Below are positions 1-64,000 of a stretch of DNA of 64,000 nucleotides, one piece after another. Source of the DNA: Peribacillus frigoritolerans (GTDB taxonomy: Bacteria; Bacillota; Bacilli; Bacillales; DSM-1321); assembly GCF_001636405.1 (NCBI RefSeq), contig NZ_KV440950.1, forward strand, positions 240,001 through 304,000. Reading direction: 5' to 3'. The position numbers were made by a program, and so were the translations under genes. Under the pieces are notes generated by a model. The model saw only the letters and a list, made by a program, of their open reading frames with translations, was not told where the DNA came from and searched no databases. The first letter of the stretch is position 1. The number at the start of each line of letters is the position of its first letter.

Positions 1-623
<623 letters not shown>

Positions 624-745
624 TGTTTGACTTGCTCATTCGCTTTTTTGATAGTGTGTGCTCACTTAAAATTTAACGTTGGCGCTTTGTTCTGTTCAGT
701 TTTCAAAGAGCGATTTATCGTCGTTACTTCGTAAGCGACTTTAAT

Positions 746-833
746 AATATATCATCTATATTATTCCTTGTCAACGACTTTATTCTTTCGCTGTCGACTT
801 AGTTATTATATCTAGTATCAGGAATAAAAGCAA
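746..833 (-). promoter_or_regulatory. Tandem rRNA operon promoters P1 and P2
   Basis: Two SigA-type promoters face the 16S gene. P1 is TTGCTT-17-TATAAT (833 to 805). P2 is TTGACA-17-TATATT (774 to 746), with an exact -35. Tandem promoters about 60 bp apart are the usual arrangement in Bacillus rRNA operons. The ~120 nt between P2 and the 16S 5' end is the pre-rRNA leader. Start sites are inferred only. Confidence 0.8.
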
Positions 834-960
834 TAGTTATTTTAAAATAAATAATATTCATCTATTCATAGATTTCAAATACTATGACTTTACCCCTGAT
901 CAAGAAGAATAAGCTTAGATTTCAAGAGTGAATTTTTTCTTTAAACATTATGTATTTCTT

Positions 961-1526
961 TTATATATAATTCACGATCCCACTATCCATCACCTTCATG
1001 ACGGGTCATGTTTGCGAGCCGGCATCAATAAAAATGTTTTCAGCGATGAATCCATTGTTCAGTTTGACCCGGCTTCCCATGGAATAATTAGCGAAGCTGA
1101 TAACAAGCTTTTAACTACCGCAATATCAAATTTACCAAAGTCATCATGGAAGACCATTTCCAATACCTTAAACGGTGACTGTTTCTTTCTATATGCCCTT
1201 TCGGAAGTCATGGCGTGAAGTACATCTGCAACAGCAATGATTTTTGAAAATGAGTTCATGGGCTTTGTTTTCAATCTTATGGGATAACCCGTTCCATCTA
1301 ACCTTCCATGTTGCTCTAGAACGGCTACCTTCACACTATCCTTAATGATGGAACTATCCTTGATCACCTTGGAGCTGAAGAAGGGATGGACATGTATCTC
1401 CTTATAATCATCTGCCGTCAGGCTTTCCCTTTTATTTAATAAATTTGGTGGCAGCTTTGCCATCCCGCAATCTGCCAGACATCCTCCAATTGCAGCTTGA
1501 TGGACATCAGCCCTATTGCACTTCAT
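961..1526 (-). pseudogene. Degraded HD-GYP domain phosphodiesterase gene
   Basis: The minus strand encodes the second half of an HD-GYP domain (cyclic-di-GMP phosphodiesterase type). EQHGRLDGTGYP at about residues 71-82 matches the HHE...GYP signature and IIAVADVLHAMTSERAYR matches the following helix. The first frame stops at 1059, but the protein continues in a shifted frame as VKLNNGFIAENIFIDAG, the usual tail of these proteins. That frame contains a TGA where the family has Arg of a TRP motif, and it ends at 961. The HD pair is also lost (ADCGM where HDIGK is expected), and the N-terminal half is absent because the gyrA terminator lies directly upstream. Truncation, frameshift and nonsense codon together make it non-functional. 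An active c-di-GMP enzyme is unlikely. Confidence 0.85.
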
Positions 1527-1574
1527 TTTAAATGCAATACATTATTTCAAAAAAAATCAAAGGGAATTTCAAAA

Positions 1575-1608
1575 GGGGCTCGGAATTAAAATTCCGAACC
1601 CCTTTTTT
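1575..1608. terminator. Bidirectional terminator after gyrA
   Basis: A GGGG/CCCC-closed stem with an inner TCGGAATT/AATTCCGA pair sits 10 bp past the gyrA stop. A six-T tract follows on the plus strand and a shorter T tract on the minus strand. It ends gyrA transcription. Confidence 0.85.
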
Positions 1609-1617
1609 AGTAAAAGA

Positions 1618-4173
1618 TTATTCTTCCGTATCTTTTTCAGTTTCTTCATTTTCTTCATTTACCGTAGGTTCAGGATCAGAATCCGGATCTAGAGTTGTTA
1701 CCGCCTCTATTTCCATGTCTTTTTCTTCTTCTTCTTCTTCCCTTCCTACGATGGCCACCGTAGAAACATATTCATTATCTGCAGATTCGAGTCGGATGAG
1801 CTTAACACCCTGTGTATTACGGCCCGTTTTAGAAATGCCTTCGACTTCCATTCGGATCAATACACCAGCTGCTGTAATCAGCATCAAATCTTCATCTTCA
1901 CCCGTAACTGTTTTCACGGCTATAAGTTCACCATTTTTCTCAGTGACATTACATGTTTTTATTCCTTTGCCTCCACGGCTTTGAATACGGTATTCTTCCG
2001 CAGAGGTCCTTTTTCCATAACCGTTTTTCGTAACGATCAGGACTTCTTCATCATCTTCAAGAATTTCCATTCCGACAACTTCATCATTTGTCCCTAAGGA
2101 AATTCCTTTTACTCCTGCTGCAGTACGTCCCATTGTCCGTACATCCGTCTCTGGGAAACGAATCATCATACCGGACTTCGTTCCAATTATGATCTGTTTC
2201 TCTCCATTCGTAAGTCGGACAGAGATCAATTCATCATCTTCACGTAAACCTAGGGCAATTAAACCGTTATTACGGATATTTGCAAAAGACGATAAAGGTG
2301 TACGCTTTGATATCCCATGTCTGGTCGTGAAGAATAAATACCAATCGTCCGCAAATTCCTTCACAGGTATGATTGCATTGACCCACTCGCCTTTATCGAC
2401 TTCCAACAAGTTGATAAGAGGCAATCCTTTTGCCGTCCTGCCATATTCAGGTATTTCATATCCTTTTGAACGATAGACTTTACCTTTGTTGGTGAAGAAT
2501 AATAGAGTGTCATGAGTCGAAGTGGTTAACAAGTGACCGACAAAGTCATCTGTATTCGTTCCCATACCCTGTATTCCGCGCCCCCCGCGTTTTTGACTGC
2601 GGTATGTGGTTGCAGGCAAGCGTTTAATATAACCGTTATGCGTAAGTGTAACGATTATATTTTCCTCTGGGATTAAATCTTCATCTTCCAGGCTTTCAAA
2701 GCCGGCTAATGTGATTTCAGTTCTCCGTTTATCATCAAAACGTTCTTTAATTTCAAGAAGCTCTTCACGGATAATTTCAAGAACCTTTTCCTCATCGGCA
2801 AGAATCGCTTTATATTCTGCAATTATAGCCATTAATGCCTGATATTCATCTTCAATTTTTTCACGTTCCAGACCTGTCAAGCGCTGTAAACGCATATCCA
2901 GGATAGCTTGCGCCTGTTTTTCGGAAAGTGAGAATTGTGTCATTAAGCCTTCACGGGCAATATCTGTCGTTTGGGAACTGCGGATCAACGAGATGACTGC
3001 ATCCAAATTATCAAGTGCAATACGCAAACCTTCTAAAATATGGGCACGGGCCTCCGCTTTCCGCAGTTCAAATTCAGTCCTGCGACGTATGACTACCTGC
3101 TGATGCTCCAAGTAGTAGCGCAGGCATTGTTTTAAATTCAGCACCTTTGGCTGACCGTCCACCAAAGCAAGCAGATTGATTCCAAAGGTGGTCTGCATCG
3201 CGGTGTGCTTATACAGGTTGTTTAAAAGGACATTCGCATTAACATCCTTTCGAAGCTCCATGACAATACGCATACCATTGCGATCCGATTCATCCCGTAA
3301 GTCGGTGATGCCTTCGATTTTCTTATCTCGGGCAAGTTCTGCAATTTTTTCAATCAATCTTGCTTTATTCACTTGATAAGGGATTTCCTTAACAAGGATT
3401 ACCTGTTTACCATTCGGTTTCTCTTCAATCTCGACTTTCGCCCGTTGAATGATTGACCCTTTACCGGTTTCATACGCCTTTCTGATTCCGCTTCTCCCTA
3501 AAATCAAACCAGCTGTCGGAAAGTCCGGACCAGGAATATATTCCATCAACTCTGGAATTGTAATCTCAGGATTCTTGCTTAAAGCCAATACGCCGTCAAT
3601 TACCTCACCTAATTGATGGGGCGGAATATTGGTTGCCATACCTACCGCTATTCCTGATGAACCATTCACCAACAAGTTCGGGAAACGGGCAGGCATGACG
3701 GCTGGTTCTCTTTCTGAACCATCGTAGTTATCCTGGAAATTGACCGTATCTTTATTTAAGTCCCGGAGTAACTCCATCGAGATTTTCGACATTCTCGCTT
3801 CGGTGTACCTCATTGCGGCAGCTTGGTCACCATCGACCGAACCGAAATTCCCATGGCCATCTACAAGCATATAGCGATAGTTAAAAGGTTGCGCCATCCT
3901 TACCATCGTTTCATATACTGCCGAATCACCATGCGGGTGATATTTACCGATAACTTCCCCGACAATACGGGCTGATTTCTTAAATGGTTTATCCGAAGTC
4001 ATTCCAAGATCGTTCATTGCATAAAGAATTCTTCGGTGTACCGGTTTCAAGCCGTCCCTTACATCAGGCAAAGCCCGCGACACGATAACGCTCATCGCAT
4101 AATCCAAAAACGATGTCCGCATCTCGGTACTTATATTTATTTCTTTAACACCTGATCTTTCATTTTCTGACAT
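1618..4173 (-). CDS. gyrA: DNA gyrase subunit A
   Basis: Breakage-reunion subunit of type IIA topoisomerase, which introduces negative supercoils with GyrB. The catalytic Tyr is Y123 in RYTEARM. The GyrA box [10 protein letters not shown] is present, followed by the beta-pinwheel repeats of the C-terminal domain. The quinolone-determining region holds the sensitive residues S84 and E88 ([10 protein letters not shown]). The start ATG follows AGGAGG. At 851 residues it is about 30 longer than the B. subtilis protein (821). The excess is a very acidic tail (EEEEEEKD onward, ending in [12 protein letters not shown]). It lies 95 bp downstream of gyrB and is probably co-transcribed with it. Confidence 0.99.
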
Positions 4174-4240
4174 GGAGCCAACCTCCTATTAAAAGCTTAT
4201 ATCTCATTTAAGTTTAACTGTTCGTGCACTATGTAAAGAA

Positions 4241-4261
4241 CAGGATGTAAAAAGCATCCTG
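4241..4261 (-). terminator. Hairpin in the gyrB-gyrA gap
   Basis: A perfect 7-bp stem CAGGATG/CATCCTG with a 7-nt loop lies just after the gyrB stop. On the minus strand it is followed by TTCTTT, a poor T tract. It may attenuate transcription or protect the 3' end rather than terminate fully. Confidence 0.35.
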
Positions 4262-4268
4262 TCAAAAA

Positions 4269-6209
<1,941 letters not shown>

Positions 6210-6269
6210 CTACACTTTTCTTTTGGCATTTATCAATTTTCAGGAGTAATTATAACTTTTAGCTACAAT

Positions 6270-6533
6270 TCAAAGAATATCTATATCATCGATTAAGAGC
6301 GATGGCTGCAGTGAACGCTTTTTCAAGGTGGACGACGCGAGCGGTGAATAATAAACCTGTTTGTCCGTCACTACAATCGATTTAACCGAGTTTTTTGCTA
6401 AATGGGAAGTTACATCGGACTTTTTCTCCAAAAATTCACTCATGATTGGAGAGGCCTGAAGCAGCTTCTTATCTAAAATGGCTATGACATCGTCCGTTTT
6501 CACAAGAATGTCTTCACCAATGTGGAGATACAT
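6270..6533 (-). CDS. remB: Extracellular matrix regulator RemB (YaaB)
   Basis: An 87-residue DUF370-family protein. In B. subtilis RemB promotes biofilm-matrix gene expression, in parallel with RemA. It is recognised by the start MYLHIGEDILVKTDDVIAIL, overall length and its fixed place between recF and gyrB. It has no signal peptide or membrane segment. It lies 12 bp after recF, consistent with one transcript. Confidence 0.93.
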   Translation of the reverse strand: MYLHIGEDILVKTDDVIAILDKKLLQASPIMSEFLEKKSDVTSHLAKNSVKSIVVTDKQVYYSPLASSTLKKRSLQPSLLIDDIDIL

Positions 6534-6545
6534 ACATTCACCTCA

Positions 6546-7664
6546 TCATTTAACCTTTTTTATACTTCCTTGACTAACATAAAAGGTGGACGCTTCTCGT
6601 AGGGTTTGATGATCGATTCCATCAACGGAGGGTGTCGTCACAAATGTTTGCACTTTCCCCTGTATCGTATTCAGTAAATGGGATTGGCGGAAATCGTCGA
6701 GTTCCGATAACACATCATCCAATAATAAAATGGGATACTCGCCGATTTCTTCATGGATCAGCTCAATTTCGGCAAGTTTCAAAGACAAGGCAGTCGTACG
6801 CTGTTGTCCTTGTGAACCATATGTCTGGACATCACGGTCATTCACAAAAAAAACCAGGTCGTCACGATGAGGACCTACCAGTGTAACACCCCGTTCAATT
6901 TCCCTTGTTTTTATTTTATCAAATTTTTCTGTGTATACTTCTATCATTTTCGTCAAATCCATAGATTCTGATACATCAAGCGACGGTTTATATTGGATTT
7001 TCAATACTTCTAGATTTCTGGAGATCCCCGAATGAATAGGTTCTGCCCATTGCTGGAGCTTTAAAAGAAACTCGTACCTTCTTTCGACAATTTTCGCTGC
7101 ATACTGAATAAATTGATCGGTCAGCACGTCAAGCATCGTCGTATCCGTTTGTTTCCGGGTCTGCAGAAGCTTTAAGTAATGATTTCTTTGTTGAAGTATT
7201 TTATGATATTGGCTCATATCATGAAGGTATACGGGAGAAACCTGGCCAATTTCCATATCTATAAAACGGCGTCTGACTAGAGGACTTCCCTTTACAAGGT
7301 TAAGATCCTCAGGCGCAAACATGACCACATTCATATTTCCGACATATTGACTCAACTTTCTTTGTTCAATATGGTTGCACTTCGCCTTTTTCCCTTTTTT
7401 TGAAATGGTCAGCTCAAGTGGTATTGAGGTATTTCTCTTTCTAACTCTTCCCTCTATTTTAGCATACTCTTCATCCCAGCGAATAAGTTCTTTATCATTT
7501 GAGGTCCGATGGGATTTTGCCATTGCTAAAACGAAAATGGATTCCATGACATTTGTTTTTCCTTGAGCATTTTCGCCGAGGATAACATTGACTTTATTCT
7601 CAAAAGCCAGATTCAATTCGGTATAGTTGCGGTAATTTTTCAAACTTATATTTTCAATATACAT
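6546..7664 (-). CDS. recF: DNA replication and repair ATPase RecF
   Basis: SMC-like ATPase that acts with RecO and RecR to load RecA at gapped DNA. The Walker A is GENAQGKTN at about residues 30-38, preceded by the typical LKNYRNY start. The ABC signature/Walker B region includes [17 protein letters not shown] and [11 protein letters not shown]. The length of 372 residues matches the family (about 370). It follows yaaA by about 20 bp. Confidence 0.98.
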
Positions 7665-7685
7665 ATTCCGCTCTTCCCTTATGTT

Positions 7686-7898
7686 TTAGCTTGTAATTGT
7701 GTAGGTGCCAAATCCAGGAATCTCTATTTTATCACCTGATCTTAATTTCCTGCCTCTTCTCACGTCTAATTCGCCATTAATGTAAACCTCGTATTCACTT
7801 AAGAACCATTTCGCCATTCCGCCGCTTTGGATCAAATCGGCCAATTTCAGGAATTGTCCAAGCGTAATATATTCAGTATTGATTTTTATGGAGTCCAT
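7686..7898 (-). CDS. yaaA: S4-domain RNA-binding protein YaaA
   Basis: A 70-residue protein made of little more than one S4 RNA-binding fold (ITLGQFLKLADLIQSGG, then VYINGELDVRRGRKLRSGD). Relatives are linked to ribosome assembly, but the role is not firmly established. The upstream ribosome-binding site is weak (GAGTGAAG), which suggests modest translation. It lies between dnaN and recF, as in other bacilli. Confidence 0.93.
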   Translation of the reverse strand: MDSIKINTEYITLGQFLKLADLIQSGGMAKWFLSEYEVYINGELDVRRGRKLRSGDKIEIPGFGTYTITS

Positions 7899-8060
7899 TC
7901 ATGCTTCACTCATTTCTAAGTAGTCTTTAATATTTCATTTTACTAAATTAATCCCATTAAGACAAAGTATAGCTTTTTCAGTTCTTGTTTTTAGCGATTG
8001 AGAGTCTCGTACAGAATTGAAAAAACGGCAAAGACCCTTTGGAAACCTATGTTTACATAT

Positions 8061-8101
8061 AAAAAAATTAAAGACCTGCTATACAAGCCTTTAATTTTTT
8101 T
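8061..8101 (-). terminator. AT-rich terminator after dnaN
   Basis: An inverted repeat of AAAAAATTAAAG with CTTTAATTTTTT flanks a short spacer just below the dnaN stop. On the minus strand the second arm ends in seven T. The 220 bp yaaA-dnaN gap contains nothing else I recognise. Confidence 0.55.
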
Positions 8102-8117
8102 GAAATATTATTTTAGC

Positions 8118-9254
8118 TTAATAAGTCCTTACCGGGAGAATTAATTGCAGCATGGAATCGTCATTTAGCGGACGAATGACAAACGGACGCATTGCACCTG
8201 TGAAATTAATTTTTATATCGGAACCTTCCAATGCCTTTAGAGCATCCATTACGAATTTGGCACTGAATGAGATCTTCAGGTCTTCACCTTCAATGGCTTC
8301 TGCCTGAACTTCCTCAATTACTTTACCAATTTCAGGAGTATTGGAAGAGACTTCGATTATACGGCCTTCCAGGGTTGTCAATTTAACGACATTATTTCTT
8401 CCTTCTCTCGCCAATAAAGAAGCCCTGTCGATCGCTTGAAGGAAATCCTTGGTGTGAACAGTCACATCGGTTTTGCTATCTGATGGAATCAAGCGTGATG
8501 TATCGGGATAATTCCCTTCAAGAAGTCTTGAGAAGAATAATAAATTTTCAGCTTTGAAAAGTACTTGGTTTTCGGTAATGACGATTTCAATGAGTTCGTT
8601 TGTATCATCAAGGATTTTACTTAACTCATTCAGACTTTTACCTGGGATGACAACGCTATAGGTCCCGTTAATTTTATTTTCTATTTTGGCTGTTCTCATT
8701 GCAAGCCTATGACTATCTGTTGCAATACAGGTCAATTCGTCATCTTGAACCTTCAAGTTTACACCTGTTAAGATGGGGCGTGTTTCTGACGTGGACACTG
8801 CAAAGCCAGTTTGGCGGATAAGGGTCTTTAAAAGGTCCGTTGGAAGTTTGAAAATATTTTCTTCTGCAATGATCGGAAGATGAGGATATTCCTCAGGATC
8901 CAGTCCATTTAGATTAAATTCAGCTTTTCCCGAGCGAATAATCGTTTGAAAGTTATTCTCCACTTCAATTTCTACAGTATCCATCGGCAGCTTTTTGACA
9001 ATTTCACTGAAAAAACGGGCATTCAGGACTATACCGCCGCTGCTTTTAACTTCAACTATCTCATCTCCCTCAACTTCAGCGGGAATGAATGATTGGATGG
9101 AAATATCAGAATCACTACCTGTTAGAGTGACTCCCTCACTAGTAACGCTTATCTTTATCCCTGTTAGGATTGGAATCGTCGTTCTTGATGTGACAGCTTT
9201 CATTACTTCTTGGACACTATGAACTAATCGATCTCTTTGGATTATAAATCTCAT
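8118..9254 (-). CDS. dnaN: DNA polymerase III sliding clamp (beta subunit)
   Basis: Ring-shaped processivity clamp that tethers polymerases and binds MutS, MutL and other partners. The 378-residue length matches the family and three clamp folds can be followed. The N-terminal MRFIIQRDRLVHSVQEVMKA and the C-terminal LILPVRTY ending are characteristic. The start ATG is preceded by GGAGGATGAAAC. It is downstream of dnaA, with the origin unwinding region in the gap between them. Confidence 0.99.
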   Translation of the reverse strand: MRFIIQRDRLVHSVQEVMKAVTSRTTIPILTGIKISVTSEGVTLTGSDSDISIQSFIPAEVEGDEIVEVKSSGGIVLNARFFSEIVKKLPMDTVEIEVENNFQTIIRSGKAEFNLNGLDPEEYPHLPIIAEENIFKLPTDLLKTLIRQTGFAVSTSETRPILTGVNLKVQDDELTCIATDSHRLAMRTAKIENKINGTYSVVIPGKSLNELSKILDDTNELIEIVITENQVLFKAENLLFFSRLLEGNYPDTSRLIPSDSKTDVTVHTKDFLQAIDRASLLAREGRNNVVKLTTLEGRIIEVSSNTPEIGKVIEEVQAEAIEGEDLKISFSAKFVMDALKALEGSDIKINFTGAMRPFVIRPLNDDSMLQLILPVRTY

Positions 9255-9446
9255 GTTTCATCCTCCAATTTTTTATTGCCGAATAGGCATATTTATTAAT
9301 AATTTTTATTAAAAAAGATAGTAGTAATAGTAGTAGGCCCTGTTGATATGTGGATAAGTCCACTCAACCTAAGGAAAAACAGTCTATCCACATGTGGACA
9401 GACTGTGTGTAAGTAGTCGCCAGTTATTCACATTATCCAGAATCCA
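9255..9446. other. oriC: oriC, unwinding part (DnaA boxes, DnaA-trio, AT-rich DUE)
   Basis: The dnaA-dnaN gap holds the elements of a Bacillus basal unwinding system in order. An AT-rich stretch runs from 9255 to about 9316. Contiguous DnaA-trios follow at 9317-9336; read leftward they are GAT GAT GAT AAT GAT GAT. Then come a short GC-rich spacer (about 9335-9341), a degenerate box TGTTGATAT at 9341-9349 and an exact box TGTGGATAA at 9349-9357. Further boxes are CTATCCACA at 9384-9392, TGTGGACAG at 9393-9401 and TTATTCACA at 9424-9432. DNA melting is inferred to start on the trio side, next to dnaN. Confidence 0.9.
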
Positions 9447-10796
9447 TTATACCCTCAGCTGGTCCTGGATTTCCTTAACCTGACGTTGAAGCTGGGTGTC
9501 CGTTTGCATGAGTTTGGAGATTTTTTCATGCGCATGGATGACGGTCGTATGATCGCGGCCTCCAAATTCATCACCTATCTTGGGCAGGGATGAGTCCGTC
9601 AATTCCCTGGAAAGATACATGGCAATCTGTCTTGGAAAGGCCACGGATTTAGTCCGTTTTTTCGCCTTGAAATCCTCAAGTTTGACACTATAATGTTCAC
9701 CGACCGTCTTCTGGATTTCCAAGATGGTGATTATTTTAGGTTTTGAGCTAGGAATGATATCTTTTAATGCTTCAGCTGCCAAATCGGCATTTATATCTTT
9801 ATTGATCAATGAAGAATAAGCGACGACACGAATAAGTGCACCCTCAAGCTCACGAATATTGGAATCGATTTGGTTGGCTATATAGAGCATGACTTCGTTC
9901 GGGATATCAAGACCCTCAGCTTTTGCCTTTTTACGCAATATGGCAATCCGCGTTTCCAGATCAGGTGGCGTGATATCCGTAATCAAGCCCCACTCAAACC
10001 TTGAACGGAGGCGATCCTCTAGTGTAGGTATCTCTTTTGGCGGGCGGTCACTCGAGATGACGATCTGTTTGCTTTCTTCATGCAGCGCATTGAATGTATG
10101 GAAAAACTCTTCTTGAGTTTGTTCTTTTCCCGCAAGAAATTGAATATCATCAATTAATAAAACATCCACGCTTCGGTATCTATCACGGAATTCCCCAGCT
10201 TTATTGTCCCGGATCGAGTTGATGAATTCATTCGTGAACTTTTCAGACGATAAATAAACGACCTTCGCATTCGGATTATGCTCTAGAACATAATGCCCGA
10301 TTGCATGCATTAAATGAGTTTTTCCAAGGCCGACGCCCCCGTATATGAATAAGGGATTATAGGCTTTGGCCGGAGCTTCTGCGACAGCGAGAGACGCGGC
10401 ATGGGCAAAACGATTGCCGGAGCCGATGACAAATGTATCGAATGTATTTTTCGCATTAAGCATATGCTGTGGAAATGCAGCATGCTCTTTATCCTGTTTT
10501 TTTATCTTTTTAGGCTGAACAGGAACGGCAAAATCATCATCTTCTTGATTGGGGGGAATGATGAATTTTGCTTCCAATTCCTCACCGGTAAGTTCAAACA
10601 ATACATCGGAAATAAGATGGGAATAGCGTTCTTCAAGCCAATCCCTGGCAAATTCATTGGGAGCGGTGACTGTTAATGTATCACCTTGCAGTAAATAAGC
10701 CTTGGTTGATTTAAGCCAAGTTTCAAAGCTTGGTTTACTGATTTTCTTTTCGATTTTTCCGAGCGCCTGGTTCCAGAGGCTATCGATGTTATCCAA
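9447..10796 (-). CDS. dnaA: Chromosomal replication initiator DnaA
   Basis: AAA+ initiator that binds DnaA boxes and melts the origin. Domain I starts [12 protein letters not shown]. The AAA+ domain has Walker [10 protein letters not shown] (about residues 150-158) and Walker [11 protein letters not shown]. Domain IV contains the DnaA signature [12 protein letters not shown]. The start is TTG at 10796, preceded by AAAGGAGG at good spacing. An upstream ATG in this frame is not needed for the family length (449 residues; B. subtilis about 446). DnaA boxes on both sides suggest autoregulation. Confidence 0.99.
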
Positions 10797-11091
10797 ACTT
10801 ATCCCTCCTTTGCAAAAAAAATTTTAATCATTGTATCTAAATGTATAGGCACAAATAAACTCATCGATTGCCGTCTTCATATTAATTTTGACAGCAAAGG
10901 TTCGGTGAGCTGTATTAAGGAATTTTTGTGTTGTGTAATGTGAAGTGCCCAAAACTATATCTTGCGCTGTACAACCTTTGTACAGACTACATCTGGTGAG
11001 CCAGTGCAGATTTGAATGTTTATTCATCAACAGGTATTTTAAGAAATATATAATAAAGAAGAAAAAAGGGTTTTCGACAATATCCACCATC

Positions 11092-11354
11092 TGTGGACAG
11101 ATTAATATACACAGGTCGGATAAACTATCCACAAGTTATTCACAGTCTGTGGATAAACATTACCTGTTGATAAAGTTATTCAGAGTGAAAACACAAATAT
11201 AATATCAGAAATTCAGGCGTCTTGCAATGGGTTAGAAAACTTTATCCACAACTTACCGGGCTTGTGGGAAAAACTTTTCCACAGGCCATTGTTATGTGCA
11301 AAAGTCTCTAAAATGGGATGTGGATAGAAAAAAACATGTCGAATTTTATCCACA
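11092..11354. other. oriC: oriC, upstream DnaA-box cluster (dnaA-rpmH gap)
   Basis: DnaA boxes crowd this part of the 930 bp dnaA-rpmH gap. Exact consensus TTATCCACA occurs at 11148-11156 (minus), 11242-11250 (plus) and 11346-11354 (plus). One-mismatch boxes are at 11125-11133 (CTATCCACA), 11136-11144 (TTATTCACA), 11275-11283 (TTTTCCACA) and 11319-11327 (minus). A weaker TGTGGACAG is at 11092-11100. Together with the dnaA-dnaN cluster this makes a bipartite origin, as in B. subtilis. The rest of the gap (10797-11090 and 11360-11640) shows no gene I can support. Confidence 0.9.
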
Positions 11355-11652
11355 GACCATGATTATAGGCTCGAATTAATTTGATATGAACCAGGTGTTC
11401 AAGCCGGAAGACCTGCATGGGGAAAGATCGAAAGGGATTCAGGTTCGTTCTTATAATTTGTCGAATGGTGTGTCGTAAGGGAGGATTACTTGCGAATCTC
11501 ATATTCGTGCCCATGGATAAAATGATGGAAATTTCCCTTTCCCCAAAAATTTCTATATCAGTTCGGAGCAAAATCATTTACAATAGGCTAGGTAGTAAAA
11601 AAAGGCCTACTGGACATTGAGCATTAAAAAAAGAAATTTTTTATGGATGAGG

Positions 11653-11682
11653 TTGACAAGTAGAAACCTCCATCTATATAAT
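11653..11682 (+). promoter_or_regulatory. SigA promoter of rpmH
   Basis: Exact -35 TTGACA (11653-11658) and exact -10 TATAAT (11677-11682), 18 bp apart, lie about 45 bp before the rpmH start. A very strong predicted promoter, fitting a ribosomal-protein gene next to the origin. Confidence 0.88.
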
Positions 11683-11728
11683 TGTAAAGACTGTCTTTAA
11701 CTGTTATTCCTCAGGGAGGTGTCATATA

Positions 11729-11863
11729 ATGAAAAGAACTTATCAACCGAATAACCGCAAACATAGTAAAGTTCACGGTTTCCGTGCACGTATGAGCACG
11801 AAAAACGGACGTAGAGTAATCGCTGCACGTCGCCGTAAGGGCAGAAAAGTATTATCTGCATAG
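11729..11863 (+). CDS. rpmH: 50S ribosomal protein L34
   Basis: A 44-residue, very basic ribosomal protein. It begins [20 protein letters not shown] and ends [11 protein letters not shown], the L34 pattern. The start follows GGGAGGTG. It is the first gene of the rightward replichore, followed by rnpA as in nearly all bacteria. Confidence 0.98.
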
Positions 11864-11893
11864 ACCACTGAAAAGTCTCAGTGGTCTTTTTTC
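11862..11893 (+). terminator. Terminator or attenuator between rpmH and rnpA
   Basis: A stem GACCACTGA/TCAGTGGTC followed by six T. It probably reduces read-through so that L34 is made in excess of the RNase P protein. Confidence 0.85.
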
Positions 11894-11943
11894 GCAAAAT
11901 AAGGGATTTACTGAGACTCAATTCATGTAATGAAGGTGTAAAA

Positions 11944-12300
11944 ATGAAAAAAAAGTTAAGGATTAAGAAAGAGGATGAATTTCAGCTTGTGTTTAAAAAA
12001 GGTGAATCTTCTGCTAATCGGCAATTCGTTGTCTATGTCCTTGAAAAGCCGGGTCAGGATCATTTTAGGATCGGCCTTTCTGTCAGTAAAAAAATCGGGA
12101 ACGCCGTTATGAGGAACCAAATTAAAAGATACATACGGCAAGCGTTTTTGGAATTGAAAGAAGATATAGAAGAGGGTAAGGATTATATTGTGATTGCTCG
12201 AAAACCAGCGGCGGAGATGGACTTTTCCCAGGTGAAAAGCAGCTTGATACATGTCCTGAAACGTTCTAAATCACTAAACTTTAAAATGAAAAAACAATAA
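11944..12300 (+). CDS. rnpA: Ribonuclease P protein component
   Basis: Small basic protein subunit of RNase P, which with the rnpB RNA trims tRNA 5' leaders. It contains the central RNP signature ([15 protein letters not shown]) and the N-terminal [16 protein letters not shown]. The frame is open further upstream from 11881, but the ATG at 11944 is chosen. It follows GAAGGTG and gives 118 residues, like B. subtilis (116). The longer version would begin inside the rpmH terminator. Confidence 0.97.
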
Positions 12301-12474
12301 AGTCCCCTTAATATCGAATAAGACTCCTCGTATCATATGGTTACTTGAGTAAGATGACATAGAAAATTCCGATTGTAACTGTGGAAAAAGTGGATTACTT
12401 TTCCTTGAAATCTTCTAATAAACAGTTCACAATTGTTTCAAAAAAGATTGATTGCAGTTAGGAGGAAATTACGG

Positions 12475-13263
12475 TTGAAAAAACGAATATTACTCATTAT
12501 TGGACTAGCCTCGATAATGATGCTGTTGGCAGGGTGTACGGAAATTAAAGAACCTATTACTGCGGATAGTGAAGGTTTTTGGAATTCATACATTGTCTAT
12601 CCATTATCAGCCCTGATCATCTGGCTTTCTGAAGCATTGGGCGAGAACTATGGTTTGGGAATCATCGGTGTTACACTAATCATTCGCTTAGCAATACTTC
12701 CATTAATGATCAAACAGGTGAAAAGCTCGAAAGCCATGCAGGCCATTCAGCCTGAAATGAAAGAACTTCAAGCTAAATACAGCTCAAAAGATGCTGCCAC
12801 ACAACAAAAACTACAGCAAGAAACAATGGCTCTATTTTCAAAATATAATGTGAATCCATTGGCGGGATGTTTGCCGATATTGGTGCAAATGCCGATTTTG
12901 ATCGGATTTTACCATGCAATCAGCCGTACGGAAGAAATTGCTTTACATAGTTTTCTTTGGTTTGATTTAGGTTCCCCGGATCCTTATTATATTTTACCGG
13001 TCGTTGCTGGTATCACCACTTTCATCCAGCAAAAGATGTCCATGGCTGGAATGAACTCGAATCCACAAATGGCGGCACAAATGACGATGATGCTTTACAT
13101 CATGCCAATCATGATTGTTGTATTTGCTATTAATTTCCCCGCTGCTCTTTCTCTTTACTGGGTAGTTGGTAACATTTTTGGTATCGTTCAAACATATTTC
13201 ATCAAAGGTCCGGATCTTAGAAAAGCAGCTGCGGAAAACGCGGGAGGGGCAAAGAAAAAGTGA
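12475..13263 (+). CDS. yidC: Membrane protein insertase YidC/SpoIIIJ (lipoprotein)
   Basis: Oxa1/YidC-family insertase for membrane proteins; in B. subtilis this copy (SpoIIIJ) is also needed for forespore SigG activation. A lipoprotein signal peptide ends in LLAGC (Cys about residue 21). Five membrane segments follow, with the hydrophilic-groove Arg in the first ([11 protein letters not shown]). The start is TTG at 12475, 9 nt after AGGAGG, giving 262 residues (B. subtilis 261). An earlier TTG at 12433 would put charged residues before the signal peptide. Its stop overlaps the GTG start of jag. Confidence 0.96.
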
Positions 13264-13880
13264 AAAAGGTGACTGCTACAGGACAATCTGTCGAAGAAGC
13301 AGTAAATTTAGCTTTAGCTCAACTGAACAGCACTAAGGATCGCGTGGAGATTGAAGTAGAAGATGAAGGAAAAAAAGGGTTTTTTGGTTTATTTGGTGCA
13401 AGGAAGGCAATCGTCCATGTGACATTGCCTCCGGATCCCATTGAAGAGACACTTGGATTTTTGAAGAATGTCTGCGTCGAAATGGGAGTCAATGCACAAA
13501 TAAATGTCACCCGTAAAGGTAAGAACGTAACATTCCATTTATCAGGTGATAAAATTGCATTATTGATTGGAAAAAGGGGTCAAACACTAAATTCACTTCA
13601 GTATTTAGCACAGCTGGTAGCAAATCGATATTCGAAGCAGTTTTTGAATATTACCGTAGATGCAGAAGATTATCGAAGCCGCCGCAATGACACCTTAATC
13701 CAATTGGCTGAAAGAATGGCAAATAAAGCCACGAAAACAGGTAAAGCTGTTTCACTGGAGCCGATGCCATCCTATGAACGTAAGGTCATCCATAATGCTC
13801 TCCTGGATTATCCAAAAATAAAAACAACCTCAAGTGGGACGGAGCCATATCGTCACTTGGTCATCACTCCACTTAAATGA
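13260..13880 (+). CDS. jag: RNA-binding protein Jag/KhpB (SpoIIIJ-associated)
   Basis: A 206-residue protein with the Jag-N domain ([27 protein letters not shown]), a KH domain ([16 protein letters not shown]) and a C-terminal R3H domain ([10 protein letters not shown]). It binds RNA and in Firmicutes partners KhpA and affects cell division and elongation. The GTG start overlaps the yidC stop in a GTGA arrangement, which indicates translational coupling. Confidence 0.96.
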
Positions 13881-13913
13881 ACCTTCTGCCTTTAAGCAGG
13901 GGTTCTTTTTTTT
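13879..13913 (+). terminator. Terminator after jag
   Basis: A stem GAACC..CTGC / GCAG..GGTTC is followed by eight T, beginning at the jag stop codon. It separates rnpA-yidC-jag from mnmE. Confidence 0.88.
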
Positions 13914-14030
13914 AGGCCCTGAATGTCGAATATCTTTTTTGCGAATTTTCCATTCAACAATAAGTGACAAACTTTTTATATTTTCTTGATCCTTAAAGGG
14001 GATGGAAGAAAATGAAGCGGGCGATATTTG

Positions 14031-14093
14031 TTATTCACATGTGGATAAGTTAAAATGGTTGTTACAGAATATGGATTAACGGCGTGTGGATAA
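14031..14093. promoter_or_regulatory. DnaA-box cluster between jag and mnmE
   Basis: Three DnaA boxes lie within 63 bp: TTATTCACA (14031-14039), TGTGGATAA (14040-14048) and TGTGGATAA (14085-14093). Two are exact consensus and the first two abut head to head. A DnaA-binding region in the jag-mnmE (thdF) gap is also known in B. subtilis. It may titrate DnaA or regulate mnmE. The rest of the 335 bp gap shows only the jag terminator. Confidence 0.75.
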
Positions 14094-14215
14094 CTCTTGG
14101 AAGGAAGGAGTATCTACTTTTTTTCATGAATATACTGTGGTATTGTAGTAATTTAGGGATTCGACGATTTTATTATCAAAAAAAATAGAACCATCAATAT
14201 ATAAGAGGTGAAAGC

Positions 14216-15601
14216 ATGGAATTCGATACAATCACCGCTATCTCTACTCCCTTAGGGGAAGGGGCAATCGCCATCGTTAGAATCAGCGGTGATGAGGCCA
14301 TAGAAATAGCCGATAGGATCTTTAAAGGACCAGGTGGAAAAGGATTGCTTGAAGTGAAATCACATACGATTCATTATGGCCACCTTATCCAGCCTAAAAC
14401 AGGTGAAATCATAGAGGAAGTCATGGTTTCGGTCATGATGGGTCCAAAGACATTTACAAGGGAAGATGTAGTTGAAATAAATTGTCACGGTGGAATCGTT
14501 TCGGTCAATAGGGTACTGCAGCTTATTCTCTCACAAGGTGCTCGTTTAGCGGAACCTGGTGAATTTACGAAACGGGCTTTTTTGAATGGCAGGATTGATC
14601 TTTCCCAAGCTGAGGCCGTTATGGACTTAATCCGTGCTAAAACGGATAAAGCCATGAATGTTGCATTAGGTCAAATGGAAGGACGGCTTTCGAAATTAAT
14701 CCAAAATCTGCGTCAGGAAATTTTACAGACCCTCGCTCAAGTCGAGGTAAATATAGATTATCCGGAATATGATGATGTCGAAGAAATGACGCATCGTTTA
14801 TTTTTGGAAAAAGGCAGTTATGTGAAGAATGAAATAGAGAAACTGCTTCACACCGCCCAACAGGGGAAAATACTTCGGGATGGACTTGCGACCGTTATCA
14901 TAGGTCGTCCTAATGTCGGAAAATCTTCATTGCTTAACAGCTTAGTTCATGAAAACAAAGCGATCGTCACTGATATTCCAGGTACAACACGTGATGTTAT
15001 TGAAGAGTATGTCAATGTTCGCGGTGTACCGCTTAAACTTGTTGATACAGCAGGAATTCGCGAAACGGAGGATATCGTTGAACGAATTGGAGTTGAACGG
15101 TCTCGTGCAGTATTAAAAGAAGCGGATTTAATATTGCTTGTATTGAACTATTCCGATGATTTCACTACTGAAGATGAGAAACTATTCCAAGCGGTTGAGG
15201 GAATGGATGTTATCGTTATCATCAATAAAACAGACCTTCCACAAAAAATCGATATGGCAAAAGTTAAGGAAATGGCGGCATCCCATAAAGTTGTTACGAC
15301 TTCATTACTGGAAGATCGAGGGGTCGATGAATTGGAAGAAGCGATCGCTTCTTTATTTTTCGAAGGTTCTTTAGAAACGGGAGACCTGACCTATGTGTCC
15401 AATGCAAGGCATATAGCTTTGCTGGGACAGGCATTACAGGCTATCGAAGATGCAATTGATGCTATTGAAATGGGTACGCCGGTTGATTTGGTTCAAATCG
15501 ATTTCACGAAAGCATGGGAGTTACTTGGAGAAATCATTGGCGAAAGCGTTCAGGATAATTTGATCAACCAATTGTTCTCTCAATTTTGTTTAGGAAAATA
15601 A
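14216..15601 (+). CDS. mnmE: tRNA modification GTPase MnmE (TrmE)
   Basis: With MnmG it makes the carboxymethylaminomethyl group on U34 of certain tRNAs. The N-terminal formyl-THF-binding domain starts [20 protein letters not shown]. The G domain inserted in the helical region has G1 [10 protein letters not shown]3 DTAG and G4 NKTD. The C-terminal FCLGK carries the catalytic Cys. Length is 461 residues. The start ATG follows GAGGTGAAAGC. mnmG follows after 21 bp. Confidence 0.98.
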
Positions 15602-15622
15602 GCGTAAAAGGAGGAAAAGGAT

Positions 15623-17509
15623 ATGCAATACGAAGCAGGTAGCTATGATGTCATTGTTATTGGTGCCGGTCATGCTGGCAGTGAGGCGGGCCTTGCAGCT
15701 GCAAGAGTAGGAGCTAAAACGTTGATGATCACCATTAACTTGGATATGGTCGCCTTTATGCCATGCAATCCCTCCGTCGGCGGGCCGGCAAAAGGGATAG
15801 TCGTTAGGGAAATTGACGCTTTAGGCGGTGAAATGGGAAGAAATATCGACAAGACCCATATTCAAATGAGGATGCTCAATACGGCAAAAGGTCCGGCCGT
15901 TCGTGCGCTGCGGGCGCAGGCAGATAAATTTCTCTATCAGCAAGAAATGAAAAAGACGATAGAAGACCAAGAAAATTTGACATTGATTCAAGGAATGGTA
16001 GAGGAATTAATTGTTGAAAACGACGTATGTACGGGTGTCATCACTAAAACAGGTGCGGTGTACCGTGCGAAAACTGTCGTAATTACGACGGGAACATATT
16101 TACGCGGTGAAATCATTTTAGGGGAACTGAAATATTCAAGCGGCCCTAACAATCAGCAGCCTTCCATCAGGCTTTCCGAACACTTGGAGCAGTTAGGATT
16201 TGATTTGGTCCGTTTTAAAACAGGAACGCCTCCACGTGTGAATAGTTCTTCCATAGACTATAGCAAAACGGAAATTCAGCCTGGCGATGAAGTGCCTCGT
16301 GCCTTTTCTTATGAAACGACAAAGTTCATAACGGATCAATTACCATGCTGGTTAACGTATACGAATGAGGGTACACATCAGCTCATTGATGAGAATCTAC
16401 ACCGTTCACCAATGTATTCCGGAATGATTAAAGGAACCGGACCGCGTTATTGTCCATCGATAGAAGATAAAGTCGTTCGTTTTAATGATAAACCACGGCA
16501 TCAAATCTTCTTGGAACCTGAAGGTCGCAATACAAAGGAAGTTTATGTGCAAGGTTTATCCACCAGTCTGCCTGAAGATGTGCAAGTGAAAATCCTGCAA
16601 ACAATTCCGGGACTTGAAAAAGCGGAAATGATGCGTGCTGGATATGCAATTGAATATGATGCCATCGTTCCTACGCAGCTATGGCCTACACTTGAAACGA
16701 AGAAAATCAAAAATCTATATACTGCAGGTCAAATTAACGGGACATCCGGCTATGAAGAAGCAGCAGGACAAGGATTGATGGCCGGTATTAATGCAGGATT
16801 GAATGCAATGGGTAAGGAAGAACTGATTTTAAGCCGTTCGGATGCCTATATTGGTGTTCTCATTGATGACCTTGTAACGAAAGGCACGAATGAACCATAC
16901 CGATTGCTGACTTCACGTGCAGAATATCGTTTATTATTGCGTCATGATAATGCCGATCTACGCTTAACGGAAATTGGATTCAATATCGGAATGATCAAAG
17001 AAGAACGCTACAAACGTTTCCTTATGAAAAAAGAAGCGGTAGAAATGGAAAAGGAACGATTGAAATCAAACTTCATCAAACCGACCAAAGAGGTGCAAGA
17101 AGTCATTACTGCAAGTGGCGGCAGTGAATTAAAGGATGGAATCCGTGCCTCCGATTTATTGAAAAGGCCTGAAATGGATTATTCCCATATTCAGAAGTTG
17201 GCGCCAAGTGATGTCGAACTGAGTGAAGAAGTGACGGAACAGGTCGAAATCCAGATCAAGTATGAAGGATATATCGAAAAATCCTTGCAGCAAGTCGATC
17301 GCCTGAAAAAAATGGAGAACAAAAAGATTCCAGAGAATATCGATTATGATGCAATTTCTGGTCTTGCAACGGAGGCACGTCAAAAATTAAAGCAGGTCCA
17401 CCCGCTATCAGTAGCTCAGGCTTCAAGAATTTCCGGTGTGAATCCCGCTGATGTTTCCATTCTGCTTGTTTATTTGGAACAAGGTAAGATTGCCAGAGTA
17501 TCTCAGTAA
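15623..17509 (+). CDS. mnmG: tRNA uridine-34 modification enzyme MnmG (GidA)
   Basis: FAD-dependent partner of MnmE in xm5U34 formation. The dinucleotide-binding motif [12 protein letters not shown] is near the N-terminus. The GidA signatures [11 protein letters not shown] and [18 protein letters not shown] are intact. The 628 residues equal the B. subtilis length. The start follows AGGAGGAAAAGG. Confidence 0.98.
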
Positions 17510-17538
17510 CGGAAATACCCGAAAAGGATTGAAAAAAC

Positions 17539-18255
17539 ATGAATATTGAACAGTTCCAACAAGCACTGCTGGAGAAAGGGATCGAGCTTTCTCCTCAACA
17601 GCTTGATCAGTTTGACACGTATTATCGATTATTGGTGGAATGGAACGAAAAGATGAACTTAACAGCCATCACAGATAAAGAAGAAGTTTATCTAAAGCAT
17701 TTTTATGATTCAATCAGTGCAGCCTTCTATTTTGACTTTAACGAATCCTATCAAATTTGCGATGTTGGGGCTGGAGCTGGATTTCCGAGTATTCCATTGA
17801 AGATTTGTTTCCCTGATATCCACGTCTCGATTGTGGATTCCTTGAATAAGCGAATTTCTTTTTTGAATCACCTTGCGGATTCGTTGCAATTAAAGGGAGT
17901 TTCCTTTTATCATGACCGGGCGGAAACCTTTGCCCAAAAACCGGAGCATCGCGAATCCTATGATATTGTCATGGCGAGGGCGGTAGCGAGGATGTCAGTT
18001 TTAAGTGAACTATGTTTGCCGCTTGTTAAACTGGATGGGACGTTCATTGCCATGAAAGCGGCTAGTGCACAAGATGAAATGGACACAGGGAAGAAGGCCA
18101 TTTTTACATTAGGCGGAGAAATCGAAGAAATTCATCCTTTCACATTGCCAGAGGAAAATAGTGAAAGAAACATCATTACTGTAAAAAAAGTGAAGAAGAC
18201 TCCTAAAAAATACCCAAGAAAACCAGGGACACCGAATAAGCAGCCTATTGAATAA
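17539..18255 (+). CDS. rsmG: 16S rRNA (guanine-527-N7)-methyltransferase RsmG
   Basis: SAM-dependent methyltransferase of G527 in 16S rRNA; loss gives low-level streptomycin resistance. The SAM motif is [14 protein letters not shown], followed by [15 protein letters not shown]. The 238-residue length fits (B. subtilis 239). It ends with a basic tail ([16 protein letters not shown]). It lies 29 bp after mnmG in the conserved mnmE-mnmG-rsmG cluster. Confidence 0.97.
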
Positions 18256-18635
18256 CTTCTGTACGATGAGTATGTTTTCATAGTAAGAGCAGAGGATTCA
18301 GATATATATGGCTGGTACTTGCCCTTATTTTCTTTTACTATAAATGTATGACCTTATTATTTTCACTTAATACTGCATTTGCCAACAAGAAGGCATTTTC
18401 GGTACAGGTTAAGACGTGTGCCCTTAGCTTGCTGATTCAGGGAAATAATTTTGGGAAAGCCGGCCGATATTTATAAAAACTGGCCGTCGACCCTCATTAT
18501 TGCCTTGATGGCGCCAGTCGACATGTTTTTTACAGTGAAGGGACATATGTATAACCATGTCGGGAAATGTATGCAGGACTTGTCCTTTAAATAGAGAATA
18601 TGTTATTTGGGAGTTTTAAAAGGTGGTGTAGGAAG
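18256..18635. other. 380 bp gap between rsmG and noc
   Basis: No coding sequence with a ribosome-binding site was found. It contains CTGGCCGTCGAC near 18480 and GTCGAC again at about 18517, a possible long hairpin followed by a T-rich stretch, and an ATATAT-rich area near 18300. I cannot assign a promoter for noc with confidence. Confidence 0.4.
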
Positions 18636-19496
18636 ATGAAGCATCCTTTTTCGCGGTTCTTTGGGTTTGGCGAAAAAGAAGAAGAGCAACTAGAGATGGA
18701 GACACCTAGCAATAATAATGAAGAAATAAGAAAAATTTCCATTTCCGACATTGTGCCTAATCGATTTCAACCAAGGACCGTTTTTAATGACGATAAAATT
18801 GCCGAATTGGCTCAAACGATCCATACACATGGGATCATTCAACCAATTGTAGTAAGGGCTTATGGTCAGGGAAAATATGAAATCATTGCAGGTGAGCGTC
18901 GTTTCCGGGCCATGCAAAAGCTTGGCTGGGAATTGGCACCTGCTATAATCAAAGATTTCACCGATACAGAAACGGCTTCCGTTGCGCTGATAGAAAACCT
19001 TCAGCGTGAAGAACTGACACCGATTGAAGAAGCTTTGGCTTACGGAAAACTATTGGAGCTGCATAGTTTAACCCAAGAAGCCCTGGCACAAAGACTGGGA
19101 ATTGGTCAATCCACCGTGGCGAATAAGCTTCGGCTGCTTAAGCTGCCGCAGGAGGTTCAGGATGCCCTTCTTCAAAAGCAAATTACGGAACGCCATGCCC
19201 GCTCGTTGATACCGTTAAAGAGTCCTGAAAAGCAGTTGAAACTGCTTTTGGAAATCATCGAAAAAGGGTTAAACGTCAAGCAGACCGAAGAGCAGGTCGT
19301 CAAGCTCTTAACGGGTACTGTGCAGAAGCCGAAACCTAAGCGAAAAGCGTTTAGTAAAGACATGAGGATTGCCGTGAATACTATCCGCCAATCACTCAGT
19401 ATGGTTACAGACAATGGAATAAATTTGGATGCAGAGGAAGAAGAATTCGAGGAGTATTATCAGTTCACGATTAAAATACCCAAGAAAAAAACTTGA
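18636..19496 (+). CDS. noc: Nucleoid occlusion protein Noc
   Basis: ParB-family CTP-dependent DNA-binding protein that blocks Z-ring assembly over the nucleoid and is tethered to the membrane. It has the N-terminal amphipathic helix ([16 protein letters not shown]), the ParB/Srx CTPase motifs ([13 protein letters not shown]) and the helix-turn-helix ([21 protein letters not shown]). ATG at 18636 gives the expected N-terminus; an ATG at 18600 would bury the membrane-targeting helix. Length is 286 residues (B. subtilis 283). No clear Noc-binding site (ATTTCCCGGGAAAT) was seen in the window. Confidence 0.97.
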
Positions 19497-19756
19497 TTCC
19501 CCATCCTTAGCCCGCTTGGTAGTCTCCGATTACCAAGCTTTTTTTATTTTCTCTTCAAAACTGGCATTTTCCACTTTTAAAACATTCAACTTTTCCTGGA
19601 TTTTTAATGCTTTTAGAAGTATTTCAAATTTTAAGAGGAATTTCAGAAAACGATTTCTTCCAGTAACATTCATGATAAAATAGAAAGAAATAATTGGATT
19701 CACGGTAAAAATCAATAGATTTAGCGTCATGAAGATAGTTGAAAGCGGGTGAATTC

Positions 19757-20518
19757 GTGGGTAAGATTCTCGCCATTGCCAATCAAAAGGGCGGTGTTGG
19801 AAAAACGACAACTTCTGTCAGTTTAAGTGCTTGTCTTGCATACATTGGACAGAAAGTCTTAATGGTCGATATTGACCCGCAGGGAAATGCGACAAGCGGT
19901 GCAGGTATTGACAAAGCAGATGTGGAACAATGTATTTATGATGTATTGGTTGATGATGTTGAGGCCAGTACCGTTATCATGGAAACAAAGGTGGAAAACC
20001 TATATGCTATACCTGCGACAATTCAACTTGCAGGTGCAGAGATTGAACTTGTTCCAACCATCTCAAGGGAAGTCCGATTAAAAAGGGCGTTAGAAGAGGT
20101 GCAAAGCCAATATGATTACATTGTGATTGACTGCCCTCCATCATTGGGTTTGCTTACGCTTAATGCCTTAACGGCTGCCGATGCTGTTTTGATCCCAGTA
20201 CAATGTGAATATTATGCATTGGAGGGTTTGAGTCAACTATTGAATACGGTCCGCCTCGTCCAAAAGCATTTGAACCATGATTTGAAAATCGAGGGTGTGC
20301 TATTGACGATGTTGGATGCAAGAACAAATTTAGGTCTCCAGGTCATAGAAGAAGTCAAAAAATACTTTCAGGATAAAGTCTACCAAACCATCATTCCCCG
20401 CAATGTCCGTTTGAGTGAAGCACCGAGCCATGGAGAACCGATAATTATATATGATCCAAAGTCACGAGGGGCGGAGGTCTATCTAGAATTGGCAAAGGAA
20501 GTGGTATCAAATGGCTAA
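19757..20518 (+). CDS. soj: Chromosome-partitioning ATPase Soj (ParA)
   Basis: Deviant-Walker ParA ATPase that works with Spo0J and regulates DnaA. KGGVGKTTT (signature Lys about residue 11) and the second motif VLMVDIDPQGNATSG are intact, as is IDCPPSLGLLTLNAL. The GTG at 19757 is chosen: it follows GGGTGA and gives 253 residues, equal to B. subtilis. The frame is open from 19739. It overlaps spo0J by 8 nt, so translation is coupled. Confidence 0.98.
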   Translation: MGKILAIANQKGGVGKTTTSVSLSACLAYIGQKVLMVDIDPQGNATSGAGIDKADVEQCIYDVLVDDVEASTVIMETKVENLYAIPATIQLAGAEIELVPTISREVRLKRALEEVQSQYDYIVIDCPPSLGLLTLNALTAADAVLIPVQCEYYALEGLSQLLNTVRLVQKHLNHDLKIEGVLLTMLDARTNLGLQVIEEVKKYFQDKVYQTIIPRNVRLSEAPSHGEPIIIYDPKSRGAEVYLELAKEVVSNG

Positions 20519-21371
20519 AGGGCTTGGCAAAGGACTTAACGCACTTTTCAACAGTGGGGAGATCAGTAAAGATGAAATCGTGCGCGAAATCAAATTAAGG
20601 GAATTAAGGCCAAATCCTTATCAGCCCCGAAAGAGCTTTCGGCTAGAAGCTATAGAGGAATTGAAGCAATCCATCATGGAGCATGGGATATTACAGCCGA
20701 TTATTGCCCGGAAAAGTATTAAGGGATATGAAATCGTGGCTGGGGAAAGGCGTTATCGTGCTGCCAAGGAAGCTGATTTAAAGACAGTTCCAGTCGTTGT
20801 GAGGGAATTGAGTGAACAGCAGATGATGGAACTGGCCATTTTGGAAAACCTGCAACGGGAAGATTTGAATCCGATCGAAGAGGCTGCCGCTTATCAAACG
20901 CTTCTTGAAAAATTGGAATTCACCCAGGAGCAGCTGGCCAACCGGCTGGGAAAAAGCCGACCCCATATTGCGAACCATGTTAGATTACTATCTTTGCCTG
21001 AAGGAATTAGGAGATATATCTCCGACGGGGAAATTTCCATGGGACATGGCCGGGCATTGCTGGGTTTAAAGAAAAAAGAGATGCTCAAGCCGGTAGCGGA
21101 TAAAGTCCTCAAGGAAGGGATGAATGTCAGACAGCTGGAGCAGTATATACATCAATTGAATGATACCGTTTCACGTGAAACCAAACCTAAGAAACAAGAG
21201 AAAAAAGATATCTTCATAAAGCAAAGGGAGACAAGTCTGCGTGAAAGACTGGGAACGAGCGTAACGATAAAACAAAGCAAGAAAAAAGGAAAAATAGAAA
21301 TAGAGTTCTTTTCAAAAGAAGATTTAGAGAGAATTTTGAACTTGATCGATCAAGAGAACCTTTCCTCTTAG
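20511..21371 (+). CDS. spo0J: Chromosome-partitioning protein Spo0J (ParB)
   Basis: CTPase clamp that loads at parS, spreads and recruits SMC; in B. subtilis it also antagonises Soj and allows sporulation. The N-terminal KGLGKGLNALF is the Soj-stimulating peptide. GERRYRAAKEADLKTVPV is the CTP-binding region. TQEQLANRLGKSRPHIANHVRLL is the parS-reading helix-turn-helix (positions about 145-167). Length is 286 residues. The coding sequence itself contains a parS site. Confidence 0.98.
   Translation: MAKGLGKGLNALFNSGEISKDEIVREIKLRELRPNPYQPRKSFRLEAIEELKQSIMEHGILQPIIARKSIKGYEIVAGERRYRAAKEADLKTVPVVVRELSEQQMMELAILENLQREDLNPIEEAAAYQTLLEKLEFTQEQLANRLGKSRPHIANHVRLLSLPEGIRRYISDGEISMGHGRALLGLKKKEMLKPVADKVLKEGMNVRQLEQYIHQLNDTVSRETKPKKQEKKDIFIKQRETSLRERLGTSVTIKQSKKKGKIEIEFFSKEDLERILNLIDQENLSS
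21167..21182. promoter_or_regulatory. parS centromere site inside spo0J
   Basis: GTTTCACGTGAAAC is the perfect palindromic core of parS (consensus TGTTTCACGTGAAACA); only the outermost bases differ. A parS inside spo0J is also found in B. subtilis. This is the main predicted loading site for Spo0J and SMC here. Confidence 0.93.
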
Positions 21372-21423
21372 ATCCCCTTATGAAAAGATCATGAAGACAT
21401 ATGCAGAAAATTAGGTGGATGAG

Positions 21424-22125
21424 ATGGTATTATTAGGGGCTTTGGTGAACGGTGCCTGCATTTTAATCGGCTCGATTTTAGGAAGGTTTTTACAACATAT
21501 ACCTGAGAAGATTAAAGAAACGGTCATGAGCGGTATCGGTTTAGCCGTGATGGTTTTAGGTTTGCAGATGGGGTTTAAAAGCGATAATTTCCTTGTTGTC
21601 ATTTTAAGTATTGTCGGCGGGGCGGTCCTCGGTGAATGGATGAATCTTGAGGGCAGGCTTAATTCTTTAGGCAATTGGATTGAACGCAGGATGAAAGCGA
21701 AGGAAGGAACCTCGATATCCCAGGGGTTTGTAACGGCTACGCTCATATTTGGGATTGGGGCGATGGCCATTATCGGTGCCCTGGATAGCGGTATCCGGAA
21801 TGATCATGACGTTTTGATAACAAAAGCGATAATCGATGGATTCACAGCACTTGTCCTCGCCAGCACGTTAGGCATAGGGGTACTTTTTTCAGCATTTCCT
21901 ATCATTCTTTATGAGGGATTCCTGGCGGTTTTTTCAAGGCAGATCAATACGATGATCCCATCTGCATTAATGGATTCCTTCATATTGGAAATGACGGCAA
22001 CTGGCGGAGTCATGATTTTGGCGATTGGTTTGAATATTATCGGTGTCACCAAAATCAGGGTGGCGAATCTGCTTCCGGGCATAATGATCACGGCCATTCT
22101 GGTTACTTTCATGTATTATGCATAA
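21424..22125 (+). CDS. DUF554 family membrane protein
   Basis: A 233-residue, glycine-rich polytopic membrane protein with six to seven predicted segments, matching the DUF554 (YqgA/YdfK) family, a possible transporter of unknown substrate. Typical features are the start LLGALVNGACILIGSILG and the GFVTATLIFGIGAMAIIGAL segment. ATG at 21424 is preferred over the in-frame GTG at 21415 because the AGGTGG site overlaps that GTG. It follows spo0J by about 50 bp and ends at a strong terminator. Confidence 0.85.
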   Translation: MVLLGALVNGACILIGSILGRFLQHIPEKIKETVMSGIGLAVMVLGLQMGFKSDNFLVVILSIVGGAVLGEWMNLEGRLNSLGNWIERRMKAKEGTSISQGFVTATLIFGIGAMAIIGALDSGIRNDHDVLITKAIIDGFTALVLASTLGIGVLFSAFPIILYEGFLAVFSRQINTMIPSALMDSFILEMTATGGVMILAIGLNIIGVTKIRVANLLPGIMITAILVTFMYYA

Positions 22126-22161
22126 AAAAGAAGGAAGGGGCTGGCCCCTTCCTTCTTTTTT
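22124..22161. terminator. Bidirectional terminator between DUF554 gene and yyaC
   Basis: A perfect GAAGGAAGGGG/CCCCTTCCTTC stem flanked by A and T runs, located between two convergent genes and serving both. Confidence 0.95.
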
Positions 22162-22174
22162 ATGAAAAAACCGA

Positions 22175-22810
22175 TCAAAGGGTTTTTTCTTGCTTGAATG
22201 ACCATGTGAAAGGAGTGATGGAAGGTTTTATTGGATAAAGATTTTGTGCCTCATAAATCCCCTCGGCAATGGTTTTCGCCATTTTTAGCACAAGATTAAG
22301 ACGCGTGTTCTGCAAGACCATGAACTCCATGAATCCACTTACATTCACGATTCCTGTAATATGGGCATTTCCGACGGAAGGAAGGTCTTTATTGACCCCG
22401 GCACCCGGCTTAACTGGTCCCTGGCCGATCTGAACGATGCCGACGCTTTTCATTTTCCCCAAGCAAGCATCGATTCCGACTATAAAGGCATTGGCATGCA
22501 GCTTTTTAATTTCATTTAATTTTTCCTGTAAATTCATCGCATGTATAGGGTCATCCAGAGTACCATAAACATGGAATGAAGAAGAACTGTTTTCAGCCTT
22601 TTCACTAAGCAGAGTGCCGACAAGTGGTCCGAGTGAATCGCCTGTGGAACGGTCTGTGCCTATGCAGACGATGACGATTGGTTGAAGCTTTCCTGTTGGG
22701 AGGAGGTTGATTAATTCCTGGGAAATTTGTTTGGATGCATCCGTATCTTCATGCAGGATGCGACTCAATCTATTTTTATTATTATTAAATAGACTAGAAT
22801 TCAGATTCAT
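22175..22810 (-). CDS. yyaC: Spore protease YyaC
   Basis: A DUF1256 family protein, structurally related to the germination protease GPR and hydrogenase-maturation peptidases, found only in spore formers. Recognisable segments are IVCIGTDRSTGDSLGPLVG, VYGTLDDPIHAMNL, IVGIDACLG and GAGVNKDLPSVG. Length is 211 residues. The start ATG follows AAAGGAG. It opposes the surrounding genes, as in B. subtilis. A forespore-type promoter lies upstream. Confidence 0.93.
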   Translation of the reverse strand: MNLNSSLFNNNKNRLSRILHEDTDASKQISQELINLLPTGKLQPIVIVCIGTDRSTGDSLGPLVGTLLSEKAENSSSSFHVYGTLDDPIHAMNLQEKLNEIKKLHANAFIVGIDACLGKMKSVGIVQIGQGPVKPGAGVNKDLPSVGNAHITGIVNVSGFMEFMVLQNTRLNLVLKMAKTIAEGIYEAQNLYPIKPSITPFTWSFKQEKTL

Positions 22811-22841
22811 CGGCTCAACTCCTTTACTTTATTTGGTATTA

Positions 22842-22870
22842 CAGTATACGGATAAAAAGGGGAAAATATA
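22842..22870 (-). promoter_or_regulatory. Possible forespore (SigF/SigG-type) promoter of yyaC
   Basis: On the minus strand GTATA (22870 to 22866) and GTATACT (22848 to 22842) are separated by 17 bp, resembling the SigG pattern (-35 GNATA, -10 CATACTA) with mismatches. It lies about 30 bp before the yyaC start. The call rests partly on the gene's known sporulation link. Confidence 0.4.
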
Positions 22871-23181
22871 CGGTATTTAACATGATGGGTGAGGGAATTT
22901 TTTGCAAAACATGCAAACAGGTGAAGGGGATATGAATCGACGTTATCCTCTACCAATTGCTTTCATCTATACTTTCTAGTAAATAATCATTTGAATGTTC
23001 GGGAAAAAATTTCTAAATTCTATTAACTATATACCCATAATTTTTTTGTACAGAAACCATTATTTATTGATAAAATAGAGAAAATCTCTCTATTTCATGG
23101 TTACCTCCATGCATGGAGGGTAGAGGAATACGTCGAAGATATAATAGTTTTGCTGTTATTTGCATTAGGCAGGAGGAAAAT

Positions 23182-24018
23182 ATGGATCGCATTTATGATA
23201 ACGTTGCAAAAGAGATATTGGATGAAAAGATATGGCTGCTGATGGGCGAGGGCATTATTAAAATCTTCCTTGTTCTGCTGTTATCGCGTATTATTATTAC
23301 AATAGGAAAGACTATTCTGAATAAATTTTTCAAAGCACGTTTAAGAAGTCCCATTCGGGTAACGGAACGCAGGGAAGCGACACTCATTAAATTGCTGGAA
23401 AATATCATTACCTATGTCATCAATTTCATTGCCTTGTTGATGATTCTGGAGATTCTTGGTCTTCATGTAATGCCATTACTCGCTGGTGCCGGTGTTCTCG
23501 GTCTGGCCATTGGATTTGGCGCACAAAGTTTGGTCAAGGATATAATTACCGGGTTTTTCGTTATCTTTGAAGATCAGTTCTCGGTCGGGGATTATATTAA
23601 AATCAATACTTTTGAAGGGGAAGTCCTTGAAATCGGGCTTCGTACGACGAAAATTAAAAGCGGTGCAGGTGAATTGCACTTCATACCCAACGGCAGCATC
23701 ATCCAGGTTACGAATTATTCCATTTTAAATAGTATGGCAATTGTTGATGTGACCATACCTAACGATGGATCGACCGAGCGTGCTGAGAAAGTGCTGATTG
23801 ATCTTTTAAACAGTATGGAAGGCAAATACGAAGCCTTGATCAAAGCGCCTGAATTTTTGGGAATTGAAAAAATCAGTCCTGAAGAAATCGTCTTTCGGAT
23901 TAAAGCGGAAACAAAGCCGATGCATCACATTGAAATCAGTAGGATATTAAGAAAAGATATAAGTGCTGCGCTTGATGCAAGTGGGATTAAATCTACGTAC
24001 AATGGCAGCGAGTCATAG
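23182..24018 (+). CDS. MscS family mechanosensitive channel
   Basis: A small-conductance mechanosensitive channel of 278 residues. Three N-terminal membrane helices are followed by the MscS beta domain. The pore-helix region is VLGLAIGFGAQSLVKDIITG and the following IFEDQFSVGDYIKI is the family signature. ATG at 23182 has AGGAGG 5 nt upstream; the open frame from 23113 adds a basic stretch without its own site. It should release solutes on hypo-osmotic shock. It is commonly found between yyaC and ychF in bacilli. Confidence 0.93.
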   Translation: MDRIYDNVAKEILDEKIWLLMGEGIIKIFLVLLLSRIIITIGKTILNKFFKARLRSPIRVTERREATLIKLLENIITYVINFIALLMILEILGLHVMPLLAGAGVLGLAIGFGAQSLVKDIITGFFVIFEDQFSVGDYIKINTFEGEVLEIGLRTTKIKSGAGELHFIPNGSIIQVTNYSILNSMAIVDVTIPNDGSTERAEKVLIDLLNSMEGKYEALIKAPEFLGIEKISPEEIVFRIKAETKPMHHIEISRILRKDISAALDASGIKSTYNGSES

Positions 24019-24032
24019 GAATTGGGGGGCTC

Positions 24033-24236
24033 ATGATTATGGAGGAAAAGGAATTTGCACTTAAGGATATAGTGGAAATGAAGAAACCACATCCCTGTGG
24101 AGTGAATAAGTGGAGAATTATACGGCTCGGAATGGATATCCGGATAAAATGTGAAGGATGCGGTCATAGCGTGATGCTGCCTCGACGTGAATTCGCGAAG
24201 AAAATGAAAAAAGTTCTGCAAAAGCATGAGGAGTGA
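24033..24236 (+). CDS. DUF951 domain small protein
   Basis: A 67-residue soluble protein beginning MIMEEKEFALKDIVEMKKPH. It has the DUF951 pattern: MKKPHPCGVNKW, then CEGCGHSVMLPRREF. The CxxC and upstream Cys suggest a metal-binding or nucleic-acid role, but the function is unknown. It begins 14 bp after the MscS gene, with GGGGGG before the ATG, so the two are co-transcribed. Confidence 0.9.
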   Translation: MIMEEKEFALKDIVEMKKPHPCGVNKWRIIRLGMDIRIKCEGCGHSVMLPRREFAKKMKKVLQKHEE

Positions 24237-24250
24237 TCATGCTTTTTTTT
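24224..24250 (+). terminator. Terminator overlapping the DUF951 stop
   Basis: A stem GCATGA/TCATGC with eight T after it. The first arm lies inside the last codons of the DUF951 gene. Confidence 0.8.
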
Positions 24251-24403
24251 TAGGAGTGAAAGTAGTCCGGCGTTTCTCATGATTTACTTGTCTTTTTAGG
24301 AAGCGAAATCTATAATTGGGAAAGGTTTAGGTATTGGATGGTCTTTATAGAAGATCAGTTCTTTTCCCATATGTACGAATCATCTTGAAGGAGTGAAATA
24401 TAA

Positions 24404-25504
24404 ATGGCTTTAACAGCTGGTATAGTCGGTTTGCCTAACGTAGGTAAATCCACTTTATTTAATGCAATAACTCAGGCAGGTGCGGAATCTGCCAACTACC
24501 CTTTCTGTACGATCGACCCGAATGTAGGAATTGTGGAAGTGCCAGATCACCGTCTGCAAAAATTGACTGAATTGGTAAAACCGAAAAAAACGGTTCCGAC
24601 AGCTTTTGAATTCACGGATATCGCCGGGATCGTAAAAGGAGCAAGTAAAGGAGAAGGTTTAGGTAATAAATTCCTTTCCCATATCCGTCAAGTGGATGCA
24701 ATTTGTCAAGTCGTCCGTTGCTTTGCAGATGATAACATTACCCATGTTTCCGGAAAAGTAAATCCAATCGATGATATCGAGGTCATCAATCTTGAATTGA
24801 TCCTTGCCGATTTGGAATCTGTTGTCAAACGCATCGACCGTGTCGGAAAAATGGCCAAGCAAAAAGATAAAGCCGCTGTGGCAGAACATGAAATCCTTGT
24901 GGCTTTAAAAGAAGCATTGGAAGATGAAAAGCCTGCACGTTCCGTCGAGTTTACCGAAGAACAGCAAAAAATCGTGAAGGGCATGCATTTACTTACAGCT
25001 AAGCCGACGCTTTACGTGGCGAACGTGAGCGAAGATGAAGTGGCGAATGCTGACGATAATGAATATGTACAGCAAGTTCGTGAATATGCCGCTAAGGAAA
25101 ATGCCGAAGTAATCGTGATTTGTGCCAAAATCGAAGAAGAAATTGCAGAGCTTGAAGGTGAAGAAAAGGAAATGTTCCTATCTGAACTTGGCATCGAGGA
25201 GTCAGGTCTAGATCAGCTGATCCGTGCTTCTTATAATCTGCTTGGATTGGCAACATACTTTACAGCTGGCGTACAGGAAGTGCGGGCTTGGACATTCCGC
25301 AAAGGAATGAAAGCCCCTCAATGTGCCGGCGTCATTCACACAGACTTCGAACGCGGTTTCATTCGTGCCGAAACGGTTTCTTATACCGATTTACTTGAAG
25401 CGGGCAGTCATGGTGCCGCAAAAGAAGCGGGTAAAGTTCGTTTGGAAGGTAAAGAATACATCGTTAACGATGGCGATGTTATCCATTTCCGTTTCAACGT
25501 ATAA
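24404..25504 (+). CDS. ychF: Redox-regulated ATPase YchF (Obg-like)
   Basis: Obg-family P-loop protein that prefers ATP; it associates with ribosomes and is linked to oxidative stress. The P-loop is GLPNVGKST (residues 8-16), followed by DIAGIVKGASKGEGLGN. A coiled coil is inserted in the G domain. The C-terminal TGS domain ends in YIVNDGDVIHFRFNV. The 366-residue length is standard. It is monocistronic, with a terminator right after. Confidence 0.98.
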   Translation: MALTAGIVGLPNVGKSTLFNAITQAGAESANYPFCTIDPNVGIVEVPDHRLQKLTELVKPKKTVPTAFEFTDIAGIVKGASKGEGLGNKFLSHIRQVDAICQVVRCFADDNITHVSGKVNPIDDIEVINLELILADLESVVKRIDRVGKMAKQKDKAAVAEHEILVALKEALEDEKPARSVEFTEEQQKIVKGMHLLTAKPTLYVANVSEDEVANADDNEYVQQVREYAAKENAEVIVICAKIEEEIAELEGEEKEMFLSELGIEESGLDQLIRASYNLLGLATYFTAGVQEVRAWTFRKGMKAPQCAGVIHTDFERGFIRAETVSYTDLLEAGSHGAAKEAGKVRLEGKEYIVNDGDVIHFRFNV

Positions 25505-25509
25505 GAATC

Positions 25510-25544
25510 AAAGACCCTACCATTCCATATGTAGGGTCTTTTTT
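25510..25544 (+). terminator. Terminator after ychF
   Basis: A stem AAGACCCTAC/GTAGGGTCTT with a run of six T. Confidence 0.93.
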
Positions 25545-25595
25545 ATAGACTTAAATCATTAGATTACATTTAATTGTAATAAGTCGAACCGTTCG

Positions 25596-25624
25596 TTGCA
25601 AAGCCTCTTTAACTATGCTATAAT
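25596..25624 (+). promoter_or_regulatory. Promoter of the rpsF-ssb-rpsR operon
   Basis: TTGCAA (25596-25601), a 17 bp spacer and an exact TATAAT (25619-25624), with TGC just before the -10. It lies about 75 bp before rpsF. Confidence 0.82.
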
Positions 25625-25649
25625 TTTATCTTGTGAGTAATTATAAATA

Positions 25650-25690
25650 ATTGCTCCTTGCCCAATTGGGCCGCTTAGACCAAAAGGAGG
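25650..25690 (+). promoter_or_regulatory. Probable S6:S18 autoregulatory mRNA leader
   Basis: The untranslated leader of rpsF contains a GCCCAA/TTGGGC hairpin followed by CCG and a CCTT..AAGG closing pair that overlaps the ribosome-binding site. Bacterial rpsF leaders are known to bind the S6:S18 complex through a CCG-containing stem that mimics 16S rRNA. Position and CCG fit, but the fold was judged by eye. Confidence 0.5.
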
Positions 25691-25698
25691 TGACAGTG

Positions 25699-25983
25699 AT
25701 GAGAAAATACGAAATTATGTATATCATCCGTCCAAACATTGAGGAAGAAGCTAAAAAAGCTTTAGTTGAACGTTTCAACACAATCCTTTCTGATAATGGT
25801 GCGGAAGTAGAAGCAAAAGAATGGGGTAAACGCCGTCTAGCATATGAAATCAATGATTTCCGTGATGGTTACTACATGCTTCTTAAAGTTAACGCTGAAA
25901 GTGCTGCGATTCAAGAATTCGATCGTCTAGCTAAAATCAGTGAAGACATTATTCGCCACATGGCTACTAGAGAAGAAGTTTAA
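25699..25983 (+). CDS. rpsF: 30S ribosomal protein S6
   Basis: Platform protein of the small subunit that pairs with S18. It begins [17 protein letters not shown] and contains [17 protein letters not shown]. Of the longer open frame, the ATG at 25699 is used, directly after AAGGAGGTGACAGTG; this gives 94 residues. First gene of the rpsF-ssb-rpsR operon. Confidence 0.98.
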
Positions 25984-26010
25984 TTCGATAATTAATATAA
26001 ATTCTAATCT

Positions 26011-26026
26011 TGTTTCACATGAAACA
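26011..26026. promoter_or_regulatory. Second parS-like site between rpsF and ssb
   Basis: TGTTTCACATGAAACA differs from consensus parS by one central base (G to A). It lies in the 60 bp between two coding regions, 4.8 kb from the spo0J site. Bacilli carry several oriC-proximal parS sites, some imperfect. Confidence 0.65.
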
Positions 26027-26052
26027 AGCTTGAAACCTAGGGGTTGATTCTG

Positions 26053-26577
26053 ATGATGAATCGCGTAGTTTTGGTAGGACGCTTAACTAAAGATCCTGAA
26101 TTACGATATACACCTAATGGAGTTCCCGTAGCTACCTTTACTTTAGCTGTCAACCGTAGTTTTACGAATCAGCAAGGTGAACGTGAAGCGGATTTCATTA
26201 ACTGTGTAGTTTGGCGTAAACCGGCAGAAAATGTAGCTAACTTCTTGAAAAAGGGCAGTTTAGCTGGCGTGGATGGACGTGTCCAAACACGTAATTATGA
26301 AGGACAAGACGGCAAACGCGTATATGTGACGGAGATTCTGGCTGAGAGCGTTCAATTCCTTGAACCACGAAGCAGTTCAGCGGGTGAAAGAAATGAAGGC
26401 GGTTCTTACGGTGGAGGTCAAAGAAGTTATGGTAATAACGGAAATGACAACAATTCGTATGGACAAAATCCTAATCAGAATCAACGAAGCAATAACAACT
26501 ACACTCGTGTAGATGATGATCCATTTGCAAATGACGGTAAAACAATCGACATTTCAGATGACGATCTTCCGTTTTAA
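26053..26577 (+). CDS. ssb: Single-stranded DNA-binding protein SsbA
   Basis: Tetrameric ssDNA-binding protein essential for replication. The OB fold starts [21 protein letters not shown] Gly/Asn/Gln-rich linker (about residues 110-155) follows, and the tip DISDDDLPF recruits partner enzymes. ATG at 26053 is preferred: AGGGG lies 9 nt upstream and the resulting MMNRV matches the family start. The second gene of its operon. Confidence 0.97.
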
Positions 26578-26625
26578 ACAGCCGTTTAAAATGAAAATTC
26601 AAAAAAGCAGGGAGGGAAATATATT

Positions 26626-26865
26626 ATGGCAATGGGTGGACGTAAAGGACGCGGTAAGCGTAAAAAGGTTTGTTATTTCACATCTAACGGAATCACTAAA
26701 ATTGATTACAAAGATACAGATCTTCTTAAAAAATTCGTCTCAGAACGCGGTAAAATTTTACCACGTCGTGTAACTGGCACAAGCGCTAAATATCAACGTA
26801 AATTAACGATTGCTATTAAACGCTCACGTACTATGGCATTACTACCATACGTATCTGGTGAATAA
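26626..26865 (+). CDS. rpsR: 30S ribosomal protein S18
   Basis: A 79-residue ribosomal protein that binds S6 on the 30S platform. The core [22 protein letters not shown] is the S18 signature. A basic start ([14 protein letters not shown]) and a start codon after GGGAGGG support the call. Last gene of rpsF-ssb-rpsR, followed by two terminators. Confidence 0.98.
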
Positions 26866-26871
26866 TAAATT

Positions 26872-26955
26872 GGCACGTTGAGGAGTTATCCTTAATGTGC
26901 CTTTTTTAATAAGTTTTCACTTATGCCTGTAAACCGCTGAATTGCGGTTTTTTTA
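26872..26955 (+). terminator. Two consecutive terminators after rpsR
   Basis: The first pairs GGCAC with GTGCC (26872-26906) before six T. The second is AACCGC/GCGGTT (26932-26950) before a run of T. The double arrangement should insulate yybS from the ribosomal operon. Confidence 0.8.
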
Positions 26956-27091
26956 TTTCAATCCGCGCGTTTTCCTCAGAAAAAATAATCATATCCCAAA
27001 AAAGACTGTGATGTTTGAAATATCCTGGCCGTAACGGATACAATATAAAGATGGAGATAAGACATCAATCATAACAGGGGGTGAAATAAAG

Positions 27092-28039
27092 ATGAATAGC
27101 GGGAGACGAATTGCCGAGGGCGGAGCACTTCTGGCACTATATTGCATTTTATTGTTCATCACCATTCAAATCCCACTATTGGGTATTTTCACTGCTTTCT
27201 TTTTACCCATTCCATTCATACTGGTCACAATCAAACAAAAGTTATCGTGGAGCCTTGGTTACTTATTTGTAGCCTCGTTATTGTCGATCCTCATCGGGAC
27301 GATATTGTCTGTTCCGCTGACATTGCTCATGGGGGCAACGGGAATTGCGATCGGCTATTTTTTGAAAAAGGACAAACCGATGGCACCTATGTTCATAAGC
27401 GCAGTCCTTGTCTTTCTGGGGGGCATTTTATTAATGTATGCAGCTTCAGTGTTGATAACGGATGTTAATTACATAGAAGAATCGATGAACATTCTTGAGG
27501 AGTCCCTTGAAAATACAATCGGCATCATGGATACTTTTGGACAGGCACCTACGGAACAAGTCAAAAAGCGGATGTATGAATCGATCGATATGATGAACAC
27601 GTTGATGCCAAGTTTGTTCGTCTTGATGTCCGTCATCATGGTTTTATTGATTTTCTTTGCAGCGCATCCCATTGTGAAGAGGTTCAGTGATAAGGCGTTA
27701 AAATGGCCTCATTTTCGAGATCTGCGACTCCCGAAAAGCCTTTTATGGTATTATTTAATTACGATGCTTCTTGCTCTTTTTGTGAATACGGACAAGAACA
27801 GTTTTGTATATATGGCCATAACGAACCTATTTTTCATACTGCAGTTCTTCATTTTATTACAAGGATATTCCCTGATATTCTATATCGCTCATGTTAAGTC
27901 ATGGGTTAAGGCGATACCTGTTTTAATTGTGGTTTTTTCTTTGCTTCTGCCGATTCCGATTATAACGACGGCCGTCCGATTTTTAGGTATAATAGATTTA
28001 GGCTTTCCTTTTAGGGAGACAATCAAGAAAAAGGAATAG
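27092..28039 (+). CDS. yybS: DUF2232 membrane protein YybS
   Basis: A 315-residue polytopic membrane protein of the DUF2232 family, with about eight hydrophobic segments, resembling S-components of ECF transporters. Function unknown. The start ATG follows GGGGGTG. It precedes gdpP by about 40 bp and the yybS-gdpP-rplI order is conserved in bacilli, so it probably belongs to the same transcript. Confidence 0.9.
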   Translation: MNSGRRIAEGGALLALYCILLFITIQIPLLGIFTAFFLPIPFILVTIKQKLSWSLGYLFVASLLSILIGTILSVPLTLLMGATGIAIGYFLKKDKPMAPMFISAVLVFLGGILLMYAASVLITDVNYIEESMNILEESLENTIGIMDTFGQAPTEQVKKRMYESIDMMNTLMPSLFVLMSVIMVLLIFFAAHPIVKRFSDKALKWPHFRDLRLPKSLLWYYLITMLLALFVNTDKNSFVYMAITNLFFILQFFILLQGYSLIFYIAHVKSWVKAIPVLIVVFSLLLPIPIITTAVRFLGIIDLGFPFRETIKKKE

Positions 28040-28080
28040 AAGACTTTTTTGTAAAACAGATGCTTTTAGGAGCTGAAACT

Positions 28081-30051
28081 ATGCCATCTTATTTGAAAGA
28101 ATACTCGATTAAGTCCCCATTGTATGGGGTGCTGGCCGCAGTCGTTTTACTTTTGGGCGTACTGGCTTATTATAATTGGGTTATTGCACTTGTTGGACTA
28201 TTGATTCTTGCTGGTTTATTTTATTTAACATTAAGAATGGTAGAAAAAAAGCAACGGAAGACAGAAGAGTATATAACGACTTTATCCTACCGTTTAAAGA
28301 AGGTGGGCGAGGAAGCGTTATTGGAAATGCCGATTGGGATCATGCTCTTTAATGAGGATTATTACATTGAATGGACCAATCCATTCCTGGCTTCTTGTTT
28401 TAGTGAGGACTCCTTGGCAGGAAGATCGCTATACGATGTTGCGGACTCGATAGTACCGTTAATCAAGCAAGAGATCGAGACAGAGACACTTACGCTCCAC
28501 GATCGGAAATTCAAGGTGGTCCATAAGCGTGATGAAAGGCTTCTTTACTTTTTTGATGTGACGGAGCAAGTGGAAATTGAGAAATTATATGAAGATGAGA
28601 GAACGGCAATTGCGATCATTCTTCTTGATAATTATGATGATTTGACACAGGGTATGGATGATCAGCGTAAAAGCAGCATTAATAGCTTGGTTACCTCACT
28701 TCTCGATAAGTGGGCAAGGGATAATGGCGTTTTCTTTAAACGGGTTTCCTCGGAACGATTCATCGCTGTCTTTAATGAGCATATCCTTCAGCAGCTTGAA
28801 AAGGGGAAATTCTCGATTTTGGATGAAATCAGGGAAACGACGGCCAAGCAAAATGTACCACTGACATTGAGCATCGGGGTCGGCTCGGCCGTGTCATCCT
28901 TGCCGGAACTAGGTACGCTCGCCCAGTCCAGCTTGGATCTCGCTTTAGGGCGGGGCGGTGACCAGGTAGCCATAAAGCAAGCGAATGGAAAAGTGAAATT
29001 CTATGGCGGCAAAACCAATCCGATGGAAAAACGCACGAGGGTCCGTGCCCGTGTGATTTCCCATGCATTGAAGGATATAGTCCTTGATAGCGATAAAGTC
29101 ATTGTCATGGGCCATAAAAACCCGGATATGGACGCAATCGGTTCAGCGATCGGCATCTTGAAAGTTGCCCAAATGAATGAACGTGAAGGCTATATTGTCA
29201 TAAACACCCAGCAGCTCGACAGCAGTGTCCTTCGTTTAATGGAAGAGATCAAAAATAAAGAAGAGCTGTATGCCAGGTTCATAACACCTGATGATGCATT
29301 AGAAATGATTACGGATGAGACCTTGCTGGTTGTGGTCGATACCCATAAACCTTCCATGGTGATTGAAGAACGGTTATTGAATAGAATCGATAAGGTTGTG
29401 GTCATCGACCATCATCGGCGGGGTGAGGAGTTCATCAAGAACTCATTGCTCGTCTATATGGAGCCATATGCATCTTCAACGGCAGAGCTTGTGACCGAAC
29501 TGCTTGAATATCAGCCAAAACGCTCAAAAATTGATATGCTTGAGTCGACGGCGCTTCTTGCAGGTATCATCGTCGATACGAAAAGCTTCACCTTAAGAAC
29601 GGGATCACGCACTTTCGATGCAGCCTCATATCTAAGGGCGCATGGAGCTGATACGGTACTTGTCCAGAAATTTTTAAAAGAAGACGTGGACACCTATATC
29701 AAACGATCGAAGCTCATTGAAGAAGTCATCTTTTATAAAAAGGGAATTGCCATTGCCGCGGCAAAAACCGATCAGGTTCATAATCAGGTGCTCATTGCTC
29801 AGGCTGCGGACACCCTATTGACGATGGATGGCGTTGTCGCTTCCTTTGTAATGGCTAAGCGGTCTGATGATACGGTGGGGATAAGTGCGCGTTCTCTTGG
29901 TGATATCAATGTACAGGTGATCATGGAAATGTTGAATGGAGGCGGTCATCTAACGAATGCCGCCACTCAACAGGTATGCTCCATTGATGAAGCCGAAAGT
30001 CGATTGAAAGCAGCTATTGATGAATATTTAGAAGGGGGATATAAAGAATGA
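28081..30051 (+). CDS. gdpP: Cyclic-di-AMP phosphodiesterase GdpP (YybT)
   Basis: Membrane-bound enzyme that cleaves c-di-AMP to pApA, controlling potassium and osmolyte balance and beta-lactam tolerance. Two N-terminal membrane helices are followed by a degenerate PAS domain, a degenerate GGDEF domain ([15 protein letters not shown]) and the DHH/DHHA1 catalytic module. The latter has [33 protein letters not shown] and [14 protein letters not shown] at 28081 follows AGGAG and gives 656 residues (B. subtilis 659). The stop overlaps the rplI start (ATGA). Confidence 0.98.
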
Positions 30052-30497
30052 AAGTGATATTTCTTAAAGACGTTAAAGGTAAAGGGAAAAAAGGGGAAGT
30101 TAAAAATGTTGCGGATGGTTATGCACATAATTTCCTGCTTAAACAAGGATTGGCTGTTGAAGCAAATAATTCAAACGTGAAAACTTTGGAAGCACAGAAA
30201 AATAAAGAAGAATCACTTGCAGCAGAAGAGCTGCAGCAGGCTGAAGAATTGAAAGTGCAGCTGGAGAAATTAACGGTTGAACTATCTGCCAAAGCCGGTG
30301 AGGGCGGGCGTTTATTCGGTTCCATCACGACTAAACAAATTGCATCTGAGCTTCAGAAAAAACACGGTATCAAGGTTGATAAACGTAAAATGGAGCTTGC
30401 TGAAGGCATCCGCACTTTAGGGCATACAAAGCTTCCGGTGAAGCTTCATCCTGAAGTCACTGCAACACTGACTGTGCATGTTAAAGAAATTAACTAA
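30048..30497 (+). CDS. rplI: 50S ribosomal protein L9
   Basis: Elongated L1-stalk ribosomal protein of 149 residues, identical in length to B. subtilis. The N-terminal [20 protein letters not shown] and the [13 protein letters not shown] signature are intact, followed by the long connecting helix. Its ATG overlaps the gdpP stop by 4 nt. Confidence 0.98.
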
Positions 30498-30637
30498 TTT
30501 TAGCTGTTTCATATCTGTGAAAAATTGATAAAATAGAGATAGACGAAAAATGTGATTGGGCACGTTGTCCTTTCACTTTTTTCTTTTTTACTAGAAACAT
30601 ATAAAAGGTATCCTCTTAGAATGGGAGGTTTTAAGAT

Positions 30638-32002
30638 ATGATAGAACAATTTCAGGATAGGATTCCACCTCAAAATATAGAAGCCGAACAGGCTGTGCTA
30701 GGAGCCATTTTTCTTGAGCCCTCTTCATTGACCGTTACATCGGAAGTTTTGATTCCGGAAGATTTTTATAGAAGCTCTCATCAAAAGATCTTTAATGTGA
30801 TGCTTAAATTGAATGACGAAGGAAAAGCTGTCGATTTGATTACGGTGACAGAGGAATTGGCTGCGACAAAAAACCTTGAAGAAGTTGGCGGGGTTTCTTA
30901 TTTAAGTGAATTGGCCGGATCGGTGCCTACCGCGGCCAATATTGAATATTATGCCCGCATCGTCGAGGAGAAGTCATTGCTGCGCCGTTTGATCCGGACT
31001 GCGACGAACATCGCTCAGGAAGGCTACAGTCGCGAGGACGAGGTCGAGGAGCTGCTCGGTGAAGCAGAAAAAACGATCATGGAAGTGGCCCAGCGTAAGA
31101 ATTCCGGGTCTTTTCAAAATATTAAGGATGTATTGGTTGCGACTTACGATAACATAGAAATTTTGACTACCCGTAAAGGGGATGTCACGGGAATACCGAC
31201 AGGGTTTGCTGAACTGGATCGAATGACAGCGGGGTTCCAACGTAATGACCTCATCATAGTTGGTGCCCGCCCTTCGGTTGGTAAAACCGCTTTTGCATTG
31301 AACATCGCTCAAAACGTTGCGACCAAAACGGAGGAGAATGTAGCGATTTTCAGTCTTGAAATGGGTGCAGAGCAGCTCGTTATGCGTATGCTCTGTGCTG
31401 AAGGGAATATCAACGCCCAGAATTTACGGACAGGTTCCTTAACTGATGAGGATTGGCGTAAACTGACGATGGCGATGGGAAGCTTGTCGAATGCCGGCAT
31501 TTATATCGATGATACGCCAGGTGTCAGGATTGGTGAAATCCGTTCAAAATGCCGTCGTTTGAAGCAGGAACATGGCCTTGGCATGATATTGATCGATTAC
31601 CTGCAGTTAATTCAAGGCGATGGCCGTTCAGGCGACAACCGTCAGCAAGAGGTATCCGAGATTTCACGTTCACTCAAAGCGCTGGCCCGTGAACTTAAAG
31701 TGCCCGTCATCGCCCTTTCCCAGCTATCGCGGGGAGTGGAGCAGCGTCAGGATAAGCGCCCGATGATGTCTGATATCCGGGAGTCCGGGAGTATCGAGCA
31801 AGATGCTGATATCGTCGCATTCTTATACCGTGATGATTATTATGATAAAGAATCCGAGAATAAAAATATCATTGAAATCATTATAGCGAAACAGCGTAAT
31901 GGTCCGGTCGGCACGGTTTCGCTTGCATTCGTAAAAGAATATAATAAATTCGTTAATCTCGAACGCCGTTTCGATGATGATTCGATGTCTCCCGGCGCAT
32001 AG
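30638..32002 (+). CDS. dnaB: Replicative DNA helicase DnaB (DnaC in B. subtilis)
   Basis: Hexameric 5'-3' helicase of the replication fork. The N-terminal domain starts PPQNIEAEQAVLGAIF. The RecA-like domain has Walker A GARPSVGKTAFALN (about residues 207-220) and Walker B LILIDYLQLI. IALSQLSRGVEQRQDKRP carries the DNA-binding loop. No intein interrupts it. Length is 454 residues. The start follows GGGAGG. Confidence 0.98.
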   Translation: MIEQFQDRIPPQNIEAEQAVLGAIFLEPSSLTVTSEVLIPEDFYRSSHQKIFNVMLKLNDEGKAVDLITVTEELAATKNLEEVGGVSYLSELAGSVPTAANIEYYARIVEEKSLLRRLIRTATNIAQEGYSREDEVEELLGEAEKTIMEVAQRKNSGSFQNIKDVLVATYDNIEILTTRKGDVTGIPTGFAELDRMTAGFQRNDLIIVGARPSVGKTAFALNIAQNVATKTEENVAIFSLEMGAEQLVMRMLCAEGNINAQNLRTGSLTDEDWRKLTMAMGSLSNAGIYIDDTPGVRIGEIRSKCRRLKQEHGLGMILIDYLQLIQGDGRSGDNRQQEVSEISRSLKALARELKVPVIALSQLSRGVEQRQDKRPMMSDIRESGSIEQDADIVAFLYRDDYYDKESENKNIIEIIIAKQRNGPVGTVSLAFVKEYNKFVNLERRFDDDSMSPGA

Positions 32003-32008
32003 GGGACT

Positions 32009-32042
32009 GCCTGCCATTCATGCAATGGCGGGCTTTCTCTGT
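32009..32042 (+). terminator. Terminator after dnaB
   Basis: A stem GCCTGCCATT/AATGGCGGGC with a 5-nt loop followed by an interrupted T tract (TTTCTCTGTTTC). Confidence 0.7.
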
Positions 32043-32139
32043 TTCGGGAAAAAGAAAGGCCCTAATGATAATAGAAAAAGAAATCAGAGGGTACAATAAT
32101 GTTTGACAATCCTAAAAAAACCGGAAAGAAATTTCTTAT

Positions 32140-32181
32140 ATTTACGAACAAAGAATTTTTTAAAAAGTGTATTGTTCGGAT
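32140..32181 (+). promoter_or_regulatory. PurR operator (paired PurBoxes) of purA
   Basis: CGAAC at 32145-32149 and its inverse GTTCG at 32174-32178 lie in AT-rich arms (ACGAACAAA, ATTGTTCGG) with centres 29 bp apart. B. subtilis PurR binds two inverted CGAA-type boxes spaced 16-17 bp upstream of purine genes, including purA. The pair sits immediately upstream of the -35, as expected for repression relieved by PRPP. Confidence 0.72.
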
Positions 32182-32187
32182 TTTGTA

Positions 32188-32217
32188 TTGACTTCCAGTT
32201 TGGATTATTGATAAAAT
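32188..32217 (+). promoter_or_regulatory. Promoter of purA
   Basis: TTGACT (32188-32193) and TAAAAT (32212-32217) are 18 bp apart, about 65 bp before purA, directly after the PurBoxes. Confidence 0.6.
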
Positions 32218-32232
32218 AGGTTTGTTTGATAA

Positions 32233-33576
<1,344 letters not shown>

Positions 33577-33585
33577 TTCATGAAA

Positions 33586-33622
33586 AAGGAGCTGGCTTTT
33601 TTTGCCGGCTCTTCTTTCATTT
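33586..33622 (+). terminator. Probable terminator after purA
   Basis: A stem GAGCTGGC/GCCGGCTC with a seven-T loop, followed by TTCTTTC. A weak T tract makes it less certain. Confidence 0.6.
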
Positions 33623-33854
33623 TTAAGATTGATGCATTTTATGTCACGTTCGGGAGGTCCGGGATACCGAGTGAATGTGGATAAAAACTATAGGGAAAGT
33701 AAAAAAGATAAGAAAAAAATAATTTTATTTCAAAAAACTATTGCCTAAACTATAAGAACCATGATATTATCAAAAGCGTCGTCACAATAGAACAAGCCAT
33801 TAACAAGCTGCAGATGGTTAGTTAACATCCAGCAAAGAAACATTTCATTAGAAC

Positions 33855-33930
33855 GAGCCATTAGCTCAGTTGGTAGAGCATCTGACTTTTAATCAGAGGG
33901 TCGAAGGTTCGAATCCTTCATGGCTCACCA
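33855..33930 (+). tRNA. tRNA-Lys (anticodon TTT)
   Basis: A 76-nt cloverleaf with acceptor arms GAGCCAT/ATGGCTC, anticodon stem CTGAC..TCAG around TTT, T-loop GGTTCGAATCC and encoded CCA. First of a four-tRNA cluster downstream of purA. A lone TGTGGATAA DnaA box lies upstream at 33676-33684. Confidence 0.97.
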
Positions 33931-33938
33931 TTTTTTCC

Positions 33939-34010
33939 GGCCCATTGGTCAAGCGGTTAAGACACCGCCCTTTCACGGCGGTAACACGGGTTCGAATCCC
34001 GTATGGGTCA
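33939..34010 (+). tRNA. tRNA-Glu (anticodon TTC)
   Basis: A 72-nt cloverleaf without encoded CCA. The acceptor is GGCCCAT/ATGGGTC, and the anticodon stem CCGCC/GGCGG surrounds TTC. Confidence 0.96.
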
Positions 34011-34033
34011 CTTCTTTATATATATGCTTTACT

Positions 34034-34109
34034 GGTCCCGTGGTGTAGCGGTTAACATGCCTGCCTGTCACGCAGGAGATCGCGGGTTCGATTCCCGTCG
34101 GGACCGCCA
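34034..34109 (+). tRNA. tRNA-Asp (anticodon GTC)
   Basis: A 76-nt cloverleaf with encoded CCA. The acceptor is GGTCCCG/CGGGACC and the anticodon stem CCTGC/GCAGG surrounds GTC. Confidence 0.97.
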
Positions 34110-34138
34110 TTTTATTTTTATTCTAAAATAGAATATTT

Positions 34139-34211
34139 GGCTCAGTAGCTCAGTCGGTAGAGCAAAGGACTGAAAATCCTTGTGTCGGCGGTTCGATTCC
34201 GTCCTGAGCCA
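34139..34211 (+). tRNA. tRNA-Phe (anticodon GAA)
   Basis: A 73-nt cloverleaf without encoded CCA. The acceptor is GGCTCAG/CTGAGCC and the anticodon stem AGGAC/ATCCT region presents GAA. Confidence 0.95.
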
Positions 34212-34220
34212 TCCTTGTAT

Positions 34221-34248
34221 AAACGCCTTTCCTTTAGGGCGTTTTTTT
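34221..34248 (+). terminator. Terminator of the tRNA cluster
   Basis: A stem AAACGCC/GGGCGTTT with seven T, 10 bp past tRNA-Phe. Confidence 0.92.
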
Positions 34249-34280
34249 GTTATGTGCCCAGAGGATTCTGAATGAAATCT

Positions 34281-34308
34281 TGTTAATAGATTGTTAACGA
34301 TTTGTAAC
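34281..34308 (+). promoter_or_regulatory. Three-repeat WalR binding site upstream of the M23 peptidase
   Basis: TGTTAA (34281-34286), TGTTAA (34292-34297) and TGTAAC (34303-34308) follow one another with exactly 5 bp between each. The WalR consensus is TGTWAH-N5-TGTWAH, so there are two overlapping exact sites. It lies about 310 bp before the peptidase start and 2 kb before walR. I see no consensus SigA promoter close by, so the transcription start is open. The rest of the 34249-34620 gap shows no gene. Confidence 0.7.
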
Positions 34309-34620
34309 ATACCATTTTCGGCCAATTCGGAATAAAACTCACTTTTCCCCTTGCTGGGCTTAGGTCCACTCCTTTTTCCGCAGTTTATTGAACTGTCCCC
34401 ATTACCATATCCATTGGTACATGTTGTCACCATTTATACAGTTCTATTACATTATGAAGTCTGTTTCTTGTTTTTTTTCTTAATATGGTAGAGTTATGAG
34501 TGATAAAAATCATTATAGAAATCAGTCATAAGCATCTGGATATTTAAATTGGACTAATAAATCTCAAATAAATTTGATTAGTTTCTTAATTGGTGACTGA
34601 GCCGTTAAGGAGGACAATAT

Positions 34621-36039
34621 ATGTTTAGCTCAAAAGGCAAGGGGATCATCCTGTTGATGGTTTCCGTCATTTTGGTGCTTGCGGGCAATCGGGTAACTGC
34701 TGCTGGGATATCGGAAACTACAACCATACAGCATGTTTATCTTAACGATGAGTTCGTCGGCAGTGTAACGGATGAAACGGAAATCGAAAACATCGTAGCC
34801 GATAAGGTAGAAGAAGCACAGGAAGATTATCCTGACTTTACATTCGATAAGGAGACACAGCTGAAGTTCGTACCTGAAGAGGTATTCGATGAAGATGTTA
34901 AAGAGGAACAGGCTGTTAAGGGAATTCAAGATCAGTTGAATGTGAAGGCCGAGGCATATGAAATTGACATAGATAACCAGGCGGTCGCTTATGTTGCGTC
35001 AAAGGAAGATGCAGAGGACGTTCTGGAGAAAATCACTTTATTATATGTAAATGAAGAGGAATACGCTGAATACGAATCAGGTAAAAAAGAAAGTGAAAAA
35101 GATGCCGATTCGTTAAAAGAGCCAGGAAGCAGAATTCTGGACATCGAATTTTCACTTCCCGTTACGTTTAAAGAGACAATGGTATATCCAGACGAAATCA
35201 AGAGTGTCGATAAAACCCTTTCCATGATAGAAGAAGGAAAGGAAGAAACGACTATCTATGAGGCTAAGGAAGATGAAGATCTTGAAGCCATTGCCACTAG
35301 CCATGATATGGACCTGGATCAACTGCTGGAGCTGAATCCGGGACAGAATGAGGACAATGGTGTTAAAGAGGGCGAGCGTCTCTATGTGACCCAACGTACC
35401 CCCTATGTGAACGTAATGGTAGAAAGAGAAGTATTAAAGGAAGAGAGGATTCCTTTTGAAAAGAAAGTGAAGGAGGATGACGAACTTCCAAAGGGCGAAC
35501 TCATTACTGAACAAATGGGGAATGAGGGGATTCTTGCGTTCACCTATAATATATCTGAAACAAATGGAAAGAAAATCAGTGAATCGATCGTAAAAAAAGA
35601 AGTCACGGAAGAAGCTAAAACGCAAATCACCAGAAAAGGCACCAAGGTCATACCTTCACAGGGCAGCGGTACATATTCATGGCCTGCAGATGGGGGCTAT
35701 ATTTCCAGTAAGCAGGGCCAGCGCTGGGGGAAACTTCATAAAGGTATCGATATTGCAAGGCCAGCCACCAGGACCATAACGGCAGCAGATCATGGGATAA
35801 TCGAAACTGCCGGGAATTCCGGAGGATATGGAAATAAGATAACGATCAATCATAATAATGGATATAAGACAGTGTATGCCCATTTGGATTCAATAGATGT
35901 AAAAGCGGGACAAAAGATTGAAAAAGGCATGAAAATTGGCATGATGGGTTCAACAGGTCACTCGACCGGTGTCCACCTCCATTTTGAAATATATAAAAAC
36001 GGGTCTCTCGTTAATCCGCTAAACTATATAAGTCAGTAA
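34621..36039 (+). CDS. Secreted M23 family cell-wall endopeptidase with LysM and G5 domains
   Basis: Predicted peptidoglycan endopeptidase of 472 residues. A signal peptide (MFSSKGKGIILLMVSVILVL) ends near AAG at about residue 29. An acidic N-terminal region is followed by a LysM-like segment (about 219-260), a G5 domain (about 262-345) and the C-terminal LytM/M23 domain. The zinc ligands are in KLHKGIDIA and GVHLHFEIY (about 451-458). The start ATG follows AAGGAGG. Placement next to walRK and an upstream WalR-type site suggest WalR-controlled wall turnover. No exact gene name is assigned. Confidence 0.9.
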   Translation: MFSSKGKGIILLMVSVILVLAGNRVTAAGISETTTIQHVYLNDEFVGSVTDETEIENIVADKVEEAQEDYPDFTFDKETQLKFVPEEVFDEDVKEEQAVKGIQDQLNVKAEAYEIDIDNQAVAYVASKEDAEDVLEKITLLYVNEEEYAEYESGKKESEKDADSLKEPGSRILDIEFSLPVTFKETMVYPDEIKSVDKTLSMIEEGKEETTIYEAKEDEDLEAIATSHDMDLDQLLELNPGQNEDNGVKEGERLYVTQRTPYVNVMVEREVLKEERIPFEKKVKEDDELPKGELITEQMGNEGILAFTYNISETNGKKISESIVKKEVTEEAKTQITRKGTKVIPSQGSGTYSWPADGGYISSKQGQRWGKLHKGIDIARPATRTITAADHGIIETAGNSGGYGNKITINHNNGYKTVYAHLDSIDVKAGQKIEKGMKIGMMGSTGHSTGVHLHFEIYKNGSLVNPLNYISQ

Positions 36040-36045
36040 TTGATG

Positions 36046-36078
36046 GAAGTCTTCGAAAATTATTCGAAGACTTCTTCT
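36046..36078 (+). terminator. Terminator after the M23 peptidase gene
   Basis: A perfect 12-bp stem GAAGTCTTCGAA/TTCGAAGACTTC with a 5-nt loop, followed by TTCT. It separates the peptidase from walR. The remaining 240 bp to walR should hold the walR promoter, but I cannot pick it with confidence. Confidence 0.75.
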
Positions 36079-36320
36079 GCTTCATTAATAGATGAGAATA
36101 ATAGGAAAAAGGTGATTTAATGCCTATAAAATGATAAAGTAGAATAGAGACAATTTGCTTTCATTCCAGTGTTCAGCCCCTTTTATTGGGTATATATATG
36201 CAACTTTGCCGAAACTAGGTTGCGAAGCTTTGTGAAAGCAGAAGGAAAAGTGAATAAGGTCCCGGATAAGGACACGGTTTTTAATAGATTCAGTTCAGTT
36301 ATTAAAAAGGAGATAAGTAC

Positions 36321-37028
36321 ATGGATAAAAAGATTTTGGTAGTGGATGACGAAAAGCCAATTGCTGATATATTACAATTCAATCTAAAAAAAGAGGGCTA
36401 CGAAGTTTTTTGTGCTTATGATGGCAATGAAGCCCTCAAAATGGTGGAAGAACGGCAACCTGATTTGATTTTACTTGATATCATGCTGCCGCAGCGCGAT
36501 GGGATGGAAGTATGCAGGGAAGTAAGGAAGAAGTATGAAACCCCGATCATCATGCTAACGGCAAAAGACTCGGAGATAGATAAGGTGTTAGGATTGGAGC
36601 TTGGTGCAGACGACTATGTGACAAAGCCATTTAGTACCCGGGAAATAATTGCCCGCGTTAAGGCGAACCTTAGACGTCAGCAAGCCGTTCCGGTTCCCGA
36701 TCAAGAAAATGAACCGAAGGAAATTACGATAGGCACGCTCACTATCCATCCGGATGCCTATGTGGTATCCAAGCGCGGCGATACGATAGAATTGACGCAT
36801 CGTGAATTTGAGTTGCTTCATTACTTAGCGAAGCACATCGGTCAGGTCATGACAAGGGAGCACTTATTACAAACCGTGTGGGGCTATGATTATTTTGGTG
36901 ATGTACGGACGGTCGATGTAACGGTCAGACGTCTTCGTGAGAAGATTGAAGACAATCCAAGTCATCCTGGCTGGATTGTAACTAGAAGAGGGGTCGGTTA
37001 TTACCTGCGTAACCCTGAACAGGAGTAG
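36321..37028 (+). CDS. walR: Response regulator WalR (YycF)
   Basis: Essential OmpR-family regulator of cell-wall metabolism and autolysins. The receiver domain has the acidic pair DDE and the phosphoacceptor D53 ([10 protein letters not shown]), plus K in [10 protein letters not shown] winged-helix DNA-binding domain follows ([31 protein letters not shown]). Length is 235 residues. Start ATG after AAGGAG. walK begins 5 bp after its stop. Confidence 0.98.
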
Positions 37029-37033
37029 TTTCT

Positions 37034-38860
37034 ATGAAAAAGGTTGGTTTTTTCCGCTCAATTCATTTTAAATTTGTTCTGATTTATGTATTGCTCATTT
37101 TCGTGGCGATGCAAATAATCGGGGTATATTTTGTTGGGGAATTGGAAGAAAATCTTGTCGGGAACTTTACGAAATCAATAAAAGGTCACGTTAACCTGCT
37201 TACCTACAGTATTGGTGAAGAAATGGAAAAAGAGAGGGGAGAGGAAGATCCGACCCTCGAAGAAGCGATTGATGCGATATTGCAAGACCGGGATAATTCA
37301 TCGAATGATATTTCGGAAGTACAAGTCATCGACACCCGCAGCAGACGCGTGATCGGAACTTCAGCCCCAGGTAACCAGGATATTGTAGGGAAGAAGACGA
37401 CAGAGGTCCTCATTAAGAATACGCTCACTTTTGGAAAAGAAGATAGTGATATATTTAGCGATAAGGGCAGGCGGCTCTGGGTCCTTTCGACACCCATTGA
37501 AGCAAATGGGGAGGTCATTGGCGCCGTCTATGTAATAGCTGAGATGGAGAATGTCTTTGAGCAGATGGATGAAATCAATAGCATCTTCATGACGGGTACG
37601 GCCATCGCTTTGGTCATTACGGCCATCTTGGGGATCCTGCTCGCACGAACGATCACTAGACCCATGTCTGATATGAGAAAACAGGCCCTTGTGATGGCAA
37701 AAGGGAATTTCTCCAGAAAAGTCAGGGTATATGGCGATGATGAAATTGGCCAGCTTGCCGTCACTTTCAATAATTTGACCAAAAAACTCCAAGAGTCGCA
37801 ATCAAGCACAGAAGGAGAGCGGCGTAAGCTATCATCTGTCCTTGCCAATATGACGGATGGCGTAATTTCAACGGACAGGCGCGGTCGGGTGAACTTGATT
37901 AATGAACCGGCGGCACAATTATTGAATGTCTCGAGTGAAACCGTCATGAACCAACCGATCATTGAGGTTTTGGGTCTTGAAGAAGAATATAAATTTGAGG
38001 ATTTACTGGAAGAGCGAGAGTCCATCATCCTTGATTACAGCAAAAAAAATCATCCTTTCGTTTTGAGGGGGAACTTTTCGGTCATTCAAAAGGAAACGGG
38101 GTTCGTTAATGGTTTGATTACCGTTTTGCATGATATAACAGAGCAGGAAAAAATCGAGAGTGAACGCAGGGGATTCGTTGCCAATGTATCACATGAACTG
38201 AGAACTCCGTTAACGACGATGAGAAGTTACCTGGAAGCATTGGCTGAAGGGGCATGGAAGGACGAGGAAATCGCTCCATCCTTTTTAAGTGTGACCCAAA
38301 ATGAAACGGAGCGAATGATCAGGCTTGTTAATGATCTGTTACAGCTTTCGAAAATGGACAGTAAAGATTACAGGCTTAAAACGGGCTGGGTGAATTTCAA
38401 TAAATTCTATGACCATATCATCGATCGTTTTGAAATGACGAAAAATGATGACATCACGTTTAAGCGTGATTTGCCGAAGGAAGCTTATTTTGTGGATATT
38501 GATGAAGATAAAATCACCCAGGTTCTCTATAATGTAATCTCCAACTCATTAAAGTACTCACCTGAAGGGGGTCAAGTGACTTTCCGCGTCAGGGCATCTG
38601 ATGGCTTTATCATTGTGAGCATTACAGATCAAGGAGTGGGTATCCCGAAAAACGTCATTGATAAAATATTCGACCGCTTCTACCGTGTGGATAAAGCAAG
38701 GGCCCGTAACTTAGGCGGGACAGGGCTTGGTTTAGCGATCGCAAAAGAGATGGTCGTGGCGCATGGCGGGAAAATATGGGCGGAAAGTGTGGATGGAAAA
38801 GGAACAACCGTGTTCTTTACACTTCCTTACGAACAGGAAGAAGAGGATGATTGGTCATGA
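37034..38860 (+). CDS. walK: Sensor histidine kinase WalK (YycG)
   Basis: Membrane sensor kinase of 608 residues, partner of WalR. Two transmembrane helices (about residues 12-32 and 185-205) enclose an extracellular PAS-like domain. Then come HAMP, an intracellular PAS, HisKA with phosphoacceptor H387 (NVSHELRTPL) and the ATPase domain (N box NVISNSLKYSP, G boxes DQGVGIP and GGTGLGLAI). Its stop overlaps the walH start. WalH and WalI, encoded next, restrain its activity in B. subtilis. Confidence 0.98.
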   Translation: MKKVGFFRSIHFKFVLIYVLLIFVAMQIIGVYFVGELEENLVGNFTKSIKGHVNLLTYSIGEEMEKERGEEDPTLEEAIDAILQDRDNSSNDISEVQVIDTRSRRVIGTSAPGNQDIVGKKTTEVLIKNTLTFGKEDSDIFSDKGRRLWVLSTPIEANGEVIGAVYVIAEMENVFEQMDEINSIFMTGTAIALVITAILGILLARTITRPMSDMRKQALVMAKGNFSRKVRVYGDDEIGQLAVTFNNLTKKLQESQSSTEGERRKLSSVLANMTDGVISTDRRGRVNLINEPAAQLLNVSSETVMNQPIIEVLGLEEEYKFEDLLEERESIILDYSKKNHPFVLRGNFSVIQKETGFVNGLITVLHDITEQEKIESERRGFVANVSHELRTPLTTMRSYLEALAEGAWKDEEIAPSFLSVTQNETERMIRLVNDLLQLSKMDSKDYRLKTGWVNFNKFYDHIIDRFEMTKNDDITFKRDLPKEAYFVDIDEDKITQVLYNVISNSLKYSPEGGQVTFRVRASDGFIIVSITDQGVGIPKNVIDKIFDRFYRVDKARARNLGGTGLGLAIAKEMVVAHGGKIWAESVDGKGTTVFFTLPYEQEEEDDWS

Positions 38861-40188
38861 ATTTTGAACGTGCAAAAAGTATCATACTGATTATTTTGGT
38901 CGGGACAAGCATTTTTTTGACATGGAGCATTTGGACGTACGAGCCTGAATATGATCTATTTGAACAATCGTCGGAATTTATAAAGATTAAAAGCGATGTC
39001 CAAATTGTCAGTGATGTCATTAAACCAGTCAGTATCCTTTTCCATGGCAATGGGCAGCATTTCCAGACTTCCAATCCGGCAGAAATCAATGAAATGGAAA
39101 AAGAATTTTCGCAATGGCGTTTTAGAGGCATAAAAGAGATATCCGTAAACAGGCTGCAAAGGAAATTTGACGATTTTGTCCATGAAGATGGATCGATTGA
39201 AATCGAATTTTCCGATGATATTCCCATCTCTCTTTATAAAACGGTATTGAATATAACGGATAAGGAAGTGCCTGAATTTTGGTTTGATCGAATCATCATT
39301 AAACAAAAGAACATCAGTGGTAATGAATCTGCCGTTTATTTTGTTTCTTACGATCAGAGGAAGATTTATCAAGGTATGGTCGACTCTAAAAAACTAAGGA
39401 ATTTCATGGATTCATTTTATCGGGGTTCTTACGATAAGCACCCTGAATACACGGCCGAAACGATAAACAGCAAAAGGACGCTGTTCGTCCCGGAAAACCC
39501 AGTGGAGATCAATAGACTTGAATATTATATCGACTATTTGGATATTGGAGACCTTAAAAGCGCTCTATTTATTAATCCGAAGTATGTACGACAGGAACCC
39601 GTTTCGGTCGGTGAGGAATACACGGATGGAACAAGACTGATGACGGTCAATAAAGACAATTACCTAATTTCTTATATCAATCCGGCACAAAAGAGCAAGT
39701 CATTTGGCAGTTCCAGTGACCTTTTGCAAAAAAGCATTGATTTCATCAATGAACATGCAGGTTGGGAAAATAACAATTACCGCTTTGCCTATATGTCGGA
39801 GCATGAACAACGAGTGGTATTCCGCTTATTCGTGAATGGTTATCCGGCCTTCAATGAATCTGGAATGACGGAAATCGAGCAAATTTGGGGGAAAGAAGAA
39901 ATTTATAGCTATGACCGTCCATATTTTAAACTGGATTCAGTCCTCCCGTCAGTAGGATCGGCAAAGACTTTACCAAGCGGTAAAGAAGTAGTGAATCAGC
40001 TGAAATCGAAAGATAATGTCGATTTCAATAGCGTGGAGGACATCTCGATAGGCTATAGATTGAATAAATCCCTTGATTCCAAACTTGTAACTCTAGTTAC
40101 ACTTGAGCCCACTTGGTATTATCGTGTAGGCGATAAATGGTTTATTGTGCCTTTTGAAGAAGGAGGCGGTCAAAGTGGATTGGAATAA
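38857..40188 (+). CDS. walH: WalK regulator WalH (YycH)
   Basis: A bitopic membrane protein with a single N-terminal helix (about residues 8-28) and a large extracytoplasmic domain. It complexes with WalI and WalK to restrain the kinase. ATG at 38857 overlaps the walK stop as ATGA; the in-frame TTG at 38851 is less likely. Length is 443 residues. The last 14 nt overlap the start of walI. Confidence 0.93.
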   Translation: MNFERAKSIILIILVGTSIFLTWSIWTYEPEYDLFEQSSEFIKIKSDVQIVSDVIKPVSILFHGNGQHFQTSNPAEINEMEKEFSQWRFRGIKEISVNRLQRKFDDFVHEDGSIEIEFSDDIPISLYKTVLNITDKEVPEFWFDRIIIKQKNISGNESAVYFVSYDQRKIYQGMVDSKKLRNFMDSFYRGSYDKHPEYTAETINSKRTLFVPENPVEINRLEYYIDYLDIGDLKSALFINPKYVRQEPVSVGEEYTDGTRLMTVNKDNYLISYINPAQKSKSFGSSSDLLQKSIDFINEHAGWENNNYRFAYMSEHEQRVVFRLFVNGYPAFNESGMTEIEQIWGKEEIYSYDRPYFKLDSVLPSVGSAKTLPSGKEVVNQLKSKDNVDFNSVEDISIGYRLNKSLDSKLVTLVTLEPTWYYRVGDKWFIVPFEEGGGQSGLE

Positions 40189-40969
40189 TACAAAGTCGAT
40201 TTTCATCATGGTTTTCTTCGTTTTAAATATTTTTCTTCTTTATCAATTCCTGGAAAAGATTAATGACTCCCAATTAGAAAGCTTTACGGAGCCATCAACG
40301 GAAGAACTGTTGAAAGAAGATGAGATTTCAATAGAAACCCCACTTCCGAAACAAAAGTCGGATCAATTCCTGATTGCCCAAAGCAAGACTTTCGAGAAGA
40401 AAGATATACAGCACCTGAAAAATCAAAAAGCAAAAATCATCGATGATAAGAAGCTTGTGGGTACATTTAAGATACCGGTTGGCATGAAAGCGGAAATTAA
40501 TGCTGCAGACCTTGATATATTCCTGAAGGAGTATATATTAAAAGGAAATGAATATCATTTTTGGAGCTATGATGAAATCAGCCAGACCATCATCTGCTAT
40601 CAAGTGGCAGATAAAAAGATGTTTTTTAATAATAGTAAAGGGAAGGTCACTCTATATCTGAACAAGAAGGGTGAAATCGTTTCCTATGAACAGATGTATT
40701 TAGAGGGGATCGAAAAATTCAATAAACCTAAAGAATTGACATCGGCTTTAAATGCTATCGGAGCATTATATCAGAATGGTGATATTGATCCCAAAAGCAA
40801 AGTCACGAATGTAAAATTGGGATATTACAATTCGCTGCAGACGACATCTGTGTCACATTTACTTGTGCCAACATGGTGGGTGGTCATTGATGACGAAACG
40901 GATCTCTTCGTGAATGCTTTTGATAAAGAGGTCATTGAATTGAATACAGAAGAAAAAATACTGGAGTGA
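40175..40969 (+). CDS. walI: WalK regulator WalI (YycI)
   Basis: A bitopic membrane protein of 264 residues with one N-terminal helix (SIFIMVFFVLNIFLLYQFL) and an extracytoplasmic YycI domain. GTG at 40175, after AGGAGGCGGTC, gives a start reading (M)DWNNTKSIF, which matches B. subtilis YycI. It overlaps walH by 14 nt and precedes walJ by 6 bp. Confidence 0.93.
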   Translation: MDWNNTKSIFIMVFFVLNIFLLYQFLEKINDSQLESFTEPSTEELLKEDEISIETPLPKQKSDQFLIAQSKTFEKKDIQHLKNQKAKIIDDKKLVGTFKIPVGMKAEINAADLDIFLKEYILKGNEYHFWSYDEISQTIICYQVADKKMFFNNSKGKVTLYLNKKGEIVSYEQMYLEGIEKFNKPKELTSALNAIGALYQNGDIDPKSKVTNVKLGYYNSLQTTSVSHLLVPTWWVVIDDETDLFVNAFDKEVIELNTEEKILE

Positions 40970-40975
40970 GTATAG

Positions 40976-41770
40976 ATGACAATGCATTTTAGTGTTCTCG
41001 CAAGCGGGAGTACAGGAAATGCCTTTTTCGTGGAAACGGAGGATCAATCATTCCTCGTCGATGCCGGCTTAAGCGGTAAAGCCCTGGAAGCATTGTTTCA
41101 GGAGATAGGCCGTGATATGTCCAAGCTATCCGGTATCCTTGTTACCCATGAACACAGCGACCATATTAAAGGTCTTGGCGTGGTTGCCAGAAAACATAAA
41201 CTTCCGATATATGCGAATGCAAAAACATGGGATGCCATGGAGCGATCGATCGGTGAAATTGCAACCGAACAAAAATTCACATTTGAAATGGAACAGGTCA
41301 AAACGTTCGGCAGCCTTGATATAGAATCTTTCGGCGTTTCACATGATGCGGCAGAGCCAATGTTTTACGTTTTTCATCATGAAGATAAGAAACTTGTGGT
41401 CATTACCGATACAGGGTACGTAAGCGATCGGATGAAAGGAATCATCTCAAATGCCGATGCTTATGTATTTGAAAGTAACCATGATGTGTCCATGCTGAGG
41501 ATGGGGAAATATCCATGGAGCATCAAGCGCCGGATTTTAAGTGATGTCGGACATGTTTGTAATGAAGACGCTGCCCTTGCAATGAGCGAAGTGGCCGGTG
41601 ATAAGACCAAGCGGATTTACTTGGCCCACTTAAGCCTTGATAACAATATGAAGGATCTAGCAAGAATGTCGGTGGAACAGACGTTAAAGACAAAGGGGAT
41701 CATCGTGGGTGAACAATTTTCCTTATATGATACTGACCCGAAAAGACCAACGGAACTTGTTACATTATAA
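40976..41770 (+). CDS. walJ: Metallo-beta-lactamase fold hydrolase WalJ (YycJ)
   Basis: A cytoplasmic MBL-fold protein of 264 residues, possibly a 5'-3' exonuclease. It has the metal motif [11 protein letters not shown] and further ligands in FESNHD and LAHLSLDN. Relatives have been linked to coordination of replication or mismatch repair with division. Last gene of walRKHIJ, followed by a terminator. Confidence 0.96.
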
Positions 41771-41776
41771 ATGAAG

Positions 41777-41812
41777 GGAATGGATGAGGGATACCTTGTT
41801 CATTCCTTTTTT
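41777..41812 (+). terminator. Terminator of the wal operon
   Basis: GGAATG pairs with CATTCC across an 18-nt loop that can pair further (GATGAGG..ACCTTGTT), followed by TTTTTT. Confidence 0.75.
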
Positions 41813-42001
41813 ATTTTTAAAAATTTCGATTCGTAAGTTATGAATCGGATTAAAAGGGGTATCGTTTGGTTAGAACTGTATAGGTAAAAGGAAAAGGGCT
41901 GATACTAGCAATTTTATGTTGCCCCTTAAATTAAGCATGCATTTTTTTAGAAAAATTTCGGTAATTGAGTATAATTGAGGGAGGATACCAAACAATAGAA
42001 T

Positions 42002-42010
42002 TGCTATAAT
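42002..42010 (+). promoter_or_regulatory. Extended -10 element of the htrA-like gene
   Basis: TGCTATAAT is an exact extended -10, about 30 bp before the TTG start. No good -35 is present at 16-18 bp, so an activator may be used. Confidence 0.45.
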
Positions 42011-42040
42011 ACATACCTAAAATGAGAGGGTGGGGCGGTC

Positions 42041-43261
42041 TTGGGTTATTATGATCAGAATGATGAGAACCAAAATAAACGGAAAAAAAGCCATACGAGC
42101 TATTTTCTAGCAGGCTTGGGGGGTGCCATCATCGGGGCCTTACTTATTTTATTTGCCTTTCCGGGAAGTGGACTGTTAAATAACGATGAAAAAGAAATGA
42201 CAACGGAAAAATCAACGGAGAGAAGGACCACGGAGCAGTCCCAGCAAAACCTTACTCTTGATGTAACAAGTGCCGTCACCAATGCCGTTGATAAAGCCAG
42301 CGACGCAGTGGTCGGCATCACTAACATTCAGGAAACGAACTTCTGGGGTCAAGGGGGCAACGCCGAGGACAGTTCGGCAGAAGCCGGCACTGGATCTGGA
42401 GTCGTCTACAAAAAAGATGGCGGCAAGGCCTATATCGTCACGAATAATCACGTCATTGAAGGAGCTAATGAACTTGAAGTGACATTAAGTGATGGTACTA
42501 AATTGCCAGCTGAACTACAAGGGAGTGACCCATGGACAGATTTAGCCGTCATTGTCGTTAATGGTGAAAAAGTCAAAACCATTGCTGAATTCGGAAACTC
42601 CAGCAAATTGAAACCTGGTGAGCCCGTCATTGCCATTGGCAACCCATTAGGCCTTCAATTCTCCGGGTCGATCACACAAGGGATCATCTCCGGTTTGGAG
42701 CGCACGATAGAGGTGGATATCAACGAGGACGGACAAGTGGATTGGAATGCGGAGGTCATCCAGACCGATGCGGCGATTAATCCAGGTAACAGCGGAGGGG
42801 CACTCGTTAATATGTCAGGGCAGGTCATCGGAATAAATTCGATGAAGATTGCAGAAAATGCAGTGGAAGGAATCGGTCTTTCCATTCCGATCGATTCAGT
42901 AATCCCGATTATTAATGATATAGAGAAATTTGGTGAAGTGAAACGTGCTTTCTTGGGTGTTAACCTGGCATCTGTAGAAGAAATTTCCCAATACCATCAA
43001 CAAAATACATTAAAGCTGCCAAGGAAAGTTACTTCAGGCGTTGCAATAACAGGCGTTCAAAGCAACTCTCCAGCATCCAAAGCAGGATTGAAGGAATTTG
43101 ATGTCGTAGTTGGAATGGATAATGAAAAAATCCATGATGTAGTGGAATTAAGAAAATACCTTTACAATGAAAAACAAGTCGGTGATAAAGTTAAAATCAT
43201 TTATTACCGTGACGGAAAGAAAGAAACAACGGAAGTCACGCTTTCAAGCAGCGAAATTTAA
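42041..43261 (+). CDS. htrC: HtrA/DegP-type membrane serine protease (HtrC/YyxA-like)
   Basis: Membrane-anchored quality-control protease of 406 residues. An N-terminal helix (about 22-44) is followed by a trypsin-like domain with catalytic His (NNHVIEGA), Asp (DPWTDLAVI) and Ser (NPGNSGGALVN), and one C-terminal PDZ domain (VQSNSPASKAGLKEFDVV). The start is TTG at 42041 after GGTGGGG. The next in-frame ATG lies past the helix start. It sits after walJ as in B. subtilis, but with its own promoter. Assignment to HtrC rests on position. Confidence 0.9.
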   Translation: MGYYDQNDENQNKRKKSHTSYFLAGLGGAIIGALLILFAFPGSGLLNNDEKEMTTEKSTERRTTEQSQQNLTLDVTSAVTNAVDKASDAVVGITNIQETNFWGQGGNAEDSSAEAGTGSGVVYKKDGGKAYIVTNNHVIEGANELEVTLSDGTKLPAELQGSDPWTDLAVIVVNGEKVKTIAEFGNSSKLKPGEPVIAIGNPLGLQFSGSITQGIISGLERTIEVDINEDGQVDWNAEVIQTDAAINPGNSGGALVNMSGQVIGINSMKIAENAVEGIGLSIPIDSVIPIINDIEKFGEVKRAFLGVNLASVEEISQYHQQNTLKLPRKVTSGVAITGVQSNSPASKAGLKEFDVVVGMDNEKIHDVVELRKYLYNEKQVGDKVKIIYYRDGKKETTEVTLSSSEI

Positions 43262-43267
43262 AGCACA

Positions 43268-43310
43268 AAAGGACAGGGGGCAGAAAATGCCTCCTGTCCT
43301 TTCTATTTCC
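43268..43310 (+). terminator. Terminator after the HtrA-like gene
   Basis: A stem AAAGGACAGG/CCTGTCCTTT with an inner GGCA..TGCC pair, followed by a T-rich tract. Confidence 0.85.
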
Positions 43311-43342
43311 TTGCGCTTTTCTTATTTTTTGTTACGATTACC

Positions 43343-43657
43343 TGTGGATATATAGTGAAATTAAAGATCTCAAGTGACTTGTGGATAATTGGGAATGGAA
43401 GAACCGGGAATAATGAATGGGAAAGGAGATATGAAAGATGAAATTATATTGCTGTCAGGAACACGTGGACATGGCGCTGGATGAAGTGGTATACGAATGT
43501 GAAACCTATCCTGTTTTAAAGCTTGTTCCCGAAGAAAATCAGTTATCAACAACCTGTGAATATTGTCGAAACGTGGCAATATATCTAGTAGGGAACTAAT
43601 ATTCCCATACAAGATGTGGATAGATTTTGTGGATATGTGGATAACTTTTGTGGATAA
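43343..43657. promoter_or_regulatory. DnaA-box cluster flanking the CxxH/CxxC gene
   Basis: Six boxes in the same orientation: TGTGGATAT (43343-43351), TGTGGATAA (43380-43388), TGTGGATAG (43615-43623), TGTGGATAT (43628-43636), TGTGGATAA (43636-43644) and TGTGGATAA (43649-43657). Three are exact consensus. The last four span 43 bp. They lie about 34 kb from dnaA in the htrA-rlmH interval; B. subtilis has a known DnaA-box cluster near yydA (rlmH). Likely a DnaA-titrating or regulatory site. Confidence 0.8.
43438..43599 (+). CDS. yyzF: Small CxxH/CxxC protein (YyzF family)
   Basis: A 53-residue protein with the CxxH (CQEH) near its N-terminus and CxxC (CEYC) near its C-terminus, a likely zinc-binding fold of the TIGR04129 type. 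It begins MKLYCCQEHVDMALDEVVYE. ATG at 43438 has AAAGGAG 9 nt upstream; a competing ATG at 43431 is out of frame. Function unknown. The gene lies between two groups of DnaA boxes. Confidence 0.88.
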   Translation: MKLYCCQEHVDMALDEVVYECETYPVLKLVPEENQLSTTCEYCRNVAIYLVGN

Positions 43658-43802
43658 CATGTTTGTAACCTGTTCTTAACATTTTCCTAAGATTAATCCG
43701 GCGGGTGGAATGGTTTAGATTCAAGCATTTGTTATACGAATAATCAAGATAATTGTTCGGATTGGAACTAAGTCCAGACGAATTTCTTCAATAATGAAAG
43801 TT

Positions 43803-43838
43803 ACCGTTGCCGCTTTCAGGGGGCAGCGGTTTTTATTT
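43803..43838 (+). terminator. Terminator-like hairpin before rlmH
   Basis: CCGTTGCC pairs with GGGCAGCGG around a 9-nt loop, followed by TTTTTATTTT. It lies 200 bp after the CxxH/CxxC gene. Confidence 0.65.
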
Positions 43839-43960
43839 TAAAAGCATAAAAAATTGGAAAGGATATGCTTGTTTTGCTTATAGGTCACTGTAAGGTATGA
43901 TAATAGGTAGGCAAATCCAACAATTGATAGTAAAAACATAATGAAAGTTAGAGGATATAT

Positions 43961-44440
43961 ATGAAAATAACGATTATTACTGTTGGCAAGCTAAAGGAAA
44001 AATACTTAAAGCAAGGAATTGCTGAATATACAAAAAGGTTAAGCGCCTATGCTAATATAGAACTTGTGGAAGTACCGGATGAAAAGGCTCCGGAAAACCT
44101 GAGTACAGCGGACATGGACATTGTAAAGCAAAAGGAGGGTGAACGAATCCTGGCCAAAGTCAGCCCGGACACCTACGTAATAACGCTTGAGATCAATGGA
44201 AAACAGCTTACTTCAGAACAGCTGGCCACTCATATGGATCAGCTCGCCACCTATGGAAAGAGCAAAATTGCCTTTATTATTGGCGGGTCGCTTGGACTTG
44301 GCAAAGAGGTGTTATCAAGAAGCGATTATGCCCTTTCCTTCTCGAAAATGACCTTTCCGCATCAATTAATGAAATTGGTTCTTGTGGAGCAAATATATCG
44401 GGCTTTTCGGATAAATAGAAATGAACCATATCATAAATGA
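43961..44440 (+). CDS. rlmH: 23S rRNA (pseudouridine-1915-N3)-methyltransferase RlmH
   Basis: SPOUT-class methyltransferase acting on helix 69 of assembled 70S ribosomes. It begins [20 protein letters not shown], and the knotted SAM site is [15 protein letters not shown]. The C-terminal [11 protein letters not shown] is the family ending. Length 159 residues, as in B. subtilis YydA. Confidence 0.98.
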
Positions 44441-44521
44441 TAGAGACTGATCCCGGGGGAGTTCCCCTTAATGTAATGGGTTAAAGTATTAAATCTTACT
44501 GTAATGAAAAGAGGGTAACGA

Positions 44522-45589
44522 ATGAATAAAGAGTCCATTTATGGTTTAACATTCGAACAATTGACAGCGTGGCTTTCGGACCATGGCCATAAAAAATTCA
44601 GAGCTTCCCAAGTCTGGGAGTGGCTTTATAGAACACGTGTGACGAGTTTCTCTGAAATGACGGATGTTAATAAAGAGTGCATAAAATTACTTGAAGAGCA
44701 CTTTGTCATCCAGACTTTGACTGAGCACGTCAAGCAAGAAGCAGAGGATGGTACGATCAAGTTTCTGTTTAAATTACAGGATGGCAACCTTATCGAAACG
44801 GTCATGATGAGACATAAATATGGAATTTCGGTTTGTGTCACCACCCAAGTGGGCTGTAATATTGGCTGCAGTTTCTGTGCAAGTGGATTATTGGCCAAAA
44901 GCCGTGATTTATCCAGCGGGGAGATAGTGGAACAAATCATGAACGTCCAACTGCATCTTGATAAATTGGAACAAGGTGATGTTGTAAGCCATGTTGTTGT
45001 AATGGGTATTGGCGAACCGTTCGATAACTTTGAAAATATGTTAGACTTTTTGAAAGTGCTCATGGACCATAAGGGTCTTGCTATCGCGGGCAGGCGCATT
45101 ACTGTTTCGACAAGCGGTCTTGCCCATAAGATCTATGAATTCACCGATACTCAATTACAGGTGAATCTGGCCATCTCATTGCATGCGCCGAATAATGAAC
45201 TCAGGACACAAATCATGAAGATAAACCGAGGCATCCCAATAGAAAAATTGATGAAATCTCTTGATTATTATTTAGAGAAAACGAATAGGAGAATTACGAT
45301 CGAATATATCCTATTGAAAGATGTCAATGACCATAAAGAAGAAGCCGAGCAACTTGCCGATCTTCTTGATGACAAAAAACATCGTCTTTATGTCAACCTG
45401 ATCCCATATAATCCTGTAGATGAGCATAGCCAATATCAAAGAAGTGACAAAGAGTCCGTTCTCTCGTTTTATGATACGCTGAAAAAGAGAGGCATCAATT
45501 GTAAAATCCGCCAAGAACATGGAACGGATATTGATGCGGCTTGCGGTCAGCTTAGAAGTAAACAAATCAAAAAAGCCGAAGCTAAGTAA
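44522..45589 (+). CDS. rlmN: RlmN-type radical-SAM methyltransferase (probable second copy)
   Basis: Radical-SAM enzyme for 23S rRNA A2503 and some tRNA A37 methylation. The [4Fe-4S] Cys are C112, C116 and C119 (CNIGCSFC), and the catalytic C341 lies in [16 protein letters not shown] and [10 protein letters not shown] are family motifs. Length is 355 residues. Sequence features resemble RlmN ([20 protein letters not shown]) more than the resistance enzyme Cfr. The main rlmN of bacilli normally lies beside prpC-prkC, so this is probably an additional paralogue. It follows rlmH after 80 bp and may share its transcript. Confidence 0.9.
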
Positions 45590-45603
45590 GTTCATTAAAA
45601 AAC

Positions 45604-45637
45604 AAAAAGAGGACGCATATTTTGCGGCCTCTTTTTT
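45604..45637. terminator. Terminator between convergent rlmN and the heme monooxygenase gene
   Basis: A stem AAAGAGG.CGCA/TGCG.CCTCTTT followed by T on the plus strand and an AT-rich flank on the other. Confidence 0.85.
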
Positions 45638-45648
45638 GTGTGATTTCA

Positions 45649-45981
45649 TTATTTGGCTATTTCCTTTACCGAGGCGACTTCATACGTTGTAAGCTCGCTG
45701 CCTAGAATTGGAGATTCTTTTTTTGCTTCACCGGAACCTGGTTCAGGCCGTTTATGTGCAGCTTTGAATGCATCGCTATTTCTCCAAGCCGTAAAGTTAT
45801 CAAGGTTTTCCCAGTACATATTAACGCTCAGTTCATCGTGATCCGTCAAATTCTGCGTTAATAATACTTCAACTTTTACGAAGCCTTCCATCGTATCAAG
45901 TGGTCCTGGTGCAGTAAATCCTGGGGCCATGACTGCACCCATCCCTTTTTTGACTCTGATTCTATTCGTTACGATTATCAT
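45649..45981 (-). CDS. hmoA: Antibiotic-biosynthesis-monooxygenase fold heme-degrading enzyme (HmoA-like)
   Basis: A 110-residue ferredoxin-like protein of the IsdG/HmoA group, which opens heme to release iron. It begins MIIVTNRIRVKKGMG and shows MEGFVKVEVLLTQ, then YWENLDNFTAWRNSDAFKAAH, with the conserved Trp and His of this group. ATG at 45981 is chosen because AGGAGG lies just upstream; the frame is open to 46020. It is transcribed against its neighbours. No Fur box was seen upstream, so iron control is not shown. Confidence 0.85.
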   Translation of the reverse strand: MIIVTNRIRVKKGMGAVMAPGFTAPGPLDTMEGFVKVEVLLTQNLTDHDELSVNMYWENLDNFTAWRNSDAFKAAHKRPEPGSGEAKKESPILGSELTTYEVASVKEIAK

Positions 45982-46275
45982 AATGAGTCCTCCTTTTGGC
46001 CATCGGTTTGGAATATACACCCTTTATTTCCGCAATTTCATACATATTTTAGCATATTGAAAGAAGCAGGGTCCATTTTGATTAACTCCAATCATGGGGG
46101 CCCTGAAGACATTGTTTCAATAAAGACGGACGTTTCATTATATTGAAATAGAACTATTGAATTTGGATATTACAAGGTTTATTGGTGCATATCGCGTATA
46201 ATAGAACTCTGTATAAGGAAATTACGATTATGGGAACAATAAAGCAACATACTAAACAACAAAAGAGGCTGTTAT

Positions 46276-47724
46276 ATGAATGAATTGAGTTTTACTGACT
46301 ATACATTAAGCGATGAAATTGTTAGGGCATTAGAAAGCTTGGGATATCAACATCCAACCGAAGTACAGCGCGAGGTGATTCCAGTGGCGCTGAAAAGGCG
46401 GGATCTTGTCGTTAAATCGCAAACAGGAAGCGGCAAGACCGCTTCATTCGGCATACCGATCTGCGAAATGGTCGATTGGGAAGAAAATAAGCCTCAGGCG
46501 CTTATTTTAACACCGACACGTGAGCTCGCTGTACAGGTAAAAGAGGATATTACGAATATTGGCAGATTTAAGAGGATAAAGGCTACTGCAGTTTATGGAA
46601 AACATCCATTCGCACTGCAAAAAGCGGAATTGAAACAAAAAAGCCATGTAGTCGTCGGAACCCCGGGTCGTGTTCTGGATCATATCGAGAAAGGGACATT
46701 TGCATTGGAACGCTTAACTCATTTAGTTATTGATGAAGCGGATGAAATGCTGAATATGGGCTTCATCGAACAAGTGGAAGCCATTATTAAGGAGCTTCCG
46801 AAAGATAGAGTAACCATGCTGTTCTCTGCTACATTACCTGAGAGTATAAAAAAACTATGCAAGCAATATATGAAGGATCCTTTGGATATTGAAATCAAAG
46901 CAAAGGGTTTAACGACGGAGAAAATTGAACATGCCCTTATAGAAGTGAAAGAAGATGACAAGTTTTCCCTGCTTAGAGACGTAACCATCACGGAAAACCC
47001 TGATAGCTGCATCATTTTTTGCCGGACGAAAGATAGGGTGGACCAAGTATGTGAACAGCTGCTGGAACTGGAATATCCGTGTGACATGATTCACGGCGGC
47101 ATGCTTCAGGAAGATCGCCTTGCAGTGATGAATGAATTCAGAAGAGGTGAATTCCGCTATTTGGTTGCAACAGATGTTGCTGCCCGTGGGATTGACATCG
47201 ACAATATAACCCATGTAATTAACTATGACCTGCCATTAGAAAAGGAAAGTTACGTACATCGAACAGGAAGAACGGGCCGTGCCGGTAAAAAAGGAAAGGC
47301 CATTACTTTTATGACGCCGTACGAAGACAAATTCCTTACCGAGATCCAAGGATATATCGGTTTTGAAATCCCTAAGATGACTGCTCCATCTAAAGAGGAA
47401 GTTTCCAATAACAAAACGGAATTCGAAGCCAAACTGGAAGCCCGTCCAAAAATCAAAAAAGATAAAAGTGAACAATTGAATAAACAAATCATGAAGCTGT
47501 ATTTTAATGGCGGCAAGAAAAAGAAACTCAGGGCTGTGGATTTTGTCGGAACCATCGCTAAGATTGATGGAGTGAATGCAGAGGACATCGGGATCATTAC
47601 GATCCAGGATAATGTTTCTTATGTAGAAATATTGAATGAAAAAGGACCGCTTGTCTTGAAAGTGATGAAAAATACGAAAGTGAAAGGCAAACTTTTGAAG
47701 GTTTCAGAGGCCTTTAAGAACTAA
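46276..47724 (+). CDS. dbpA: ATP-dependent RNA helicase DbpA (YxiN type)
   Basis: DEAD-box helicase of 482 residues whose C-terminal domain recognises hairpin 92 of 23S rRNA, acting in 50S assembly. It has Q motif/motif [15 protein letters not shown], motif II DEAD (VIDEADEML), motif III SAT, and motif [12 protein letters not shown]. The C-terminal RNA-binding domain starts about residue 400 ([20 protein letters not shown]). A TATAAT is present at 46197-46202, without a clear -35. Confidence 0.96.
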
Positions 47725-47736
47725 AGATGTCGAATA

Positions 47737-47781
47737 AAAGAAGCGGGAAGACCGAAAATCGGTCTTCCCGCTTCTTTTTTA
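47737..47781 (+). terminator. Strong terminator after dbpA
   Basis: A perfect 17-bp stem (AAGCGGGAAGACCGA with its complement) flanked by A and T runs and ending in six T. Confidence 0.96.
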
Positions 47782-47926
47782 TATGACTTGGGACAGGAAC
47801 TTTTCGACCCACCGGGGGAAAATTCAGCCTACACACAGATAATTCGCCCTCCCCCGAAATGATCCGTCCCTCACTGAAATAGTAGTTTTTTTGTTTATGA
47901 GGAGGTTAAGATTCTTTCTCCAAATT

Positions 47927-47952
47927 CTGTTTAACCGTCAAAACAGAGTGGT
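47927..47952 (+). promoter_or_regulatory. SigB-type promoter, probably for katE
   Basis: GTTTAA (47927-47932) and TGGTAT (47947-47952) with a 14 bp spacer match the SigB consensus GTTTAA-N13-15-GGGTAT with one mismatch. katE belongs to the SigB general-stress regulon in B. subtilis. It lies 280 bp before the katE start, with a repeat element in between. Confidence 0.65.
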
Positions 47953-48036
47953 ATATGAGGAAGGATAACGCGATTATTTCGAAACAATAAATACATCTGT
48001 TTGTAGAAAAAAGGGGTTTATCTAATTTTAAAACAA

Positions 48037-48169
48037 AGTTGATTGGGACGTAAGGTGTGCTAGACTCCTGCGGGAAAAGCGAGTCAGGGGAGACCCCCCA
48101 GGCGCAAAGGCGCTGAGGAGGCCCACGGACCGCCCGCCGACAGTGAGTGCCTGGAGTGGAAGTCAACGA
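48037..48169 (-). repeat. GC-rich intergenic repeat, copy A (inverted)
   Basis: A ~133 bp copy of the repeat found four more times to the right, here in the opposite orientation. The reverse complement contains the GGCGGGCGGTCCGTG core, GGGTCTCCC and TTTTCCCGCAGGAGTC. The ends are AAGTTGA and TCAAC, a short terminal inverted repeat. It lies in the predicted untranslated leader of katE. Confidence 0.85.
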
Positions 48170-48231
48170 TCCTGTAGACAATAAACAACGCGATTTAATC
48201 TGAATTCTTAGACATGGAGGGATTGAGTGGG

Positions 48232-50301
48232 ATGACGAAAGCAAATGAAAGCGGAAGAATCGATGGGCAAAGTAAGCAGCGGCAGTTGGATCAATATCGA
48301 GTGGACGATAATGGGAAAAAGATGACGACTAACCAAGGTTTGCGTGTTTCTGAGGATGAGCATTCTTTGAAAGCGGGAACCCGTGGTCCAACTTTGATGG
48401 AGGATTTTCATTTTCGTGAAAAAATGACTCATTTTGACCATGAGCGTATTCCTGAGAGGATTGTCCATGCGCGTGGATCTGGAGCACATGGATATTTTCA
48501 GGTATATGAACCGATGACCGAATATACAAAAGCCAAGTTTCTTCAAGACCCTTCAGTCAAGACACCAGTATTCGTTCGTTACTCCACGGTGGCAGGTTCC
48601 CGCGGATCAGCAGACTCGGTCCGTGATGTAAGAGGATTTTCCACAAAGTTTTATACGGAGGAAGGAAACTATGATTTGGTCGGAAATAATATTCCGGTAT
48701 TTTTTATCCAGGACGCCATTAAGTTCCCGGATCTAATTCATGCGGTTAAACCGGAGCCTCATAACGAAATACCTCAGGCCGCATCTGCCCATGATACGTT
48801 TTGGGATTTCGTCGCCAACAATGAAGAAACGGCACATATGGTCATGTGGCATCTATCTGATAGGGCCATACCGAGAAGTTTCCGGATGATGGAAGGGTTT
48901 GGTGTCCATACATTCCGTTTTGTAAATGAACAAGGCGTGGCCCATTTCGTTAAATTCCATTGGAAGCCTGTACTAGGAGTAAAATCCCTTGTCTGGGATG
49001 AGGCACAGAAAATTGCAGGGAAGAATCCCGATTTTCACCGCCAAGATCTGTGGGAAGCAATAGATACCGGGAATTATCCTGAATTTGAATTTGGCGTCCA
49101 AATGATTAAGGAGGAAGATGAATTCAATTTCGACTTTGATATCCTTGATCCTACTAAACTATGGCCGGAAGAACAAATCCCGGTTAAAATAATCGGAAAA
49201 ATGGTTTTGAACCAAAATACGGATAACTTTTTTGCAGAGACTGAACAGATAGCTTTCCATCCGGGGCATGTTGTACCGGGTATTGATTTTTCAAATGATC
49301 CGCTGCTTCAGGGACGTTTATTCTCATACACCGATACCCAGCTATCCAGATTGGGAGGACCGAACTTCCATGAGCTACCGATTAATAGGACGGTTGCCCC
49401 CGTTCATAATAATCAGCGCGATGGCATGCACCGGATGTCAATAAATCCAGGACCGGTCAGCTACCACAAAAATTCCCTTGCAGGCAACTCTCCTGAACCT
49501 GCTTCGGAAGGGGAAGGCGGCTATGCACATTACCAGGAAAAGGTTGATGGCAGGAAGGTCCGGCAGCGCAGTGAAAGCTTCAAGGATCATTACAGCCAGG
49601 CTAAATTATTTTGGAATAGCATGACGGAAGTGGAGAAGGAGCATATTATTCAGGCCTTCCACTTTGAAGTGGGAAAAGTGAAAAGTAAGGATGTTCAGCA
49701 GCAAATTGTCGAGATGTTCAGCAATGTGGATGTTGAACTGGCCAAAACGATCGCCATGGGAGTGGGCGTGAATCCTCCATCCAACAAAAGTGAGGTTCAA
49801 ATGGACTTGGCTTCTCCTGCTTTAAGCCAGGAGCAAATGAAAGTGAACACGGCCGCAACAAGGAAAGTGGCTATCTTGGCTGCAGATGGTTTCAACGGTT
49901 CAGAGGTTAATCAAGTCTTGGAATCATTTAAATCGGCAGGTATAACGGCTGAATTCATCAGTCATAATCGTGGAGTGGTTACAAGTTCTGAAGGACAGCA
50001 GGTCGAGGTGAACCAGACATTCCTGACAGCCGATTCGGTACTTTTCGATGCTGTATATGTAGCAGGGGGGCAGGAGAGTGTCGATACTTTAATGGCATCC
50101 AAGGAACCCATTTACTTTATTGATGAAGCCTACAATCATTTCAAAGCGATTGGTGCGGGAAAAGAAGGGGCCGAGATCTTATCGAAGGCAGGCATCGTTT
50201 CCAATGATCCAGCTTCAGGCATTGTAGCAGTTACGGATAAAAATAGCGTTTCTGCTTTTATCGAGGCAATTGCCAAGCACCGTCACTGGAAACGCGCTTA
50301 A
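48232..50301 (+). CDS. katE: Large-subunit catalase KatE (HPII type)
   Basis: Clade 2 heme catalase that decomposes hydrogen peroxide. The catalytic His is in IVHARGSGAHGYF, the Asn region in DLVGNNIPVFFIQD, and the heme-ligand Tyr in RLFSYTDTQ. After about residue 510 there is a C-terminal flavodoxin/GATase1-like domain (KVAILAADGFNGSEVN, VYVAGGQESVDTL) typical of large catalases. ATG at 48232 is preferred, 10 nt after GGAGGG; ATG at 48214 overlaps that site. Length is 689 residues (B. subtilis 686). SigB control is likely. Confidence 0.97.
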   Translation: MTKANESGRIDGQSKQRQLDQYRVDDNGKKMTTNQGLRVSEDEHSLKAGTRGPTLMEDFHFREKMTHFDHERIPERIVHARGSGAHGYFQVYEPMTEYTKAKFLQDPSVKTPVFVRYSTVAGSRGSADSVRDVRGFSTKFYTEEGNYDLVGNNIPVFFIQDAIKFPDLIHAVKPEPHNEIPQAASAHDTFWDFVANNEETAHMVMWHLSDRAIPRSFRMMEGFGVHTFRFVNEQGVAHFVKFHWKPVLGVKSLVWDEAQKIAGKNPDFHRQDLWEAIDTGNYPEFEFGVQMIKEEDEFNFDFDILDPTKLWPEEQIPVKIIGKMVLNQNTDNFFAETEQIAFHPGHVVPGIDFSNDPLLQGRLFSYTDTQLSRLGGPNFHELPINRTVAPVHNNQRDGMHRMSINPGPVSYHKNSLAGNSPEPASEGEGGYAHYQEKVDGRKVRQRSESFKDHYSQAKLFWNSMTEVEKEHIIQAFHFEVGKVKSKDVQQQIVEMFSNVDVELAKTIAMGVGVNPPSNKSEVQMDLASPALSQEQMKVNTAATRKVAILAADGFNGSEVNQVLESFKSAGITAEFISHNRGVVTSSEGQQVEVNQTFLTADSVLFDAVYVAGGQESVDTLMASKEPIYFIDEAYNHFKAIGAGKEGAEILSKAGIVSNDPASGIVAVTDKNSVSAFIEAIAKHRHWKRA

Positions 50302-50353
50302 TATCTATTGAAACCCCCCAGACTTGAAGTCTGGGGGGTTATTCAATAGATAT
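50301..50353. terminator. Long inverted repeat between convergent katE and pepT
   Basis: Arms of about 25 bp pair almost perfectly: ATATCTATTGAA with TTCAATAGATAT outside, and AACCCCCCAGACTT with AAGTCTGGGGGGTT inside. Few T follow on either strand, but position and stability suggest a two-way terminator. Confidence 0.8.
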
Positions 50354-50364
50354 TTCGTATCAAG

Positions 50365-51600
50365 CTACTTTGCTTTTTCTTCAAAAAGTGATGCAATGCC
50401 AACGATCACCTTAGTGGCCAATATCATATTATCAACGGAAATAAACTCATATTTTCCATGAAAGTTCTCCCCGCCCGTAAAGATGTTGGGTGTTGGCAGG
50501 CCCATATACGATAATTGAGAACCGTCCGTACCACCGCGTATTGGCGAGATTTTCGGTTTTATATCGAGTTTCTCCATTGCTTCATGGGCGATATCCACGA
50601 TTTCCTTCACGGGCTCAATTTTTTCCTTCATGTTGAAGTATTGGTCGTGTAATTCGAGCTGGATTCGGTTTTGCCCATATTTTTCTTTCAAATCTTCGAT
50701 TACTTTTGTTATATATTCCTTGCGTTCATTGAATTTTTGGCGGTCGAAATCCCTGATGATGTAAGAAAGCTTGGTCTCTTCCACATCACCATGAAAGGAA
50801 AGCAGGTGATAAAATCCTTCATAACCCTCCGTATATTCAGGTGCTTCTGCCGCTGGGAGCTTATTATGGAATTCCATGGCGATTTTCGCCGAATTAACCA
50901 TTTTCCCTTTAGCCGTTCCAGGATGAATATTCGTCCCTTTGATCAGGATTTTGGCCGATGCTGCATTGAAGCTCTCATATTCAAGTTCTCCAAGCGGGCC
51001 ACCGTCCACGGTGTAGGCAAATTGGGCATCAAAGGCATCTACATCAAACTTATGGGGTCCCCTGCCGATTTCCTCATCGGGAGTAAAAGCAACACGGATT
51101 TTTCCATGCTTGATTTCCGGATGCTGGATCAAATAATCCATGGCAGTCATGATTTCGGCAATTCCAGCCTTATTATCTGCTCCCAACAGGGTTGTCCCAT
51201 CCGTTGTAATCAAGGTATGCCCTATATAGTTCTTAAGCGAAGGAAAATCATCAGGTGAAAGAATGACATCCAATTTTTCATGTAGAGTAAGATCTTTGCC
51301 ATCATAGTTGTCAACGATTTGCGGTTTTACATCTTTTCCAGTGAAATCCGTTGCTGTATCGACATGGGCCAAGAAACCGATTGTCGGGACATCCTTATTT
51401 GAATTGGCTGGCAAGGTTGCCATGACATAGCCGTTCGGATCAATAGTCACTTCCTTCATCCCAATGGATTGAAGTTCCTTGACCAATGCATTTGCCAATG
51501 TCAGCTGTCCGGGTGTAGAGGGGCATGAGGGATTTTCCTCATTCGATTGGGTATCCACTTTCACATAAGAAGTGAATCTTTCAATGATTTCATTTTTCAC
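50365..51600 (-). CDS. pepT: Peptidase T (tripeptidase)
   Basis: M20-family zinc aminotripeptidase of 411 residues. Metal-ligand motifs are [12 protein letters not shown] (His, Asp), [13 protein letters not shown] (bridging Asp) and [10 protein letters not shown] (catalytic Glu). [22 protein letters not shown] is the C-terminal signature. GTG at 51600 gives (M)[19 protein letters not shown], matching B. subtilis PepT (410), with GAAGGA just before it. The longer frame to 51720 has no family match. Cytoplasmic. Confidence 0.96.
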
Positions 51601-51694
51601 TTTTCCTTCAACTCCTTTCTCCCTTATCTTACCATGATTAATTAAAATGGAAAAATTATCTTTATTTGAAATCCTCAAGGGCGGTGTCATCAGC

Positions 51695-51730
51695 AAAGAA
51701 CGGCATATCGAAAGCGACATGCCGTTCTTT
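51695..51730 (-). terminator. Terminator after the alpha-amylase gene
   Basis: A perfect 12-bp stem AAAGAACGGCAT/ATGCCGTTCTTT with a 12-nt loop lies 13 bp past the amylase stop and precedes pepT. Confidence 0.8.
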
Positions 51731-51742
51731 GATATCCCCTTT

Positions 51743-53206
51743 TTAGAGTGGATTATTCAAGGCCCATACGGATACGCTTTTCCCATGAACGGGGAAGGTC
51801 GCGAAACCATCTTCTTCAATGGTAATGTGGTCATCTTTATGACATGTTAAATCAATCCAGATTTCACCAGCACGATGTTCACCGACGAACATCCTTTTTT
51901 CACTGTTGTGATCTCCATTGGAGATAATGACGGCACACCCCGAGCCTTCTAGCTCTTCAACTCCGTGCCGGACCCATCCTATCGTATTTGGATCATCAAA
52001 GTAGTCGGTCTGTTCTCCGTAAGCTTTTTCATACCTGGCATATAGTAGGCGATCCAGGATATCCTTTTTCCCAGGCACGGGAGAAGGTCCGCCGATTCCA
52101 TAATAGTCCCCGTAAAAGACACAAGGATAACCGCAAAGTCTAAGCAGGGTAAGTGCATATGCCGATGGTTTGAACCAGTCCTTTACCCAAGATTCCAGTG
52201 ATTCATGAGGCTGGGAGTCATGGTTGTCGACAAAAGTGACGGCCTGTGCCGGATTGGTTTGGACGAGGGTATCATCAAAGATGGTTGAGAGGTCGAAGTC
52301 TGCTCCTGCTTTTGAGGCCTCATGAAATTTATAATGCAGGGAAACATCGAACAAGTTGAGGTCATGATTGGTTTGCTCTAAGTATGTTTGACAAGCTTTA
52401 ACATCCGCCTTCCAAAATTCGCCGACCATGAAGAAATGTTCCTTTGTATAAGGAATGAGTTCTTGGAGGAACTCATTGATGAATTCATAATCGATATGCT
52501 TAACGGCGTCCAAACGAAAACCATCACACTTTAACGTATCAACCATCCATTTTCCCCAGCGAATCATTTCCTGACGAACTTCCGGCAGGCTGTAATCGAT
52601 GTTGGCAAACATTAAATAATCATAGTTTCCGAATTCATCAATGACATGCTGATTCCAGTGCTTATTTTCGCCTGTGATTCGAAATACACCCATTTTGTCG
52701 TTCTCGGCATCATAGTCTGTACCGTTAAAATGGGTATGGTTCCACTTAAAGTCAGAGTATTTATTTTTACGGCCCGGGAAATCGAATTTTGTCCAGCCTT
52801 CCATTTCAAATGGTTCTGAGATATCTTCCATCCGGTTGTCTGGATTGACTTCAATCACTTCAAATTTTTCGGTTCCATCAGCTCCTGCTTTATGGTTCAT
52901 GACTAAATCGATATAAACGCAAAGTCCGTAGTTATGGCAAGTGGCTATTGCTTGCAGCAATTCATCTTTGGTCCCGTATTTGGTACGAACTGTTCCTTTT
53001 TGGTCAAATTCCCCCAAATCGTAACCGTCATATATTCCATATCCATTATCCCCAACGGATTGCCCTTTGGTAACTGGCGGAAGCCAAACGCAATCAATTC
53101 CTATATCCTTCAACTTAGAGGCTGCGTATTTCAATCTGTCCCAATGAGAACCATCTGCCTCAAGATGCCACTCAAAAAATTGCATCATCGTATGATTTCT
53201 TTTCAT
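51743..53206 (-). CDS. Cytoplasmic alpha-amylase (GH13)
   Basis: A 487-residue glycosyl hydrolase 13 enzyme that cleaves internal alpha-1,4 glucan bonds. The nucleophile Asp is in [10 protein letters not shown], the acid Glu in FMVGEFWKA and the third Asp in [11 protein letters not shown]; region I is [12 protein letters not shown]. The start [19 protein letters not shown] (ATG at 53206 after GGGGGG) shows no signal peptide, so it probably acts inside the cell on glycogen or imported dextrins. The frame is open to 53338 but that part lacks family similarity. Monocistronic. Confidence 0.94.
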
Positions 53207-53475
53207 CCGTTTCCCCCCTGACACCGACCCGATTTTAACAAAAGTGAAACTGTACGATCGGATAAAGTAATAATGAAAATCTTTACCCCCTAAATTCAAA
53301 TGATAAACAAGTGAATAACCCTCTTGAGTGAGGTTCATTCACTCCTCTATTTTACTATTTTATACCAAATAAGGATATTTTATATTGGTTAGCAGCTAAA
53401 AATAATTCAAATGTGTAGGAATAACCGGGAAAAGTCTAGACGCCCATTCAATAATTTTGGGGGAGTGGGTGGATA

Positions 53476-53613
53476 TCAATCGTTCCTTTCCACTGCGGCC
53501 GCTCGCTTTCCGCGGGCGGTCCGGGAGCCTCCTCGACTCTTTGCGCCTGTGGGGTCTCCCATGTACGCGTATCTCCCGCAGTAGTCTCGCACCCTCCGTT
53601 TCAATCCACTTCG
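53476..53613 (+). repeat. GC-rich intergenic repeat, copy B
   Basis: Shares the GCTTTCCGCGGGCGGTCC core, GCCTCCTCG, GGGGTCTCCC and CCCGCAG..GTCTCGCACC blocks with the other copies, but is more diverged and its ends have lost the AAGTTGA/TCAACTT pair. The 53207-53475 stretch before it contains no other recognisable feature. Confidence 0.85.
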
Positions 53614-53703
53614 TTATGAAATTTAGTAGAATCTCTTTTGCCTATAAAATAAGGCACCCCGAATATTTTGGGATGGCTTGTTCATATTGGAAGGGTATCG
53701 TCC

Positions 53704-53904
53704 TTATCCTTTTTTACCTCTTCGTCTAAAGAAGTGGGCGAAAGCCATTGCACCTAATAATAAGATTAGGAGCATGGAAGATAGAATGATCATATCTTTT
53801 GAGGAGCTGCTGTTACCTGCCCCCTTTTGGCCCATGTTCCCGTTTATACCAGGAGGTGCACCATTCTCTCCGCCGCCCATACTGCTTTCTGTCTTGGCTT
53901 CCAC
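53704..53904 (-). CDS. Small protein with C-terminal membrane anchor (unrecognised, possibly a remnant)
   Basis: A 66-residue open frame: a Gly/Ser-rich hydrophilic half, then one hydrophobic helix (MIILSSMLLILLLGAMAFAHFF) and a basic tail RRRGKKG. This is how C-terminal anchors of surface proteins look, but no LPXTG motif is present. The GTG at 53904 has no ribosome-binding site. The frame continues open upstream without an ATG to a stop near 53950. It may be the surviving 3' end of a larger surface-protein gene. No homologue is named. Confidence 0.35.
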   Translation of the reverse strand: MEAKTESSMGGGENGAPPGINGNMGQKGAGNSSSSKDMIILSSMLLILLLGAMAFAHFFRRRGKKG

Positions 53905-54006
53905 AAACTTTTTTATATTTAATAGATAAATAGAGAATAGGCCCCATTTTTAACCTTTTCTTAATTTTATTGGAATTTACTAGAAGAAAAATGAGTGGAT
54001 TTACTC

Positions 54007-54066
54007 ATTGAGAACAATTATCATTATCAGTAAAATAAGGTTCATGATAATGATAATTATTCTCAA
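54007..54066 (+). promoter_or_regulatory. Fur-controlled promoter of the siderophore operon (double Fur box)
   Basis: TTGAGA (54008-54013), a 17 bp spacer and TAAAAT (54031-54036) form a SigA promoter. Two Fur boxes are arranged as a large inverted repeat. The left one, AATTATCATTATCA, ends at 54029 and overlaps the spacer. The right one, TGATAATGATAATTATTCTC, starts at about 54045 and covers the start-site region. The 22-bp arms match almost perfectly. Iron-replete repression by Fur is the clear prediction. Confidence 0.9.
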
Positions 54067-54091
54067 TTAATTCAATACATGGAGGTTCACT

Positions 54092-55444
54092 ATGATAACG
54101 AACACGCTCACAAAAAATGACCAACTACTGGAACAACAAAATACAAGGGAATCAAATGCCCGGTCTTATCCTAGAAGATTACCCATGGCGATTGATCAGG
54201 CGGAGGGAATTTACCTGACAGACATGGATGGGAAACAATATATCGATTTTCTTGCCGGGGCTGGAACATTAGCGCTCGGACACAATCATCCGGCAGTGCT
54301 TGAAGCAATGGAAAAAGTTCTTAAGGATAAACGTCCTTTACATACATTGGACTTTACGACGCCGATCAAAGAACAATTCGTCGATGAAATTTTTGAATGC
54401 CTGCCAGAGAAATTCAGAAAAAATGCAAAAATTCAATTCTGCGGTCCTACTGGCGGAGATGCCATCGAGGCAGCACTTAAACTGGTTAAGACAGCGACAG
54501 GCAACAGAAGCATTTTATCTTTCCAGGGAGCTTACCACGGGGCAACGCATGCAACGATGTCAATTAGCGGCAATGCAAAACCAAAGGAAAAAATCCAAGG
54601 GTTAATGCCAGATGTGCAATTTCTGCCGTATCCCTATCAATATCGGTGTCCCTTCGGAGTAGGCGGAGAAGAAAGCCATAAAATCAGCAGCCAGTATATC
54701 GAAAATCTATTGAATGATCCCGAATCAGGATTATTGGCACCTGCAGGGATGATTTTGGAGGCAGTACAAGGCGAGGGAGGTTCCATTCCAGCTCCAATTC
54801 CATGGCTTAAGGAAATCAGGAGAATAACGAAAGAGAAGGGCATTCCGCTTATTATCGACGAAGTTCAATCAGGTATCGGCCGTACAGGGAAGATGTTTGC
54901 CTTTGAACATGCAGGTATTGTCCCGGACGTTCTTGTCCTATCCAAAGCAATAGGCGGAAGTCTTCCATTATCGGTGGTGATTTATAACAAAGAGCTGGAC
55001 CTATGGTCACCAGGTGCACATATCGGTACGTTCCGCGGAAATCAAATGGCGATGGCAGCAGGAACAGCGACTTTAAAATACATGAAAGAGACGAATCTTG
55101 TGGAGCATGCCGCTAAAATGGGAGAAATCTTAAAGGATATTCTTAAAGATTTGCAAAAAGATATTAAGCAAATCGGCGATGTCAGGGGCCGGGGATTAAT
55201 GGTCGGTGTGGAAATGATCAATCATGAAGAACCGCAAAATGCGAATGGAAGCCATCCTGCTGATTCGCAACTTGCCAGTGCCATTCAACAGGAATGTTTT
55301 CAAAGAGGGTTGATTCTGGAAGTTGGCGGCAGACATGGAAGTGTAGTGAGGTTCCTGCCTCCATTGATCGTAACGGAATCCCAGCTTCGCGAAGCCACTG
55401 CAATTTTTGAACAAGCTGTTCGTGCAGCAGTTGCAAGAGGGTGA
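54092..55444 (+). CDS. Diaminobutyrate-2-oxoglutarate aminotransferase (RhbA-like)
   Basis: Class III PLP aminotransferase of 450 residues, predicted to turn aspartate semialdehyde plus glutamate into L-2,4-diaminobutyrate. The PLP region is IIDEVQSGIGRTG and the Schiff-base Lys is K285 in LVLSKAIGGSLPL. GAGTLALGHNHPAVLEA is a family hallmark. The start follows GGAGG. First gene of a six-gene operon with the same order as rhizobactin rhbABCDEF; the product feeds the decarboxylase encoded next, 7 bp downstream. Confidence 0.93.
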   Translation: MITNTLTKNDQLLEQQNTRESNARSYPRRLPMAIDQAEGIYLTDMDGKQYIDFLAGAGTLALGHNHPAVLEAMEKVLKDKRPLHTLDFTTPIKEQFVDEIFECLPEKFRKNAKIQFCGPTGGDAIEAALKLVKTATGNRSILSFQGAYHGATHATMSISGNAKPKEKIQGLMPDVQFLPYPYQYRCPFGVGGEESHKISSQYIENLLNDPESGLLAPAGMILEAVQGEGGSIPAPIPWLKEIRRITKEKGIPLIIDEVQSGIGRTGKMFAFEHAGIVPDVLVLSKAIGGSLPLSVVIYNKELDLWSPGAHIGTFRGNQMAMAAGTATLKYMKETNLVEHAAKMGEILKDILKDLQKDIKQIGDVRGRGLMVGVEMINHEEPQNANGSHPADSQLASAIQQECFQRGLILEVGGRHGSVVRFLPPLIVTESQLREATAIFEQAVRAAVARG

Positions 55445-55451
55445 ATGATCA

Positions 55452-56960
55452 ATGATCGAAATGATAAATAAAACGGATTTTGCATATTCTCGGATGTTCT
55501 TGAATAACGAAGAAGGCTTCAACAACTACAGCCAGTCATTGAAAATCATTGAAAAAAGGCTGACAGACTTTTTAAAAGGGAACGATTCACCATACTCTGG
55601 GAAAAAACCGTATGAAATCGAAGCAAGATTAAACGAGCTGTCCCTTGCTTCTCCAAAAGGGAAGACAATGGAAGCTGTAGCGGATGAGCTGGCGGAGTTT
55701 GTTATTAATGACAGCATCAATGTACACAGCCCCGCTTGTATCGGACATTTGCATTGCCCGACATTAATACCTGCCGTGGCTGCCGAAATGATTATCGGCA
55801 CGTTGAATCAATCCATGGATTCATGGGACCAAAGCTCTGCTGCCACCTTCGTTGAAGAGCGTTTAATAGATTGGCTGTGCAGCCAGGTGGGGTTACCTGA
55901 ACAAGCGGATGGGATTTTCACAAGCGGTGGAACCCAATCCAATTATATGGGACTGCTATTGGCGAGGGACGCTTATTGCAAGCGTTTCTGGGGTGTGGAT
56001 GTTCAGCAGCAAGGTTTGCCAGTCGAGGCGAAAAAATTGCGGATCCTATGCTCCGAGGCTGCCCACTTTACGGTCCGTAAATCAGCGGCACAGCTGGGGC
56101 TTGGTGAACAGTCTGTAGTCACGATTAAAACGGATTCAAACCACCGTCTGTCCATGGATGAATTAAATCATCAAATGTCGATTTTAGAGGAACAGGGTTT
56201 ACTGCCATTTGCCATCGTTGCAACTTGTGGAACAACGGATTTCGGTTCAATCGATCCTTTACATGAATTGTCCGAAGCGGCAAGGAAAAATGGGATATGG
56301 CTGCATGTGGACGCCGCATATGGAGGCGCGATGATTTTAAGTAAGGATTACAAAGAGTTAATCAGCGGAATTGAACGGGCCGACTCGATTACGGTTGATT
56401 TTCACAAATTATTCTATCAACCCATCAGTTGTGGTGCTTTTCTTGTCTCTGACAGCAACTCATTTCAATATATCCAGCATCACGCCGATTACTTGAATCC
56501 ACAGGAAGATGAAGCCGAGGGCATGGTTCATTTAGTCAATAAATCGGTTCAAACGACGAGAAGGTTCGACGCATTGAAGCTCTGGATGTCATTGAAGGTC
56601 GTTGGACTGGATACCTTTGCCGAAATGATCGACTATACTTGCCATCTTGCACGTAAAGTGGCAGCGAAGATTGATAAGGAGGAAGGATTCACAGTATTAA
56701 ATAAAGAACCCGAATTGAATGCGGTTGTATTCCGTTATAATCCCGAGGGAGAAAGTGATCAGTTAGTCAATCTATTAAATAAACAGATTCAGCAGGAGTT
56801 ACTGAAAAGCGGACGGGCATTTTTAGCAAAAACGCGTTTTGACGGACAGGTATATTTAAAAATGACACTATTGAATCCAATGACAAGCCTTGAACACATA
56901 GAGGGAATTTTAGATGAAATCCGAGTATTAGGTGAAATGTTCAAGATAATGGAGGAATGA
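55452..56960 (+). CDS. L-2,4-diaminobutyrate decarboxylase (RhbB-like)
   Basis: Group II PLP decarboxylase of 502 residues, predicted to make 1,3-diaminopropane, the diamine of schizokinen and rhizobactin. The PLP Lys is K319 in SITVDFHKLFYQP, and HVDAAYGGA and GIFTSGGTQSNYMGLLLARD are family motifs. Other group II decarboxylases share these, so substrate rests on operon context. The stop overlaps the ATG at 56957. Confidence 0.92.
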   Translation: MIEMINKTDFAYSRMFLNNEEGFNNYSQSLKIIEKRLTDFLKGNDSPYSGKKPYEIEARLNELSLASPKGKTMEAVADELAEFVINDSINVHSPACIGHLHCPTLIPAVAAEMIIGTLNQSMDSWDQSSAATFVEERLIDWLCSQVGLPEQADGIFTSGGTQSNYMGLLLARDAYCKRFWGVDVQQQGLPVEAKKLRILCSEAAHFTVRKSAAQLGLGEQSVVTIKTDSNHRLSMDELNHQMSILEEQGLLPFAIVATCGTTDFGSIDPLHELSEAARKNGIWLHVDAAYGGAMILSKDYKELISGIERADSITVDFHKLFYQPISCGAFLVSDSNSFQYIQHHADYLNPQEDEAEGMVHLVNKSVQTTRRFDALKLWMSLKVVGLDTFAEMIDYTCHLARKVAAKIDKEEGFTVLNKEPELNAVVFRYNPEGESDQLVNLLNKQIQQELLKSGRAFLAKTRFDGQVYLKMTLLNPMTSLEHIEGILDEIRVLGEMFKIMEE

Positions 56961-56962
56961 AG

Positions 56963-58765
56963 ATGAATGGTAAGCAAATAGCTGAAAGGGCAACGATGCA
57001 AAGCTTTCTGAATTGTTATTTCCGGGAAACCGGAAATTACAATTTAGAAGAAACGAAAAACTGGCCAAACTTAGATGGGGCCATCCCGGATTCATTAGTG
57101 GTCAGTAAGCTCATGTCCCAAGATATTGCAATGCTTGTTCCGCTTAAATATTGGTCGGAAACGGGGCGTCATATTTTCAACTTCCCGATTTACTATCAAA
57201 CGGCATCCAAGCAAGTACTTGAATTAGATTACGTGACAATGGTCTCGATCGTTTCTAAAGAATTATTGAATGAACAGGGCCGGACGGATAGTGAAGATGA
57301 ATTGATGCTGCGTGTCATCCTTAGCAGCCAAAACATTCAACGGTATGTGGAAGCGAGGACGGAAGACGCTGATGCCCTTCAAAGTCCTGATTTCACCTAC
57401 ATCGAAGCAGAGCAGTCACTTTTATTCGGACATCTGTTCCATCCGACACCGAAAAGCAAGCAAGGCATTTCGGCAAAAGATGAATGGATCTATTCTCCTG
57501 AATTAAAAGGGGAGTTCCAGCTGCACTACTTCCTGGCAGAACCTTCGATCGTCATTCAGGATTCCAGTGAAGGCCGATCGGCAAGTGAAATCATTAAACA
57601 GGAATTAGCCGGTGACTTGGAGATTTCCAGTGAATTTCGTGACACGTATTGCCAAAAGGAAAGCCGATACATCATTATCCCGGCACACCCGCTCCAGGCA
57701 AAAGCCCTTATCGAAAAAGAGGAGGTCAAGAGGCTGATCGAGCAAGGGACACTAGTTTATGCAGGACCGCTTGGAAAAAAATTCACGGCCACCTCTTCAT
57801 TTAGAACGGTATATAGTGCCACATCGAGATATATGTACAAATTTTCCGTTCCGGTAAAAATCACGAATTCCTTACGTGCAAATCTGCAAAAAGAATTAGA
57901 TCGCGGTGTCGAAATTGCAAAATTAATAGATTCTAAAGTGGGCGACGATCTAAAAGAACGGCACCCCTCCTTCCGTATCATCAAGGACCCTGCTTACTTA
58001 ACGATCAAAACGACCGAGCAAGAATCGGGATTCGATGTTGATATCCGGGAAAATCCTTTTTATGAAAACGATAAACAAGCAAGCCTGATTGCCGGCTTAT
58101 GTCAGGATAATGCCTATGGTGCACCATCAAGGCTTGGAGCGATCATCCGGAAATTATCAGCTGATGAAGACCGCAGTACCGAAGTAGTAAGTGAGGATTG
58201 GTTCAAAACCTATCTGTCAATGACATTGAAACCGATGCTTTGGCTATTCGAAGAGTATGGAATCGTTTTGGAAGCCCATCAACAAAATTCCATCATTCAG
58301 CTTCAAGATGGGTATCCAGCCGCTTTTTATTATCGTGATAATCAAGGGTATTACTATTGTGAGTCCAAAGTGGACAGGCTGCAGAAAATCATGCCGGAAC
58401 TAAGTGAAAAAAGCTTCACGATTTGTTCTGATGAAGTCGCTGAAGAAAGACTGCAATACTATTTCTTTTTTAATCACTTATTAGGCTTAATCAATAATTT
58501 TGGAACGGAAGGATTAGTATCGGAAAACAAACTGTTACAGCTCGTTCAGGAACAACTGGAAACATACAGCAGGGATAGCGAAGATGAAGGGTTGAATCGA
58601 GTTGTTTCAAAGTTGCTTCATGCCCGTGAATTAACTTGTAAGGCTAATTTACTGACACGATTCCATGATATGGATGAGCTTGTTGGTTCACTCGAGACAC
58701 AATCCGTTTATACAACGATTGATAATCCGTTCGCGCAGGGGGTCATGGCCGTCCATGAAAAATAG
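56963..58765 (+). CDS. NIS siderophore synthetase, IucA/IucC family (RhbC-like)
   Basis: ATP-dependent synthetase of 600 residues that couples citrate to an amine without a nonribosomal peptide synthetase. It has the IucA/IucC core: IIPAHPLQAK, TSSFRTVYSATSRYMYKFSV, KITNSLRANL and EAHQQNSIIQL. The C-terminal FhuF-like domain is also present. ATG at 56963 is chosen, 7 nt after GGAGG; the ATG at 56957 is too close to that site. Predicted to form the first citrate amide. It is 10 nt longer than the next start (overlap). Confidence 0.92.
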   Translation: MNGKQIAERATMQSFLNCYFRETGNYNLEETKNWPNLDGAIPDSLVVSKLMSQDIAMLVPLKYWSETGRHIFNFPIYYQTASKQVLELDYVTMVSIVSKELLNEQGRTDSEDELMLRVILSSQNIQRYVEARTEDADALQSPDFTYIEAEQSLLFGHLFHPTPKSKQGISAKDEWIYSPELKGEFQLHYFLAEPSIVIQDSSEGRSASEIIKQELAGDLEISSEFRDTYCQKESRYIIIPAHPLQAKALIEKEEVKRLIEQGTLVYAGPLGKKFTATSSFRTVYSATSRYMYKFSVPVKITNSLRANLQKELDRGVEIAKLIDSKVGDDLKERHPSFRIIKDPAYLTIKTTEQESGFDVDIRENPFYENDKQASLIAGLCQDNAYGAPSRLGAIIRKLSADEDRSTEVVSEDWFKTYLSMTLKPMLWLFEEYGIVLEAHQQNSIIQLQDGYPAAFYYRDNQGYYYCESKVDRLQKIMPELSEKSFTICSDEVAEERLQYYFFFNHLLGLINNFGTEGLVSENKLLQLVQEQLETYSRDSEDEGLNRVVSKLLHARELTCKANLLTRFHDMDELVGSLETQSVYTTIDNPFAQGVMAVHEK

Positions 58766-59339
58766 TTATGAGGAAATGCTCAAGGACTGCAATAAACAGC
58801 TTTCATTTGTCAAAGTTGAATTTGAGAGGGATTTGGATACACTGCATGAATGGATGCATGAAGATCATGTGATACCCTACTGGAATTTGAATTTCACAAA
58901 AGAAAAATTCGCTGTTCATTTAAAAAAGGCATTGGCTGATACACACCAAACACTTTATTTAGGCTGTCTGGACTCCATTCCCATGAGCTATTGGGAATCG
59001 TATTGGGTAAAAGGCGATATCATCGAAGGTTATTATGAATCCGAAGAGGGAGATCAAGGCATTCATTTACTCATTGGTGATCCGGATTATCTAGGAAAAG
59101 GACTGGCTTTGCCGTTTTTACGGGCAATGGTGAAATTCCAACTACTTACTTCAACCACAAACAAAGTGATGGCTGAACCGGATATCAGGAATGCAAAGAT
59201 GATTCATTTATTTGAAAAATGCGGGTTTACCCCAATTAAAGAGATAGAACTCCCTGACAAAACAGCATTGCTTATGTCATGCACACGGGGGAATTTCGAG
59301 AGGAAGTGGAACTATGGAAAAGCAACAATCTATCTATGA
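58755..59339 (+). CDS. GNAT hydroxylamine N-acetyltransferase (RhbD/IucB-like)
   Basis: AlcB/IucB-type GNAT of 194 residues, predicted to acetylate N-hydroxy-1,3-diaminopropane to the hydroxamate. Typical segments are WMHEDHVIPYWNLNFTKE, YWESYWVKGDIIEGYY, HLLIGDPDYLGKGLALPFLR (acetyl-CoA site) and EPDIRNAKMIHLFEKCGF. ATG at 58755 overlaps the preceding stop by 11 nt; an earlier frame start at 58665 would lie deep in the previous gene. It overlaps the monooxygenase start by 26 nt. Confidence 0.9.
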   Translation: MKNSYEEMLKDCNKQLSFVKVEFERDLDTLHEWMHEDHVIPYWNLNFTKEKFAVHLKKALADTHQTLYLGCLDSIPMSYWESYWVKGDIIEGYYESEEGDQGIHLLIGDPDYLGKGLALPFLRAMVKFQLLTSTTNKVMAEPDIRNAKMIHLFEKCGFTPIKEIELPDKTALLMSCTRGNFERKWNYGKATIYL

Positions 59340-60642
59340 CCTGGTAGGGGTAGGGATTGGTCCTTTTAACCTTGGACTTGCGGCCCTTTTGGAGAAAACC
59401 CCGGAGTTGAATGCCGTCTTTTTTGAGAAAAAGGGGGAATTTAATTGGCATGAAGGGATGCTGCTGGAAGGGACAACGCTGCAAGTGCCGTTCTTTGCCG
59501 ATCTGGTTAGCATGGCAGATGTGACAAGCCCATATAGCTACCTGAATTATTTACAGCAGCATGATCGGCTTTATCATTTCTACTTCCTTGAAAAATTCTT
59601 GATTCCACGAAAAGAATATAACGACTATTGCCGCTGGGCTGCCCATCAACTTGATAGCTGCCGTTTTGGCAAAGCGGTCGAGGCGGTTGAATATATAGGA
59701 AATCAAGGTGAACCCTGCTATCAAATCAGTGTAAGGGATGCACAAACACAAAAGATCGAAGTCTATTATAGCCGCCATGTAGTCATGGGAATTGGCAGTT
59801 CCCCGAATGTTCCATCGGCCTTTCAGCCATATATGGGAGAGAGCATCCTGCATTCGGCCGAATATTTACGGAATAAAGAAAACATCTTAAAGAAAAAATC
59901 CGTAACGGTTGTCGGATCTGGACAGAGTGCAGCCGAGGTCTTTCTGGATTTGCTTAATGAGCAGGAGGAATATGGCTACCAGCTAAACTGGTATACAAGA
60001 TCCAAGGGGTTTTTCCCTATGGAATATTCAAAACTTGGATTGGAATACTTCACTCCGGATTACCTTGATTTCTTTTATCGGCTGCCGCAGGAAAAGAAGG
60101 ATGAAATCCTGCCGAAACAGGATTTATTGTATAAAGGGATCAGCGCTACGACCATTGCAGCAATTTTTGACAAGATGTATGAGAAATCGATTGGAAATGC
60201 CGAACTTGCCATTGAACTTCGGGCCATGACGGAAGTTGCGGCAGTTACCCCCGCCGAAAATGGCTGGCAATTGAAATGCCGACAGTGGGTTGAAGATAGC
60301 GAATTTGACGTGGACACAGAGGCGATTGTTTTTGGGACGGGCTATAAATCAACCCTTCCGGCATTCCTTGAAACCATGGAGGACCATTTAGTCCGCGATG
60401 ACTTGGGGCGTCTTGCAATAACGAAAGACTACAAGGTAGGAACGGCCATCTCTACACCGAATCACCTATTTATTCAAAATGGCGAGATACATACACATGG
60501 TGTGGGTGCTCCGGATCTAGGTCTGGGGGCATTCCGAAATTCGATTATCATCAATCAATTGGCAGGTAAAGAAGTTTATCCATCGAAGCCAAAGGGTGCA
60601 TTTCAGTCATTCCGTGTAAAAAAACCCGTCATGGCTTACTGA
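59314..60642 (+). CDS. Flavin-dependent amine N-monooxygenase (RhbE/IucD-like)
   Basis: Class B N-hydroxylating monooxygenase of 442 residues, expected to hydroxylate 1,3-diaminopropane using FAD and NADPH. The FAD motif is GVGIGPFNLGLAALLE, the NADPH motif VVGSGQSAAEVFLDLL and the C-terminal IVFGTGYK is the ATGY-type motif. Start ATG after AGGAAG. Family members act on lysine or ornithine too; the decarboxylase upstream makes diaminopropane the best guess. Confidence 0.92.
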   Translation: MEKQQSIYDLVGVGIGPFNLGLAALLEKTPELNAVFFEKKGEFNWHEGMLLEGTTLQVPFFADLVSMADVTSPYSYLNYLQQHDRLYHFYFLEKFLIPRKEYNDYCRWAAHQLDSCRFGKAVEAVEYIGNQGEPCYQISVRDAQTQKIEVYYSRHVVMGIGSSPNVPSAFQPYMGESILHSAEYLRNKENILKKKSVTVVGSGQSAAEVFLDLLNEQEEYGYQLNWYTRSKGFFPMEYSKLGLEYFTPDYLDFFYRLPQEKKDEILPKQDLLYKGISATTIAAIFDKMYEKSIGNAELAIELRAMTEVAAVTPAENGWQLKCRQWVEDSEFDVDTEAIVFGTGYKSTLPAFLETMEDHLVRDDLGRLAITKDYKVGTAISTPNHLFIQNGEIHTHGVGAPDLGLGAFRNSIIINQLAGKEVYPSKPKGAFQSFRVKKPVMAY

Positions 60643-60664
60643 AAAAAGGGAAGGGGAGAATTAT

Positions 60665-62476
60665 ATGCAGTTCATAAATGAAGTGGAACAGGCAGTTTCA
60701 GAAAAAAATTGGTCGATAGTAAACCAAAACCTGCTAGCCAAGATGATTTCTGAGTATATGTATGAGGATATGATCCATCCAGCTGCCCTGAACGAAAACG
60801 CAGCAGCAAATCTATATGAGTTAAAGATAAATGAGGGGAAATCTTATCGATTTTTAGCGTCGCCCCGTCTTTTTGACAGCTATGAAGTACAGGCCGAGTC
60901 AATCCAGGTATGTGAAACGGAAGGCATTACACAGGCCAAAGATGCTATTCAATTCATTTTGGACATCCAGCCGTTAATTGGGATGACTGCAGAAACAACA
61001 GGACATTTAATCAAAGAATTCCATCATACGCTGCTTGCGGATCTCCAATTGCTATCCAAACCTGAACAAAATGCGGATGATTTAGTCGAACTGGATTATG
61101 CATTACTTGAAGGAGAAATGAGCGGTCACCCTTGGATTGCTTATAACAAGGGAAGAATCGGTTTTGGTTATGATGATTATTTGAAGTTCGCCCCAGAAAA
61201 CCAGAAGGAAGTTCAGTTATCCTGGATTGCCGTTCATAAAAAGAGGGGGGAGTTCAATTCAGTCGAAACGTTATCCTATAAGCAACTGATGGAGAATGAA
61301 CTGGATGGGGAAACCCAAAAATCATTTGCAAAGACATTGACAGAAAAAGGGCTGAACGCAGAAAACTATTACTACCTCCCAGTTCATGAATGGCAGTGGA
61401 AGAATGTAATCATCCAGAACTTTACCGATGACTTGGCTAAAGGGCTGATCGTAGCTTTGGGAAATGGTCCTGATAAATATTTGCCGCAACAATCCATCCG
61501 GACATTTGTTAATGTATCGAATAAGGATAAACACCACGTCAAGCTGCCGATGAGCATTTTAAATACGCTAGTCTACCGTGGATTGCCAGCTGAACGCACG
61601 GTCATTGCCCCAAAAATCACAACGTATATAAAGAACATTTATGAAAATGATTCATTCTTGAAAGAACAATGCAAAGTAGTGCTTCCTGGTGAAGTGGCCA
61701 GTTTAAATGTTGATCACCCGTATTATTCCAAGCTAGAGAATGTACCGTATCAATATTTGGAGATGCTGGGGGGGATTTGGAGAGAAAGCATTTACAGTTA
61801 TATGGAAGAAGGCGAAAAGCCCATTACGCTTGCGTCCCTTTTACATGTCGACAGCAAAGGCAAACCATATGTGGAAAGTCTTATTGAAAAATCGGGATTG
61901 ACTGCAGAAGCCTGGACAGCTCAATTATTTGACGTCATCCTATCACCATTACTGCATTTCATCTATCAATATGGATTGGTCTTCTCGCCGCATGGTCAAA
62001 ATACCATTTTAGTTTTGAAGGATTACAAACCTCACCGTTTGGCCATCAAGGATTTTGTAGATGATGTAAACGTAAGTGATCAGCCTCTTCCTGAATTAAG
62101 CAGCCTTCCTGATGATTTAAGGAAAGTACTAAGAAGTGAGACTCCGGAGGGGCTGGTTCAATTCATTTTTACGGGACTATTCATCTGTCATTTCCGATAC
62201 TTGTCAACACTTCTGATGAAGAGGTCCCTTTTGGATGAGAATGCTTTTTGGGAAGGTGTCGCTCGAACAATCCTTACACATCAGAAAAAATTCCCTATGT
62301 TACAGGATCGTTTCGATACGTTCAATTTCTTTGCGCCAAAATTAACAAAGCTCTGCCTGAATAGAAATCGGATGCTTCAATATGGGTATAGTGATGGTGA
62401 AGACCGTCCGCATGCCTCTGAGTTTGGGCATGTGAATAATGCCCTTTATGAAAAGTTTCCTGCAAAAATGCTATAA
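60665..62476 (+). CDS. NIS siderophore synthetase, IucA/IucC family (RhbF-like)
   Basis: Second NIS synthetase, 603 residues, predicted to add the second hydroxamate arm to the citrate monoamide (IucC-like step). Core motifs are PVHEWQWKNVIIQNF, QQSIRTFVNVSN, HVKLPMSILNT and FSPHGQNTILVLKDY. Ends with HVNNALYEKFPAKML. Start ATG after AAGGGGAG, 22 bp downstream of the monooxygenase. Last gene of the operon; no exporter or receptor gene follows. Confidence 0.93.
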   Translation: MQFINEVEQAVSEKNWSIVNQNLLAKMISEYMYEDMIHPAALNENAAANLYELKINEGKSYRFLASPRLFDSYEVQAESIQVCETEGITQAKDAIQFILDIQPLIGMTAETTGHLIKEFHHTLLADLQLLSKPEQNADDLVELDYALLEGEMSGHPWIAYNKGRIGFGYDDYLKFAPENQKEVQLSWIAVHKKRGEFNSVETLSYKQLMENELDGETQKSFAKTLTEKGLNAENYYYLPVHEWQWKNVIIQNFTDDLAKGLIVALGNGPDKYLPQQSIRTFVNVSNKDKHHVKLPMSILNTLVYRGLPAERTVIAPKITTYIKNIYENDSFLKEQCKVVLPGEVASLNVDHPYYSKLENVPYQYLEMLGGIWRESIYSYMEEGEKPITLASLLHVDSKGKPYVESLIEKSGLTAEAWTAQLFDVILSPLLHFIYQYGLVFSPHGQNTILVLKDYKPHRLAIKDFVDDVNVSDQPLPELSSLPDDLRKVLRSETPEGLVQFIFTGLFICHFRYLSTLLMKRSLLDENAFWEGVARTILTHQKKFPMLQDRFDTFNFFAPKLTKLCLNRNRMLQYGYSDGEDRPHASEFGHVNNALYEKFPAKML

Positions 62477-62479
62477 AGT

Positions 62480-62511
62480 TAAACTGGCCCAGACTTCTGG
62501 GCCAGTTTTCT
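62480..62511 (+). terminator. Terminator of the siderophore operon
   Basis: A stem ACTGGCCCAG/CTGGGCCAGT with a 4-nt loop followed by TTTTCTT, immediately after the last gene. Confidence 0.92.
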
Positions 62512-63117
62512 TATGGTTTTTACAAGTTGACCGTTGATTTCCGCTCCAGGCACTCGCTTTCCGCGGGCGGTCCGTGAGCCTCCTCGCCTTGCGCCTGCGG
62601 GGTCTCCCGTAGACGCGCTTTTCCCGCACGAGTCTCGTCCCTTCTGCTCCAATCAACTTTGTTACTATATTTGTAAAGAACCCATATCTAAGGTGTTGGA
62701 TTTGTTAAAATGTGTTCCGACCCTCTTGCCACAGTTTTTTTATGGTTTTAACAAGTTGACCGTTGCTTTCCGCTCCAGGCACTCGCTTTCCGCGGGCGGT
62801 CCGTGAGCCTCCTCGCCTTGCGCCTGCGGGGTCTCCCGTAGACGCGCTTTTCCCGCACGAGTCTCGTCCCTTCTGCTCCAATCAACTTTGTTATTAAATT
62901 TGGAAAGAACCCATATCTAAGGAGTTGAAGTTGTTAAAATGTGTTCCGACCCCCTTTCCACAGTATTTTTATGGTTTTAACAAGTTGACCGTTGATTTCC
63001 GCTCCAGGCACTCGCTTTCCGCGGGCGGTTCGTGAGCTTCCTCGGCTTGCGCCTGCGGGGTCTCCCGTAGACGCGCTTTCCCCGCAGGAGTCACGTACAC
63101 CCGCTCCAATCAACTAG
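62511..63117 (+). repeat. Triple tandem array of a 229 bp unit with the GC-rich repeat (copies C, D, E)
   Basis: TTATGGTTTT-ACAAGTTGACCG recurs at 62511, 62740 and 62969, exactly 229 bp apart. Each unit holds a 136 bp GC-rich repeat bounded by AAGTTGA and TCAACTT (62524-62659, 62753-62888, 62982-63116) and, after the first two, about 93 bp of AT-rich spacer with near-identical sequence. Copies C and D are almost identical; E is more diverged. Any protein-like open frames across it are chance. Confidence 0.95.
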
Positions 63118-63325
63118 TTTTAACAGTTAGGTAGAGCTACAGTCTTTTATGTTTTAAAGTAGACTGGATTTTGACGTAATGAGAGTGTTAAACCTATATG
63201 TGGAAAACTCAAAGAGACGAAATGTACGCATAAAAAAAGAATTGTTTTGTACTTTTTTGGGTCAAAATTCCTAAAAATTATCTTTGGAATAAGGCTTGCC
63301 GTTCATTTAAATTGGTGATAAGCTA

Positions 63326-63343
63326 TGTGTAAACGGTTACACA
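63326..63343 (+). promoter_or_regulatory. Palindromic LacI-family operator before rbsR
   Basis: TGTGTAAACGGTTACACA is a palindrome with a central CG, typical of LacI/CcpA operators, ending 20 bp before the rbsR start. It would suit autorepression by RbsR, or CcpA acting at a cre-like site. The 63118-63325 stretch shows no other clear feature. Confidence 0.7.
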
Positions 63344-63363
63344 AAAGTATAGAGGGTGATATT

Positions 63364-64000
63364 TTGGCAACTATTCGGGATGTGGCAAAGGAAGCTGGAG
63401 TTTCTGTGGCAACGGTTTCCAGAGTTATGAATGGCAGTGGTTATGCACATGAGGACACAAAAAAGGTGGTCATGGCTGCTGTTGAAAAATTGAATTATAA
63501 ACCGAATGAAGTGGCAAGATCCCTCTACAAACGTAAATCCAAATTGGTTGGTTTGATTTTGCCGGACATTACGAATCCCTTCTTCCCGGAAATGGCAAGA
63601 GGTGTCGAGGATTATCTGCAGCAGTTTGGTTATCGGTTGATTTTTGGAAATAGTGATGAAAAGCGAGATAAAGAAATAGAATATATTGACACTTTCCTGC
63701 AAAACAATGTAGTGGGCATGATTGCTTCAACTAGTGAAGAAGCCAATGAGAATTTCGATAATCTGGATATTCCAGTTGTCCTTCTCGACCGTACAGCAGA
63801 GAAATTACCAGCTGTTTATTCCGATCAAAAAACAGGCGGTAAGCTGGCGGCACGCGTATTGCTGGATAGAGGCAGTACGAATATCGTCCTCATTAGGGGG
63901 CCAGTCGAAATAAAGCCTGTATATGAACGGTACATGGCAGCATTGGAAGAATTGAAACAAGCAAAAGTGAACGTGCAAGTCATGGATTCATCCCTGACTC
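63364..64000 (+). CDS. rbsR: LacI-family transcriptional regulator, RbsR-like (cut by window end)
   Basis: The N-terminal 212 residues of a LacI-type repressor. The helix-turn-helix is TIRDVAKEAGVSVATVSRVM with hinge NEVARSLYKRKSKLVGL. The periplasmic-binding-like domain starts ILPDITNPFFPEMARGVEDY and resembles B. subtilis RbsR closely (RLIFGNSDE). The TTG at 63364 follows GAGGGTGA. Predicted to repress ribose uptake and use genes, which should lie to the right of the window. Confidence 0.9.
   Translation, partial: MATIRDVAKEAGVSVATVSRVMNGSGYAHEDTKKVVMAAVEKLNYKPNEVARSLYKRKSKLVGLILPDITNPFFPEMARGVEDYLQQFGYRLIFGNSDEKRDKEIEYIDTFLQNNVVGMIASTSEEANENFDNLDIPVVLLDRTAEKLPAVYSDQKTGGKLAARVLLDRGSTNIVLIRGPVEIKPVYERYMAALEELKQAKVNVQVMDSSLT

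Follow-up and report, generated by a model that had tools for sequence, protein, structure and literature searches.

What does a dense cluster of DnaA boxes do around a gene of only 53 codons, some 33 kb away from the replication origin? The locus lies in the window, i.e. the whole stretch of 64,000 nucleotides of Peribacillus frigoritolerans DNA that was analysed, and a sequence-only reading of this DNA had offered three functions for it: a titration site, a DnaA-controlled switch for rlmH, or a secondary regulatory element. Six minus-strand DnaA boxes, three exact and three with one mismatch, were found at 43343-43657, placed around the 53-residue gene and facing the same way as that reading had described. 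Two of them are 5' of the gene, namely ATATCCACA at 43343-43351, which has one mismatch and overlaps a promoter-like site, and an exact TTATCCACA at 43380-43388. The other four form a tandem array on the minus strand 3' of the gene: box 1 is CTATCCACA (43615-43623), box 2 is ATATCCACA (43628-43636), and boxes 3 and 4 are both exact TTATCCACA (43636-43644 and 43649-43657). Successive boxes start 13, 8 and 13 bp apart, boxes 2 and 3 have one base in common, and the array covers 43615-43657, which is exactly the 43 bp that had been claimed. Two weaker boxes inside the gene were missing from the sequence-only reading; one is TTATCAACA on the plus strand (43543-43551), in frame as Leu-Ser-Thr, and the other is ATATTCACA on the minus strand (43555-43563), which covers the codons Cys-Glu-Tyr and has one mismatch to TTATNCACA. 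The count at the locus is six by the rule of that reading and eight if up to one mismatch to TTATNCACA is accepted.

The density of the boxes was compared with that in 600 dinucleotide shuffles of the 64-kb window. The maximum was two same-strand boxes per 43 bp and three per 315 bp, against four and six observed; the locus thus shares with B. subtilis-type yyzF-yydA clusters several boxes within about 300 bp, above chance. Elsewhere in the window, six boxes in 315 bp are reached only at oriC (11125-11354), where both strands were counted, and the statement that the cluster rivals oriC therefore holds within the window. The distance of 34 kb given for oriC compares with boxes around dnaA at 9349-11354, 32-34 kb off. 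The dnaA gene is the minus-strand ORF 9447-10796, identified by TIGR00362 in its own genome, and the genes to the right of it are, going by their position, presumably jag, trmE and the wal operon. The pattern TTATCCACA-N2-6-TTATCCACA has a single occurrence genome-wide, which is the array.

In B. subtilis, eight predominant DnaA-binding regions have been reported from whole-genome work in vitro, and these are given as the regions bound in vivo (PMC4447404). Region 8 is described there as 'upstream of yydA; downstream of yyzF', with seven sites by matrix in 300 bp and an apparent Kd of 0.16 µM for ATP-DnaA and 0.33 µM for ADP-DnaA. The yyzF-yydD operon is apparently repressed directly by DnaA (PMC4447404), and a review places yyzF-yydABCD among eight gene sets under direct DnaA regulation (PMC8203912). 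The cluster in the window is likewise located at the CxxH (yyzF) gene and 5' of rlmH (yydA), and it resembles region 8 in this neighbourhood and in its number of sites, six to eight boxes against seven. Going by the account in PMC4447404, the kind of site is already known, the yyzF-yydA region being one of the eight major ones. By analogy with the same gene neighbourhood in B. subtilis, the six boxes are very probably DnaA sites.

The 53-residue CxxH/CxxC protein is encoded at 43438-43599 on the plus strand, in the position of B. subtilis yyzF, and belongs to TIGR04129, with 65.9 bits against a cut-off of 35. Its identity with yyzF is suggested by position, and the B. subtilis control genome has a match to TIGR04129 as well. 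On the same strand it is followed by rlmH (yydA; 43961-44440), the gene of the 23S rRNA pseudouridine-1915 N3-methyltransferase, and preceded by the gene of an HtrA-type serine protease (42041-43261), whose matches to HtrA models are strong but all under the model cut-offs (best NCBIfam match E 4.7e-98). The CxxH, RlmH and RlmN proteins score above their NCBIfam cut-offs, and the metallo-hydrolase at 40976 matches general models only. A strong intrinsic terminator stands 3' of htrA (43268-43302, plus strand, z -7.46), and therefore the CxxH gene probably starts a new transcription unit. The promoter-like TTGTTA-16-TATAGT at 43329-43356 on the plus strand, which the box at 43343 overlaps, is no better than chance, with one match found in the region against 2.9 expected. 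No convincing register between promoter and box is conserved 5' of the CxxH gene among the relatives, where -10-like offsets are scattered; the commonest offset, 4, was seen for 13 of 122 boxes and can be produced by GATAAT within the box itself.

A long spacer separates the array from rlmH (43658-43960, plus strand), and the gap between the CxxH gene and rlmH is 365 bp. Of the 91 relatives for which the position of both genes was established, 84 have a gap of 72-137 bp. The spacer holds a second hairpin followed by a T-run (43803-43830, plus strand; z -3.61 for 43795-43845), a possible terminator that may uncouple rlmH from the CxxH transcript in the Peribacillus lineage; it is absent from the list given by the consensus terminator scan. 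A structured RNA leader was also considered and rejected, as the sole Rfam match reached 13.1 bits against a gathering score of 45 (E 0.93) and the fold of the array had a z of 0.18.

Lack of conservation in relatives, one of the two things that the sequence-only reading had said would refute it (the other being no DnaA binding in vivo), was not found. The cluster was present at the locus in 120/120 genomes drawn from the order (the window's own included) and at 28/28 named Bacillus loci, which have 8-11 boxes, 2-6 of them exact, per interval and do not include B. subtilis; it is thus conserved between the Peribacillus lineage and the B. subtilis group. TIGR04129 was present in 104 of the 120 order genomes (the window's own included), and 103 of these CxxH loci were placed by script, the remaining one (L104 of genome G065, with a broken CxxH gene) being read separately. 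Each of the 103 has three or more boxes with at most one mismatch to TTATNCACA, one or more of them exact. The exact boxes number 327 in 53,156 bp at these loci, against 41 in 745,218 bp of flanks, and the reversed consensus gave 4 exact matches in the same intervals; the boxes are oriented 626 on the minus to 164 on the plus strand. The reversed-consensus control reached three sites with at most one mismatch in 11 of the 103 intervals, so that 'at least three boxes' is by itself a weak criterion and the exact count is safer. In G065 the cluster is kept, with two exact boxes. Within the genus, all 36 Peribacillus genomes searched match the locus, 16 of them (that of the window among these) along almost all of the 1179 bp and 20 partially or in pieces flanking the spacer, and the cluster was found at 29/29 further genus loci fetched. 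The locus is real and well conserved. Boxes were counted by script at CxxH and rlmH loci and by reading the box list at L104 and at the eight htrA loci described below; the rows L205 and L206 (fragment hits in one genome) and L001 and L105 (duplicates of the window) were dropped, and L103 was counted in the 103-locus set and left out of the 102-locus set used for geometry and codon counts.

The 16 order genomes without a CxxH gene all have rlmH. Eight of them carry at least three boxes, at least one exact, within 450 bp 5' of rlmH (the weakest positive, L148, has three boxes and one exact). The cluster of the other eight lies within about 300 bp 3' of htrA in 8/8 cases, and rlmH is found 2-158 kb from htrA, more than 7 kb in six; in these eight genomes exact boxes are absent from the 450 bp before rlmH, and a box with one mismatch occurs there once at most. 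Since the cluster stays at htrA without the CxxH gene and with rlmH elsewhere, what is conserved looks like a chromosomal site about 35 kb from oriC and not like a switch for rlmH. Of the three functions offered by the sequence-only reading, a titration or replication-control site agrees best with the conservation. As the conserved core, a switch for rlmH was rejected on the grounds of these eight genomes, all of which keep the cluster at htrA and have rlmH without one, and it is left with at most a secondary part.

A broader form of this idea is that of a transcriptional operator, in which the level or nucleotide state of DnaA would set the expression of the CxxH gene and rlmH and so couple replication to ribosome modification. 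The apparent direct repression of yyzF-yydD by DnaA in B. subtilis (PMC4447404; PMC8203912) argues for it, as do the short gap between the two genes in most relatives and the overlap of the promoter-like site with the box at 43343. However, the cluster is kept where the CxxH gene is broken and, in 8/8 genomes, where it is gone and rlmH is far away; the other eight CxxH-less genomes have it before rlmH alone, and in the window a possible terminator stands between the array and rlmH and the promoter match is at the level of chance. We therefore regard the operator as unlikely to be the explanation of the locus. Repression of the adjacent unit by DnaA, as in B. subtilis, may still take place here by likeness to that system, the promoter prediction being at chance.

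In other orders of the class the cluster is less regular. At least three boxes were present at 18 of 38 CxxH loci and no cluster at the other 20, the 38 being hand-chosen, one to a few per family, from about 142 loci found. The sample of genomes outside the order without a CxxH gene comprised 16 among those listed (69 further ones are outside it), and of the 14 with rlmH, four have at least three boxes and ten have no cluster. Two of these four, G162 and G184, have 10 and 15 boxes before rlmH, which in G184 is about 31 kb from dnaA; in these small-genome relatives (loci L198 and L197) the boxes are dense in both orientations. In another genome, a full rlmH is followed 4.5 kb downstream by fragments of its C-terminal half (G169:C3:91544-96766; L193, L205, L206), a pattern expected from an integrated element that duplicates the 3' end.

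The spacing of the boxes is also a recurring property. Read on the plus strand, the form found between the CxxH gene and rlmH is TGTGGATAG-N4-TGTGGATATGTGGATAA-N4-TGTGGATAA; its boxes begin at intervals of 13, 8 and 13 bp, and the linkers vary. From one minus-strand box to the next, the distances seen most often are 13 bp (123 times) and 8 bp (66 times). A pair at 12-13 bp occurs in 96 of 102 loci, a triple of 8 and 12/13 bp in 62 (it is missing from 40) and the full quadruple in 34, against 2/1188 control windows for the pair and 0/1188 for the triple, all of these windows coming from loci at least 6 kb long. Counted by families with at least one such member, the figures are 42, 31 and 18 of 43. 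The strict core was found in 46 of the 120 genomes, once per genome and each time at the cluster locus, and the reversed pattern in none; 43 of these cores are at the CxxH gene, two just 3' of htrA with rlmH elsewhere, and one just 5' of rlmH. Among the eight htrA-side clusters, five have 8 and then 12/13 bp, two have a 12-bp pair and one (G086) has neither. Boxes 1 and 3 are separated by 21 bp, as are boxes 2 and 4, which would correspond to two helical turns; boxes 2 and 3 share one base, so that perhaps only one of them can be occupied at a time. Between the array and rlmH there are often one to three TGTTTGTAA-like repeats (e.g. L042, L056, L009), which differ from a minus-strand DnaA box by 2-3 mismatches and are possibly weak DnaA sites.

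The plus-strand box inside the CxxH gene was followed through its codons. Leu-Ser-Thr precedes CxxC in 71 of 102 loci, and its codons form an exact TTATCCACA in 31 of the 71 and a box with at most one mismatch to TTATNCACA in 63. The threonine codon is ACA in 71/71, against 50% elsewhere in the CxxH gene and 37% in rlmH, and the serine codon is TCC or TCA in 71/71. Synonymous randomisation with the codon usage of rlmH (20,000 runs) gave means of 0.97 exact and 8.3 one-mismatch-or-better boxes, with maxima of 7 and 22; with one locus per family, 15 of 33 are exact and 31 have at most one mismatch, against simulated maxima of 5 and 13, and since the sequences are related these figures are not strict probabilities. 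Among the 31 loci that lack Leu-Ser-Thr, 7 show a plus-strand box in this position, with another tripeptide (e.g. ATATCCACA as Ile-Ser-Thr), and 24 do not. In other orders, all five Leu-Ser-Thr loci possess both the cluster and a box in frame, which is exact in four and has a mismatch in one, and a plus-strand box in the gene was found in 0/20 loci without a cluster; it is likewise absent from 13 of the 18 loci with one. This codon bias, specific to the box, suggests selection at the nucleotide level on a DnaA box inside the CxxH gene.

In the window genome the cluster lies 32.7 kb from dnaA. In 20 genomes with long contigs, the distance between dnaA and the CxxH gene ranges from 27 to 82 kb with a median of 34.9 kb, chromosome contigs being treated as circular if their end falls within this interval. 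Where rlmH lies elsewhere (eight genomes), the htrA end is 31-65 kb from dnaA and rlmH 33-196 kb. The informative cases are G013 and G059, in which rlmH is 196 and 125 kb away and the array 37 and 32 kb. A position near oriC is thus kept, and shared gene order is behind part of this constancy.

The locus is probably an oriC-proximal DnaA sink that restrains re-initiation and represses its neighbours as a by-product. In this explanation, the cluster would be the positional equivalent of the yyzF-yydA DnaA region of B. subtilis, and DnaA, whose binding to the boxes was shown in that organism, would occupy them here too, probably best on the four-box array 3' of the CxxH gene. With oriC about 33 kb away, the site would be copied soon after initiation, and this early copying would double a high-affinity DnaA sink and so help to restrain re-initiation. 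DnaA near the start of the CxxH unit would repress the CxxH gene, as reported for B. subtilis, and also rlmH if the two are co-transcribed. The conserved function would be that of a chromosomal DnaA site, with the CxxH gene and rlmH as neighbours that can be lost or relocated. Titration is inferred from the comparative evidence given above together with deletion data from B. subtilis, in which removal of six clusters led to early initiation, strong only once all six were gone (PMC5295017); the yyzF-yydA region may be one of the six.

The modest phenotypes in B. subtilis and the atypical geometry in its close relatives speak against a sink. B. spizizenii TU-B-10 (L242) and B. haynesii (L257) have no tandem doublet, and a single box on the opposite strand takes the place of the boxes before box 3; three further relatives of B. 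subtilis (L188, L046, L060) show the same loss. The strict core is missing from the three genomes drawn from family f43, which is B. subtilis-group-like, and dnaA lies 74 and 82 kb away in the two genomes of f43 for which this was measured (32.7 kb in the window genome). The geometry of region 8 was compared through these close relatives, read letter by letter, in place of the B. subtilis sequence itself.

The geometry leads to a further proposal, which is tentative and in our estimate rather doubtful: that the order has in this array a dedicated cis-acting element for replication timing, present in single copy, whose 13/8/13 spacing would build a defined DnaA complex that controls initiation. 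In function it would then correspond to datA/DARS, which the group is said to lack, and its geometry would have been preserved along with one box in CxxH codons, and likewise where the CxxH gene is gone and rlmH lies elsewhere. On this view the copy in the close relatives of B. subtilis, and so probably in B. subtilis too, would be a degraded one, and tests in that species may have underestimated the role of the array. A still stronger reading, in which the tandem array acts like datA or DARS by altering the nucleotide or filament state of DnaA beyond passive titration, is considered improbable. The once-per-genome strict core, the recurring spacing and the similar distance from oriC would agree with it, as would the reported absence of datA and DARS from B. 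subtilis (PMC13220808), but ATP- and ADP-DnaA differ only about twofold in their binding to the B. subtilis region in vitro (PMC4447404), and the relatives of B. subtilis that were read lack the tandem doublet.

A cryptic second origin or unwinding site, for which the comparable box density might be taken to speak, is very improbable; it is disfavoured on GC skew, which changes sign at about 10 kb (dnaA), remains positive up to 50 kb and shows no switch at 43 kb, and where it dips below zero, at 50-54 kb, there are two minus-strand ORFs. An origin of the boxes by chance, or as a by-product of coding sequence or of a short tandem repeat, has almost no probability left, since the four boxes do resemble a short repeat but 0/600 shuffles reproduced them, the cluster is conserved throughout the order with variable linkers, and the codon bias is specific to the box.

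The DnaA sink near oriC remains the explanation preferred here. As to how DnaA is limited after initiation in Bacillus-type bacteria, datA, DARS, Hda and SeqA are reported absent from B. subtilis in a 2026 review (PMC13220808). An array found throughout the order, whose spacing recurs and one of whose boxes has shaped the codons of a gene, is strong comparative evidence for selection on at least one DnaA site outside oriC for its own sake. Species beyond B. subtilis appear worth studying in this respect, as its close relatives carry an atypical copy, and the array offers a defined target of 43 bp whose spacing can be altered. In the literature searched, which covers subscription papers thinly and gives a weak negative, no report was found of the order-wide conservation of the cluster, of its once-per-genome 13/8/13 core, of its independence from the neighbouring genes or of a codon-embedded DnaA box in the CxxH gene; a link of a DnaA box to rlmH, or of DnaA boxes to orfX in Staphylococcus aureus, was not found there either.

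Other DnaA-box clusters of B. subtilis (jag-trmE, gcp-ydiF and ywlC) are of the same kind, and groups of boxes were seen at their apparent counterparts here, with genes named by eye. Three exact boxes TTATNCACA are present at 14031-14093 of the window between the putative jag and trmE, the place of a B. subtilis DnaA region. Five exact same-orientation boxes (L264; G000:C1:5416270-5416362) accompany genes resembling that of the ABC-F ATPase ydiF and tsaD/gcp (cf. the gcp-ydiF region), and two exact boxes (L265; G000:C1:425641-425826) are placed around the start of a Sua5/ywlC-like gene (cf. the ywlC region). None of these counterparts matches the strict core of the array, which is single in the genome. 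Three exact boxes were also noticed beside an HflX-like GTPase gene (L261; G000:C1:60262-60345) and two beside a squalene-hopene cyclase-like gene (L262; G000:C1:617812-617837); both sites are outside the top B. subtilis regions as tabulated in PMC4447404. In E. coli, datA and DARS are likewise loci of DnaA boxes outside the origin that regulate initiation (PMC5295017; PMC13220808), and the likeness is drawn without any claim of homology. datA needs IHF and promotes the hydrolysis of DnaA-bound ATP (PMC5295017), whereas IHF is reported absent from B. subtilis (PMC13220808).
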